From Peromyscus leucopus (taxonomy: Eukaryota > Chordata > Mammalia > Rodentia > Cricetidae), in contig NC_051082.1 of assembly GCF_004664715.2 (NCBI RefSeq), positions 7,818,498-7,882,497 on the forward strand: a DNA stretch of 64,000 nucleotides, in the 5' to 3' direction. Every line of letters begins with the position of its first letter. Positions within the stretch are counted from its first letter, which is position 1. Below, one piece after another: positions 1 to 64,000 of this stretch. Made by a program: the position numbers and the translations under genes. Under the pieces are notes generated by a model. That model saw nothing but the letters and a program-made list of their open reading frames with translations. It searched no databases and had not been told where the DNA came from.

Positions 1-741
1 AGCACGTGAATTTCTCTGGCCTGCTTCTTTCTTAAAAAGGACCAGGTAAACTCTCAGCTCATTGGATATGAATAACTCCTTTCTTGAAACCTCCATGGCA
101 GTACGAAGCACAACAACTGTGCGTAAACACAAGGATTAATGTCTCTTTTCTCTGTTGTTATGGACTACAAATGCCCTGAGGACAGCAAATTAAGGAGGAA
201 AAAAGGTGACCTGTGGGGCTCACGGTCTTTCCAGGCTACAGTTCCCCTCCGGCAAACAGAATTCAAGGCTGCAGGAAGCCAGAAGCAGCCTGGTCCAAAC
301 AATGACATCCACAAATCAGAATGAGAAACAGGCAAGCGATGCACCCCTAAGTGTCTATCAAAGCTTTGGCCCTTATCACACAATCGCCGGTCAGGGTCCT
401 CATAACATCTGGGGGATGTATCCCTAGCTACAATAAAAAATGGAGTCCTTCCCTCGGAAAAATTTAATATAATCAAAGATACAACAGCACACACAACACA
501 AACACAACACAACACACACACACAGGAGCACGTCATATGATAGCCCAAATGATGGTTCTAGAACCTGGTCTAAGTTAATAACTCGCCACTTATACGATCT
601 GGCCAATAAGTAAGAGGTTGTTAAATAAGAAGCATGCGCCCAAGAAATGGAACAAACTACTCTTTCTTACCCTCCATCAGTCAGCTGAGGTTAGCTTAAA
701 TAGACTTTTCCAAGCCATACTATGCACGCTACAACAATGAA
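1..741. other. Single-copy flank, no gene recognised
   Basis: Sequence upstream of the LTR element. Only short ORFs are present and none resembles a known protein. A CA/ACAAC-rich simple stretch lies at about 482-524. I see no exon with convincing splice sites. Confidence 0.6.
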
Positions 742-749
742 TTAAACGG

Positions 750-1401
750 TGCTTCTTAGCCCAACGGATCTAAACAGTATCTTCCTCTCAATTAAAAAAT
801 CAAACTCGAGGCCGAGTTTTTTGGGTCCGCATGCTGTTAGATCAGAAGCAGACGAGAAACTAGCCCACAGCATATCTCAACCGTCGCCGATGTCTCAAGC
901 TGGTCTTGTCCTCACCTCAAGAAAAACTGGGAGGCCGTCTGAGTCCTCAAATGCCCGCCCCGAATGGGTCTCAAGCTGGAATTATCTGCTTCAATTAAGC
1001 ATGAATGCTTTAACCAGCCAGCGAAAATGCTTATCCAGCACCAATTCCTCTTACTATGCCAAAAATGAATTTCCTAGTTTCTCGCCCTCACGCCTTATAC
1101 TATCTTCCCTGCTTTCCCTACCACCACTCCCCTGGAATAAAAGGCTGAGCTTTTCTGGGATAAAGGCGTTCACCAATGCTTGGCTATTTCCCAATTGGCC
1201 CTTGACTCGACAGATGACCATAGGGATTTCTATCTCTGAAGTGCTAGGGAATAAAGGTGTGAGGCAAACCATTTTTTTCTATGCCTTGTGGTTATCTAGT
1301 GGCTGTCCCTGTTCTCCTTGACCCGCGCAGATAAATATTTATTAAGGTGGTAAACAGCAATATTTTATGTTTGGGGTGAAAACAATAGCCTCAAGACCAC
1401 A
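750..1401 (-). repeat. 3' LTR of the Tgfbr1-carrying element, insertion-rich copy
   Basis: It aligns collinearly with 2737-3283 but is about 105 bases longer because of many scattered 1-6 base insertions. Its outer end starts TG and its inner end reads CCACA, directly abutting the polypurine tract. The two LTRs of one element are identical at insertion and normally diverge mainly by substitution, so this pattern is odd. A 190-codon plus-strand ORF crossing it is incidental. Confidence 0.8.
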
Positions 1402-1415
1402 TCTCCTCTCTTTTT
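1402..1415 (-). promoter_or_regulatory. Polypurine tract (plus-strand DNA primer site)
   Basis: On the minus strand AAAAAGAGAGGAGA lies immediately upstream of the TGTGG start of the 3' LTR. An uninterrupted purine run in exactly this place is the expected polypurine tract of an LTR retroelement. Confidence 0.85.
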
Positions 1416-1649
1416 GTCTAAAATTAAAGAAAGCTTATTAACTAATACAACAAAACTATCTAATAAGTATAATACAATATATACAGACAAAAATTACATT
1501 AATGATGTCTAGTCCATTAACATTTGACAGATTCAGATAAAAACTCCATTATATATATTAACAATGTTCCAGTCCAGTAACATCTGATAAACTCAGACCA
1601 AAAAATTTTCATTACTTATCTTATTTTAAAACAAGTAGTTCCTTTTTAA

Positions 1650-1850
1650 AAGAAGATTCCATAATCTCCCTTTTTATCTTATCATATCCATATTTTCTCT
1701 TTTTTCTTTTCATAATAGATTCATTAGTCTACCTTTTGTCATTTTTATATCTTCCCCTTTTTCTTCAGTGTTAGATTCGATGATCTACCTATTTATCCTA
1801 TTATTTCTTTATCTTTTTTTCTCAAAGTAGATTCGATGATCTATCTCATA
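1650..1850 (-). repeat. Degenerate 56-63 bp tandem repeat inside the element
   Basis: The motif AGATTCGATGATCTA and close variants recur on the plus strand at 1654, 1717, 1773 and 1829, giving spacings of 63, 56 and 56 bases. The motifs are separated by T-rich (minus-strand A/G-rich) DNA. It lies between the second ORF and the polypurine tract. Function is unknown. Confidence 0.75.
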
Positions 1851-2122
1851 TCTATATTCTCTTTTTCTTTTTGCTTTCTAGGGGTGAAGATATCTTTAGG
1901 GAATCTTGAAAAGAAAATTTTTGGGTTAATCGTCAAGTCCTGTATCATTTGTCCATTCTCTGCATAAAAGGAAAGTTCAGGGCTTGTTTCAAGTCCTTGT
2001 TCAAGTAGTCTGTCAGGCTGGATCATCTCAGCTAGTCCTCTAGAAATTGTCCTGACCAGTTTGTAGTCCAAAGTCGATTTTTCTATGGTGTTAATCAGCT
2101 TAATGGCTTTATCATAGTCCAT
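1841..2122 (-). CDS. Hypothetical 93-codon ORF in the element interior
   Basis: I do not recognise this product. It is Lys/Glu/Ile rich with a basic, charged C-terminus and no obvious zinc knuckle, protease or RT motif. Its ATG lies six bases beyond the TGA that ends the Tgfbr1-derived ORF and is in the same frame. The two ORFs may therefore be one reading frame split by a single stop. It could be a degenerate gag remnant, another captured host fragment, or non-coding sequence open by chance. No cellular homologue is claimed. Confidence 0.3.
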   Translation of the reverse strand: MDYDKAIKLINTIEKSTLDYKLVRTISRGLAEMIQPDRLLEQGLETSPELSFYAENGQMIQDLTINPKIFFSRFPKDIFTPRKQKEKENIDMR

Positions 2123-2128
2123 GTGGAA

Positions 2129-2509
2129 TCATCGTTTGTAGGATCCTGTCATCTTTTTGAAGATTTCAAAGTCACTGTTAGGCGTGGTCATGGTTTCATG
2201 CAGACTCTTTTTTTTTTTTTTTCCTCCTCTGTGGTTTGGAGCAATCACAGTCTGATAAATGTCTCTCTCTCGGAACCATGAACATTTTTCTCTAGTACAG
2301 GAAATCTTCACAGCAATTTCTCCCCACCATTTTTCTTGCCAAACTTTTCCAAACTGACCTTTGCCGATGCTTTCTTGTAACACGATGGTCCTGGCAATTC
2401 TTCTCTGAACCAACAGCAGTAAACCCTTCATCCCAGGTAGCAGCATCACAGCAGTCACCAACACTATGAGAAGGAGCTGGCAACGTGGAGCAGTAGCCAC
2501 TGCTTCCAT
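2129..2509 (-). pseudogene. Tgfbr1: Captured, internally deleted TGF-beta receptor type-1 fragment within an ERV
   Basis: This 126-codon ORF starts at an ATG in good context (GGGACCATGG). The DNA just upstream also resembles the Tgfbr1 5'UTR. Residues 1-29 match the TGFBR1 signal peptide (MEA start, Leu/Val-rich core). Residues 30-88 jump to the end of the GS region and the kinase N-lobe: [14 protein letters not shown], a glycine loop read as GKGQFGKVW, and the AVK lysine equivalent to the ATP-binding lysine. Residues 89-95 jump again to the APNHR segment before the kinase P+1 region. An A15 tract (2208-2222, T on plus) then encodes a lysine run, and residues 101-126 are unrelated. Ectodomain, transmembrane segment, GS box and catalytic loop are missing, so kinase activity is not expected. 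Lack of introns fits capture from RNA. Whether it was ever translated is unknown. Confidence 0.88.
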
Positions 2510-2716
2510 GGTCCCACCACTGTTTGTGGCTCAGTCCGGGTCAAAGCTTCTCCCAAGCCTCCTAGGCCGGCTCAAACTCGGGATCCTACTGCCTCTGTTC
2601 TCCTTCAGCAAATCCTACCGGCGTGCGCCACCACCACCACCACCGGCTGAGTGTAGCTTGGGCCTGAGCTGGGGCTCACAAGGCCACAGGCAAACAGCTT
2701 TTTCATGAATTCGTAA
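2510..2716 (-). other. Element leader including Tgfbr1 5'UTR-like sequence
   Basis: This lies between the PBS and the ATG of the captured ORF. The part next to the ATG (minus strand GCCACAAACAGTGGTGGGACC) resembles the GC-rich Tgfbr1 5'UTR in decayed form. The distal part near 2630-2645 holds a GGT-rich run and a GGCGCACGCC string reminiscent of B1. Packaging signals cannot be judged by eye. Confidence 0.5.
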
Positions 2717-2734
2717 CACGAACGTTGGGCGCCA
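2717..2734 (-). promoter_or_regulatory. Primer-binding site, tRNA-Lys type
   Basis: The minus strand reads TGGCGCCCAACGTTCGTG, two bases downstream of the 5' LTR end. The first 13 bases agree with the complement of the 3' end of tRNA-Lys(1,2), the primer used by several betaretroviruses. The last five bases mostly differ. Position and sequence together identify it. Confidence 0.88.
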
Positions 2735-2736
2735 GA

Positions 2737-3283
2737 TGTTGCAGGAATCTTAAAAGTTCTTATTAATAAAATCAAACTCGAGGCCAGTTTTTGGGGTCCA
2801 TGCTGGTAGATCAGAGAGACAGAACTAGCCACAGCTATCTCACCTCGCCGATCCTCAGCTGGTCTTGTCTCCTCAGACTGGAGGCCTCTGAGTCCTCATC
2901 CGGAATGGGTCTCAGCTGAATTATGCTGCTCAAAACCTAAATGCTTAACCAGCCACATGCTTACCAGCCAAATTCCTAACCAGCCAAATGCTTCTAGTTT
3001 TCTCGCCCTCACGCCTTATATATCTTCCTGCTTTTCTACCACCACTCCCTGGGATTAAAGGCTGCTTTCTGGGATTTTAAAGGCGTGTCACCATGCTTGG
3101 CTATTTCCAATTGTGCCTTGAACTTCACAGAGATCCAGAGGGATTTTCTATCTCTTGAATGCTAGGATTAAAGGTGTGAGTGCAACCATTTTCTAGCCTT
3201 TGTATCTAGTGGCTGTCTGTTCTCTGACCCCCAGATAAATTTATTAGGGTACACAATATTTTGGGGAACACAATACCACCACA
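2737..3283 (-). repeat. 5' LTR of the Tgfbr1-carrying element
   Basis: 547 bp, running TGTGGTGGTATTGTG to CCTGCAACA on the minus strand. A TATA-like ATATATAAGG lies near 3016-3025. Its 3' terminus matches that of the solo LTR at 44246-44736. The middle contains sequence derived from B1 SINEs. The copy has small one-base indels but far fewer than its partner LTR. Confidence 0.85.
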
Positions 3284-3289
3284 TTACGG

Positions 3290-4160
3290 TATTTATGGTA
3301 TCAGAAATCCTTGAACCTATGACATCAGACACCAGGGAAAGTGTTGGGGATGTTCTCACCAGTGTGGCAGCAGCTGTTGCTAGACACTGAGCTCAGTGTC
3401 TGGCTCAAAATGTGATGGGCTTGTGAGTAAGTGTTCCAGGAATAAGCCATTCTCTGATGACATATGGAAACCAGCCGGTTATCCTCAAGAGTAAGGAGAG
3501 AAGCAGGTATGTAGCACCGCAGTGGGTTGATAGCTAATGGAGTCCATCTGGTTGCCATTCTGAGTTCACAGTATCATTGCATTGCATTCTGGAAACAAAC
3601 ATCTCCCACCTTCCACTGCTTAATTCATAGTACCATCTTGTCATGTTTCACTCCAGTCTTCCGTGATTCACTAAAAACTGCCTTCAAACATCAGTTCCCC
3701 ATCGCTGCCCCTGATCCTCTTTGAGGACTCAACCCTTTTCTAAATTTCCCAGAAGTTTCTTCTTCAAGACCCTGGGTGTCTTGACTCTTAAGACTCAAAG
3801 CAGAGGATTCTGAAGCCTGCACTATTTGTAAGATCTCCCAGTTGGTTTGTGAGTGCTTGATCCAGGAGACGGTATTGGTGGGCTCATCCACTAGGCAATG
3901 ATTTATAGCGCCCCCACTCTTTGTCACCATCACGCTAAGCAGTGATGACCCTGGGCAACCAAAACAGACAGCATTCTCGTCCTCCTAGAGTGGACAGTTG
4001 AGCAGGGACCGTGGGAAAGGGATCAGTCATGCAGTAAATGCAGAAGACCCAGTGACCCCAGAGCTATCATGGATGTCCAGCAAGGCTCTCACCAGCTAGA
4101 AGGCAGCGGGATGACTGAGAGTTTAGTAACCAACAGGGAAGGGTGAGGCAGAGCTGAGCC
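3290..4160. other. Single-copy DNA, no gene recognised
   Basis: Apart from short chance ORFs nothing is recognised. Base composition is ordinary and there are no clear repeats. Confidence 0.55.
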
Positions 4161-4164
4161 TGTG

Positions 4165-4272
4165 GTACAGCCTTGCCATTCTCCCAAGCAGGAAGCTGAG
4201 GCGGGAGGATTGTAAGGTCAATACCTGTGGGTCAACTTTATGAGACTCTTTCTCAAAAAAAAAAAAAAAAAA
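4165..4272 (+). repeat. B1/B4-like SINE fragment with A18 tail
   Basis: A diverged 'gaagctgaggcgggaggatt' segment is followed by a diverged GAGACTCTTTCTC and an 18-base A run (4255-4272), the layout of a 7SL-derived SINE 3' half. Confidence 0.55.
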
Positions 4273-4284
4273 TGGCTGTGGGGT

Positions 4285-4600
4285 AAAGGAGGCTGGGCTG
4301 ATGGTTTATTAGGTAAAGAGTTTGATGTCCAAGCAAGAGACTGGCATTCTGATTCCCTGAAACAGTGTCCGTGCTGGATTAGTGGGGTGGGCTACCTGTA
4401 ATCCTAGCACTCAGGAGGCCAAGATCAGGGATCCCCAGAGCAAGCTTGCTACCTAGACTAGATGAATTGTCAGGTGCTGGGTTCAAGTGAGGGACTTGGG
4501 GAGATCGACACTCAGTGTCCACATCTGGTCTCCACACATCCATGTGCCCACACACATGCCACCCTGTAAACACACACAGACACCTGCACCCCACACAAAT
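4285..4600 (+). repeat. B4 SINE
   Basis: An ID-like head is followed by 'cctgtaatcctagcactcag', a ggttcaagtgag segment, and a tail of 'ctggtctccacaca' with CA-rich DNA. This is the composite ID plus B1 structure of B4. Confidence 0.8.
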
Positions 4601-4618
4601 ATTCACACAAAGGGAGGA

Positions 4619-4692
4619 ACCAGCTATACATCTGTGGCAAGACACTTGCCTAGCATGTACAAGGTCCTGACTTCCCTTGTAACCACAAAAAA
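4619..4692 (+). repeat. ID-type SINE
   Basis: The string 'acacttgcctagcatgtaca' followed by 'aggtcctg' and a short A run matches the ID element/BC1-like tRNA-Ala-derived head. It sits just downstream of the B4. Confidence 0.7.
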
Positions 4693-4699
4693 AATGAAT

Positions 4700-6720
4700 T
4701 CAAAAGACTGAGGCAGTAGTGAGAACTCCGATGAGGGGGGAGGAGGAGGACTCCCGGGAGGACTGAAGGCCTCAGACAGAGAAGGCAGCAGGTGGGTGAG
4801 AGCATTTTGATTAAGACAGAGAATGCCACAGAGTCTGGAGGGCTGGAGCAGGAGTGAGATCATCCAACTGTGAGTTGAGAGTTGAGCCTAAGCGTGGCGG
4901 GAAGCCATCGGCAGACAGCGGCACAATCTGAATTGGCAACTTTTCAAAAGCATCACAGGGCTTCTCCCCACCCCACGGCGCCTGTGGATAAGATGTCATT
5001 GTGGAAATGAAGAGGTCTGTTCTAGAATTCTAGGGGGAAAATTTACCAGGAATTGGGCTCTCGGAACTTCTGCCTCCTCCCCTGTCTTCTTGCCCAACAG
5101 GTGAACTAATTCCATTTCAAGATTGACTGTGGACTCTTGGGTTTGCAAAGAAAGGAAGTATAAGTCCATACATACCCTCTTCCTGTTCTTCACAGCTCCC
5201 CCATCCCAGGCAGCAACATTATCAGGGGCTTGTTGCATAGCAACACCCCAGGAACAGACACTGGAGCAAGGGTGTGCTGGGTTGGACAAGGCTTGATAGA
5301 TGGCCTTGGGTGTGGGCAGTAGGGTTTCATGAGGTTGTGCAGCATCTGTGCAGCATCTCACTCTTATGGTTCAGGTGGGACCCATCCCAGTCCTGGTTCT
5401 AAGACTAAGATGGTCCCAGAGTAGCCAATCGGATGTTCACATTGTGATGCTGGTCTTACTGACTGATGTATGCAGTTATGACTCACTAAAAACCAGAGTC
5501 CATTCACTGAAATTTGAGGAAGTGCCATTAAGAAAGAATATTTCCTTCCTCTTTTCCTGGGGTTACTGGAAAAAATCCAGGATGTGGATGGTCTTCTTAT
5601 ATAAGAGAGATGTCAGCAAGGAGATGAGACTTCAGGGAATGTCAACTCAACCTATCAATCCAGTTGAAATTATCAGGATTTTAGTTGTATGAACAGATAA
5701 AAGAAACATACCCACACAGTTTTCTCTGTATTAAGTTTCTCTGTCTTACTACCCAGAGTCCCCACTGCTACAGGAGCCTTCCCATCCAATTCTCACCGCA
5801 TTTCCGTTCATCAGACTTCATAACTGGAGGAGATGGAGGTGGACCACACACAGGAGTGTCCTCGATGGCCATCTCCATTTTCACACGAGAGATGGGAAAA
5901 TCAGAACTCCTGTGAAAGAGAGGAATGAAGAAAGAAACAAGAGTAGGCAGTCCAGTTGTAGCAGGCAGGAGACAGGCTCCACCCCCAGGAAGCTTTCCCA
6001 AGTAGAGCGATCTGTTTCAGGAGCTCGCCCTCCCCAGCATCTTTTCTGTGCCTGGGACATTGGGGCACAGAGCTCTTCATCAGTCCAGCTGTAAGCGCTG
6101 GATCAGGACAGTGTCTCAAAAAGATGAAGGAAGAAAAAAAATGAGAGAGAAGGGGAGGAAAAGGAGGCAGGGATGGAGGGAGGCAGGGAGAGTGATTTCT
6201 TAAGTCAGCACATCTCGGCATTGACTGTAGTGTGAATCATGGCAGGGTCCCTACCGCCAGAGAGTCTGGTTTAATTCATCATGGGAGGGAGGAAATACTT
6301 CTTGTTCTCTTCAAGAATATGTTAGTGGAGTTCAAATCTTCTGATTAAACTGTGTGCCAGTTTCGCTATTACTAGGAGCGGCTTGAAAATGCCCAGTCTT
6401 GGCCGCACCCCAAGCCTGCTGAATTTGAACTTTGCTGTAGAGCAATTTCCTCTGAATTGAGACTCAAGAAGTAAACACGAATGTCACATGTCTGGTAAAG
6501 TGGAAGCTTGCGGGATTCTGGAAGGACCCTCGGCAGCTTTATGGCAGCAGTGGGCAGAGGCTGTGGACAGAGACTCTGACCAGCTGAGCCACAGAGAGGA
6601 GATCCTGTGGACCTGTACAGCTGTCTGTGTGATGTGCAGAGAGGTCCAGGCATGCAGCTTCGTGAGTCACCCAGATTGGGCTGGGCTTCCCAATGATGCA
6701 GCCGCTTTTAAATCATCCAT
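4700..6720. other. Single-copy DNA with a polypurine stretch, no gene recognised
   Basis: Only short ORFs with no recognisable products. A purine-rich run lies at about 6116-6192 (GAAGGAAGAAAA, then GGAGGAAAAGGAGG). Confidence 0.5.
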
Positions 6721-6839
6721 GTGAGTGACCCCTTACCCACACCCCTGTTAGAAACCCCAATAGAAACTCACTGGTCCATCAAGTTGGGCATTGGTACAAC
6801 GATTACTTGTGTATCTGCTGTGGGCTTCCTTCCTGGGGA

Positions 6840-6841
<2 letters not shown>

Positions 6842-6894
<53 letters not shown>

Positions 6895-7112
6895 TGTGTC
6901 TGTGTCTGTGTCTGTGTCTGTGTCTGTCTCTCTCTCCCTCTGTCTCTCTCCGTGTATGTCTGTGTGTGTCTGCCTGCCTCTCTCTCTGTCTATCTGTGTC
7001 TGTTTTTTCTGTCTATCTGTCTCTGTATGTCTGTGCCTGTGTGTATGTGTGTGTGTGTGAATGAGAGTGTGTGTGTGTGTGTGAATGAGAGTGTGTGTGT
7101 GTGTGTGTGTGT
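6842..7112. repeat. Compound (GT)n/(TGTGTC)n/(CT) microsatellite
   Basis: A pure GT run at 6842-6892 is followed by TGTGTC hexamers, mixed CT/GT tracts and a final GT block broken by two 'gaatgaga' interruptions. Reading frames across it are low-complexity artefacts. Confidence 0.97.
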
Positions 7113-8760
7113 ATTGAGTATCCCCAGGAAACATCTGTCACACAACAAACCCGGGGTGTCTAGAAGAGTCTTGCGCACATTCAAATTCAAGGAGCAAGAT
7201 GCAGGGACTCTCCCTATCCCCAAACCAGCTCCCGCTCTGGGGAGACAGAAAGCAGGGTTCTGAGACCTGCAGCCTCCGTGATGTCCGCAGAGAATCCCTC
7301 TGCACTGGAAGGAAGGGTGGGTGTGCCCTCCCACCAAACAAAGAGGGAGAGGTCGATTTCTAGAACAATCTTGCACACTCATAGCCTCCATTTCTCTACT
7401 GCAGCTGCTTCCTCAACTTGGTTGACTGTCCTGTGGAATGGACACTCAAGTCACCCACGAATGGAGCAGCCCAGGTCACAACTCCAGGCAGGGCTGTGAT
7501 TCAGAAGAGTGGCAGCCTTCTCGCAGGTGTGGCTACCCTGGGGCCAGCTGCACCAACAGCATGCCCCTCCCTCCAGCTGACATTGGTGAGACTGTCAATC
7601 ACCCGGGGGGGGGGGGTCTTCTTCTGGAGAAGCCAGGACTCTGCACCTCCTACCTGGAAGTGATACTGCAGTGGATGTGGAGCTGAGGATGCCTTTGACT
7701 TGACAGATAATGTCAGAAGACCCACCAGGGAGTACCCCTGTGCGGGGAGGATTCTCCCAGGCGACCTCATTTTTAACAAAACCCTAAGATGCAATTGTGA
7801 AAAGTGACACCATTTTGCACCAGGGGCCTTACATCCCCTTGAATATTACAGCTGAATTCCCAAATTGGCCTGAACATCAGAATTACCTGAGGACCTTTGC
7901 AAAATACACTCCTTGCAAGAGTTCAGCTCTGAAGTGGGCTAAGGATATTTATTTTTAAAATGTCCTCAAATAATTACAATGTAACAGACTCATGCTCTGA
8001 CTGGTTTTGGAGAATTTCCGACCAAACTGTCACCACCTAGCTACAACAGACCTGAGAAATTCTTTCCCTTACTTCCCATCTTAAATTTTTATGTTCGTGA
8101 CACCAAGTCCAGCTCCTACCCCAGGGCAAGAGCATCTTCCTAGTTAGTGGCTCTAAATGAGTGGAGCTATGATGGTGGCTGGATGCACGCACACAGGCCG
8201 GGGAAGAGGAGGGGAGGAGGGCGAGAAGATCCACCTAGGAGCTCTTAGATTTGGGCATTTACCCAGACCCTTGCACTAAGTGCCTGCCTCAAAAGCTTTC
8301 TTTTAAATTTCACGGTTCCGAAATAATGGGTGCGCTCTCAGCAGTGGGCAGTGTCACGTGCGATTCAAATTACTCAGGGTGTGTGGCGAAAACCCCCTGC
8401 CAGTTCAGGCACTGAGTCAGCAGCGTCTGGGAAGATGGGGAGGCTGACTGCTGAAAAGCAGCAGAAGCTCCTGGCCTCGGGAAATCAACCGGAAGTTATC
8501 ACCTGCTCACAGAGAACAACCACCCTGGGCTTGTTTTGAATATCAGCTTGGGCATCAGCCACCCAGGCTCTCTTCTTTCTGGTCTGACCTCTTTTCCTCT
8601 GCCTCCTGCATCCATCCCCATCTTGTCTCCCAGAGCTGTAGGGCATTCTTTTCAAGACTCTGAGCTCACCTCCACCCCTCTCTAGATGGAATCTGCAGGC
8701 ACCCTCTTACCAAGACTCTCACCATCAAGAATACATGTCTGACCTGAGGGGTGGGGGGTG
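7113..8760. other. Single-copy DNA, no gene recognised
   Basis: Short ORFs only. A G12 homopolymer sits at about 7605-7616. No repeat family was identified. Confidence 0.5.
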
Positions 8761-8761
8761 G

Positions 8762-9030
8762 AAGTGCAGGGCTCAGTGAGTAAAGCTATTACCACACAAG
8801 CACCAAGATACCTGTCATCCCAACGCTGGGGTGACAGAGACAGGAAGATCCCTGTGGCTTGCCGGTGAGCCAGTCTAGACAGATTGATAAGCTCCGGGTT
8901 CAGTGAAAGAGCCTGTCTCAAAAAACAAGGTGGGCAGTGACTGGAGAAGAAATTGACATACACCTCTGGCCTCCACATACACATATGTACACATGTACAC
9001 ATGTACACACGTACACACACATACACACTT
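8762..9030 (+). repeat. B4 SINE
   Basis: 'gtgcagggctcagtgagtaa' head, 'tcatcccaacgctggggtga' middle, 'gagcctgtctcaaaaaacaa', then 'cctctggcctccacatacac' leading into CA-rich tail. A 'cttcacagaagaatgttggtcca' unit (about 23 bases) is duplicated at 9028 and 9062. Confidence 0.85.
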
Positions 9031-9152
9031 CACAGAAGAATGTTGGTCCACACACACACACACTTCACAGAAGAATGTTGGTCCAGCCAATTTTCCTCTC
9101 AAACAAATGTTAAAAAGATGCTGCCACAGTCCCCAGCCCCATTGGAGCTCAA

Positions 9153-9154
<2 letters not shown>

Positions 9155-9219
<65 letters not shown>

Positions 9220-9340
9220 CTCTGTGTGTGTGTGTGTGTGTCTGTGTGTCTGTGTGTCTCTGTGTGTGTGCATGTGTGTATCTTTCTCTGTCTCTCTGTC
9301 TCTCTGTGTGTCTCTCTCTGTCTCTGTCTCTCTGCCTCTG

Positions 9341-9395
<55 letters not shown>
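9155..9395. repeat. Compound (CT)n-(GT)n-(CT)n microsatellite
   Basis: CT run 9155-9223, GT run and mixed GT/CT to about 9345, then a second CT run to about 9393. Confidence 0.97.
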
Positions 9396-9397
<2 letters not shown>

Positions 9398-9540
9398 ATG
9401 TAGTCATTTTCCCATGTAGTCCCATGGCTCTCATGAGCATCTACATGCTAAAGATTGTAAAACATCTTCATTTTCAATCCATCCTCTGGCCTCAGCATGT
9501 GTATATCTCACTGTAGGATTAAGATATCCACTTTGGACTC

Positions 9541-9889
9541 TGTAGTCATTTGAATGAAAATGGCCCCCATATGCTCATAGGGAGTGACACTATTTAAAAG
9601 GATTTGGATGTGTGGCCTTGTTGGAGTAGGTGGGGCCTTATGCGACACACTTGGAGGAAGTGTGTGTCACTGAGGGAGAGCTTGAGGTTTCAGAGGTTCT
9701 CTTCCTGCTGCCTTCCAATGCAGATGTATGACCCTCAGGTTCCTTCTCCAGCAACATGTCTGCCTCCATGACGATAATGGACTAAAGCTCTGAAACAGTA
9801 AGCCAGCCCCACTTAAATATCTCCCCTTATAAGATTTGACACAGTCATGGTTTCTCTTCACATCAATAAAACCCAAAGCAAATTCCAAC
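9541..9889 (+). repeat. MT-type ERVL-MaLR LTR
   Basis: It shows the family hallmarks in order: 'atggcccccatatgctcata', 'gtgtggccttgttggag', 'gaggaagtgtgtgtcactga', 'gtaagccagccccactt', and a 3' end related to 'cacagcaatagaaacc'. It starts TGTAGTC after GGACTC. The right end is diverged and I found no clear target duplication. Confidence 0.85.
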
Positions 9890-10685
9890 CAAGATCTTAA
9901 ACTTAAAATCAAACATCTAATTCCCCCAACTCTTCTCCCACTGTTCTCCCCCTCTCCACTGTGGGACCACCTGGCTGTTCAGCCATCTTTAACTAAGTCC
10001 CTTCCTCACCCCAGAGCCCATCTTTCAGCATCCAAAAGGCTCAGCCCTTAAGTTCTCCCCTCAACTCTGATCCCTGCCCGCCCTGCTCCCCCATTACCAG
10101 CTCCTCATCTGTACTCTGATTATCTCTCTCCCCCACATGATTCTACTGCCCCCCCTCCATCCCAACTTCTGGCTCTTCTTCTTGCCTCTTCCCGAGGGGT
10201 CTCCCCACTGAGGTAGAAAAGAACCTTTGAAAATACATACCCTACCTTCTGTGGGCAACCTTCTCAGAAGTTACCATCATCCACCATCCCAGCATCCCAC
10301 TGTACCTTCAAGATGCTACAGAATCTAACTCCGGGCCTCCTGTGAAGCACCTGTGCCTATGTCCTCGCTGGTCACAATAAAACCAGGTATGGATGTCCCC
10401 GTTAGCAACCACCGCCCCGTCTGCCTGCCCCATCTGATTTGACATGGGTCCATTTTGGACTCGATAGTCACATAGGACATCGCTTCCGACTTCAGAGCCT
10501 TGCTCTGGTTCCAGTGCCTCAAGAACATTTATAGCAGCATCACACGAAATGTATGTTTTCTCTCATAATGGGAATCTAGGTTTATATCCATAGCTATAGA
10601 TGGATGTGAGGGTTCGTGGGGGAAGGAGAATAGAGAGAGGTGAATGGAGAGAGAGCTGTGAGGGGAATCTATGTGGGCCATACAT
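9890..10685. other. Single-copy DNA, pyrimidine-rich at 9925-10210
   Basis: The plus strand is C/T-rich over roughly 300 bases. No gene was recognised. Confidence 0.5.
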
Positions 10686-10689
10686 TCAA

Positions 10690-10880
10690 GTGATGCATAT
10701 GTGTATATATATCTGTGTGTGTATACATATATGACATATATAGGACACACACATATAAATATGTGGCATATGTGTATATACACATATGTGTATATACATA
10801 TGTGAATATGTGTGATGTATACATACACCATGTATATGTCATGTATGTGTATATCCTATATTCTATGTAGATATATGCAT
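10690..10880. repeat. AT-rich TATG/TATA cryptic simple repeat with a perfect palindrome
   Basis: Alternating purine-pyrimidine sequence (catatgtgtatatacacat and relatives). Positions 10767-10788 form a 22-bp perfect palindrome. Confidence 0.9.
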
Positions 10881-11134
10881 ATGGAAGAATGAGTAGGCCA
10901 AGAAGGGAACGTGGGACCGGGAAGTTTGATGGACGGTAAATACGAACAAAGCACAATAACATGTATGGAACATGTCATAAAGAATCCATTGCTTTTGCAC
11001 TCACTGGGAAACAAAACATCGTGAAACTGAAGACAATAGTGCCCCGCCCTAGCTCTCAGTGTCTGCAGACGTCATCTTATTCTTCTTTACACTATCAGAG
11101 CCCTCTTTACATTTAACCGCAGCAATGTATCCAC

Positions 11135-11283
11135 TCCCATGTTTATTTATTTACGTCCTGTCTCCACCCAGCGTGTGTACGCTTCAGGCGGCCTCTAAGC
11201 CACTGCATCCCCTGTGCGGTAAGCTCTGTCTGAAGTGAAGTAGATAACTCAATCTGGTTGTTAAATAAATGGATGAATTGTCT
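11135..11283 (+). repeat. Old L2-like 3' segment
   Basis: 'tttatttatttacgtcctgt' at one end and 'gttgttaaataaatggatgaa' at the other, in the arrangement of the L2 3' region. Strongly diverged. Confidence 0.55.
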
Positions 11284-11480
11284 GCCCCTGATCGGTTCAG
11301 TTGCATATTAATCTGGATTATAAGAACCGTGCTCTGTCCATTAGTGGAGCCTTCATTAGCTTGGCATCTCGCTTTTCGACAAATAATTTCAACAAATGCT
11401 TGCCATCATAAGTCTTGTTAAGGAAATAATGATCCATTTACATCACGGAAGTCTATACGTTCTTGGTCCATTTCCATTAA
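11284..11480. other. Candidate conserved non-coding element
   Basis: Repeat-free DNA dense in homeodomain-type cores. TTGCATATTAATCTGGATTA at 11301-11320 combines an octamer-like site with two bicoid/OTX-type cores (TAATCT, GGATTA). CATTAG and AATAATTTCAAC follow. Function is inferred from motif density only. Confidence 0.35.
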
Positions 11481-12439
11481 AAAGCCGTGATGCTTATGGA
11501 AAGAAACACAGGGATCTGCCCCCAAATGAAAATGAGATCATTTTTTGAATTATAAAATGATGGCTGAAGTTTCTTCTCTTCTTTAGCTAGATTGTACATC
11601 TTTGTCTGTCTAAGGGAAAAAAACCTATTACTTTTATAATGAGAATTGAATAGGAAAAAAAAGGTAACACCCACTTAGAGGTAAATAAACAACCACAGCG
11701 AGTACTCTGGGTGATGTTATCTTAGTCCTACGCACCCATGAAACACAAGAGCATCCTCTTCTTCATAGCTAAAGGGTGGTGGGGCTCCGATGTCGGTGTT
11801 ACAGTTCGGGTTCTTGCAAACAGCAACAGCAGCCAGTTCTGGGTATTAGTGGGCTAGTGAATCCTTTCTAGGGCATCCATGAGTATAATGGAGTCTGCTC
11901 CTTCTCAGCCAAGACATCTCCATTTCATGATCCATCCCTAAGGGGTGGCGAGTCCTGGAAATGTGGACCCTGTAGGGAGGCAAGTGGGGGGACTTATGTT
12001 TCATCCTCTAGCCCACTGGAGTCTTGAGTTACCATTGCTAAGGGACCCCCTCCCTACAGTTTACGTGCAAGACCTAATGTCCTGGGACACTGTTCTGGAA
12101 TGACTACCTCAGCAAGAGCTAAAAGCAGGAGATGGAGCCAAATGCAACCCCTTCCTCCCCTCTTTCCGGTCACAGGCTATCCGTCCTTCCCACAGTCCAC
12201 TCAAACATCTCCAACAAACACACTCATGCCTCTGGCAAGATAGCCTTCACTTACATCCTGACAATTTCCCTTTAAAAGTGAAAGTGCTTCTGGGAGTCTG
12301 TGATATTTTGCCCAAATATGAGCTGAGTGCTGCAGACCCAGGCTGCCAGTAGATAGAGGAGCTGGCTCATTAACCCTGCCTAATGTCTCCTACCACAGGC
12401 TCAGGGAAGAAGGCTCATTGGGCAGCCATCAAATGAGAC

Positions 12440-12512
12440 ATCCATTAGCCTCCTTCTGCCTACATGGCCTCAGTTTCCCCATCTGTAAACCCAGGAGCCT
12501 AAACAGGGAAGC
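12440..12512 (-). repeat. MIR fragment
   Basis: 'cctcagtttccccatctgta' on the plus strand is the reverse complement of the MIR core. Confidence 0.75.
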
Positions 12513-13135
12513 AGAGCATCCTATATTTCACACACATCTTTTAGTGCTACCCTGTTCTTTGAAATTCAAAAGGAAATTACTGCAGACTTGGATCTTATAA
12601 TTAATGGGAGACCCAGGCTCCTTCCTATTACTTTGGGAACCCCTGGGACTAAGAAGGGGGCTTCTGTTTCTTCAATTTTGGGTATTTGTTGTATTAGATG
12701 GTTCAGATTGTGGGCTATCAGATCAGCATCCCAACATGCTCTTCTCTTTCCCAAATTGTGTCTTCTTATTCAGAACCCTACCCCTCAACATCCACTCCCC
12801 AAAACACCACCAACAGGAGTCTCACTCTGTGAAACAGACTTTGTCAGCCTGAGTCTACAATCTGTACCCTGCAGTAAAGTAATGTACTTGAAGTTAGAAG
12901 TGAAGTATCCTGGACTTGGACAGCTTTACCCTTTTCTCACATCAAGGATCTCCCCCACCGCCTCCCTTCTCCCTCAGGCTCCTTTTTCTTCCTCTCCTGC
13001 TGATCCATAACCTTGATTCTTCTTATGAGCTTTGTAGAATAGCTCGCCTTTCACTTTATGTGGCCATTTTAATGGCTTATATTCTTCAACTCCACATTTT
13101 AACACCCAAAACAGTCCATAAAATGTATTTAAGGC

Positions 13136-13282
13136 AGCCAGTCAGTGGTGGCGCCTACCTTTAATTCCAGCACTAGGGAGGCAGAGGCAGGTGGGTCTCT
13201 GTGAGTTTGAGGCCAGCCCAGGCTACAGAGTGAGTTCCAGGAAAGGCACCAAAGCTACACAGAGAAACCTTGTCTCAATATA
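13136..13282 (+). repeat. B1 SINE
   Basis: 'agtggtggcgcctacctttaa', 'ggcagaggcaggtgggtctc', 'gaggccagcccaggctacag' and 'agagaaaccttgtctcaata': a near full-length B1 with a short AT tail. Confidence 0.95.
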
Positions 13283-13356
13283 TATATCATCTCTTAGCAT
13301 CTCTTATAAATTCTAATGAAGGCACTGTTAATCATTTGCATAGAAAAAGTCCAGAT

Positions 13357-13960
13357 GGGACTGTAGAGAGGGCTTAGGAGATAAAGCGCTTGCTATATAA
13401 GCCTAAGGATCAAAGTTCAGGTCCCCAGGACCCACGTATGGTGGCTACCTTGTAGCGGTAGCGCCAGCATTACCAATACCCGTTCACCATGTCCGAGCGA
13501 AGGGCTGCGGATTAAAAAATAGAGACAAGAGACAGCGGGTCATCCATACGATTGGATGGTGAATGCCGTTTATTGAAAGAGGGAAGAAACCTTAAATACA
13601 TACAGGCTTACAGTACAAATGGAGGAACCCCCGGAGGGCAGAAGTTCGCTACCAATGGTCTACATTCCAGACCCAATGTTCTACATTCTTGCATCTAAGT
13701 TGTTAACGCCCAAAATGCAGGATACACAAACAAGGAACTTCCCTTAAGCATTCAGAAGGGTGGAATCTGAATAGGGAGGACATCTGATCGAGGTCAGCAA
13801 GCAAGGCCGCAGCCACTCCCAGTCGGGGGCCAGGGCCCATGGTGCCCACACTACCTGTAATTCCAACCTGTAGAGGCATAGACAGAGAATGCTCAGAGCA
13901 AGGCAGTCAGCCAGGCTAGCCGAACGATGAGCTCTGGGGTCAGTGAGGGCTGACCTGGCA
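13357..13960 (+). repeat. B4 SINE split by an LTR insertion
   Basis: The left part (13357-13450) ends in CTACCT. The right part resumes at 13851 with CTACCTGTAATTCCAACC and runs to about 13960. Removing the LTR and one CTACCT restores a continuous B4-like sequence. Confidence 0.85.
13451..13850 (-). mobile_element. Solo class II ERV LTR, 400 bp
   Basis: TGTAGCGG to TGCCCACA on plus, flanked by exact 6-bp duplications CTACCT (13445-13450, 13851-13856). On the minus strand an AATAAA (CAATAAACGG) lies about 110 bases before the end, a plausible LTR poly(A) signal. Family name is uncertain. Confidence 0.9.
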
Positions 13961-14014
13961 CATAGGACGTGCTTCATAAAGAATAGCAATAGAGTTGCCA
14001 CTAGAGAGGACTGT

Positions 14015-14155
14015 ATGACCTCTCCTTATATCACCACATTCCATCCTCCTAAGAACATACGCAAAGACACCATGATTGTTCCCTGGGGGAAAGATGGGGA
14101 TACCAAGGCTCAGGGAAGTGACGAGAGCTTGTTCAGTGTTAAGTGGCAGCTGTGA
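14015..14155 (+). repeat. MIR
   Basis: 'gaaagatggggataccaagg' followed by 'ctcagggaagtgac' and a following aagtggcagctg match the MIR core and right flank. Confidence 0.7.
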
Positions 14156-14378
14156 CGGACACATTGATCCTCTGCCTGTGAGCTGAGCTGCCCTAGGGAG
14201 AGCAGGGAAGAACCATTGGCACTGGGACTTGAAGGGAAGTGAGGTTCCCACCAGAGAGCCAGTCAGGGATCACAGAGCCAGGGCTCAGGGCCTTAGAGCG
14301 CACCCACCTCCAGTCCTCAGGCCGTTGAGAGGATGCACAGCTTTGGCAAAGGGGGGAATGATGCTTTCTCAGTCTCCA

Positions 14379-14382
<4 letters not shown>

Positions 14383-14424
<42 letters not shown>
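14383..14424. repeat. (CA)n microsatellite
   Basis: Pure CA run. Another CA-rich stretch lies at 14597-14660, and a poly-A run at about 14466-14482. Confidence 0.98.
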
Positions 14425-14426
<2 letters not shown>

Positions 14427-14714
14427 TGGGAGAAATGTTGCCTCTGTGGTTGTTATGGATGAGACAAAAAAAAAAAAAAAAATCTCACCAGTGAAGCTCT
14501 TGGTTTGCGGTTGAACTTACTAGGCAGTGACTCAGAAAAACCAAGGACAAAAATCTCCCTTTTTCCCTCTCCACCCCCTCCTTTCTCCCTCTCTCACACG
14601 TGTGCACACACATACTCATACACACACACACACATGCGAGCACACACACATTCACACATGTCCCTTCTAATTCTTATAAAGAATTTCTTTTTTAAATGAG
14701 AAAAAAGGATTTCG

Positions 14715-15135
14715 GGGACTGAGGAGATAGTTCAGTGGGGTCAGGTGCATGCCACGTGAGCCTCAGAATGTGGGTTCAGATCCCTAGGATTCGCCTAAAA
14801 GCTAGGTGTAGCCAACCAATCTCATCATATCCCTAGAGGGATGTAGGAGGCAGGCATTGGAGCTTGGCTGGAGGCTGGTGGGCCAGCTACCCTGGTGCTG
14901 TCCCTCTGGCAAGCCCTCCAGGCTGTTGTCCTCGCCCACAGCAACCCCCAGGTATTCACAGTGCAGACAAGAGACTGCCTCCAACAAAAGAAAGTGAAGG
15001 CCAACACCAGAGGTTTCCCTCCGACCTCCACAGATGTGCAGTAGCAGGTGTGTGTCTGTTTCACACACAAGCACACACACAGTCCACACCACCCCCGCGT
15101 ACACACACACACACACTCAACATAAAATAAAAAGA
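14715..15135 (+). repeat. Diverged B4-like SINE
   Basis: Head 'ggggactgaggagatagttc' and 'gttcagatccctaggatt', tail 'cctccacagatgtgcag', CA-rich DNA and 'cataaaataaaaag'. The interior is diverged or contains inserted unique sequence. Confidence 0.6.
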
Positions 15136-15960
15136 AGACAACAAAATAGTTCTGTCCAATGAGTCTATGTGTTTTGCGGAGAAAAGAAAATTTTTCCCTA
15201 TTGCCTAAAAACAAAGAGAAATTATTGGGTACAATTCATTGTTCAAACTGCCCAAGATTTGAAAGTAGAGTGAGTAAACAGATTCCGCTCAGAGTGTCGG
15301 GCTCATTAACTCAGAGAGAGGAACGGTTTCCAGTGTGTGATTAACTCAACATCGTCAGTGATTTACACAGCAGATGATCAAAGAAGAGTTTGGTACCCAC
15401 AGACCGACTATCTGAGTACCAGCCATTCAGCCCACACAGGACGGTTCAGTCTGTGTTGTTCTGGGGGGGTCTGTGGTTAAATGTCTTGACCCAGGAAAAT
15501 GTTTCTTTTGGTACAGCTCTCCCAGGGCTCCTAGAGGGGCAGTGATCAAAGGGAGCTCAGGGGAGTCACAAGACATCCCGGTACTCAGTGACCGAGATGT
15601 ACCTTGCGCCAGGCTGTCTTTGGTCTCCACTCTCTCTTGCTGTTGCTTCAAGGGACAGGGGATGTCAGGAATATAACACCAGGCATGAGCAGGCTCAAGA
15701 TCAACCAAGAGTGTCTTCAGAACTAACAAAGAGAGCCAACATCATGAACTGTGAGACAGCTCTTTGGAGATCTCTTCAGGATTTATCAAACATCTACCAT
15801 GATGCTGCTAATGGAGTGTGCTCTGGTCTCATATGGACGATGGAAAGTGCCTTCCTGTAGGACCAAATATTTCCTTCCGTGCTAGTTAGCAGGCAGAAAT
15901 CAAAGTGACTCCTCAATGCCGCTTCCTTCTGCAAAAGGCTAAAGATACTGAGGGTACAAG

Positions 15961-16070
15961 AGTGGGAACAGAATCTCCAAATCAGTCACAATCAGGAAGA
16001 ACAAAGCCAGAGCACTGGAGTTCAACCTGAAAGCCACCGCCTCCTAGAGGGCTGTACAGGTATTGCAAGC
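15961..16070 (+). repeat. Diverged direct duplication, copy A
   Basis: Shares 'gcctcctagagggct', 'tattgcaag' and interspersed blocks with 16862-16982 in the same order. By eye about 80% identity over the alignable part. Confidence 0.7.
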
Positions 16071-16861
16071 CTAATGCCTTGTTCCCGGTACAGCTACTTC
16101 ACAGGGTTTATAGACCTACTTAGGGGATAAGGAACCAGACTATTCTGAAAAAAGAACAACATCTCTGCATTTTATGGTGCTTCATCAAATAGTTTGACAT
16201 TGCTTCCCAGAAGCCTGGCTTCATCAGGGAGACCATATTAATTCAGATGCATGAGAGACAGGCTAGCCATGATGAAGGGAAAGAGATATGAACAAGGAGA
16301 GAAGATGAAGATGCCAGGGAGCCTCTCTGGGCCAGGGCTGATCTGTGAGAGATTCTTCACAAGGACTCATAAACAGGAGAAAATTTTCATACAACTAAAC
16401 TTATTTGATTACTAAAATGACTCTTGTGCTGTGACATGATACAATTCTTCCTCTCGTGTGCTTAAATAGGCCTCTTTGATGAAATGATGGCATTGACAAG
16501 ACCTGTTCCTTTCAAAGACATGTTGGCAAACTCAGAAGTTGGCCAACTACTGTTCTTTATTAGAATAGTTCTCTACTGAAACTCCCCTTTTATCTTTTCT
16601 TCGTGAATGTCACTGGTTCACAAACTGTCCAAATCAGGCAGCCAGTGCTATAAATGAGTGCCAAGCAGAAAGAGCTCTATACCAGCACAGTAAGGGGCAT
16701 ACATCCTCTTCCTACTTGAATGGAATCAGAAAAAGACTTCAGTGGTGTTGGCATTTGGGTTGAGGCTTTAAAGAAAGACGGATGCGCTTTGTACACATAG
16801 AGATCAAGGTAAATTTGAGAGGTCATTTCAGGTGGAAGATGTAGCCAGAACAAAAGTTCAG

Positions 16862-16982
16862 GGTGGGGACAGAACCTCAAAAATCAGTCGGACTCAGGAA
16901 CAGCAAAGACCTATATTAACCAGAGCAGCGGATTCCAATCTGAGAGCCACTGCCTCCTAGAGGGCTATAGATGTATTGCAAG
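16862..16982 (+). repeat. Diverged direct duplication, copy B
   Basis: Partner of 15961-16070, about 900 bases downstream, with an extra 8-10 base segment (ACCTATATTA). Confidence 0.7.
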
Positions 16983-17934
16983 GTGAACGTGGAGTCTTGT
17001 CCTAAGAATAACTGACTACTTGTCAAAGGCATTGTGGGGCTTTACTCATTCAGCAGCATTCCTGAATTCAGAAGCATGCTTAGCCCAGTGATCATCTTTG
17101 AAACAGTGACTGTTCGTAAGGGAATCAAGAGGGCCAGAAATGTCAGGGGAAGAAGTCTATACATTCACTGCTGAAAGTACTTCCTCTGAGAAAGCAGTTG
17201 TGAGCACCAACTGTATACAAGGCACAAAGGAATATGAGAATAATTTATGGATTAGGATAAATTTTCTGTCTTGGAATAGAAGTGTAATAGTGTAGGTTCT
17301 GATGGAAGAGCAGGATTCATAAAAGATCAAGATCCCAAAGGAACTCGGAAGTCTCCTCACTGACACTGGAGTGATTCTTCTGTGAATTTGGTGTTCAACA
17401 TTCAACCTTGTGGTTTTGTGTTGGAAGTACCATCTTTACTCTGTTGTACCCCCATTCAGCATCCCTCACCATGGCAACGGACCAGGTTGATATAGTCGAT
17501 CTTGATCCACTTCATTAGCCCAAATGTCCATACACTAGATCTTGTGAATGTCAGCTACTCTGACATATGGCCTAGAGAAGGCCCTTAGTCAAACGGGACC
17601 ACCAACTCACCTCTCTACCAATACATCCTACATTCAACAACTAATGAGCTGGAAAGGTGTGTCTGACTTCAATATAGAATGCCGTTGCATCATCCTTACT
17701 CCAGGGCTCCCAGGGGGGTCAGGCTATGGTCTTAGATGAGCAACACAGACTCCATCCACTCCCTCTTCATGTCCTTTCCCATCCCCACACCTCTGTTCTT
17801 GCCTCAGTATATCAAGTTCCCAAGAATTCTAGTGCCTGTTACATTTTTGTTCTATGGAACCCAGTCTGAAACACAGGCTGGCATCTTACCCTGAAGCCCA
17901 ATGTTATCAGTAATATATTTTATTTGGGGGTTTA

Positions 17935-18032
17935 TGACCTGCTATGTACCAAAAAGCTCTTCATAGGCCTCTTTTCATATTACCTTATAGGCTCCATGCC
18001 ACTGTTCCCACTCCACAGAGGCTCTGAGTGGC
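17935..18032 (+). repeat. MIR-like fragment
   Basis: 'cctgctatgtacc', 'cttttcatattacctta' and 'ccacagaggctctgag' follow the MIR order but are strongly diverged. Confidence 0.5.
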
Positions 18033-18879
18033 GGTGGCATGGGGTGTCCTTATCAAGTTTCTCCATTCTCTGATGGAGATGGAGACACCCAGAGGGTGTA
18101 CCCCTCTTCCTGCACAATGATCCTTCCCTCCCTTGCACACATTCCTCAGCTCCTCTTCCCTCCCCAGCCTTCCCATTTCTTGTACCCCCTCACCACCTCA
18201 GGCCAGCAGGGTCAATTATGTGAGTTTCACAGCTCAGGACCTCCTAGGGCAGAAAATTCAATTTGTTCCCATCTGCTTTGGTTTTCTTTCAGAATTTCTT
18301 TTTTTTTTTAATGGCCATAAGCACTTTAGACCTCCTAAGACAGCTCCCTCCATGTGTTTCTAGCATTCTTAACAGAGTATGTATGGAGGGAACACAGGGA
18401 CCTTACAACCTTCTCTGTAAAGTACTGAATATCATGGATGAAATACAAATCTAGTTTAGAACTACAGAGGCTTCTTGCGCCCAAAAAGCTAAGCCTCATG
18501 GTGGTAGGATAAAGAATCCATGTCCATCCCTTCTCAGGAAGATGGGGCACAAGAAATAGATGTTGACTTGGAAAGAAGAAAAAGACAGGGTAAGTGTGGT
18601 AACTAAAGAGGAGGGGAAATTAAGGCACAAACATGGGTACTTTCCATGGGCTGTTCCTTCTGCTGAAATCTTGTCTCCCTTTCTCTAACTATCGACCTCT
18701 TTGTTTGTGCTTCAAAACCCAGTTTAAATGTCATTAAGGTAAGAAAATTTATCACAAGTCTCCCAGGTTTTCCAACACAGCCACTGATATCCACAGCCAC
18801 ACACAGAACAGGCTCTATACCGGGCTTAAGCGTTCATCCTCCTACAATATAACTTGGGGTCATTTCCTGTCTCAGCTCC

Positions 18880-19620
18880 TTTTCCTGTAACAATAGTAAA
18901 AAATCCTCAGACAAAACCAGCTCAAGAACTAGAGGGTTCATCTAGGCTCTGTAGCTGGAGTTTTCTTCAGTCCTGCCTGGCCCAAGGTCAGGACAAATTT
19001 CTCTCACCCGCCAGTCCTGCAGCCGCTCAGACCCAACCAAGTAAACACACAGAGACTTACATTGCTTACAAACTGTATGGCCGTGGCAGGCTTCTTGTTA
19101 TCTAATTCTTATATCTTAAATTAACCCATTTCTATAAATCTATACCTTGCCACACGGCTCATGGCTTACCAGTATCTTACATGTTGGTACTCATGGCGGT
19201 GGCTGGTGGCGTCTCCTGACTCAGCCTTCCTGTTCCCAGAATTCTCTTCTCTGCTTGTCCTGTCTATACTTCCTGCCTGGCTACTGGCCAATCAGCATTT
19301 TATTTATATAGAGCGATATCCACAGCAAGGCTCATTGTTCAAGGGTACAGCCCATCAGGGCAGGGAAGTCATGACGGCAGGAACATGAGGTAGCTGTCAC
19401 ATCCACAGACAAGAGGCAGAGCATGGTGGAGTCTGGTGTCCAGCTCTCTTACTCTCTTTTATTCAGTCCAGGACTCCAATTGGTGCCACCCGCATTTGGG
19501 GTGGGCCTTCCCACCTCAATTAATGTAAACTAGGAAGTCCCTTAAGAGGAGCCCAGAAGCTTGTCTGCTAGGTGGTTCTGGACCCTGTCGAGCCGACAGT
19601 CGGTGTTAATCATCACGTCT
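18880..19620 (-). repeat. Old ERVL-type LTR interrupted by a younger LTR
   Basis: Left part 18880-18949 ('aacaatagtaaaaaatcc', 'gagggttcatctaggctc') continues after the nested LTR at 19334 ('attgttcaagggtacagccc', 'tgggccttcccacctcaatt', 'gaccctgtcgagccgacag'). The same family occurs at 23169-23515 (plus) and 30376-30831 (minus). Confidence 0.75.
18950..19327 (-). mobile_element. Solo class II ERV LTR nested in an older LTR
   Basis: TGTAGCTGG to CCACAGCA on plus, flanked by exact AGGCTC (18944-18949 and 19328-19333). Homologous in opposite orientation to 40805-41172: both contain 'ctgattggc', 'gccaggcaggaagtata' and 'taaacacayagacgctta'-like blocks when aligned on one strand. Confidence 0.9.
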
Positions 19621-19621
19621 C

Positions 19622-19712
19622 ACCTGTTAGTTTTGTGACCTTGTGCCAGTCCTTCAGCATCTCTAAGCCCTTGGTTTCCTCATCTCCAAAACAGAATGAG
19701 CACCAAGCGCTC
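19622..19712 (-). repeat. MIR fragment
   Basis: 'tttgtgaccttgtgccagtc' then 'ttggtttcctcatctccaaa' is the reverse-complement MIR order. Confidence 0.75.
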
Positions 19713-19844
19713 AGTGCTGATATCAAAGCTCCTCTCCACTGTTACTGTAACTAGCCACAGCACAACTCCCCTAGTATCTTACTTGCTAATTAGTACTTTA
19801 CCCTCAATGGCCTTGTGTTAATTAACATGCGTGTGTATGACTCA

Positions 19845-19962
19845 CTTCTTTAACTACACTGCGAGACCCCTGAGGACAGGGTGCATCTTGGACATGTTCA
19901 CGTCCCACACCACCACAAGAACAGTGCCAGACTCATAATACACGCTCAAATATTTACAGAAG
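19845..19962 (+). repeat. L2 3' end
   Basis: 'cctgaggacagggtgcatct', 'agaacagtgccagactcata' and 'cgctcaaatatttac' match the L2 3' consensus order. Confidence 0.85.
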
Positions 19963-19974
19963 AAATCCTTAAAG

Positions 19975-20240
19975 CTTTGGCTACAAGTATAGGCGCTGGT
20001 TTTGATTGGCAACAGAACAAACGGCATTTGTATTTACACTCTTGTTTCCAAGACTAATTGATGTGGGCCTTACAATCATAAAAAGCCCCTTTAAACTCTC
20101 CCCTAATAATGGCAGAAGCCATCAATTAAACAAACCATTAGATGTATCAACAACCTATTAATCACTCTTCATGGAGGGATGTTGGTAGACTTCAGCTGTC
20201 TGGCTGTGCAGTAGAATTGGCGCTAACTAGAATATTCAGT
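19975..20240. other. Candidate conserved non-coding element
   Basis: Repeat-free, with clustered TAATTG, CCATCAATTAAAC, CCTAATAATGG and CTATTAATCAC homeodomain-type cores and a TGATTGGC CCAAT-like box. Regulatory role is inference. Confidence 0.3.
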
Positions 20241-20290
20241 TTGGTTGCAGACTCTCCGTCAACACTGCTTATTCTGTGAAGTGATGATTG

Positions 20291-20555
20291 GATGTCAGTC
20301 TAGAGAGATTGTTCAGTGGGTAAGAGAATTTGCTGTAGAAGCGCAAGGACCTAAGTTCGAATCCCCGCCACACATGTAAGAATCTGGGTATGGCTGAGCA
20401 TGGCCCTGCAACCTTAGTACTCGGGTGGGAGAAGACAAGATCCCTGATGTGTATTGGCAGCTGTCCAGGTTCCAGGTTCACACCCTGTCTCCAAAGGATT
20501 AAGGTGGACGTAGTATTCAACTGACTCCTAACAGCTCATCACACCCAAAGATGAA
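20291..20555 (+). repeat. B4 SINE
   Basis: 'gattgttcagtgggtaagag', 'gttcgaatccccgcc', 'gctgagcatggccctgcaac' and 'aggttccaggttcacaccctg'. Confidence 0.8.
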
Positions 20556-20559
20556 TGTA

Positions 20560-21250
20560 TCTCTCTATTCTCACCACAGAACCTTCTCTTTGCTCCAGAT
20601 AGTGATTAACACAGATCACGGCGAGTCAAAGTGCAGAGAACAGGAGACTTCCGAGTAGAGTGCTCAACCCTAAGTGAGCACAGATCACATTCCTTCTCCC
20701 CAGGCCCAGAGATCACTAAGGAAGACTGGGTGGAAAGAGCATACGAGCCAGAGACGGTGGGTGACTATGAAGAAACCGTCACAGCCGGGCAGCTGCGCAG
20801 GAACTCACAGCTCCAGGGACACCATGGGAAAAACTTGTGCAAGCTCAGGCCAGACCAAATCCCACCATGGAAAGTCCTGCCCTAGCTGCTGGGAGAGGAA
20901 GGCGCTTCTCTCTGTGTGTAGTGAGTTGACCACACTCCGGGGAAGGCCACATGTCCAAGAACATAAATTAGATTTGCTGGGCATTAAAAAAAGGACAAAA
21001 TGTTGGGTCAGAGGGGAAAGGGGTGGACCTGGGAGGAGTTGAGGCAGAAACAAATAGAATCAAAATGCATTACATGAAGTTTAATATTTTTAAAGGAATA
21101 AAGTGGAGAGTGATGGAGCTGGATACCTGACGTCCTCTGGCCCTCATCACACTCCCAGACAGAGCAGCTCCATTTCAACAACCAGAGCTCTCAAGAGAGC
21201 GAACCTCTCAACTGCCCCAGTGCCCAGAATATGAATGATATCACATGTCC
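20560..21250. other. Single-copy DNA, no gene recognised
   Basis: Short ORFs only. A B4 3'-end-like scrap ('ggatacctgacgtcctctgg') lies near 21120. Confidence 0.5.
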
Positions 21251-21254
21251 ACAT

Positions 21255-21705
21255 ATACCACATGTACTCCCCCAACACAGACACACACAGAGATACAAAC
21301 ACCACACACATACACATGTACCACACACACACATTCACACACACACAAACACATACACACCACACACACACACTTACATACAAACACATACGTATACCAC
21401 AAATGCACACATACACATATATACCATACACACACACACACATTCACACATACACAAACACATACACACCACACACATACTTATATACAAACACATACAT
21501 ATACCACAAATGCACACATACACATATATACCCCCCCACACACACTCCCACATACAAATATACTCAGACACAGAAACACAGATACCACACATATGTACCA
21601 CATACATACTGACACACATACAAATACACATACATACACACATATATACATGCACTCACATGTACAGAAACACATATATGCATACACTGCACACTTCCAC
21701 ATACA
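21255..21705. repeat. CA-rich simple DNA with a 107-bp two-copy higher-order repeat
   Basis: 'ataccacaaatgcacacata' occurs at 21394 and again at 21501, with the flanking CA-rich sequence repeating at the same 107-base offset. Confidence 0.85.
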
Positions 21706-21709
21706 AAAA

Positions 21710-21741
21710 GCATTCTTGGGACATCTGTTGTAGGTCTACAT
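21710..21741 (+). repeat. 32-bp dispersed direct repeat, copy A
   Basis: GCATTCTTGGGACATCTG and the following 14 bases recur at 22407-22438 with one mismatch. The sequence is complex and not part of any SINE or LTR I recognise. Confidence 0.8.
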
Positions 21742-21889
21742 ACACAAAATGAATAAAACGGTAATATCACTAACACAGGCATGGATGCAGATGGCAACAC
21801 ACAGACCCACCCTGCGGCTTCTGGGAACACATTAATTGTTCATTCCTGACAATTGTAAGAAGGATGTGAGAGCAGGGATGTTTTGTAGA

Positions 21890-22015
21890 AAGAAGATTCA
21901 AGCCCTGGTTCTGCCATTCCTTCGTGGGTAAATCATTTGGATCATTTTTCATATATGCAAAATGGAGATTAAACACCTGCACCCAGAACTGTTATGAAGA
22001 TTAAATGTTAACGTG
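21890..22015 (-). repeat. MIR
   Basis: 'ttcaagccctggttctgcca', 'ggtaaatcatttgg' and 'agaactgttatgaagatta' match MIR in reverse complement. Confidence 0.85.
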
Positions 22016-22064
22016 AAGACCGCAGTTGGAACTGAGCTAACCCAGCCTTTCTGCCGACAAGCCT

Positions 22065-22230
22065 CCCTTTCTCCACTTTTCCTACCAAATATTCAACTTA
22101 ACCACTGTTTTCTGACCACCTACTATGTGCTTGGCCCTAGAGAAAGAGTAAGGCAAAAAGAAGGGAGTGCCTACCCGCATGGGGTTCATGAGAAAGTAGA
22201 CAGTGCATGAGACACCTTGATAACGTGCCA
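22065..22230 (+). repeat. L2 fragment
   Basis: 'cacctactatgtgcttggcc' followed by diverged 'ggggttcatgagaaagtaga' in L2 order. Confidence 0.7.
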
Positions 22231-22406
22231 TTCAAGAGACCAAAGGGACATGGAGGAGGGAGAAGAGCCAGCCAGGGTTTGCACGGTAGGAGGGCCACCA
22301 AAGCTTCCTCCAGAGAGCCATGTGTTAGTGCCCATGCTACCCTTGCTCCCCTTCTACCCACCCTCTGTCACCTGTGTGGTAAGGATAGACAGTAACCATA
22401 CTGAAA

Positions 22407-22438
22407 GCATCCTTGGGACATCTGTTGTAGGTCTACAT
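22407..22438 (+). repeat. 32-bp dispersed direct repeat, copy B
   Basis: Partner of 21710-21741, 31 of 32 bases identical. Confidence 0.8.
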
Positions 22439-22539
22439 GACAAATGGCACCAGAGATGACCTCAAGCTGAGGGAGGCTGTTCGCAACCCAGACCTTCTAT
22501 AACAAAAAGACACACACCGTCATCCATGAAGGATCTGTT

Positions 22540-22815
22540 CCAAGACCCACCAGGATGCCTAGACACTGCAGGCTATTCTAAAATCTATATACACATGAAG
22601 GGTTTGTCCTTTATGCATCTATGATAAAGTTTAATACACAAGACAGACAGAATAGGAGGTTAATGAAAATTAAAAGTAAAATAGACTGATCATAACACAC
22701 GGCACTGAGAGAGTTAGTTGGAACTCATTAGCTGTTGACATCTGGCATGTTGGGTTCGTGGCTGATCACAACTGAAACAGCAGAAAGGAAAACTGTGATT
22801 AAGGAGCAACTTGAG
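22540..22815 (+). repeat. MER2-like Tigger DNA transposon relic
   Basis: 'ctgttccaagacccaccagg', 'atgcatctatgataaagttta' and the terminal 'aactgaaacagcagaaagg' reproduce the MER2/Tigger order including its distal end. Non-coding and diverged. Confidence 0.75.
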
Positions 22816-23168
22816 AACCCCAAGCCAGGTGGCCTGAGGCATAGGAATTTGTCATCGATCGTACCAAACAAAATCGAGGAGCAAGGTGTCAGGGAAAGTT
22901 TCCTTCTGTGGGATTCGAGAGTATCCACCCCTGCCTTTCTCTTAGCTCCAGGTCATTTCCTGTCAACCTTTGGCACCTCTAGCTTATAGGCACAGTTGGT
23001 CTATCTTTTTTCCCATGCCTTCTGGTGTGCATGTCTGCCATCTCTCAGATCTAGTTGCTTCTGCAAATACCCTGTTCCCAAATATCAGCCCAGGCTCTAT
23101 GGATTCAGGATTGTTATGTGGGGCTGGGGGATGTCTCCATCAGTAAAGTACTCAGGAAGCAAGCATGA

Positions 23169-23515
23169 TGTGGTAGTTCATGTTGCCACCTTGACAGGCT
23201 CTAAATCGTCCATGAGACAAGGGTCTGGACACACCAGTGAGGTGATATCAAGGTTAAGCTAACTCTGAGCATGTGGGGGATTATCTGGACTGTGTTCACA
23301 GAGGTGGGAAGACCCACCCACTGTGGGTGGTAGCATTCCCTGGGTTGGGATCCTGGACTGAGCACAGAGTATGCTTGCTGCTTCTTAACTATGGATGTTA
23401 TGTGATCAGCACCTTGGGCTCCTGCTGTCTTGATTTCACTATAAGGGCCTGAATCTCTAACACTGATCCAGAATAAACCAGTTCTAAGTTGTTTTTGTCA
23501 GGAAAAGAAACTTAA
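23169..23515 (+). repeat. Old ERVL-type LTR
   Basis: 'gccaccttgacaggctctaa', 'ggtgggaagacccacccact', 'ggttgggatcctggactgag', 'aataaaccagttctaagttg' and 'ttgtcaggaaaagaaactta'. Contains an AATAAA near its 3' end, as expected for a sense-orientation LTR. Confidence 0.8.
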
Positions 23516-23554
23516 ACATGAAGAAGCAAGTGAAGATGTCCAGAACCCATATAA

Positions 23555-23775
23555 AAGCCTGACACAATAGCACATGTGCCTGGAATCCCAGCACCCTCTG
23601 ATCAGATGGGAGGTGCAGATGGGAGAATCCATAGACATTCACAGGACCTGGCACATGGCAGCAATGTGTCCTTGTCTCAAAACAAGATGGAGAACCATGA
23701 AGGACCCAAAGATTGACTTCTGACCTCCAAATGTGCTGAAGTCCATATACAACTCCCCCTGCACTGTGCACCCTC
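23555..23775 (+). repeat. B4-like SINE, 5' truncated
   Basis: 'cctggaatcccagcaccctc', 'ccttgtctcaaaacaagatg' and 'ttgacttctgacctccaaat'. Confidence 0.7.
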
Positions 23776-23779
23776 TCCC

Positions 23780-24770
23780 CCCTGCCCAGAATGGAAATTA
23801 TTTTAGAAAGCTTCATTATGGATGTAGGAGGTGAATTTTCAGAGGTACAGCTCACCTCACTGAATCTTGTCCCCCTTGCCGCTCAATGGTTCCAGAAATA
23901 ATAACGTTAGAAACACCACCATGGGAGCCTATCCATTACCAGCACCAGCTGGTCAGGGTCGCCTCCTCAGGATCGTTGCCAGCCCCTCTTCCAAGCATTC
24001 AGATTCTAGAACCCCAGCCATCCCCATTGTTCCTCTAGCCCTATGAATGATGAGCTACTTCCCGCCTGGTTCCACCTCTGAGTTTTCCCGGTGATCTTTG
24101 GTCCGGGGACTCATGCCCCTGTGTGAGTCCTTCTCCTGTGGCAGAGATGATGGGCTTCCTGTCTCATTCCTCACAGCAGAGGTGATGGGATGCCACCCTG
24201 AGACTGAATGAGGAGACTGATCTCAGCCATGGCTTTTCTCTCTGGCTTGTTCATTCTGATGAAGCCAGCAGCCATGTTGGGAGTCCCCTGTGGAAACATC
24301 TAGGAGGTAAGGACCTCCTCTACCCATAGCCAAAGACTTCACTATAAAAGCCCATGAAGAAACTGAACCTCACCGTGATCACTGGCGCGATCTTGGAAGC
24401 AGATCCCTCCCTCAGAGGAAACTGACCCCAGTTTCAGCTGACATATGGCAGCTGCCTTGTGAAACATCCTGGGACAGCAGACCCAGGGAAGCCATGCCAC
24501 CTACCAGGGTGACGGGCTATGCAGATATTGCAAGTACTGTGTGTTGCATACTGATCCTTTCTTCCTTCCCCACCCTCCAGTCAATGTTGAACCAACTCCC
24601 TGTATTCTGTTTAATTAACTTGCATGATTCCCAACTTACAGATTGGATGCTGGCTGCCTGAAGATGGCAACTGAGCCTTGACCTTAAAGGACACTTGAGG
24701 TGAGCAACACCATCATATGGAGGATTGTTTCAGGAACAGAAACAGTTCTGAAGTTACAAAGTCCTGAAAA
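23780..24770. other. Single-copy DNA, no gene recognised
   Basis: About 1 kb, moderately GC-rich, no long ORF and no identified repeat. Confidence 0.5.
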
Positions 24771-24774
24771 CATT

Positions 24775-25260
24775 CATCCCTTAAACATTGATTGAGTACC
24801 TACTGTCTTTGTTAGGGTTTCTCCTGCTGTGAAGAGACTCCATGACCATGGCAACTCTTATAAATGAAAGCATTTAATTGGGGGCTAGCTTACAATTCAG
24901 AGATTTAGGCCATTATCGTCATGGCATGACATGGCAGTGTGCAGGCAAGCACGATACTGGAGAGGTAGCTGAGAGTTTTACATCTGGATCAGCAGGCAGA
25001 GAGGACAGACAGACAGCAGGAAGGCACTGGGCCTGGCTTGAGCTTCTGAAACCTCAAAGCCCCACCCCCCTGTGACACACTTCCTCCAACAATGCCACAC
25101 CTACTCCAACAAGACCACTCCTCCAATAAAGACCCTCCCTATGAGTTTCTATGGAAACTTATTTTCATCCAAGCCACCACACCTGCTGTGTGTCAGTCCC
25201 AGAGCTAAGTGCTGCAGATGACATTATGGATGAGAAAGTGAGGCTTCCTGGAGATTGCTT
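24775..25260 (+). repeat. L2 split by an MT LTR
   Basis: 'attgattgagtacctac' (to 24803) continues at 25182 with 'cctgctgtgtgtcagtccca' and 'agctaagtgctgcagatgac'. Together they make the typical L2 'gagtacctactatgtgccag' passage. Confidence 0.85.
24804..25181 (-). mobile_element. MT-type ERVL-MaLR LTR
   Basis: Plus-strand TGTCTTTGTTAGGG to CCACCACA, containing 'tgaagagactccatgaccat', 'catttaattgggggctagct' and 'gtgacacacttcctccaaca'. Flanks CCTAC (24799-24803) and CCTGC (25182-25186) are a 5-bp duplication with one mismatch, as expected for ERVL integration. Confidence 0.92.
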
Positions 25261-25739
25261 CAGCGTGGCTCTTTGGTCAGGACAACAAGGAGACAAAAGC
25301 TCAGACACGCCCTGTCCCCACCACCCTGAGCTTCCTCACAACAGATCCCATGTATTCACTGCAGCTTTCTCAATCGAGCCATGAATTAAGTAAATACCCC
25401 CCCCCCCAGTGTGGGCTTCTCATTTGTAAAGGAAAGTCTCCCTCCTGAGAACTGCAGGTCAAGAGGGTCTGGAGGCTGGAGCCAAAGGGAAGCTTTGTAC
25501 AGAAGAAATAGCCCCACTGTATTAAGACAGAGTCACTCCATTTTAATGAGAGAGTGCCCAACTTGGAACAATCTGAGACTCTCATCTGCCCAAGTGGCCA
25601 TGGGCCCTCTGCTGGCCCTGGAGCTAGCTGTAACCAAGACTTGGATTAACAGGATTAAACAAACAGCCTGTTGCTTCTGGCCCCAGCTAGCAGGTCGCCA
25701 GCCATTGCTAAAAGACAGGCTGTAATACAAAGAGCAGCC

Positions 25740-26110
25740 TCCCGGAGGCCACCCATCCCATAAATCATCAGCTGGCGAGGGCTATTGAATTACCTCTGCA
25801 AGATGGATGACGTGGAGCTGGAAGGCCGTCTGATAAAGTTTCCTTCTAAATAATTCCGTGTAGAAAGCTGGGTTGAGAAATGGGGTCTTTCTACCAGCTT
25901 GGCCCCGGTTGTACTACCTCTGCCAAGTGCCTCTAAGATAAACACATTTCCTTGTGGGCTGCCAGGGTGTCGGCAAGGAAAAAAGAAAACTCACTGCTAA
26001 TCCCCATGGAAGTATCTACCGCCACCTGAGGCCCAAACAATGTTTTTACTACAATCGTCATTTATTATTATTATCTGTAATACTAACTTAATAAGAGCTA
26101 TCATCCTTTA
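25740..26110. other. Candidate conserved non-coding element
   Basis: Repeat-free, with CTGATAAAG and AAGATAAAC GATA cores, CCATAAATCATC, ATTGAATTACC and AAACAATGTTTTTAC (SOX/FOX-like). A regulatory role is inferred. Confidence 0.3.
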
Positions 26111-26264
26111 TTATCTGTTTCCTAAACTCAAACTAATTTGAAGATCAGGATTTAACATCACCTGGCCTTTGGATCCATTTTGCCTAGACCAATAGGCATA
26201 CAGGAAGTGCCCTGTGCATATTTGAGAACTGGGTAAATCAAATGACTGATCAATGTGTAAATAA

Positions 26265-26500
26265 CAATAGTAACTATCCTCCATTAAACATATTTTATGT
26301 GGCTTGGGAATGGGCAAAGCACTTGAGCTTATTAAATCATAAAACGATTAGGATCATAAAACCATATAGGATATGGTTCTGTCACTCTCTTCATTTGATT
26401 GATGAAACTATTAAATCTCAGAGAGGTGACATGACCAATATCATATGCTGGTGGATGTCAGAGATAGAACTCGAACCCAGGTTCTCCAGGAGTCCGAAAA
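26265..26500 (+). repeat. MIR
   Basis: 'gatgaaactattaaatctca', 'gagaggtgacatgacca' and 'gaactcgaacccaggttctc' match the MIR core and 3' half. Confidence 0.85.
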
Positions 26501-26629
26501 GTTGTCCCTACAAAGATCCAAGCAGTAGATAATATAGGCCTTGCAAGATGTGTTGTCTCTGTTGCAGCTACTTGCCTACATTCCAACAATGAAAAAACAA
26601 AGACAATCATACTTGATACAGAAGCAAGG

Positions 26630-26705
26630 AACCATCATTGTGTCCCAATAAAACTTTATTTACACAAACAGGCAGAGGGCCAAATTGGACCCATGGGTTG
26701 TGGTA
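26630..26705 (+). repeat. hAT-Charlie-type relic
   Basis: 'cccaataaaactttatttac' followed by 'ggcagagggccaaattggac' and 'ccatgggttgtgg' resembles the terminal part of a mammalian Charlie family. The exact family is not known. Confidence 0.55.
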
Positions 26706-26944
26706 TGAAAATATCTACTCCATTTGCACTTTGTTTCTCCTTCCACATATCTGTTTCGATATGGAAAATGTGATAGCTCTTCATGAGTTAACCTTATTCA
26801 ATTTATTCATAACTCCTTTATTGTTTCCTTCAATGATTCTGGCACCACAGGAAATATGGAGATTTTGTTAGTTATGAAGCTAAGATGTGTCTTGTATTTC
26901 AGCCATTTGTTGGCTATAAGGAAAGGACCTATGATGCTATAAAA

Positions 26945-27165
26945 GCAGAAAATCCCCAAATCTCAGTGACCTAGCATACAACTCGTACAGAGGTCCCAAG
27001 TTTGGTCCCCAGAATCCACTTCAGGAACCTTAGAACCACTTGTAACTCTAGCTCCAGGGCATCTAACAACCTCTTCCAGCTTCCATGGGTATTGCACTCA
27101 CATGGCATGCACACATACATGCAGATGCATAGATACATAGGTAAAAATAAGTCTCCAGACAATGT
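26945..27165 (+). repeat. B2/B3-type SINE
   Basis: 'aggtcccaagtttggtcccc', 'cacttgtaactctagctcca', 'tggcatgcacacatacatgc'. Confidence 0.8.
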
Positions 27166-27654
27166 CATTATGTACACAGAGTTGGGGAAGGGCACGAAAA
27201 TCACTGCCAATTGAGAGACTCTTGGTTTAAAACAAGTTATTACCATTTTATGAACTGGTCTGGTCACCATCTCTCCCAGAGAGTTCCCCATCCCAGTGCG
27301 ACAAGAACCCAAGATACCTCCCGTTGCGACTCTGCCCTATCAAAGTCCTGGACCCTCCATCACACATAGTGGAGAGCATGGCCCTCTCAACTTGCTCAGA
27401 ACAAAAGCTCTAGAGGGGGGGGAAGGGCAGAGTATGTGGGCATTGGTCCTCATCATGCCACTCAAGAAATACTGTGACCACCTCTTCTAATCAATAATAA
27501 TGTAATTTTGAGGATATCTATGTGAGCAACACATATTTTCTCCATTCACAGCATGCTCATATTCTTAGGGGACCTTCCACATGGTCTCCCTCCCTAGATG
27601 ATAGAACTACAGGGAGGTCAGTGGCCGCTCAGGAAGGGGGAATCAGTTGCCTTG

Positions 27655-27895
27655 GTATTAAATTCCCACATAGGTTGTCCAGTCTCAAGTGACCAACCCC
27701 AGACACACGTACATAAGAGCAAAACTAAATGGACTCAGTAAGGTACACATGTGTAGATATAAAAAATGCACATATACATGAAATAATAATAATTTAAAAG
27801 ATCGTAAACTGTGGGAGAAGTTGGAGAGGAAGAGGGTGGAAGTAATATAGATGCAGTGCTTGTATGAAATTTGAAAAAAAAATAAAACAAAGGCC
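27655..27895 (+). mobile_element. Rodent L1 3'UTR
   Basis: 'ggttgtccagtctcaagtga', 'agcaaaactaaatggactca', 'gttggagaggaagagg' and a terminal 'atgaaatttg' plus A-rich tail match the rodent L1 (Lx/L1) 3' end. No ORF2 is attached, so it is a 5'-truncated copy. Confidence 0.85.
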
Positions 27896-28204
27896 TGTGC
27901 ATTTAGTAATGGGACTACTGTAAAGAGTACATATAGAAACTAGAATAAACTCAACTCTGTGATCTCCCTGGTCCTAGACCTCTGGAACCCCATGTAAGAA
28001 CCCAAATCAATACATTAAGCGTTTGAACTCAAGGGCTCTTTTCTTCCTTTGTTCTCCTACCATTTGTATGCCCTGAAACAGGGAACTCAACTGGATCAGT
28101 TTGCAGCCCATAATGAGTCTGTTGGCTAGACCACTTCCAAGTTCTAATAATCTGATCCTGTTGAATCATGCTGTAACTACTAACAAACAGCCCCAAGGAA
28201 AACC

Positions 28205-28262
28205 AGCAACACAGTTGTTCTCCAATAAAACTTTATTTATATAGACGGAGGGCCATAGAGTG
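28205..28262 (+). repeat. hAT-Charlie-type relic
   Basis: 'ccaataaaactttatttata' and 'ggagggcc' repeat the motif seen at 26645. Confidence 0.45.
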
Positions 28263-29004
28263 ACACCTCTATTCTTTACAATTACATGGCACTAACTCCC
28301 CTGGACTTTGCATCCCTTGTTTGCATATGGAGCATGGAAGCCTTGGAGTAATAGATATACGTCCCTGTTGTGTCCCCAAACAAATCTGTTTCCACACTGG
28401 CCCACATCTTCTTTATTATAGACTTATTGAGAAGCAGCTTCATTCCCATTCATGAAACAGAGGGTAAAGAAAACCATGGAATCTATGACTCAGAGTTTTG
28501 TCTCAGGCATGACATCAACATTCATATCTACTGGAATTCATTCTGCTGAGGAAAGTCATGGAGTTCATGACCTCTGACATTCATGGGGCAGGAAATAGAC
28601 TTATACTCTGGAAGGGACACCAGAAAGGAGCCTTACTCGGCAGGCAGATGGATCTATCAACTAGAGAAGGACTCTAGTATAGAGAGACCAGAGTATGCTA
28701 CTGAGCACTCCATAAAGCACAGAACAGAGAGTTCCAGAGCCAAGAGTTTCAAACAAATGCCTTGCATACTTAGTATAATATACCATAGTAGTTGTCCATT
28801 TTGGCCCACTGAGGGAGACTTGCAGTTTTTAAAAGCATTTTTAGTGGTCACAACAGGGAAAATATCGCCAAAATCTAAATGGACAGAGCCTAAGAATATT
28901 GACAACATTCTATAAGGAACAAGCTAACCCCTCTGTAGCAACGTGTCCTGCCCAAAATGTCAAGAGGGTTGGGATTTGGAAAGTCCAAACCATTACACAA
29001 GGCA

Positions 29005-29190
29005 GCTAGATCCTTTTATTCATTCATTCACTCATCACTAATCAATGATTATCGAATGTATATTGAGTTCCAGGCAGCGAACAAGGCCCAGAGGGTGTAA
29101 TAGCTAAAATAAACATGTTCCTGTCTGAATGGACTTTACAGTCTAGTTGGGAAGGCAGACATTAAGCAAGCAATCAGACAAATGAGCATT
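29005..29190 (+). repeat. L2 fragment
   Basis: 'attgagttccaggcagcgaa', 'atgttcctgtctgaatggac', 'tttacagtctagttggga' in L2 order. Confidence 0.85.
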
Positions 29191-29194
29191 TCAT

Positions 29195-29960
29195 TACAAA
29201 AATAAATGAAGGGATGGAACAGAGTCCCTGAGTCTCCCACAGCCTGTTGGGAAAGGAGCTGGAAGGTTCGGGAAGACTTGGCCAAGAGAGGAACCAGGAA
29301 TAGTATCTAGGAATGAGCTAAACAGGAAGGAAGAGAGATGTATTGCAGAGAGTTGAGAAGAGCATGCTGGGCTGGGGCAGGATGTGGGATGTGTGCACAG
29401 GAAGTCACAGATGTTGGTCCACGACACAGCAGGTGTCAGGAACCTGATTCCTTAGCACCATGTAGGGCAGGCTCGCTCTTTGCCTTATAAGCATGGAGAC
29501 TCCAACCCATTTTAAGCAAGGAATGAATAATCCACTTTTGTCCTTTGGAAAAATTATCCAGGCTGCACTGTGGAGAATGGTGTGGGTGGGGGGTAGAGTG
29601 GATGAAGGAGCACCATTTCAGACTGTTACCGTCCTGCCCGTGAAGGATGATGGGAGCACAGTGCTGGGTGGGGGGGGGAGAGAGAGAAAAGTAAGTATGC
29701 CTGAGAGCTAATTAAGATGTGAGATCTGACAGAGACATCTTCTAAAGCCTCTCTGACCTTTGTAACTAGAGGGATGGTGGTGGGTTGTAGAAAACACAGA
29801 AGGACCAGATATGGAAGAAGATGAGCAGAAAGACAATATATTCCATACTAGCACTAGACTGTGAGTTTAAGCAGTAGCTAAGGCAGCCATAAGAAAACAA
29901 GAAAGTGGCTGTGTGAACGTCTGTAATCCACAGACGCAAAGCTAAAGCCAGTCATAGAAG
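29195..29960. other. Single-copy DNA, no gene recognised
   Basis: Contains two G-rich runs near 29590 and 29670. No identified repeat. Confidence 0.45.
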
Positions 29961-29964
29961 CATC

Positions 29965-30274
29965 TGTAATCAGAGGCAGGGACATGTTCAGTATGAGGAT
30001 CTGAGTTCAAATCCTCAGCACCTGTGTTAAAAATGGCTAAGGCTGTTTGTACGTGGTAGAGACAGAGACAGGAGGGTCACTGGAGCTTACCAACTGCCAC
30101 TCTTGCTCTAGGTTCATCAAGAGACCCCGTCTGAAGGTTGACATCTACTCTGGCCTCTGTGCATACAGTACACACTCCCATACACATTTACACACATTTG
30201 TACATATACCACATACTACGTCCAAGACACACACCCTATACACACACAAACACATACACCACATATATACACAC

Positions 30275-30315
<41 letters not shown>
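29965..30315 (+). repeat. B4 SINE with (CA)n tail
   Basis: 'gggacatgttcagtatgagg', 'gttcaaatcctcagcacctg', 'catctactctggcctctgtg', then CA-rich tail ending in a pure CA run at 30279-30315. Confidence 0.8.
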
Positions 30316-30318
<3 letters not shown>

Positions 30319-30375
30319 GGGGATCTCTAGTGCATAGATGCCAGAACCATCCATGAGAGCCACTGGATTCGACCC

Positions 30376-30831
30376 TGTTCTAGCTTCATTTCTGTTACTA
30401 TAATAAAACACCTGCACCAAAACCAATATAGGTTAGAAAAAGGGTTTGTTTGGCTTCAATTCTGGGTCACAGTCCCTCATGGAGGGAGGTCAAGGCAAGG
30501 GCTTGAAGGTGGGATTACTTGCTATTTCACACAGTATCTGTTCCGACCCAGGACTCACTTCACAGTCAAAGAAGTCTGGCAGGAGTGACGGAGGATGCTG
30601 ATTGCTGGCTGGCAGGAGATTACGCTCAGCTAGCTTTCTGGTATAATTCCCGATCACTTGCCTAGACAATGGTGTTGCCCACAGTGGGCTGGACTCTCCT
30701 ACATCAGTTAACCACACAATCCCTCATTGATAATACCAGAAGCCAGACTGATCATCCAGTTCCTCAACTGAGATTCTATTCCAAGAATATTCTAAGTTCT
30801 GTCAAGTTGACAGTTAAACCTTACCAGGACA
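30376..30831 (-). mobile_element. ERVL-type LTR, 456 bp
   Basis: TGTTCTAGC to CCAGGACA on plus, with 'aaagggtttgtttggcttca', 'gtcaaggcaagggcttgaag' and 'tctgtcaagttgacagttaa'. Flanks GACCC (30371-30375) and GACCT (30832-30836) are a 5-bp duplication with one mismatch. Confidence 0.85.
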
Positions 30832-30839
30832 GACCTCAT

Positions 30840-33365
30840 CCCTAGTAACCATTATGACTCCAAGAGTAGAACCACGCACTCACTTCTCTAAGAATCTAAC
30901 CCTCGGTCAATAGCCTTAGATGTTTGTAGGTCCAACGTTGCCCTCGAGGGCTAGTAACTCAGTACAAATAAGCACAAACAAGATTATGGTGGACCTAGGT
31001 ATGTACTTACAACATATTTCTTCATAGGCATGTCTCAAAACATTCTTGCCCTTCCATGTCTAATCTTGAGTAATTCACTCCACCCTGATTGAAATGTTTG
31101 CCTGTAAAATGACCTCCAGACTTCAACAGGATAAAAAAATTATAGCATTTGGGGTTTATATTGGTAGGACCCATTAGTCTGATGATATCAAGTAGATCTC
31201 CTCTCATGTGTCAATTTTAATTGATTGATGGTAGATGCATGAATAGACTGAGAAGAATTAAGCTGAAGAAAAAAATTCAGTAACAAAAACCAAGCAATAG
31301 ATTAGTGATGTCTGCCATGGGTTTGATGTGGGAAAGTGTAGGGCACTTACTGTTCTGTTTTCAACAAATTTATCATTTTGTGTATTGGTAAAATGTATTT
31401 GACAAGACTGTATTTATAAATTTTATAAATTTTTAGTGATCAGTCTACTACTTTGTTGTAATGTCTTTATTTTTCTTTCAGGAATTATGACCCAGTAATA
31501 TGAGTTTCTGGCAATTCTTTGCTCTGAAATAGTGTAATTTTGCTATTATTTTTACCCTTAAATACTTGATAAAATATGGCTGTAGTGATGAAGAAGGGCA
31601 GGTAAAGGGAGGTTTTAAGTTATGGTTTCAACTTCTTTAAATATAAATACAAGACTATTTACTTTTTGTTGATGCTTCTAATAATATTAAGCTATGTTTT
31701 TCTACAAATCTGTGATTTAACATAAAAACGTTAAAAGAGTTTAAAAAAAAAAAAGAGCAGTTAGGTGATTATCTTCCCCTCTCTCATGCCATGCCCTTAA
31801 CAGACATCACTAATCAACTGCTGTTTCTCGCTATCTGACTCCTCAGTCTAACTCTCCTTCTTTGAAAGGTGAAGCTGCTAAAGCTGGGCTGTGGTTATTG
31901 CCGTGCCCCAGGTTGTGTAGTAGAGGACAGATCCAGTCCAAGAGTTTGGATTTTCAGAACCCGTGCTCTCAATCTGCGGCATCCAGATCTAGCCCCCTCC
32001 CGGAAGCCGCAGGGTATGTCTTGGACTCTTTCTAGAAATGACTCAGATAGGCATTCTAAATGCCCACACGCTGCAATGTTTAGCACAACCTCGTGAGAGA
32101 GTGAAAGAACCATGGGGGGTAAAGCGGTTGAATCTTAGATCTTAGCTGATCTTTCCTACTGTACAAAGCTCTATGAAAACAAAACAAACAAAAGCTCCCA
32201 CGGAAAGCAAGAGAGTGAAGCTTCTCTATTTGGCTCTTTCGGGGCTGTCCCAGAAAGCACTCCGCACTCCCTACTCAGAGCCTCCAACTCAGTGCACAAA
32301 GCCAGCCTGTCCATGCCGATTATTCTTGCCTGAGTCTCGGCTGGGACACTGGGAAATGAAGCCCCAGGGACCTTTCTGTCTGTTGTGACCTACTTAGATG
32401 CGACATGCCTGATGAGGTCTGGAGTGGCACTAATGGGGATGGACAAGAAGGTAGCCTTCGAGCGGCCCAGGGGAGATGAGCTCACCGACTGGCCTACCAC
32501 ATTCCTGGGGGGAAAGGTCTGTCCAGAGGAAAGGCGTGTATTAAATCTGACCCCAGAGACCTGCTTAGCACATCCCAGCGGTGCCCTTGTATGCTCATAA
32601 AATAGTCAGGACTTCTTAATGTGGCCTCCAAGTCACGGCCACTCCATACTCCTCCTTCCGCCCTTCCCCCCAGTCTCTGCCCTCTTGGAGAAAGACTGGA
32701 CTATTTTTAGTTTCAAAATGGCAAGACTTTCTGCTGTTGCTTTGGGCCTTTGCTTAGATGATTCCCTTTGACACTGTTCTTCTCCTTGGTCTTGCCCTGT
32801 AGGAGCCTCGGGGTTACAGTTCTGCTGTCACTCAGTGGGGGTGGGGGGGGGATTGCTTCCCCAGCACAGGACTGGACCTGGCTCTGTGCTTCCACAGCCC
32901 ACAGCACATCACCCTGTGGACATGCTTGTGTGTTGTTTGGGAATAATCTGCCTGCTGTTCACCAGCACCTCCCTCCAGACTGTGGACTGCTTGCCCTCCA
33001 CCTGACTCCACCTCAATCCCATGATCAACCCATGGCTCAATGTCATCCTTTAAATGTCTATAAACATGTCAGGCTTGCCATGTCTAATCCTAAGCTCCCA
33101 AGAGCACCTCCTGCCCACCCCGCCCCCACCCACAAGTCCATTCTGTCCGTATTCCCATTGAAGCTCCACTCCTTTGATGGCTCAGCTTGACATCATCTCT
33201 CTAACATGACCCACAATTTATCCATCATGAACTGAAGTGCTTCCAGAATCTAGCCATTCCCCAACACCTTGGTGTTGCTAGTCTAATCTCAGACATCGTT
33301 GTCCTCCACCCACATCACTGCAAAAGACCCCTGACCAGCCTCTCTGGTCCTCCCTGGATGCTCTA
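30840..33365. other. Single-copy DNA, no gene recognised
   Basis: AT-rich at 31200-31760, then of ordinary composition. ORFs are short and unremarkable. A G8 run lies near 32848. Confidence 0.5.
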
Positions 33366-33367
33366 AG

Positions 33368-33384
33368 TCAGTGGTTCTCAACCT
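33368..33384 (+). repeat. hAT (URR1/MER5-type) terminal repeat scrap
   Basis: CAGTGGTTCTCAACCTA equals the terminal inverted repeat of rodent/mammalian hAT elements. The partner end was not found nearby. Confidence 0.4.
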
Positions 33385-34234
33385 AGCTTCCAACATGACG
33401 GCACTCCCACATGACGCAGCAGGTAGAACAGACAGGGAAGAACTGAGAAATAATTTGGTGGCTGGTCATGCCGGCAGAGCACAGGCATTGAGGGAGGATA
33501 TTTTCTGGTCCTACAGAGATAAAAGAGTGACAAACCATCACATTCACAACATCCCACCCTCTACCCTGTCTTGTATTCAGAGGTTCAAAACATTCAGCAG
33601 ACATTTATTCTTCTGGGAGTAAATACACACATTCATGTCCTGCATAATGTCTAGACATTTCCACCCCGAGACTGGCATGATAGAATGAAATCTCTGAGCA
33701 TCTGTTAAGCATTTCTGTGGTCCTGCCTCAGTCATCCATGTACCAAGCCATTGAGCTGTCATTGAAATTGAAACCCTGTCAAGTTTCTCAAGTCAATAAT
33801 GACCCCTTGGGCTGTCATCGTGGTTCTTCAGGCTTCATTCTGGAACCTTCTTCTCTATGGCCCAGGTCTTACAGATGTCTAGGGATGCATACAAAGATTG
33901 ACTAGAACCCGAGAGAAGAGGGAGGGGTGTGGCCATGGCTCCCTCTCTCACAACACACCCTTTGGCAGGAGTATTGGTCCTTAGCATTCTTCACTGTAGC
34001 TCTGGATAGATGCCTGGTCTCCACTCACTTCTGGTAAATATTTTAATAAGTTGACTGATCCCATTTGACTAAGAAAAGCAAACACATTTGATAAATATTT
34101 GTTGAATAAGTTAGCTGGTATCTTTGCAGAATTGGCAAAGGAATAGTGTCTACCCAATGGAAACAGTTAGAGGTTTGAAAAACTGCGTGAGTAAATGCCA
34201 AGAAATATCTTTTATCATTAAAGGTCGTTTGACT

Positions 34235-34372
34235 TTTATTTCTGTGACTGTGTGTATGTCTATGTATCTGCACATGTGTGTGTATGTTTGTGTACCTACA
34301 CATGTGTGTGAAGTGCTGGTAGAGGCCAGAAGAGGGCAACAGACCCCATGGAACTGGAGTTACAGGTGAATA
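34235..34372 (-). repeat. B2/B3-type SINE, truncated
   Basis: 'tgtgtgtatgtttgtgtacc' tail region and 'gaggccagaagagggcaaca', 'gaactggagttacaggtg' in reverse orientation. Confidence 0.85.
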
Positions 34373-34715
34373 TCATTAGTAATGTTACATTGGGTCTACA
34401 ACAGAACACTATTTGGAATTTGTTTCTAATATGCATGTTCTTCTCTTGTGTTTTCCCAGTGGGAACCCAGTCCTCCCCTTAACTTGGGCCGCATTCTTTA
34501 GATATGGAAAGACCAAGGTTCAAAGAGACATTTACCACACAGCCTGGGAACAGCCAGCTACATCTCTCAAACTCCAAAACACTAGTGTCTTAATCTACTT
34601 TTTCTAAGCTTGCCTAGCAACATCCAGCTAGACTCATGGAGCCTCAGCCTTAATCATTTGGAGGACTTCCTTTAAAAACAAAATGTCTGGAAGGTGTCAT
34701 GATTAGAAAAATTGC

Positions 34716-35019
34716 TGTGAAGGTTTGATTATGGAAGGTCCCACAGAGGCTTATGTGTTGGGCTGAGGGTTTGATCTCCAGTTACTGGTGCCATGAAAGG
34801 TGCAGGTTGAGTCTAACTAGGGGAAGTACCTAACTGGGGGAGGGTGGGGGTCTCTCCATCCTCTCCCTCCTCTCCCCAGTGTGATAGTGTGATACTCTGC
34901 CTTGCCACAGGCCCACAGCATGAGAGCGAGCCGGACCATGGACTGAAATCATAGCCCAAATAAATCTTGTACCCTTTAAGTAGTTTCCTCAGATATTAGT
35001 CACAGCGAGGGAAAACACA
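34716..35019 (+). mobile_element. ERVL-MaLR LTR, 304 bp
   Basis: TGTGAAGG to GAAAACACA, with 'ggactgaaatcatagcccaa', AATAAA at 34960 and 'agatattagtcacagcgagg'. Flanks ATTGC/AGTGC are an imperfect 5-bp duplication. Confidence 0.8.
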
Positions 35020-35059
35020 AGTGCCTGGGATGATAATAAGCCTGTGCCTGGCCGAGAAA

Positions 35060-36080
35060 TAAATTCTCCTTTTTTTTTTTTTTTCTTGTGACAAAGACAG
35101 GGGCGTACTGATGAGCCATTGAAAACAATTATCCTACCTGGCTCGAGCTGTAACTCACCAGAAGTTGCTGCCTCAGCCGATATCACTTAAAGATGGTGAT
35201 TCGGGTTTTGTATTGTTTTCGGCCTCTTGAAGTATACTTTTAAGAAGGGACCAGGAGCCCCTATCGGAAAAAATCGATCCCATATTTCCATTTTAATGTA
35301 AACATTTAGCGTCCACCGCTCTCCTCGGTAACACATTAGCACTTGAATGCAAACACCCGCCAGAAAGGTACTTCAAAGCCTTCCTTTTATTTCTTTTTCT
35401 CAGGCAGAGAAAGCAAATGGAACAAAATTGTTTCCCAAGTCGATAGTTGACTAACCGCAGTAATCATGGGGAGAGGTGCGTGGTGTGGGGGGACGCTCTG
35501 GGTGGGCAAACACCAGCCCACTGAAAAGCCATCCCCCCCACAGGAAGCGGCTGGGGGGCTCATTCGAATTCTCAAAGAGTCTCTTAAGTTCCACTTTGCA
35601 GATATTGCCTTCTCTCCAAACCTTGTGGCAATGATAATAAAGAAATGAGGTGGGTTTTAAGATGGCCAATGGAGGCTGTAAATGACTAAAATTCCCTTTT
35701 TGTGTTGAGAGAGGACTGTCTGAGGTTATCAAGTAAAGGCCCTTTGGCTGGCATCCACAGGATTTGAAACAAAACGCAGTTTGGAGTCCAAAGCTGGGTT
35801 TCTGCCCTTTCTCTGCCTCCCGGGAGTTGGTTCCTTTCTTCCCAGACTGGGGAAGGCCGCCAGCCCTCCTCCTAAAACTCATTCCACCTGTCTGCCACAC
35901 CGTGTCTGCCCTGCTCGCCAGGTGCAATTGAGGCAATTTAGGGCGAGCGCAAAGTGCTCCATTTCGAGCTGAAATCATGCCAAAGTCTCCAGCATAAAGC
36001 CCCGCATTCAGCACCTCCAGTCCCACATTCCATTTCGCTCCCGTTTTGTCTGCCATTATTACCCAGAATTCCAAAAGTAC
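35060..36080. other. Candidate conserved regulatory region, repeat-free
   Basis: About 1 kb with no SINE, LTR or microsatellite except one T16 run (35071-35086). It holds CCATTGAAAACAATTATCC (opposed SOX-like cores next to a homeodomain core), TGTAAACATT (forkhead-like), TAACACATTAGC and several CAATTG/AATTGAGG cores. Its minus strand has a 207-codon ORF (35451-36074) that matches no family I know. Judged non-coding by default. Confidence 0.4.
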
Positions 36081-36959
36081 TTGGCCGTGGTAAATAATAG
36101 GAAGAAAGCAATAGCTTGGCCTGCTCGAGGACCCAGAGCCCGAATAATGATGAGGACAGCTAGAGGTGCCAGGAGCTCTGAAAATAGATGTGGCCCAGTG
36201 AGCTCAGGAGAAGCAGGCTCAGCATCCGGCAAGGCGGGCACAAACAGGTCATGACCTGACCACCACACTCTACTGTTAATCAGGCTCCTCTCCTTGCCCA
36301 TAGCTACTCTGGAGGACTGTTTGGTAGTGTTTATCAAAACTAAAAAATATACTTGCTCCCCAAGAAACAGAGACTTCTCTTCCTGGCATCTGTCCTTAAG
36401 TGGGGCGGGAAGCAGGTGGACATAAACGATGACCAATCACACAGCCCAAAAGTTGTCGCAGAAAACACACCATGAAGTCACCATACAACAAAAGGGCCTC
36501 ATCTCCAGCTGAGTAGCGTTTACTTGTACTTGTCCAGGGTCGAAATGCTCTGGAAACTCCCCTAAGTGCAGACACACATTAAACCATCTCTGCCTTATAA
36601 CCATCCTTGTGCAGATTCTCCAGGGATGCACACAAGGCCACGGAGACCGACCATGTTCAACAGCCCACCTGGAAGCACAAGAGGACACAGGCCACCAACC
36701 CCCAGCCCACGAGCACCCAAACCACCTGTCTCTCGTGGATTTCAATGACAGCCTCTGTCTGGAATTCAAATGAAAGCGAGTTGCAAGACGGTGCGTCTGA
36801 TGTAACAGATTTGTGTTTGCGTACTAACATACCCACTGTCTGAAATGTTACTGTGTTATTTTCCCATTGGTGCTTTTGTTACAGTGTAGAAGAAGATGTG
36901 GAAGAGTACACTCCAGAGGAAGGAAGGAAGAGAAATGGAGGAGTTTGACTTTATTTATA

Positions 36960-37168
36960 ACGTGATTTTTAAAAACTACATTCAGGTGTGTGCGTGCATG
37001 CGTGCATTTGTGTGCATGCACGTGCACGCAAGTGGGTATGTGCAAATGAGTGCAGTTACTTGTGCTGGGGAGAGTTGTAAGATGTCTAAGGAGGGTGCTG
37101 GGAACTGAACTTGGATCCTCTGACAGAGCAGCAAGTGCTCTTAAACCACTGAACCATTTCTCCAGCCC
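36960..37168 (-). repeat. B2/B3-type SINE
   Basis: 'gggtgctgggaactgaactt', 'ggatcctctgacagagcagc', 'cactgaaccatttctccagc' in reverse orientation, with a GCAT/GT-rich tail. Confidence 0.9.
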
Positions 37169-37317
37169 CAAGGCAAATAGATGTTTAAGGATAACATGCT
37201 TGTATGTATTTGTGTAACTGAAATGTAATTGTGTGGGAGTGTTCGCGTGTGGGCAGGTGCATACGTGCTCAAAGAGGCACCTATCAGAAGAACGAGCTTA
37301 GTAAACAGGAGCAAGTC

Positions 37318-37758
37318 TGTAGACGAAATTCTAAACAGTCTTATTAAATAAGAAACACAGAGCCAAATACAGAGTTAAAGCCAAGAGATCAGAGCAAGAG
37401 CCACGACTACCTTATCTGACTGACCACCTCGCTGCCGTTGCTTCCCCCAGAGAGAGAGTGCTTCTTCCTGTGTGACTGTCTTTTTAACTGCCTTTCTGTT
37501 CTGCCTTCTCATTGGCTCTAAACTCAACCACATGACTTCCTTGTCATTGCCTGTCTATACAGACCTCCAGATCTCTCTGGTTGGTACTGGGATTAAAAGT
37601 TCGTGTCATCACTCTTGGCTGTGTCCTTGACCACACAGAGACACTGCCTGCCAAGTGATGGGATTAAGGGCGTGTGCTACCACTGCCGGACTTCTGCTTA
37701 ATGGCTATGACCTCTGATCTCCAGGCAACTTTATGAACATACAAATAAAATATCACCA
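37318..37758 (-). mobile_element. Solo class II ERV LTR with B1-like interior
   Basis: Plus-strand TGTAGACGAAATTCT to AATATCACCA, flanked by exact CAAGTC (37312-37317, 37759-37764). The sense strand starts TGGTGATATTTTATTTG and carries two B1-like CTTTTAATCCCAGTACC/CCCTTAATCCCATCACTTG passages. Same family as the LTRs at 2737, 44246 and 46817. Confidence 0.85.
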
Positions 37759-37784
37759 CAAGTCCCCGTTCCAGCTGCCACTTC

Positions 37785-37895
37785 AGCCTTTGTGAGGCGA
37801 ATGACTGCTCACCAGGCGCAGTTCTGGGCTCCCAGGATGCCTTTGGAAATCAGACAGATGGAATCTCTCCCTCTCATGGAGTTGTTACTCTCATA
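37785..37895 (+). repeat. L2 fragment
   Basis: 'gcagttctgggctcccagga' and 'gaatctctccctctcatgga' with 'gttgttactctcataaagaa', in L2 order. Confidence 0.6.
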
Positions 37896-38778
37896 AAGAA
37901 GTGTGGTCTGTCCAGGAAGTTTGAAGCAGCCGAGATTAACAAGAGTGTCTCTTGACAACGATCTGGGCATCTGTTAAGAATGCCCAGGAAGTGGGAAAGG
38001 CTGAGAAAGACTCCGGTCTGATTAGGTTTAGGCTTCTGGGCGTTTCTCCAGAACAATGACTTTTTAATCAAGGGCACGTGAGTCCCCGAGTAGGGTGTGA
38101 ATGCTTTTCTGTTCAGATGTTGGAAGTTAATCCCCAGTGTGGTGGGATGAAGGGATGGAGGGGTAGTGACTCGGTCATGAGGTTTCTCTGTCCTCATGGG
38201 TGGCATTATTGCTCCTATGAAAGAGGCTGAGGGGCTCGTTCCCCACTTCCACTAGAGGCACCAGCTTTCTTCTTTATCATTCCTTTCCTTCTATGACTCA
38301 CTGCATTAAGTTGTTTGCATGAGCATGCGTGATGGTTGCTGACTGGACCAAGGGCAGAATGTCAGTGACCACAGCACTAGGAAACGTGTTCCCCTCCCTG
38401 AGCAACCATCAGAGCAACCACTGGCTGCCTATGACACTGGGTGGGGGGAGTGTCATGAGCCCCTCCTCCACCCACCTATTTGAAAGTGTACCCAAAATTG
38501 GACCACATCACCCCATGTCCAGAATGATGACCACCTTCATCTTCTCTCATGTGAACCTCTCCTCTCTCTCTACGTGGCAGTGGAGGGAGGGTGGGGGAGG
38601 GCTCTTCAATAAGAAGTCCAATTCTAAGGCCAGAGGAAAGGCTAGCTTCTTGCCTGAGCCTATGGTATCCGATTTGCTCAGAGATATGTCAATCTTTCTC
38701 ACCGTCCTCTTTCTAATGCCCAGTAACACTGGTTTTTCTTGCTCTTCTTCAAAACTACTTCAGTTTGGGGGGGCCTTT

Positions 38779-38780
<2 letters not shown>

Positions 38781-38826
<46 letters not shown>
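38781..38826. repeat. (CA)n microsatellite
   Basis: Pure AC run of 46 bases, interrupting a chance 182-codon ORF. Confidence 0.98.
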
Positions 38827-38828
<2 letters not shown>

Positions 38829-39214
38829 CCAATGGGTAAGAGCAAGGAAATACCTGTATGCCTGCCGTCATGTTTAAAGTTTATTTTTAAGGTGGACTAC
38901 TCCTCCGTTAGTACCTACATGGATCATCCCTTCCGGCTCAAGCTCAAATGTGCACACTCAGAACCCTGAGCCAGTCTTAGCACATAGTAGGTGGTCTCTG
39001 GTTCCAGAGACAGAGCCTGACCTAGCAGGGTTGCAGCTGGATGTGTCAGCACAAGAGGCAGATTCTGCAACCAGATGTGAAGCAAATCAACCATGGTCAC
39101 AGGCTGATGTGCTAAACCAGTATTCACTTATTTACAATAGGCACAGTGCTGCCTCGGGGTCGGGGTGATACTGGATCTCTAGTCCCATCCCATAGACAGG
39201 TCATTGGAGGTCCA

Positions 39215-39426
39215 TTATTAATGTTTTTACAAACTGTGTGTTGTCTGGGTATGGGTAATATGCACATGAGTGCAGGTACCCACAGAGGCCAGAAGAGGGC
39301 ATCAGATCCCACAGAACTGAAGTTACAGATGGTTGTGACGCATGCAACATGAGTGCTGGGAACCAAGCTCAGGTCCTCTGCGAGAGCAGTGACTACTCCG
39401 AACTGCAGAGCCATCCCTCCAGATCC
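39215..39426 (-). repeat. B2/B3-type SINE
   Basis: 'gaggccagaagagggcatca', 'gatcccacagaactgaagtt', 'gtgctgggaaccaagctcag', 'agccatccctccag'. Confidence 0.92.
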
Positions 39427-39869
39427 TTATTCATCTTTTATTAGCAGTTTTCATTGTGACAGAACTGATAGACAAAATGCTGCCCATTCGGAATACACAC
39501 AATTTGGTAACCTTGGAAACAAGAATCCACTCCTGATATCATCACCTAAACAAAATAATAAACATAGTCATCAGCTCCGATGTTCCCCAGGGCTCTGTTT
39601 GTTATTATTTGTGTTTGTGTTCACTACACTTTCATGTGATAGCCATTTGTTTCATAACCTCTAAAACGCAGAAGACAGCATCATTAGCTGCAGGTGGGAT
39701 ACTGCTCAGAAGAACTCTTATCGTTCTTGTGTGACTGATTCTTTTGTATCACATCTTCCCAATCTGCCTTGTCTTCCAGCCCCTGACAACCACTATCCCA
39801 CTGTTTCTATGAGACTATTTTAGATCTCACATCCTAATGAGCTCATATGCAAATTACATCATTATAATA

Positions 39870-40030
39870 ATGGCTCCCCACCATGGGACACTTTCTTTGT
39901 GCCAGTCCTTGGACTCCATATTTTATATGTGCTGAGTGGTTTGGTCCTCATGGTGCTGAGGCAAACTCTGGTTTATTTCGTCTACTGATGAGGAGGTTGA
40001 GCCTCTGCAGCCACTTGACTGGGAAGGCAC
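39870..40030 (+). repeat. MIR
   Basis: 'ctttgtgccagtccttggac', 'gctgagtggtttggtcctca' and 'ctactgatgaggaggttgag' in MIR order. Confidence 0.75.
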
Positions 40031-40804
40031 GTGTGGTGGCAGCTGGCCTGCCTCCATAACCTCTCCACTCCCAAGACTTTATTGTTTGTTATTTTCCGGT
40101 GGGTTTCTGATTGAAGAGGCCTGTGTGTCATTGGGATTCAAGGCATTAGTTTACACTGAAAACACTAACTTCCAAGGAGGCTGAATATTTGGGGTCACTG
40201 GCCAATGTACTTCTTCCCAGGGGACTTTGAAAAGTTAAATTCTTATCAGAAAGCTGCCCATTTGGATTGGACCCAGAGCACGGAGCATCTCTCTATGGGG
40301 CCATTTCATACCACCTACCTGCAGGATCCATATTCGCTCACCAGCAGGAGGCTTAGGGACCTCCGAGGCCTCCTAGTTCATCCCACTCCTCAAACATTAT
40401 CGGGTGTACCAGGCTGTTATCTCTTCTGTTTCTCCGGCTCCTCGCTTCCCTGCTGCTAACACTTCATTTTAATCTTGAGATATGTTTATTCATTCCATCA
40501 GGCTTCAATCAGGTCTGTAGACCTGGGAGCTTTTGTTTTCCTTGTGAAGGTGTATCCTGCCCCAAGTCGGCCCTGAGAAGAGTAGCTGATGATATGAAGG
40601 GTAGAGCCTAGTAGTTTAGGTTTGGATCTGTGCTCTACCTAAGTGTCCATGGACAAGTGGCTTCCCTGTGTAAACCCTGAGTTTTAGATTAGAGACTCAG
40701 AACAGTGAAACTTTCTACCTTGTGGTCTGTAATCTACAGACAGTATGTAGCAAAATTCCTGGTGCCTCACAAGCCTCTCCCTGTACCACAGTCTGAGGAA
40801 ACAT

Positions 40805-41172
40805 CGCCATGGATATCTGTAGGCTGTGAATGTGTTGCTCTGATTGGTTAATAAATAAAGTGCTGATTGGCAAGTAGCCAGGCAGGAAGTATAGGTGGGA
40901 CAAAGAGAGGAGAATTCTGGGAAGTAGAAGGCTGAGTCAGGAGATGCTGCCAGCCACTGTGCATGAGAAGTAAGGTGTCAAGTACCGGTAAGCTACAAGC
41001 CACATGGCAAACTTATAGATTAATAGAAATAAGTTAATTTAAGATATAAGAACTAGACAGGAAGAAGCCTGAGCCATTAGGCCAAACAGTTTAAATAATA
41101 TAAGCGTCTATGTGTTTATTTCAGTCTGAGTGGCTGTGGCCCCGGGCGGGACTGGAGATAACTCCTGCTACA
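40805..41172 (+). mobile_element. Solo class II ERV LTR, 368 bp
   Basis: CGCCATGGATATC to CTCCTGCTACA, flanked by exact AAACAT (40799-40804, 41173-41178). The first base is C where TG is expected, consistent with a T-to-C change. Homologous to 18950-19327 in reverse. Confidence 0.9.
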
Positions 41173-41724
41173 AAACATCACATTTCCTGTTTCTTCCTTC
41201 ATGGGAGACACTCCCAAAGGGAGATGGGAAGTGAATTCAATTTGATGTGTGACATTTGCTGACCACACGAGACCAGAGACATCCCTTGCAGAATTACCCA
41301 GCATGCATTTCTTCTTCAACCTTAGGGTAAGCTGTTCTCAATTTTGAAGCTCTCTGTGGCGTCATCCTGTCCACTAAACCACCACAGGGTCCCCGAAGGA
41401 ATAAGGGAATGACTCTGATGCTCCGTCCAGGACTTCAGAACCTTGAATACATGAGTGAGACACTTGGTATCGGGAACTGCTGACCACGTGCCCTTTCACC
41501 CCCTCACTTGTTCCAGGCACCCCAACACCTTCTTTTACATTTTTCTTATAGTTGAAGGATATACGTTAGATTTCTATCCCTTGTCACCCAGAATGACCCA
41601 CCTAACTGCTGTGTGGGAAATAATTCGAGAGGAGAGAGATGGACAGGAGAGTGCAGCCTGAACAACTGCCTACCAAACCCCATTCCAGGGACCAGAGAGA
41701 CAAGCTTGATCTTGTGGGTCCCTT

Positions 41725-41950
41725 TAGAAGCCTGGCTAATTAATGACTGCAAAAGCAGTTTGGATTTGCAAGCCTTTTAGAAAGTGCCTCATTTAGAAGT
41801 AATGGGCTCAAGATTGCCTCTGGCACCCTCATGACAATTAAAAATCCAGTAGGCAGTGCGGTTGCCTCCACATGAATTTCCTATTACTGTGACTTTTATT
41901 GGGATTGCAAATAGCTACGTTGCTAATGGTACCTTGGACAAGGATGCCTG
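41725..41950. other. Candidate conserved non-coding element
   Basis: Repeat-free, with GGCTAATTAATGACTGC, CATGACAATTAAAAATCC, GGGATTGCAAATAGC and GTTGCTAATGG cores in 200 bases. A regulatory role is inferred. Confidence 0.35.
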
Positions 41951-42469
41951 ACGGAGGATGGACTCACAGTTTTCTATGGCCTCTGTGTGATACGTTGGCT
42001 CTTCAACCAGACCACTACCCAGGTGACGCTTACTCTTCCGCCTAGCATGCTGACCTCCATTTTGGAAGCTCTCCCACTGAGTCTCCCATCCTGGGCTGAA
42101 TGTCCCTGTGTACCTCGGAAGCCCTGAGGGAGGGAGAGAGTGACTCAGACTCATCTCATTTGATTCTGTCTTCAGGGGGTCTCTGGTCTCTGTCCCAAAG
42201 ACAGATGCTCCTGCTACATGTGGTAAGAAAACAGTTTGAGTGTTTTAATTGGACGCATGAAGTGAACGTGAAGGATCTCAGGGCTGATCAAGGAAAGAAC
42301 TGGATCAAGAGAGGCAGGAATGCAGAAAAAGCCACTATCCATGGAGGAGGAGGTGGGCACGGTGTCTAGTTGAGGTTCTGGGCAACTCAGTGTGGGCAGG
42401 GTCTCTGGGTCAGAAAGCGCCACAGCGACAAATTCTCTTGCTTTTTGACTATTTTCTTCTTTTTTACGG

Positions 42470-42592
42470 GCCAAGAATGGGGGTATACCTTTAATCCCAG
42501 CACTCAGGAGACAAGGGCAGGCAGAACTCTGTGAGGTTGAGGCCAGCCTTGTCTATACAGTTACAGGCCAACCAGGGCTACTTGGTGAACTA
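42470..42592 (+). repeat. B1 SINE
   Basis: 'gtatacctttaatcccagca', 'ggcaggcagaactctgtgag', 'gaggccagccttgtctatac'. Confidence 0.92.
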
Positions 42593-42870
42593 ACATCATG
42601 TATTTGTTATAAATAAATAATGTATTTATTCTTACATGGTTTCATATACACACATGTTCTCTGATCAAAGTACCCCCTCATCATCCTCTTCTATACCCTC
42701 CCTCACCAAATCCCTTCTTCCCAATCCTGCAGCCCCACTGCTCTTAGGGTGTCTGCACGAACTTGGATATGAAGGCAATCTACCCAGGAATATGGGTGGA
42801 TCCAACTCCCGCCACCAACCTTTAACTGCCCATAGCTCCTCTGGGAGGGTTGAGGCCTCATGAGCCCAGT

Positions 42871-43293
42871 CCTGTGCAGATCTGATGCAGTATCCATGCA
42901 GTTGGGAGTTCCCAGATCCTGTGCAGATCCGATGCAGTAACCATGCAGTTGGGAGTTCCCATGTCCTGTGCAGATCCGATGCAGTAGCCATGCAGTTGGG
43001 AGTTCCCAGGTCCTGTGCAGATCCGATGCAGTAGCCATGCAGTTCGGAGTTCCCAAGTCCTGTGCAGATCCGATGCAGTAGCCATGCAGTTGGGAGTTCC
43101 CAGGTCCTGTGCAGATCTGATGCAGTAGCCATGCAGTTGGGAGTTCCCAGGTCCTGTGCAGATCTGATGCAGTAGCCATTGCAGTTGGGAGTTCCCAGGT
43201 CCTGTGCAGATCTGATCAGTAGCCATGCAGTTGGGAGTTCCCAGGTCCTGTGCAGATCCAATGCAGTAGCCATGCAGTTGGGAGTTCCCAGGT
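42871..43293. repeat. 47-bp minisatellite, nine copies
   Basis: Units begin CCTGTGCAGATC at 42871, 42918, 42965, 43012, 43059, 43106, 43153, 43201 and 43247. Most are exactly 47 bases; one carries an extra T and the next a 1-base deletion. The unit has no stop codon in any minus-strand frame, so all three minus frames stay open through the array (ORFs of 158-211 codons). This is a consequence of 47 not being divisible by 3. Confidence 0.97.
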
Positions 43294-43294
43294 G

Positions 43295-44239
43295 CAGCAT
43301 CTATGCCATGTTCAGAAGACAGACTTTTGCAGCATTCCTTCCCATCCTCCAACTCTTATACCATTTCCATCTCCTCTGTGCTGTCCCCTGGGCCTTGGAG
43401 AGGGTTTGCAAGTCAGATGTAGGGCTGAGCACTCAATGGGCTTCTGGACTCAGCACACCAACCGTGTGGAGTCTCTGCTAATGCCTCACGTTGCAGGCAG
43501 AAGCCTCTTTCAACCAAGGCTGAGAGCGGTGCTAAAGTAGCAATGCTTGTGTTTGAACTTGAGGGATGAGGCTATAGCCGGGTGGCAGAGCAGGTGCTCT
43601 GTGTGTTCAAGGCTCTGGTATCCCTTCCCCTCTTCAGAAAAAAAAAAAAGTAATAAAAAAAAAAGAACAGTACAGGAGACTACTCTTCATTGCGACTATG
43701 TAGCGGTAACTAAACCAACAGCAATGCTACAATATATCTCCATGAAGGACAGAATGTGTCCACTCCACATCCTTGATTGGTTCCCACCCCACCTACTGAG
43801 GGAGATGGTGTCTATCTTGTGGGATCAACAATAGAACCTACCTCAGCAGCTGTGGGGGAAAAACAATGAGCCAAGGTTGTGGGGACACTTGTCCTCCCCA
43901 AATTTATCTGGACACTGTCATCATATTCAAAGTCCCACCACGTGCTTGGTTTGTTGGAAATTTACAAGGTGACCCTACGATGTATGAGGAAAACCAAGGG
44001 GCCAAGATTATCATGAAGAAAAAGCAAAAGTCAGGACGCTATCGTGAGTCACCAGGAGCTATTGATAAGGCTAGAGAACTTTCTAGAACACGCGCCAACA
44101 CAAGAAAGATAAATAGACTTGTGGAGCATGATGGAAAACTCAGGGGCAAGCCTAAACATTACAAAGACCTTTGGCTTTCTAAGACAGAGGTTCTTATGAA
44201 GAGCAGTGGAGACTTTGGCTTTGAAAGTAAATGGTACTG
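43295..44239. other. Single-copy DNA, no gene recognised
   Basis: Contains two poly-A stretches near 43640 and 43657. A 141-codon plus ORF (43866-44291) runs into the LTR and is not recognised. Confidence 0.5.
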
Positions 44240-44245
44240 GTCACT

Positions 44246-44736
44246 CGTGGTGATATATTGTGTCCCCCAATATATTGTGCACCTTAATTAATTTATCTGG
44301 GGTCAGAGAACAGAACAGCCACTAGATAGACATAGAGGCTAGAAAATTGTGGCACACACACCTTTAATTCTAGTATTCTGGAGGCAGAGATCCATTCGGA
44401 TCTCTGTGAGTTCAAAGCCACACTGGAAACAGCCAGGCATGGTGGCATACACCTTTAATCCCAGGGAGTGATGGTAGGAAGCAGAAAGGTATATAAGGCA
44501 TGAGGACCAGGAACTAGAGGCTGATTAAGCTTTCAGGCTTTTGAGCAGCAGTTCAGCTGAGGTCCATTCAGTTGAGGATATAGAGGCTTCCAGTCTGAGG
44601 AAACAGGATCAACTGAGAAATTGGTGAGGTGAGGTTAGCTGTGGTCTGCTCTGTCTCTCTGATCTTTTAGTGTTGACCCCAATATTCCACTCTGGGTTTG
44701 TTTTTATTAATGAGACCTTTTAAGATTCCTACTACA
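44246..44736 (+). mobile_element. Solo class II ERV LTR with two B1-derived blocks, 491 bp
   Basis: Flanked by exact GTCACT (44240-44245, 44737-44742). It starts CGTGGTGATATATTG (TG changed to CG) and ends CCTACTACA. A TATATAAGG box lies near 44491. B1-like strings ACACCTTTAATTCTAG and GCATACACCTTTAATCCCAG both lie in sense orientation. Its 3' 40 bases match the LTR of the Tgfbr1 element. Confidence 0.92.
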
Positions 44737-45925
44737 GTCACTTAGTCATCCATATAGAAAAACATTTCAGCCTTGGTCTCTACTTCATCCTACAGAACCA
44801 ATCTCAGGTACATTGTAGGTCTAACTGTGAAAGAAAGTATAATAAACTTCTGAGAAGACAACACCCAGGAGGATATTCTGAACTCGAACTAGGCAACAAC
44901 ATCTTCAGTGCCACAACGAAACTGGGTGTGAATCACAGCTGTTTCAGATCCAGGAAGAGTTCACACATCAAACTCTGTGTCTAGGTCATGTTCCTTCTGG
45001 TTTCTCTGCCTCAGAAACATTTTCAACATTCATTAGAATGTTCAGGCAGAAGTATTCCACAGGAGAAAGAAATTCCCCATGATGCTTTTCAAGAGAAGCA
45101 TTCCATCGCTATCCAGGCTGTTACAGGAGCTCTGACTCTTATTTCATATACAGTGGTTTTTCTGCTATGGACCAGGCACTGTGCAAAACATGTTGCCATC
45201 ATTTTCCTGTTTATCTGTATTTCAGCCAGTGGATGATACCTCTGAGCCAGTCGCCATGGAAACAACTACACAAGAAAACCTATCCTTTAATCTCCCTCCA
45301 CTGCTTTTTCCTTTCTTATCTGAAAAATTTTTAATCTACAAAATTAAAACTCCAAGAATCCATCAAGGAATAGAAATTTCCAGGAGTGCTTCTGGCCGTC
45401 AGGCTTTGCTCAATAAAAATATAAATCTTAACTTTGGGTTGATAATCGTAACTTTCCAAAGCATCCCTGCACATTTCCCTGATGGGATCTCTGTGGAAAA
45501 GTCGTAGCCGGAATTACGGTTCCCATTTTCTGAGGGTAAACTGAGACTTACGGCAATTATGTGTTAGGCTTTGTAGCTATTGATAAACAGGTCAGGCCTC
45601 ATTTGGTGTGAGCACATTCAGTGGGTTGGTCTGTTTCCTGAGGGTCTTTCTGGAGAAGCATACCATGGCTTTTTCTAGCTTTGCTTCCTTTTGGCTAAGA
45701 ATCCAAAGGGCGTGAGGTGGATGTGTGCTTGGCCCTCATTTCCTGGTTTCGAGATCTCTTTGCCTCACTTCTCATCTGCGCGTTCTTCCTCTGAGCTCTC
45801 ATATCTCGCACATCACACAATGTCATTTGGATCAACTTTCTACAATATTTCCTGCCACTCTCTCCACCCCAGAACATCAACAGGTCTTGTTTGATTTTTT
45901 TTTCCCAACATGGTATTTTATTCTG

Positions 45926-46015
45926 CAGTGCTGGGGGTGAAATCCACTCCCACATGCACCTCCACCACACACTAGGCAAGTAAGTGCTCTAACCTACTAG
46001 GCCATGCCCCAAGCC
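45926..46015 (-). repeat. ID-type SINE
   Basis: 'ctaggcaagtaagtgctcta' followed by 'acctactaggccatgcccca' is an ID head in reverse complement. Confidence 0.75.
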
Positions 46016-46279
46016 ATAAACACACACCACCCAGAAATTCATCTGATCTCAAATTTTCATGCCAGCACTTACCTAGAGAGTATCTTTGGACTGTTGACTT
46101 AAATGAAATTATTAGCTGCATTAATATGAGAGTTTTTAATATTGGAATGCTTGGCACAGTTAAAAATGAAGCATTTATCACTTGTGTATGAGTACACGTT
46201 CATACGTGTGCATGTATGTATGTACGTGCGCACATGGAAGCCAGAGGTTAATGCCAACTGTTCTATACTTTATTTTTTT

Positions 46280-46313
46280 TTTAAAGATTGAAAAAGTTAA
46301 AGTGTGTGTGTGT

Positions 46314-46372
<59 letters not shown>

Positions 46373-46530
46373 AGAATGCTCCTGGAGGCCAGAAGAGAGT
46401 ATGAGATCCCTTGGAACTGAAATTATTTAAATTTGACAATTTAAATTACCCAGTGTGGTTTAGGAACCAAGCTCAGGACCTCTGCAAGAGCATCAAGCAC
46501 CCCTAACCGCTAAGGCTTCTCTCCAGCCCC
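46280..46530 (-). repeat. B2/B3-type SINE containing a (TG)n tract
   Basis: (TG)n at 46302-46370, then 'aggccagaagagagtatgag', 'aggaccTctgcaagagcatc' and 'taaggcttctctccagcccc'. An AT-rich direct repeat 'atttaaatttgacaatttaa' interrupts the body. Confidence 0.88.
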
Positions 46531-46532
46531 TT

Positions 46533-46650
46533 TATTTTTGAGGGTCTCTCTGAATCTGGAGCTGCAGGTTTGGCTAGGCTAACCGACCAGCAAGTCTCAG
46601 GGATCCTGCTGTCTCTGCCTCCCAGGTGTGCTGATGGTGTTCGTGCAGGA
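46533..46650 (-). repeat. B4/B1-related SINE fragment
   Basis: 'ggctaggctaaccgaccagc' and 'gggatcctgctgtctctgcc' in reverse orientation. Confidence 0.65.
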
Positions 46651-46816
46651 CATGGTCTCTCTGCAACCGCTGCCTGAGGCAAGGGTTACTACTGTCTGCT
46701 CTTGTATTCACTGTACACACAAACTGCAGCCCGTAGGTGGCACTCAGCTCTGACTGGCTACAAAGCTCATGTTCTGAATTTCTCTCCTTGGAGCACCTCC
46801 ATCAGAGTCTTTGGGG

Positions 46817-47194
46817 TGTTGTTCGAATCTTAAATGGTCTTATAATAAAACAAAACAAAACAAAACAAAACAAAACAAAAAAACCCAGAGCCAGATATCA
46901 GGGTGAAAGCTGAAAGATCAGAGAAGCAGAACAACCAGCCACTACTTCTCACCTCTACAAAATCCTCAGCCTCAAGAGAGTGAGTTCCTGTTTCCTCACG
47001 CCTTATATACCTTTCTCTGCCCTGCTGTATTACTTCATGGGATTAAAGGTGTGTGTTGCTTCCCAAAGGCATGAGATCTCAAGTGCTGGGATTAAAGGTG
47101 TGTGCCACCACTGCCTGATCTCTTTGTCTAATCTAGTGGCTGGCTCTGTCCTCTGATCCTCAGGCAAGTTCATTAGGGTACACAGTATATCACA
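46817..47194 (-). mobile_element. Solo class II ERV LTR, 378 bp, with (CAAAA)n
   Basis: TGTTGTTCG to TATATCACA on plus, with TTTGGGG at both borders (46810-46816, 47195-47201). It contains a CAAAA pentanucleotide run near 46850-46880 and two B1-like 'gggattaaaggtgtgtg' blocks. Same family as 44246-44736 and 2737-3283. Confidence 0.9.
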
Positions 47195-47570
47195 TTTGGG
47201 GATCATATTACTCAAGATCTCTCAGCCCAAGTCTAAAGTTAGTATGCAGAAGAGATGCATCCACCAGTTAGTGCCCAGCCCCTCACTCCGTGGTGAAGTG
47301 TGGAGGAGGAACCGTTCTGTCAGTCTCCTGACCACCATCTTAACCATTTTTGTTTCCCTTAACCCAAGGCTCCAACAGGAACAACTGAAGAGGAAAAAGT
47401 TAGCTTTGGCTCCTGTGTTCAAGGGACTTCAGTCTGCTGTACCACGGACAGCATGGTAGAGGGCTCCACCCATGGCAGGAGTGTGAGATAAATGCTGTTC
47501 TCATGGTGGTAGATGGGAAAACAAAGAGGACTTTCGAAATGTGACCTGCTTCTGCTAGCGAGGTGTCTTT

Positions 47571-47574
<4 letters not shown>

Positions 47575-47620
<46 letters not shown>
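47575..47620. repeat. (GA)n microsatellite
   Basis: Pure GA run of about 46 bases. Confidence 0.97.
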
Positions 47621-47622
<2 letters not shown>

Positions 47623-47830
47623 TTTCTATTCATTTTACATATCAACCAGATTCCCCTGTCCTCCCTCCTCCCACCCCCCAGCCTTCTCCCAACAACCCAC
47701 CCCCCATTCCCACCTCCTCCAAGGCAAGGTCTCCCCTGGGGAGTCAGCAGAGCCTGGTACATTCAATTGAGGCAGGTCCAAGCCCCTCCTCCCTGCACCA
47801 AGGATAGTGGAGGTGTCTTAAAGGTCCCAT
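47621..47830 (-). repeat. Probable rodent L1-related segment
   Basis: 'attcattttacatatcaacc', 'ccaaggcaaggtctcccctg', 'cagcagagcctggtacattc' and 'ggcaggtccaagcccctcct' form a passage common in rodent L1-derived DNA. The exact L1 region is uncertain. Confidence 0.55.
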
Positions 47831-47834
47831 TGTC

Positions 47835-48835
47835 TTCTGAGGAGGGTGCCTTCCAAACAGGTACCTGTGGGGGAGAGCCTTGAGAGTCAAAACACAAGAA
47901 CCCTCTCATTCTTAAAGCTTGGCTACAAGCTCATAAGTTGTTTTGTTGGTTTGTTTGGTTTTTTGTTTTTGTTTTTTTCTCATAACAAATATCCTCATGA
48001 AATCTGACTCTCCAGGAACAGGGGTCAAACAAACAAACAAACCCCACTTTCTGAAAAATGCCCTGGTGGCTTAACATACAGCAGACTTTGAGCTCCGTGT
48101 GTATTATGCAGCAGGTAACCCCTCCTTTCTGACCTCTCCAAGTCTCTGAGGCAGTAGAACACTTCCATGGGCTCCTTCCTGGGGTTCACATCTTAAGGCA
48201 GACACCAGCTCTTCACCAGGGGTGGTTTTATGATCCATGACTTTGCTAAATTCCACTTAAAGACACTCGGTGGAGCCTTGGATCTCTTTGAAGGAGGTCC
48301 TCAGGGATTCAGGGATTCTCCTGCATTGAGTTACACCGTGTTCATCCCACCAGCCAGATCCACAGAAGGCCATGGTACAAAGAATTTCTAGTCCTCTCTT
48401 CCCAGCTGTGACTAAGTCCTGTGGATCAGAGGGGTTTAACCGCTCCAGTGGCTGCCTAAGATAAGAAAAGTCCAGCCGTGGGACTGGCAGGACAGATCTC
48501 AAATGGCACTCAAGGGAGTGACTGATACATACCCACCATATTTGCATAGCGGGGAACCAGGTATGTTCTCCAAGATGTCTGATCTAAACGAGAGGGTCAG
48601 CCTTAAGGGACAGAAAAACCAAACAGGAAGCAGGCAACGAAGACGCTCAGCCCTTGAACCAACAGTGTCTTCATAACTCTACGGCTGCTAAAGTCCTTGC
48701 CACTTGAGGAGCTTGTAAAAATCAGGTCTCTGTTTCAAAACCCTTCTCCTCTCCCCGGCCCACTTCAAATCTGCTCAACTCTGGTGCTTCCTGCAGTTAA
48801 CACGGAGCCCGTGCGGACTTAACTTGGCAACCGTC
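47835..48835. other. Single-copy DNA, no gene recognised
   Basis: Contains GTTTT- and CAAA-type simple runs near 47940-47980 and 48028-48042. ORFs are short. Confidence 0.5.
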
Positions 48836-48839
48836 CTCA

Positions 48840-48965
48840 AAAGAAGATTACAATACCTGCCCCGTGAGGTTGTTGCAAAGATTAAGTAAGATAATAGGGA
48901 TACTCGTATAATGAATATTCATAATAAAGGTTTATAAAACATTGTAGTACACTGCTCAGAACAAT
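48840..48965 (-). repeat. MIR
   Basis: 'aatacctgccccgtgaggtt', 'gttgcaaagattaagtaaga' and 'tagtacactgctcagaacaa' match MIR in reverse. Confidence 0.8.
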
Positions 48966-49515
48966 GGGGTGGCATTAGTGGCTGTGAGTCTCCTCTATTC
49001 CCTTCAGATGTCTCATGTATAACCTCTAAGTCAGGAAGGACAGCCAGGTGTTCTCCTAGGTGTTTGATTTGCTATTTATGATGGAGTCTTAATTTAATGT
49101 ACATAGATAGATGATAGATAGATTAAATGTACATAGAGAGAGAGAATATTCTCTTTCTCTTTCTCCCTCTCTCTCCAATATAAAAATAGATTTGTATGGA
49201 AATCCAGAATCAGTTTATTCCAAAGACTAGAACTATAGAAATAAATACCACATGGCCCCCTCCAGGCATGAGTGTGAGAACTAATATTTTCTTTCACCAG
49301 CTTTTGCCTCCTGGGATACTTTCCTAGACCTTAATGAGCTTTCCTGGTCTGCAGGAGTGAGTAGGGAAAGTCTGCATGGAAGGTCTTGCTGTTGACAGGC
49401 AGGATGCTTTTGTTTCTTGGCCAGCTATAGGTACTAACTACATCATGGCAATAAAGCCATGATAACAGTATTATACTATTTGTTAAAACAAACAAACAAA
49501 CAAAAAAACCCCAGC

Positions 49516-49642
49516 AACATAGCCAGGCATATACAACATAGTACACGCATTTAATCCCAGCACTCGGGAGACAAGAGACAGGAAGACATCTGTGAGTTCC
49601 AGGCCAGCCAGGTGTACACAGTGAAACCCTGTCTCAAAAACT
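49516..49642 (+). repeat. B1 SINE
   Basis: 'cacgcatttaatcccagcac', 'tctgtgagttccaggccagc', 'gtgaaaccctgtctcaaaaa'. Confidence 0.93.
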
Positions 49643-49649
49643 AAAATGG

Positions 49650-50810
49650 TACATATGTCTTCATGGTGGTTTCCTTGTTCAGTTATTACCAGAGAACTGT
49701 TTTCAGCATGGAGTTTTGCTCATTGGTTACATGAGGCCCAGCTGTGTGTAGAACCCAATGCTCTCCCGAAGAGAACATCAAAGCATGGCCAAGAACAAAA
49801 CCTCATGGAAGCAGCCTCTCCTCTTCATCTAGGTCTCAGTATTGCTGTTCTTTCCTCTGGAAAGCCTTCCTTAATTCCTCTGGCTAGGTTAGATTCCCTG
49901 GGACACACTGAGTGCCATGAACTCAGCCAACCTCTTTCTCTGTGCTCCTCCCCGAGTTCTCTGGGGTATCCCATTGATCAGACCTGCTATTTATAACACT
50001 GTGCCTGATCGGTTAGGAACATACTAGAAGAACCAGTGCGTGGCTATAGACATGTGTGCATGCGTGAGTGACAGGAGGCTACGTGTTTAAACAGCTCACT
50101 GCACCAGAACTGATAAGTGAGGTCAATGTCCCCTCCAACGGCGACAAGATCCTGCCCTGTAAAGATCACCCCAAATACAAGGAACCGGGCATCCAGTCTA
50201 TTAATAGCTGTAATAATATTTACAAGAAGGTAAAGTCTTTATCAGTAAAAGAGGCATTCTCTTATTGCCAAGATTTCTTCTACAAAGCTCTTTGTATAAT
50301 GAAATCCATAGAACACAGTAGGTATGCTGTCCGTGGCACAAGACTTATTTGTTTGTTGAAGGTCGAGGACAGAATTCGGTGTACGGTACTGATCAATACA
50401 CATTAAGTTAATTATTGAATGTAAGATGAATTGATATCAGCTCAAAGAGAAGTGAGAATCTGCTTGTCCTAAGAACTGGATGGGCACAGAGACCCTAAGA
50501 GAGCTGTAGCTTTTCAAAGTCAATGGCAGGAAGGTCGGCCTCAGCCCAGAGCAGCCTCTGCTTCTTATCTAGTCTTTTGAAGGTCATGTCCAAGTCAACC
50601 CTGCCACCAAAGCCACCTTATCTCTGGCAACACACAAGGCTGAGGGACCCAGATAAACCCTGCTCAGAGGCAGGACAGACCCAGACAGGGTTCCCGAAGA
50701 AGGCCTGAGCATCCTGAGGTCCGCAGTGGTGGAGGCAGGGTCTGCCCTGTGTCTCACACATCCCTGCAGCCAAGTTTGTATTTATAAGAAGCTGCAGAGC
50801 TTCAGGGGTA
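49650..50810. other. Single-copy DNA, no gene recognised
   Basis: A 112-codon ORF at 50068-50406 and others are unremarkable. No repeat was identified. Confidence 0.5.
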
Positions 50811-50814
50811 GAGG

Positions 50815-51150
50815 TGTGTAAACCAGAGAGAAAGAAGACTAACAAGGAAGGAGAATGGAGACGCATGCGGGCACAGATGTGCTCAGATGCACAATGGGTA
50901 GATGGCCCAGGCAGGGTAGAGGAAATGGGAGAGGCCCAGAGAAAGCCAGGGCAGGATTTACAGGAATGTGCACTTGATCAAACTCAAAGGAAGAACACAA
51001 AGGGACTGGGAGAGGCAGAGGAGAACTAGAGAGAGGACACAAACATGCTGAGAGGGAAGAGAATGAAAGGGGAGAGAGGCAAGGGGGAAGGGGGGAGGAA
51101 GAGACCAGAGGAAATGGAGAGAGGGGTTGAAAGACAAAGAGAAACTAAAG
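50815..51150 (+). other. Long purine-rich strand asymmetry
   Basis: The plus strand is heavily A/G over about 330 bases ('agagaaagaagactaacaag' through 'gggggaaggggggaggaaga') without a simple repeat unit. Confidence 0.7.
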
Positions 51151-51179
51151 ATAAACACAATTATGAGGCTTAAAACTGC

Positions 51180-51193
51180 ATGGATAGATAGAT

Positions 51194-51247
<54 letters not shown>

Positions 51248-51299
51248 AAGATGGTAGATAGATGATAGACAGATAGATAGATAGATGTGTATGTATGTG

Positions 51300-51354
<55 letters not shown>
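51180..51354. repeat. (GATA)n and (AT)n microsatellite
   Basis: GATA/TAGA repeats at 51181-51287, then an AT run at about 51306-51354. Confidence 0.97.
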
Positions 51355-51357
<3 letters not shown>

Positions 51358-51514
51358 GTGTGTATACATAATTATAGAGAGAACATGAGGCAGAGTTTTG
51401 AATCTGCAGATCTATTTGATGGTAAAAATCACCTTGCTGACCAAACTCTAGTCAGCTTCCTTCTCTATCCATGACCATAATCTTGATAAAAAATCTAGTC
51501 TTAAAACAGGAAGA

Positions 51515-51665
51515 TTAGCCGGGTGGTGGTGACACACACCTTTAATCCCAGCACTCAGGAGGCAGAGGCAGGCAGATCTCTGTGAGTTTGAAGCCAGCCT
51601 GGGCTAAAGAGTGAGTTCCAGGAAAGGTGCTACACAGAGAAACCCTGTCTCAGAAAAAAAAAAAA
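51515..51665 (+). repeat. B1 SINE with A tail
   Basis: 'tagccgggtggtggtgacac', 'cctttaatcccagcactcag', 'gtgagtttgaagccagcctg', 'agagaaaccctgtctcag', then an A run. Near full length and little diverged. Confidence 0.97.
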
Positions 51666-51880
51666 ATGGAGATTAGTTCCACAAGCATTTCCCACCCTGT
51701 GTATGTGATCATGTTCCTACTCTCTCCCTCAAGAGGCCTGGTGACCCTGGTCTGTCCCCACAGAGAATCCCACAAGATCAAGTTAGCCAAGATCTCCCCT
51801 AGCCCCTACTTTTTCTGTTAGTCATTTTACATCCACTGACCTGCACCCTGCTCCATGGTTATAACTCCCCACTTGCTCAT

Positions 51881-51980
51881 TGTAACACGAATCTTAAGAG
51901 GTCTTATAACAAAAAACCTGGAGCCAAATATTGGGGTGAAAGCTGAAAGATCAGAGAAGCAGAACAAGCCAGCCACCTCG
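51881..51980 (-). repeat. Truncated class II LTR 3' end
   Basis: 'tgtaacacgaatcttaagag', 'ggagccaaatattggggtga' and 'gctgaaagatcagagaagca' match 46817-46935. The LTR stops abruptly at 'gccagccac' where a SINE begins. Confidence 0.85.
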
Positions 51981-52190
51981 GCAGTTAAGAGCACTTGTTG
52001 CTCTTGCAGAGGACCCAGGTTTGAACTACAGCACCCGCAAGGTGGTTCACAACCACCCGTATCTCCAGTTCCAAGAGATTTGATGCCCCCTTCTGACCTC
52101 TTTTGGCACCAGGCACAAACATAGTGCACAGACACACAGTTGAGCCAAAACATTCATATGCATAAAATAAACAACAAATGAATGGATGTA
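51978..52190 (+). repeat. B2/B3-type SINE, 5' truncated
   Basis: 'cggcagttaagagcacttgt', 'tgctcttgcagaggacccag', 'ggtggttcacaaccacccgt', 'cataaaataaac' tail. Confidence 0.93.
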
Positions 52191-52449
52191 AATAACAAAT
52201 TAGCTCATGAAAATATATCTGGTGTCAAAAGTTATCGGGGAGATTTTAAACAAGAGATTAGAAAACACTTTCTGTAGAGCGAAAAGGCTCACAGAAAAGC
52301 TGGCAACATCGAATCTTGGCTAGGAAGCAGAGCCAAGGAGTCTCAAACTTCACATAGCAAACATAGTAAGTAGAGAACCATTGTAAGAAAAGGTCTGGAA
52401 GACTCTAATAAAGTGTATACCTCTTCTCTGCACCCTCAAGTGCATCATT

Positions 52450-52860
52450 CCAAAGCATTTACCAAACACGAATGAAAACACAAAGATTTGCTTAATGTTT
52501 ATAATGACCCCTAGAAACCACCCTGGTGTTGGCAAAACAATGAAGAAGTTGTTCTGTGGTATATTCATACAATGGAAAACTATACAGCAATGGAAAAAAT
52601 TAAAAAAAAAATGGACAATTCTTGGTGGCAATGATGAGCAAGAGATGACAAACACATAGCATGCATCACAATTCCATTTCCTATGAAGACCCCAAACAGG
52701 CAAATTTTCCTATTGTGATGGATGTCAGAGAAATTGGTCAACTCTGGGTATGAACTCTGGCTGGGGAATGGCCTCTGGGTTCTACCCAGGTTCTAGTTAT
52801 TCATCTAGGGAGGAATTGCAGGTGTCACACCTACACACTCTAAACATGTCATCTTCCCAT
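52450..52860 (+). repeat. Ancient L1 (L1M-type) 3' region
   Basis: 'gtggtatattcatacaatgg', 'aaaactatacagcaatgg' and 'cacaattccatttcctatga' are the order seen in mammalian L1M 3'UTRs. Highly diverged. Confidence 0.8.
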
Positions 52861-52876
52861 TAAAATGATATCAAAG

Positions 52877-53275
52877 GAAGCTGGACAGATGGTTAAGAGC
52901 ACTTACTGCTCTTCCAGAGGACCCGAATTTAGTTCCCAATACCCACAGTGAGCAGCTCAAAAACATGTGTAAACTCCAGATTCTGGGATGCTCTCTTCTG
53001 ACCTCTGCACACTCGTGTTTCTTAGAGCAGGCTCTGCTCTCCTGTCTACTTTACAGAGCATGCTCACATCCTGGCTCTGAATCCTTTCTTGCTCAGCGCA
53101 TCAGCACAATTTCAAGTACTCTTGCAGATGTCTGCTTCCCTGCAGGAGAGTGATGGGTGTGGCCTTGATGAACTGTTGGCTCTGAAGCCCCACCCCTTTC
53201 TTGACCAAGTCTCGGGTGTCCTTATTGTTCCTCAGCCTCCCAGATAAATGCATGTATACATACACACACACACAC
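52877..53275 (+). repeat. B2/B3-type SINE interrupted by unrelated sequence
   Basis: Head and body 'gacagatggttaagagcact', 'ctgctcttccagaggacccg' and 'ctctcttctgacctctgcac' end at about 53010. A tail-like 'ataaatgcatgtatacatac' with CA run appears at 53244-53278. About 220 bases lie between, including inverted-repeat arm 1. Confidence 0.75.
52996..53122 (+). repeat. Inverted repeat, left arm (127 bp)
   Basis: Its reverse complement is at 53451-53577, gap-free, with 8 mismatches by hand count (about 94%). Positions 7-89 of the arm are an uninterrupted 83-bp perfect match. The outer end lies in B3 SINE sequence; most of the arm is not SINE. Confidence 0.95.
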
Positions 53276-53450
53276 ACTTCTTAAAAATATAAATAAACTA
53301 ATAGTAAATATGCAATACTAACACTATTTCCCATCTTATTTAAAAAATTAAATGTCAGTACTTCATAAGCCCAGAAAATAAAGTTGAAAATGCTGGAGTG
53401 TCATTTGGTCACAATTACATGTCCATGAACATGAGCATCCACTGGGAGGC

Positions 53451-53577
53451 AGAGCACTTGAAACTGTGTAGATGCACTGAGCGAGAACGGATTCAGAGCC
53501 AGGATGTGAGCATGCTCTGTAAAGTAGACAGGAGAGCAGAGCCTGCTCTAAGAAACACGAGTGTGCAGAGGCCAGAA
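53451..53577 (-). repeat. Inverted repeat, right arm (127 bp)
   Basis: Partner of 52996-53122, across a 328-base spacer. Its outer end also runs into a B2/B3-like reverse fragment ('cagaggccagaaaatgatgg'). Confidence 0.95.
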
Positions 53578-53763
53578 AATGATGGCATGATTCTTGGTGA
53601 TGGAAGAGGCTCTATAGGCAGCTGGTGATATGACGAGGAAGGGCTGAATGTGGGTGTCTGGGATACAACCAGCTCCTTGCCTCCTGAGGAGGTCACATGA
53701 TAACATTCAATAGTATCACCTATGACCCAGTTACCTCAGATCTCAAAATAAAAGGGAAAAAAA

Positions 53764-53905
53764 TTGAGACAGGCTTTTACTATGTAGACCTGGCTGCCCT
53801 GGAACTCTTCTCTGTAAACCAGGCTGGCCTTGAATTCACAGGGATCTCCCTGCCTCTGCCTCCTGAGTGCTGGGATTAATGATGTGCACCACCATGCTTG
53901 GCCAG
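53764..53905 (-). repeat. B1 SINE
   Basis: 'gagacaggcttttactatgt', 'ccaggctggccttgaattca', 'gagtgctgggattaatgatg' in reverse orientation. Confidence 0.96.
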
Positions 53906-54004
53906 ATCTCAGTTTTCAAGGAAGGCAGCAATCAGAGGCAGAGTAGATCATGGGAGAAAACGAGATAAAAGATGGGACATTCTGTCAGGGAAAGTTTGCA
54001 TTTC

Positions 54005-54082
54005 TTCATGCACACATTTATTCAGTGACTAATTATTTAACACCTGTTGTGTCCAGCACAATATGCTCTTTAGACAATTCAT
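54005..54082 (+). repeat. L2 fragment
   Basis: 'cacatttattcagtgactaa' and 'acacctgttgtgtccagcac' in L2 order. Confidence 0.6.
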
Positions 54083-54084
54083 CA

Positions 54085-54312
54085 GGGCAGCTGTGGAATT
54101 TGACTGCCTAAGCTCAAACGCCGGCCCAACACGTACAAGTGTGCAACTTTGAGTGAATGACTCAAGGCTCCGTGTCTGTTTTCTCATTTCTAAATGAGAA
54201 ATAATAAGGTTAAGCATATTAAAGGATGCATAATCGGGTTGCCTTGAAGATTACATTACAAATTAATATATGTAGAAAGTACTGGGAAAAACACTTGCTA
54301 TGTATAAATTAC
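54085..54312 (-). repeat. MIR
   Basis: 'gtgtgcaactttgagtgaat', 'ttttctcatttctaaatgag' and 'tgccttgaagattacattac' match a nearly full-length MIR in reverse. Confidence 0.85.
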
Positions 54313-54344
54313 AGTTAGCTATTTTTGTCTGTCCTCGTGAATCT

Positions 54345-54485
54345 CCTGTCTGCCTCTCTGTCTCTCTGTCTCTCTGTCTGTTTCGGTTCCTCTCCCTCCC
54401 TCTCTTTCTCTCTCACTCCCCTACTCTCTTGCTCCCCCCTCTCTCATGCACCCCCCCTTTCTCTCCCCCTCTCCCTGTCACATAC
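54345..54485. repeat. CT-rich low-complexity tract
   Basis: Pyrimidine-rich plus strand with CTCTGTCT and CCCTCTCTC units. Confidence 0.9.
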
Positions 54486-55047
54486 ACAGAGGTGGGTAAC
54501 ACAAACAAAACTTGTATGTGAAATTTTGTGGCAACTCTGTTTGAATACCTAACAGGTACCTGATGCCTCGATAATACTTGTTGTGCAGGAAGAACAGACG
54601 AACCCCCCCACCCCGAAGGAAGCAAGAATCTCAGGGGGAAGTTGCAGAAAAGCAAGTGACTGTAACACTGTGTGGAGGATGACTGTGTACCAACATGACT
54701 GTAAGGGCCAGATGGAAGGAGATGGGGAGACAAGGAGATGAGGAGCAAGGACTGGGCGAGTAGGGACCATTTCCTATGGGGGTGAAGGGCTCTGTGCACA
54801 ACTGAGCATCTCTGAATGGAACCTAGAGAGTTCCAGTGCCGGCAGGGTAATAGGACTTCTGTGGCCCTGCTTCCCTGCAAACTGGTAAACTTAATGAAAA
54901 CATTATATATTTTTTTAAGCGCCTAGCATTTTTACAGCTCTATAAATGGACCTGAGAACATACACCTAACAGAGGAAAACAGATGTCGGACATTCTCCTG
55001 AAACTTAGCCCAAAGGAAAGCACTAAGTATTTGAGCTTGAAGCCTCC

Positions 55048-55420
55048 TGTTGTGGTTTCAATAAGAACGGCCCCCATAGGCTCATATATTTGGATGCTTA
55101 ATCATCAGGGAACGGCACTATATAAAAAGGATTAGGAGGGGTGGCCTTGTTGGAAGAAGTGTGTCACTGGGGGTAGGCTTTGAGGTTTCAAAAGCCCAAG
55201 ACAGGTCCACCGTCGTCTCTCTCTTTCTGCTGCCTTCAGATCAGGATGTAGCTCTCAGCTACCGCTCCAGTACCTGCCTGCCTGCCACCATGCTCCAAAC
55301 CATGACGATCATGGACTAAGCCTCTGACACTGTAAGCCAGCTCCCAATCTAATGCTTTCTTTCATCAGCGTTGCCTTGGCCATAGGGTCTATTCACAGCG
55401 ACAGAACAGTGACTCAGACA
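55048..55420 (+). mobile_element. MT-type ERVL-MaLR LTR, 373 bp
   Basis: TGTTGTGGTTTC to GACTCAGACA, flanked by exact 5-bp CCTCC (55043-55047, 55421-55425). It contains 'acggcccccataggctcata', TATAAAAAGG, 'ggtggccttgttggaagaag', 'gtgtcactgggggtaggctt', 'ctgtaagccagctcccaatc'. Confidence 0.95.
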
Positions 55421-55429
55421 CCTCCTCTC

Positions 55430-56140
55430 TCTCTGCTTCTCTCCTAGCTTAGCAAGATGGAAGCTTAAATCCCCACTAGTACTAGTACATTCAGGAACAC
55501 AGGGCTCCTCCTCTCCCCGAGACCAGTCAAGGGCTGTGGTTCAGGGCATCAACCTTTCCCGAGACGCCCCTTAGGTCCATTGCCAAGGCCAAGCTCTTCA
55601 CAGTGTGGATGAGAAGTAGGGGGTTCCTGCCTCTACCTGTCCCACTAAAGACATGGGGTCTTTATCCTGAACACGACACTGTTGGGAATATCAAGGACCT
55701 GCCGATTCCTGTCCTGGCTTATGGAGTGGGGCATTGCCTCCTTGGAGACGCCAACTGCAAAGACCCGGGGTGCTGCTGACCTCTCAGAACGCTTGGCTCC
55801 TAGGCTGGGAGTGTGACTCTGAAAGTTGTCTGCCATCCATCCATACCTGCTTTTGGAGTTGCGGCAGAGAGGCCTCACCTAGGAAAGAAGGACAGGCATA
55901 GACCAGAGGCTCCCAGTGCCTCCCTCCAGGGAATCAACCCCATTTGCAGCACAACATGGAGAGGCATCAAGGCTCAGGGTTCCTTTAGAGAGTGTTGACT
56001 ATAGTGAAGGACAATGCAGAGGACCTATATATACTCATGGCAAATATTAAATAGTATGTCAGCTAATTTGCCAGAGAGGGGAAAGAAGCCGCATTCTGTT
56101 GCTACTAATATCAGACACCAACCTTAGGAAGTATCTATCC
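55430..56140. other. Single-copy DNA, no gene recognised
   Basis: Short ORFs and no identified repeat. Confidence 0.5.
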
Positions 56141-56144
56141 CTTT

Positions 56145-56260
56145 AGGGACAGCCAAGATGGCTCAGTGGGTAAGGGCACTTGCTGCCAAACCTGATGTCC
56201 TGAGTTCCATCCCCAGGACCCACATGATGAAGAGAGAAAAATAACCCCTACACGCTGTCT
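56145..56260 (+). repeat. tRNA-derived SINE (B2/B3/RSINE type)
   Basis: 'gacagccaagatggctcagt', 'gggtaagggcacttgctgcc', 'gagttccatccccaggaccc', with A/B-box-like promoter strings of a tRNA-derived head. Confidence 0.8.
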
Positions 56261-56609
56261 TCTGCCCTTCACACATGACGACCGACACTGACAAAGCCCT
56301 ATGACAATCACTGTTAACCCAGGACAACAGTGGACATGGTCTGGCCACGCCCCTGAGGAAAGCTTTGAGGCAGCACCCCGAAATGAAGGAGAAGTAACTG
56401 AAACAATCTGGTCCACAACAAAAAACGGGTTGAAGTGCAAATAACGATGGCTAAGACCCAGAGAGGTAGAGATAGCAGGAAGGGTTGTCACAGATGATCT
56501 CCATGTCCAGTTTCCAACAAGATAATTTGTAAGACTTTCAAAGAAACAGGAAAGCTTGGCAAATCTATGGGGGGATGGTCAATAGGAGCTCTTTGTGTGG
56601 GAGTAACCA

Positions 56610-56740
56610 GTGTCATCCAGGCACAGTCCCAGCACTTGAGAGGCAGATGAGGAGGATCAGGCATTCAAAGCCAGCCTGGGCTACACTGTGATTTGGAGGC
56701 CATCTTTGCATGAGACCCTGTGTCAAACAAGCAAACAACA
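56610..56740 (+). repeat. B1-like SINE
   Basis: 'cacagtcccagcacttgaga', 'caaagccagcctgggctaca', 'agaccctgtgtcaaacaagc'. Confidence 0.8.
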
Positions 56741-57144
56741 ACACACAAGCTAGATATTAAATTTAACATGTGAACATTTCAAAACCACCCCTGTAGCTGT
56801 GCTCAAAGAATCAAGGGGTGGAAGTAGGGGTGGAAGGTATGATAGCCCCGCCCCTCAAATAAATAGATACAGCGTCAAAAGAGCTAAGTGGAAAACACAG
56901 CAACCGAGACAGGAGAAGTTACTAGAGGGTTCCACAGTCCACCCGAATGGGAACTTGCGAAGTGAAGACTGATGGGGAATCCCACAATCTGAAGAAAGGA
57001 GCTAGGGCTCCACGGAGCCTCAGAGGGGTGCGGGCACACAGGCTGAACGGGAACTAGAAGGAAGGGAGAGAAAGGAACGGGAAAAGCATGTAATACATGG
57101 GTGGAGAGATGGAGGACGCTCTTTGCTCTTTGCTCTTGCTTGCT

Positions 57145-57284
57145 GCTTTTGCAAGCACTTGCTCCTCTTGCAGAGGACTAGAATTCTGTTCCCACAGCCA
57201 TGTCAGGCAGCTCAAAACCACCTCAACTCCAAACCCAGAAGATCAGCGTCTGTACACACAGACACATAGACACACACACACACA

Positions 57285-57318
<34 letters not shown>

Positions 57319-57330
57319 TAAGCCATACAT
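57145..57330 (+). repeat. B2/B3-type SINE with CA tail
   Basis: 'gcacttgctcctcttgcaga', 'ggcagctcaaaaccacctca', then CA run 57271-57316. Confidence 0.8.
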
Positions 57331-58435
57331 ATATATGTGTGTGTGTGTATCATATAAATGTGATACAAACTTTTTAGATTTACAGAAATGTACACATTTT
57401 TAAGTACAACAGACTGCGAGTAAGAGAAACTCCAAGTGACTCATGGACCAAAGAAAAACGCTCAGAGCCAAAAGCAAGGAGAAAAAAAAATTAATTATTT
57501 TATTTGTCTCTTGAGATTATACTCTCATTACATCACTTCCCTCATCTCTTTCCTCCTTCCAAACCCTTCCACAGGCACTTCCTTGCTCTCTTTCAAATAT
57601 GTATCAACAATGAAGAAAAAGAGGCTACCAACTTGAGAGTAGGAGACAAGAGAGGGGTTTGGGGGAGAATAGCTGGGGCGGGGGGGGGGGGCTAGCGGGA
57701 AGAAATAGAGAAGGGAAAGTGATGCAATTCTATTATTCAACTAAGAACATTCAAAAAGAAATAGAAGTTTCACCTTTAAATAGTTGGCATGCTCTCGATA
57801 TTGAATCTGAAGGAAGTGTAAGATGATAAAATACGCATTTCTATCACGTTAAAAAAAAAACAAATGCATAGGATGCACATTGGTTGCTTGATAGACGTAA
57901 TGGAAGCTATGTGCACAATGGGGGGGGGGAGGGTGCACCCGAGCAAAGCTGTATCTGTCTGAGAGAAGATACCAGGGAAGACCTTGAATCTATCTGCATG
58001 ACTGAAATGAGTCAGAAACAATGAGAGAGAAGGTTAACATAACCAAAGCTATCAATGTGCATTTTTCTCCTTTCTCCCAGCTTGGAAAGACATCAAATGT
58101 TATCAACTCACATCCCCTGTGTGGTTGGATCGGCATTTGTAAATGAAGTGTGTGGAGCGGCCCTGGCACAGGAGGGGGAGGGGCAGGGCTAGGCCGGACG
58201 AGCTTTCAGACCACAGGAGATGAATCTGAGGGGGATAAGGTGGTTTTAGGAAACCCTTGGACAGCTAAGAACATAATTCCAAAAAGTTTTAATAGCCTGA
58301 AAGACGTGGCAACGCTACATTAGAAAACGTTTGTTTAATAATGCCAGCGGAAGCCGTGAAAGAAAAGAAGGGGGAGGGAAAAAAAACAAAAGAAATGAGG
58401 CATAAAACAAAACAAAACAAGAGACAGCAGGCCTG
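57331..58435. other. Mostly single-copy DNA, no gene recognised
   Basis: An L1-like pyrimidine passage ('ccctcatctctttcctcctt') near 57540-57570, G-runs near 57675 and 57920, A-rich DNA at 58375-58425. Confidence 0.45.
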
Positions 58436-58825
58436 ACTCTGGCTAGATCAATAGCATTAAACATGCATGGGTTGACAATACTATCGGTAAAGAAGAGACT
58501 ATCCAGCTAGAAAACAGACGTGCTGTAGATTGAGAGGTACAGACTGGTGGAGACGATGAGAAGGAGCGACCTTGCAATCAGAAGCCATGAGAAAGCCACC
58601 GTGGACTCTATCAGCACACAAAATCGGCTTGAAAGCAAAGTATAGCACTAGAGAGTGGGAGACGTTTTTACAGCGATGAAAATGGACCCGAGCAGAGGCC
58701 AGCAGGATGACTCCTCTGGGGAACGCGCTCCTTACATAAGAAGGACCTGACCATCTGTCCGGGCCAGCCCACCCTTGGTAATGCATAGGACAAAGCAAAA
58801 GAGTAAAGCTAAGTTAGAAGTCTTG

Positions 58826-58925
58826 CTCAGGTGTGGTGGTGTGGGCACTTAGAGTTTGAGGCATAGGGATCACAGGTTCCAGGCCAGCCTGGGCTATATA
58901 CTAAGGACCTTGTCTCAAAATGAAC
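58826..58925 (+). repeat. B1 SINE, diverged
   Basis: 'gctcaggtgtggtggtgtgg', 'ccaggccagcctgggctata', 'ccttgtctcaaaatgaac'. Confidence 0.85.
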
Positions 58926-59144
58926 ACACACATTTTTGAAACAAAAACAAGTCTGGATACACTAGGAAGTAAATCTGTCAGCATCATAATGAGGGATTGC
59001 AGGAGAAAGTGAAGAAAATTCCACTTAGCCATGGCAGGAAAAAGAATACTATATAGAGAAAAAGGTTAACAGTAGAAGCCTAAAACTACGCTAGGACCCA
59101 AAAACCAAGTTAATGGCTGAGGTATAAATAAATAAGTGGGCAAG

Positions 59145-59414
59145 TGTAGTAGGTAGCCATTCCAGCTTTGATCTGGAAGTTCCAACCCCCATTGAGGCTT
59201 CGGCAACTGTCACGCCTACAAGGCGGGGCCAAGGGAAGCACTGAGAGACCCGAGATCTGGATGGGCGAGCGTGCTCCCTGTTCCTGAGAACACCGCTGGA
59301 CTGCGATACACCTTCCCCAGACCCTGCGACCTACCTATCCCTTTATTTGTAAGCTAACCACTAAATAAATCTTCCTTTTAACTACACGGAGTGGCCTTAA
59401 TAATTTCACCAATA
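59145..59414 (+). mobile_element. Solo ERV LTR, 270 bp
   Basis: TGTAGTAGGTAGCC to TTTCACCAATA, flanked by exact GGCAAG (59139-59144, 59415-59420). AATAAA at about 59363 lies shortly before the 3' end. It is inserted in the L1 relic. Confidence 0.9.
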
Positions 59415-60258
59415 GGCAAGTGTCTTGAGCTCATTGGTTGGTGACCTAACATCATCAAGGTGGCAGCTGACCTCCATGTAGAATTTTGGCACTCTCCAAA
59501 TTCCAAGGGCTAACACGGCTCTAAATTTCATACAGAATTGCAAGTGATTCACAGGAGCCAGAATAACTTCGAGAAAGAATAAAACTGGAGACTCTGTACT
59601 TCCTGTTTCCAAATCTCATCATAAAGCAATACTGTCGAAGACATCAAAATCCCGGCATTAAGGACACACACCTGGGTCCAGGGAGTGGACTTAGGAGTCC
59701 AGAAGGAAGCCACATGTCTGGGGCCAAATGATTCTAGAGAGGACCAAGAAGCATGTGGAGGCCATTTCATAAACAAAGATTGATTTTTCTACAGATAAAG
59801 CCAGAGAAGCTGGTAGCTGTGTGTGAAGCAATGTGGGGCCAGTTTCCTCACCCCACACACCACAGTTAACTCCAGGTGGATCAGAGACCCAAGCGTGACA
59901 ACAGCTAGAGAGCCATAAAACGCTCTGATGAAGACCCAGGGGTGACGCCCATGATGCAACATGTGATGATGGACTCTCGGGTTCAGATAACGAACGCTCA
60001 AGCAAGAAGAGAATAATTAGAGATGCTAGACTTATCAAATTTTTAAAAGATTCTGTTTTTGTTGTTGCTTTAAGAGAGTACTGTCAAGACAATAAAGAAG
60101 CAAAGCAACATGTTCTCAGAGCTCAGTGTCGGGTAAGGAATGTGTATCTAAAGAATAGAAGGAACTGTCACAACTCACTAATGAAAGGACAAACACCTCC
60201 GCTAACAACTGAGCAAAAAAAAAAAAATCTGAATAGACATTTCTTTTACAGAGATAAT

Positions 60259-60330
60259 GGCTGGGCTACAGCGTGAGTTCCAGGAAAGGCGCAAAGCTAC
60301 ACAGAGAAACCCTGTCTTGAAAATCCAAAG
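60259..60330 (+). repeat. B1 SINE 3' half
   Basis: 'gctgggctacagcgtgagtt', 'ccaggaaaggcgcaaagcta', 'agagaaaccctgtcttgaaa'. Confidence 0.9.
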
Positions 60331-60606
60331 AAAAAAAAATAATAATGGAAATAGCCAGTGAGCACAGAAAAAATATGCTCATACCCACCTAGCAGGACAG
60401 GGCAGCTGGCATAAACATGTCAGTTGCAACAACAGTGGCAAAGATGTGGAGAAGCTGTGGGCGCTGCTGGGGGGACCCCAAGTGGTACAGTGGTTTTGGA
60501 AGCTAGCCTGTTGATCCTTCAGGTTCAACACAGGGCCCAGTGATTCTCCCCCGCATTTCTGCCAAGAGACAAGAAAATGCATCTCTACACAAAACCTCAC
60601 CCAGGA

Positions 60607-60950
60607 TGGGCTGGTAGGGTGGCTCAGTGGCTAAGAGTGCATGCACGGCAGACATGAGGACCTCAGCTAGAATCTCCAGCAGGCATGGCTGCATGCATCT
60701 GTAACTCCAGCGTTGGAGGGGGAGTCGAGACAGGAAGGTCCCAAGAGCTTGCTGGCCAGCCAGCCTCACTGAAACAGCAAGCGTCTGGTTTGGTGAGAGA
60801 CTGTTTCAAGAGAATCAGATGGAGAGCCATAGAGGAGGAGGATGCCTGGGAGCCTGTTCTGGCCTCCACATGCGCTGTGTGCAAGAGTACATGCACCCTA
60901 CACACTCTTGCGCATGCACCACGTGCACACGCATATACCACACATTCTCA
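60607..60950 (+). repeat. B4 SINE, near full length
   Basis: 'gggctggtagggtggctcag', 'gcatgcatctgtaactccag', 'ccagccagcctcactgaaac', 'ttctggcctccacatgcgct', CA-rich tail. Confidence 0.92.
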
Positions 60951-61194
60951 TGCTAACTTGCACTGGAAAGCTGGTAGAAGCATTATTCATCACAATAACA
61001 AACATAAATACAACTGTAAAGTCCATTATTATATTTTTTAATCACCTGCTATAACCTGGTGAACTGTTGATCTGTAGACTTCCACTATAGAGCTGGGGCT
61101 GGAACACAGGGCCTCCCCAAGTTAGATGAGTGAGTGTTCCACTGAGTCTGTTTTCTTCAGGGATGTTGCCTCAAAGGCTACCCTGCTCCAGTGA

Positions 61195-61400
61195 TGGCCA
61201 CACAGCCATGCACATATGGGCAGAATCAACTGGACTCGGTGGGTTATAAAGAAAATTGGAAGATATGCCATTGGGAGGGGGAATGCATGTTGGGAGGAGA
61301 AGTTGGAGGGAGGGGTTGGTGGTAGGCATCATCAGCATGTGTGGTAGACATGTGTGAAATTCTCAAAGAATAGATAAATTAACTACAATTTGGAAAATGA
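61195..61400 (+). mobile_element. Rodent L1 3'UTR
   Basis: 'gcagaatcaactggactcgg', 'gaggagaagttggagggagg', 'atgtgtgaaattctcaaaga' plus A-rich end. Confidence 0.85.
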
Positions 61401-61479
61401 TTTCCTAAGACCTTGCAGGGGAGGGGAAGCTAGAACATAGGATAAGCACTCACATTTCTCACGTGTTTAGGCTCCGCCA

Positions 61480-61556
61480 TTTGACAAACACTCATTAGGT
61501 ATCCGCCAGGCACTAGGCACCCCTCTGGAGATATAACAAGAAGCTGGATACATTTC
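61480..61556 (+). repeat. L2 fragment
   Basis: 'aacactcattaggtatccgc' followed by 'caggcactaggcacccctct'. Confidence 0.75.
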
Positions 61557-61584
61557 TTGTTTTGTTGTGTTTTTTTTTTTAAAT

Positions 61585-61650
61585 TTGGTATCTCAAAGCA
61601 GTTTTAATTTGCATTCCCCAGATGGCTAAGGATGTTGAACATGTTTTCAA
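61585..61650 (-). repeat. Ancient L1 fragment
   Basis: 'gtatctcaaagcagttttaa' and 'tttgcattccccagatggct' are the reverse complement of an L1M passage. Confidence 0.7.
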
Positions 61651-62034
61651 GTATTTTTAATAAACTTTATTATAAAAAACTTGCAAAGAAAAATCATCAC
61701 ACACAGAAATTAACCAGACCCAAAGTCTATGCATCTCAATGAACTCCTTCACAGTTAGAGCAGCCGTTATGTAGCCATGGAGTCTCGTGCTGGGTTTTAC
61801 ACTTTCACTACAGAATATATTTTAGGTCCTTAACTACCAGCAAAAAGGAAAACTCCATGACAGAGTCACAGCCAGAGAAACAATTGGCTTTATATCCTCC
61901 TTCATGACTCATGTCTGTGGCCTGCATTCAGTCCTTCCTCATGCCCTGGTGTTTAGTCTTTCTTGTTTTCTTCATGTCATATGTACCCATATTTACATTT
62001 GTTAATATAGACATATTTGTGTGTGCATGTGTAT

Positions 62035-62112
62035 GTGTGTGTATATATATGTGTGTGTGTGCATATATATATACACACACATATATATAACATATATATG
62101 TGTGTTATTGGT
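62035..62112. repeat. (TATG/TATA) simple repeat
   Basis: Alternating purine-pyrimidine tract. A related AT run lies at 62294-62325. Confidence 0.9.
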
Positions 62113-62291
62113 TAGGTTCCAAGTATGAGGGGTAAATGCTTTTATTTCTGCGATTATGTGGCCTCACTTATTATCTTAATATTATACATTGTAAGTCCAT
62201 CCATTTTCCTGAATTTTTTTACTTTATTTTTTAGAGCAGCATAGTATGCATATTATATATATATATAATTTCATATATACACCCTATAGAT

Positions 62292-62328
<37 letters not shown>

Positions 62329-62420
62329 AAATTTTTATTATCCATTCATCTTTTGGTTGACACCTAGGTTGATTCCAACTCTTTGCTAGAGTGACCAAAG
62401 CAGCCATCAGCATGGGGCCG
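62110..62420 (-). repeat. Ancient L1 fragment
   Basis: 'tagagcagcatagtatgcat' and 'ttatccattcatcttttggt' with 'tgacacctaggttgattcca' match the reverse complement of L1M 3' sequence. The plus-orientation counterpart is at 52450-52860. Confidence 0.75.
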
Positions 62421-62424
62421 CACA

Positions 62425-62990
62425 CATCTGGAGGACAGGGTCTGGAGTTCTCTGGGTGTGTGCCCAGGATTGTGACAGCTGGTTCCTCTGTTTCTCTGTA
62501 ACTGATTCGTGAATGGAAAGGTGGAAAGAGAGAGAGTGCACAGGAAGAAATAAGAAGATGAACACATAGGAATGATGGGCACCCACCATTCAGGGTCACG
62601 GGGAAGCCTGGCTGATGAGAGATCATGGCAGCGACCATGAAGTAGGTGGGTCCTGAAGTCACAGGGTTCACAGGCACCAGAGCATCTGAGGGCAAGACCC
62701 CCAAGGTGGATCTGTGGCTGGTGTGTCATACAAAGAGAAAGAGGTCAGTGTCACTCAGGGTCATGGCTGAAGCTAGTGAGAAAGAAAATGTGGAGATGCG
62801 GAGAGGTGGGCACAGAGAGAGGGCACTAGGAGAGGCCGTGGTGTTCTAAGAGCATGAACGCCAAGGTCTGCCTCATGCCCACAACCTCTTCCTCAGCACA
62901 GACGAGCCCAGGACTTTCCAGAGTCTTGAATGCCCCAGTTCACAAGCTAAGAAACCATAGTTGGGCCTGAGCTCTTTCTAGCTTTTTTAT
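62425..62990. other. Single-copy DNA, no gene recognised
   Basis: The 157-codon minus ORF that overlaps it runs out of an AT microsatellite and is not recognised. Confidence 0.5.
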
Positions 62991-63001
62991 GATTTATTTC
63001 T

Positions 63002-63049
<48 letters not shown>

Positions 63050-63215
63050 CCATAGGTGCTTTTGCACGCTGCTATCTGCCAGAAGAGAGCAATGGATCCC
63101 CTGAAGCTAGAGTTACAGGCAGTTATGAGCTGTCCAATTTGGAGTTGAATTTGAGTCCTCTGAAAAAGCAAAAGCAGTCAAGTGCTGTTAGCCACTGAGC
63201 CACCTCTCCAGCTCC
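62990..63215 (-). repeat. B2/B3-type SINE with (GT)n
   Basis: (GT)n at 63004-63048, then 'ccagaagagagcaatggatc', 'gaagctagagttacaggcag', 'gccactgagccacctctcca'. Confidence 0.93.
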
Positions 63216-63799
63216 TTCCTAGTACGAGGTGTTTCAAAGTATGGGTTGCGGCTACAAATTGGGAGCTAGTTCTAGGGCCATGAAATTGACTTCATGCATT
63301 GAAGCCCGCATGTCAAAAACAGAATGAAAAATAACACCAATCCACAGTTGTGTGTAAGCCTATGTGTGTGTGCATGTGTGTATGTGTGTGCGCGCGTATG
63401 TGTAATGGACTGGTTGTGAAATAAAGTGCATTTCTTACTAAGAATCACATCCATGTATTGGTGCCTGACCCTTGCCTGTCCCCCATATCCACCTAGCCTT
63501 GTCCATGATGTAGCTGAACCTGCCTGGGCTAGCTGTCAACGATTTAATGGATCCAAAGACAAAGCTGCCTGCAGCCATGGAATCCCAAATGCCACCTGCA
63601 TTAATTGAGATGTTTACTTTAAGCCAGGCAGTGATTGCATTTATAAGCCGTGCTGGGCAGTCACCACCCCCAGTATGCAGAAGAGTCCCCTAAATCCTGC
63701 CACCCCGACTCTAATGCCAGACACAACCAATCGTGGAAATACCGGGGCATCCTCTCCAAAGAGTCCCTGGCTCCTCAGAAGCAGAGTTATGAGGTCAGA

Positions 63800-63905
63800 C
63801 ATGGACAAATTGTAAATCCAGTGTGGTCACCTGCCAGCAGTGTGACCCACAGCATCGGTCCTTTGAGCCTTGGTTTCTTTGGGGGGAAAAAAACTGGAGC
63901 AATGA
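63800..63905 (-). repeat. MIR fragment
   Basis: 'gtaaatccagtgtggtcacc', 'cagtgtgacccacagcatcg' and 'gagccttggtttctttgggg' in reverse MIR order. Confidence 0.65.
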
Positions 63906-64000
63906 CAGTAACCAACCCAATAGGGTGGCACAAAAATAGAAGAAAACCTGCTCCACATCTGAATATACTTGTCAGCCTCGTTGGCTTTCTAGACCCCCTG

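Follow-up and report, generated by a model that had tools for sequence, protein, structure and literature searches.

The capture of host genes by retroviruses is most familiar from tumour viruses. In acutely transforming retroviruses, host sequence becomes joined to the virus when RNAs are packaged together and recombine during reverse transcription; the route involves readthrough of the polyadenylation signal of a provirus lying upstream of the gene (PMC4997597). Endogenous retroviruses (ERVs) have also acquired host sequence: crocodilian ERVs captured KIT-ligand and nectin3 mRNA, with purifying selection reported for their frames and nectin3 found in six alligator insertions (Chong et al. 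2014, PMC4299795), and a human ERV transduced FAM8A1 (Jamain et al. 2001, cited in PMC6987440). ETn/MusD of the house mouse is a non-autonomous ERVK that uses the proteins of a related autonomous element, and in Peromyscus maniculatus the interior of mysTR-related non-autonomous ERVK subfamilies has been replaced by non-homologous sequence (Gozashti et al. 2023, PMC10089650); section 7 of that paper gives no source for the replacing sequence, and the strings 'tgf', 'kinase', 'captur' and 'acquired' do not occur in its main text.

The window, a stretch of 64,000 nucleotides from Peromyscus leucopus (NC_051082.1, positions 7,818,498 to 7,882,497), contains an ERVK-like element whose interior is a piece of the TGF-beta receptor 1 gene, Tgfbr1. 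Compared by description only, it resembles the mysTR-related subfamilies (PMC10089650) in being a deer-mouse, ERVK-like element without coding machinery and with a non-homologous interior, and in having, after pol and before the 3' LTR, a segment that is common to members; it differs from the account given there in that the replacing sequence is Tgfbr1 RNA and in that the common segment starts at a splice acceptor. It shares with ETn/MusD the character of a non-autonomous ERVK with a putative helper in trans, here with the source of the interior identified. Like the crocodilian ERVs it is an endogenous retrovirus with captured host mRNA, however its insert is truncated, numbers at least 39 distinct copies, and has a frame that evolves close to neutrality; with FAM8A1 it shares transduction of a host gene by an ERV, while gene and virus differ. 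The Tgfbr1 element is a variant of known retroviral gene transduction; among the titles and abstract openings listed by literature searches, which covered few subscription papers, none names Tgfbr1 within an ERV.

All parts of the window element lie on the minus strand, and the two LTRs, the lysine-type primer-binding site (PBS) two bases from one of them and the polypurine tract (PPT) abutting the other, as described in the original prediction, were all found. The 5' LTR (2737–3283; TGTGGTGG...GCAACA) is mostly 84–96% identical, in one case 75%, to the LTR stretches of more than 100 nt in other copies. The PBS core TGGCGCCCAACG, presumably of the tRNA-Lys type, occupies 2723–2734, its first base (2734) being two bases (TC) past the 5' LTR. 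Positions 2562–2722 hold viral leader followed by a SINE-like patch, which we take to be B1-like, adjoining the Tgfbr1 5'UTR, as delimited by alignment of 20 copies with the parent gene; the core of the patch (~40–47 nt) is a recurring dispersed repeat. The Tgfbr1 piece is followed by an A-run at the host/virus border (2208–2222), downstream of which frame lengths vary among copies, and by a viral 3' segment (1416–2207) common to gag- or pol-bearing ERVs; in a relative that carries pol, this segment starts at a splice acceptor. The PPT AAAAAGAGAGGAGA (1402–1415) adjoins the 3' LTR (742–1401, beginning at 1401). Pfam gave no hit at E up to 1 for five ORFs of the element, and Rfam none for the window at the gathering score.

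The window 3' LTR is corrupted by insertion-rich sequence error: it differs from its own 5' LTR by 52 gap openings in blastn, and by 68 insertions, 11 deletions and 24 mismatches in a global alignment, whereas 27 other LTR pairs show 0–5 gap openings each, under gap costs that differed from those of the window-pair comparison. The outer end of this LTR (~742–770) and the target duplication of the window copy are therefore unreadable. Nine of the 27 pairs lack any substitution, and the maximum K is 0.059. The LTRs begin with TG and end with CA (TGTGGTGG...GCTACA in copies); these termini, the 6-bp target duplications and the tRNA-Lys-type PBS with PPT place the element among ERVK-like (class II) elements.

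The Tgfbr1 piece lies between PBS and PPT and has no introns, as originally claimed. It begins with the 5'UTR (2510–2561), where homology starts at parent position C2:58433596, 64 nt 5' of the parent ATG; the parent gene lies in the same genome at C2:58.43–58.49 Mb. The coding part of exon 1, with the signal peptide (2425–2509, by comparison with the parent), is followed at an exact splice border by part of exon 4, the start of the kinase domain (2246–2424), and then by the end of exon 6, which encodes IAPNHR (2223–2245). A 126-aa open frame (2129–2509) runs from the signal peptide through the kinase start and the A-run into the viral part; against human TGFBR1 structures its best match has an E value of 8e-24 over residues 28–90, with a second, weak match block at IAPNHR. 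Chance similarity to Tgfbr1 is ruled out by this value together with the exact exon borders, which disposes of the objection that the alignment might not be significant.

The sequence of the insert is that of a spliced Tgfbr1 RNA: exon 1, with exons 2 and 3 skipped, then exons 4, 5 and 6. Two internal deletions had been proposed to account for loss of the ectodomain, transmembrane segment and most of the kinase; of these, only the gap from exon 4 to exon 6 stands. The signal-peptide/kinase fusion coincides with the parent's splice border between exons 1 and 4, with phase kept; the border is exact in the window and spanned by 9 of 10 long copies, which rules out a deletion in a cDNA at this point. 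Judging from it, exons 2–3 (ectodomain and transmembrane segment) were skipped by splicing prior to capture. In older copies exons 1-4-5-6 are contiguous and stop at the exon 6 border. The kinase C-lobe was thus never captured, rather than deleted as had been thought. The ~340 nt missing from the window copy are retained in longer relatives and were lost in a sub-lineage of recent insertion; this exon 4-to-6 gap is the only later deletion, the other absences reflecting splicing or the limits of capture.

The Tgfbr1-bearing element is a multicopy family in which the insert lies between PBS and PPT. A first look gave 1561 candidates, which is not a copy count; 40 were scored. L003 and L007 are the same locus twice; at least 39 distinct copies are represented. 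The order of Tgfbr1, viral 3' segment and LTR holds in 40/40 and the PBS leader is present in 38/40, as expected if the segment had spread with the element, and the objection that only one copy exists falls away. The 6-bp target duplication is exact in 18 of 30 testable copies and matches at 5/6 bases in one more. The Tgfbr1 piece was captured long ago and then copied around the deer-mouse genome. The earlier proposal that a retroelement transduced Tgfbr1 through RNA is upheld, and the element multiplied as a family with the insert in this position; as in retroviral transduction, spliced host RNA sequence lies between PBS and PPT, and the viral genes are replaced.

The 3' border of the insert was read base by base in 10 long copies. 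The exon 6 match extends to base 157/157 in two and ends at 150–156 in eight; the junction is exact on both sides in L046 (CACTAAAAG|TTTTCTGCAG), has the same length with substitutions in L047, L052 and L053, and is masked in the other six, either by runs of A or CA or by sequence divergence. Every junction base is kept in only 1/10, which counts against splicing. In a protein from Neotoma, the residues spanning this border are ...NHRVGTK-SFLQ. First-look candidates for related loci with the viral 3' segment number 4298. Two classes of relatives, A and B, were seen in 10 of 40 scored loci, with the far-upstream sequence read in one copy of each. Class A relatives read ...CTATCAG|TTTTCTGCAG at the segment start (CAG in 5/6 copies; the CAT of the sixth counts against splicing), and one carries a pol end with 81% identity over 355 nt to L063/L064/L070. 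One class B copy carries gag (Pfam) and lacks exactly the 474-nt GTAAAT...TATCAG (GT...AG) stretch that precedes the segment start in class A. The Tgfbr1 lineage has exon 6 joined at the same base as the class A acceptor; together with the acceptor in class A and the absence of the 474-nt stretch from class B, this indicates that host exons were probably spliced into a provirus.

It is very probable that a non-autonomous ERVK-like (class II) element transduced Tgfbr1 by splicing of exon 6 into a proviral acceptor, followed by recombination in reverse transcription. A provirus would have lain 3' of Tgfbr1 exon 6 in sense orientation; the Tgfbr1 pre-mRNA would have been spliced from the exon 6 donor to the viral acceptor, with the RNA ending in the viral LTR. 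In the virion, reverse transcription would have used the 3' R repeat of the chimeric RNA and continued to its capped 5' end, where a switch through the B1-like patch may have led to viral leader with the PBS. The product would be an LTR-flanked element without gag-pro-pol, later mobilized by proteins supplied in trans. Compared with acutely transforming retroviruses, the provirus would be downstream, with promoter and donor from the host and the acceptor from the virus. As regards the earlier suggestion of capture by recombination during reverse transcription, template switching fits the 5' junction; the 3' junction looks spliced. Against the model, Tgfbr1 intron 6 retains nothing in sense orientation that matches the viral segment or LTRs of L045, L048 and L050. 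The junction pattern had no match in viral_contigs, a collection that may lack records close to the genome of the window.

The mapping of junctions against Tgfbr1 that had been proposed returned an exact border between exons 1 and 4 and also AAAAG microhomology at the 3' border. AAAAG is present at the junction both in class B and in exon 6 of the host, so that a template switch at this microhomology could look like splicing, and the same transduction might have formed its 3' junction by template switching at short homology (AAAAG in class B, AG in class A) with no splicing. The exon 6 matches that end short of base 157 in 8/10 long copies are in keeping with this, but on the host side the junction falls at an exon border, and on the viral side at the class A acceptor, apparently used in class B; a random hit on both would be rare (rough product 1/157 x 1/900, order of magnitude only). 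A switch onto class B-type sequence should also leave an extra A, which is absent in L046, L047, L052 and L053; formation of the junction by template switching is consequently considered improbable. Far less credible is a LINE-mediated processed pseudogene of Tgfbr1 inserted into an ERV that multiplied afterwards: the insert is intronless, and in the window copy an A-run follows it on the 3' side, however a constant poly(A) is absent from this place in the long copies, and the element is joined to the insert at functional positions on either flank. Such an origin is rejected on the ground that the insert ends at internal exon 6, short of the mRNA 3' end. Splicing into a proviral acceptor is retained as the preferred reading.

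The insert is probably a passenger. The frame matching the 126-aa ORF spans 66–163 codons in 38 other or same-family copies, and the idea that it is maintained since its protein product benefits the element draws on 36/40 young copies being free of stops and of frame-breaking indels over the first 93 codons, on the lengths of the indels common to most young copies (3, 9 and 3 nt; the 9-nt indel lies in an alanine repeat and also recurs in long copies), and on an N:S of 14:11 on the young stem versus 191:71 for singletons in 10 long copies, with 10 stops entered as N. That contrast is not significant (Fisher p 0.10), in simulation 40 changes leave the frame free of stops with a probability of 0.27, all 10 long copies have in-frame stops, and the kinase is truncated with its C-lobe absent; a benefit from the protein is accordingly judged rather unlikely.

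For the helper search, 2.2 kb of sequence was taken downstream of each of 10 integrase matches (L063–L072) out of 150 scored; these stretches had no match to the LTR, leader or 3' segment of the element bar one of 166 nt, on the opposite strand, in a repeat-like part of the LTR. The link between the 3' segment and L063/L064/L070 emerged through class A alone. Upstream of the common 3' segment, gag or a pol end is found in one relative each, whereas the viral genes are replaced in the Tgfbr1 element.

The family is a natural germ-line capture kept in many copies of different ages, which allows each border to be read at the level of single bases. For one non-autonomous ERV family of deer mice it also shows concretely where an unexplained interior came from. 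Tentatively, proviruses of this deer-mouse ERVK group may act as natural gene traps, taking in host exons through an acceptor 3' of pol, with subsequent recombination in reverse transcription making the chimeric RNA mobile, with Tgfbr1 as the best-preserved case; if true, this would be a general route to the non-homologous interiors of non-autonomous ERVK families. The splice-in route is testable via sequences upstream of the same acceptor in related loci; among 10 sampled loci, no other recognised host exon was found upstream of the viral 3' segment. Peromyscus gene models named 'TGF-beta receptor type-1-like' should be treated with caution, as they can be ERV copies. Fusion proteins are found in Neotoma, Scotinomys and Peromyscus, and 39 of 39 protein matches to the viral part carry Tgfbr1 (25 read directly, 14 judged from coverage), among candidates limited by length and gene prediction.

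The window (C20:7818498, in an assembly of 2.475 Gb) carries on its minus strand a two-LTR element that runs from 3283 down to ~750; the parts of the element are, in order, a 5' LTR, the bases TC, a PBS that we take to be of tRNA-Lys type, a leader, a Tgfbr1 piece, an A-run, a viral 3' segment, a PPT and a 3' LTR. The Tgfbr1 piece lies between PBS and PPT, and the 126-aa product of an open frame at 2129-2509 aligns to human TGFBR1 (E value 8e-24). The original prediction of transduction holds; the element is non-autonomous and ERVK-like and has multiplied in deer mice. Retroviral capture of host mRNA is already known from PMC4299795 and PMC4997597, and from Jamain 2001 as cited in PMC6987440; as far as literature searches show, the present variant is new.

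A 328-nt family query (window 2223-2550) returned 1561 first-look candidates, and the best 40 were scored, all with at least 96% identity. The element has spread as a family: the Tgfbr1 piece precedes the viral 3' segment and an LTR in 40/40 scored copies, with the PBS leader in 38/40 and an upstream LTR, whole or partial, in 34/40. An exact 6-bp target duplication flanks 18 of the 30 testable copies and one more agrees at 5/6 bases; another delimitation of the element ends gave 6/6 for some copies missed in this count. Nine of 27 measured LTR pairs (two of them partial) are without substitution and the maximum divergence (K) is 0.059, therefore several of these young copies are recent insertions. 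Both counts include L003 and L007, a single locus entered twice: the same element with identical flanks occurs on an unplaced contig (C1039) and a chromosome (C3), which may be read as a duplicate contig or an allele. Among ten long copies, older relatives carrying more of Tgfbr1, an LTR pair is seen in five (K 0.066-0.12, two spanning only 45-58 nt). In a 51-row tree with midpoint root and bootstrap not settled, the young copies form a single clade (support 100/100), and the long copies lie around the parent, the host Tgfbr1 gene, each on a long branch of its own. One locus, L033, holds a tandem array (Tgfbr1-int-LTR-PBS-Tgfbr1-int-LTR within the stretch read); at another, L032, the upstream LTR is directly preceded by the viral 3' segment.

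Kinase residues downstream of the captured exon 4 part, used as a query (152 matches, 150 candidates scored), located the parent at C2:58.48 Mb plus intronless relatives; among the matches listed, at least 27 of the latter are unbroken from query residue 1-2 to 119-134 at 55-89% identity, and stop close to the end residue of exon 6. Read from the genome, the parent has 97 coding nt in exon 1, 231 nt in exon 4, 168 in exon 5 and 157 in exon 6. Two internal deletions had been proposed in the captured cDNA; the first is instead the exact exon 1-exon 4 splice border, at which CCTGGGATGAAGG meets GTTTACTG in the window with phase kept, and the second stands as a gap of ~340 nt between exon 4 and exon 6 in the window-type lineage. 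In the best 10 of the 152 matches, the long copies, exons 4, 5 and 6 are contiguous in all ten and the exon 1-exon 4 border is spanned by nine, having been removed by a deletion in L051. Tgfbr1 exon skipping also occurs in annotated isoforms from other mammals (exon 1 joined to exon 5 in Ctenodactylus gundi; exon 3 lost in Pteropus alecto).

At the 3' host-virus border, the exon 6 match reaches base 157/157 in two of the ten long copies and ends at 150-156 in eight. L046 is exact on both sides, base by base, with CACTAAAAG abutting TTTTCTGCAG; L047, L052 and L053 keep the border length with substitutions, and in the remaining six, divergence or runs of A or CA mask the border. Searching with the initial 319 nt of the viral segment yielded 4298 first-look candidates, of which 40 were scored; ten of these, picked as outside the Tgfbr1 matches listed, were read 200 nt upstream. 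Six (class A) have GAGTCTCTATCAG before TTTTCTGCAG, with CAG in five; four (class B) have AAAAAGA before TTTTCTGCAG, or close variants. One class A copy, read further upstream, has the end of pol, matching loci L063, L064 and L070, which bear integrase, at 81% identity over 355 nt; then comes CCCAAGAAAAAGA joined to GTAAATTGG. One class B copy, likewise read further, has gag (Pfam Gag_p24_C 4e-14, zf-CCHC_5 2e-9, Gag_p24 4e-11) and lacks exactly 474 nt, GTAAAT...TATCAG; the GT...AG stretch is cleanly missing from the gag-bearing relative L083+L078 (C6:71520803-71521903).

On sequence grounds, this absence is most simply read as a spliced viral intron fixed by retrotransposition, which would make the viral acceptor real. 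In the Tgfbr1 lineage CACTAAAAG meets TTTTCTGCAG at this same base, and the host-virus junction would thereby be a splice border on both sides; the best reading is that the 3' junction arose by splice-in. Alternatively, the junction could stem from template switching at AAAAG or AG, which is considered improbable.

At the 5' border, a B1-like SINE fragment lies between viral leader and gene, and Tgfbr1 homology starts right behind it (20 copies aligned with the parent), 64-75 nt ahead of the parent ATG; pairwise matches begin at C2:58433596 (window, L045, L050) and 58433585 (L048). Both the window and the Tgfbr1 region contain further copies of a ~40-47-nt core of the fragment; the fragment is absent from the 196 nt that precede the homology in the parent, and we therefore infer that the virus brought it along or that it was patched in during reverse transcription. 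Third-template patching is described in PMC4997597.

The start context was located in 38 of 40 young copies, all 38 of which keep the ATG; the frame is 104-163 codons long in 35/38, and 93 codons are free of stops and frame-breaking indels in 36/40. In-frame stops occur in 10/10 long copies. The N:S test of frame keeping gave no significant difference (p 0.10), and the chance of an open frame after 40 simulated changes is 0.27; signs of frame keeping are weak, and the Tgfbr1 piece is probably a passenger.

Exon 1-exon 4 fusion proteins are present, among the matches listed and with such frames unevenly annotated, in Neotoma lepida, Scotinomys teguina, Peromyscus californicus and P. leucopus, of which the first two species belong to the Neotominae. 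The window-type exon 4-to-6 gap is also seen in some Scotinomys proteins (P0001, P0002, P0003), and one Neotoma protein continues past the end of exon 6 into the viral segment. P0039 and P0042, named 'TGF-beta receptor type-1-like, partial' in two Peromyscus species, carry the fusion and end in IAPNHRV near the captured border; judged by their sequence, these gene models are probably ERV copies mistaken for genes. Other Scotinomys gene predictions (P0237, P0247 and further ones) begin at the captured Tgfbr1 start, pass through STWTK and continue into unrelated sequence, which in P0237 holds a SUI1 domain (PF01253), and are modeled as if the element supplied a start and a splice donor.

Compared with its own 5' LTR, the window 3' LTR (742-1401, possibly further left) has 68 insertions, 11 deletions and 24 mismatches, and looks like unpolished long-read assembly sequence. 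Elsewhere on the minus strand, at 42665-43352, repetitive overlapping open frames with a recurring HRTWELPTAWLL unit are probably a minisatellite.
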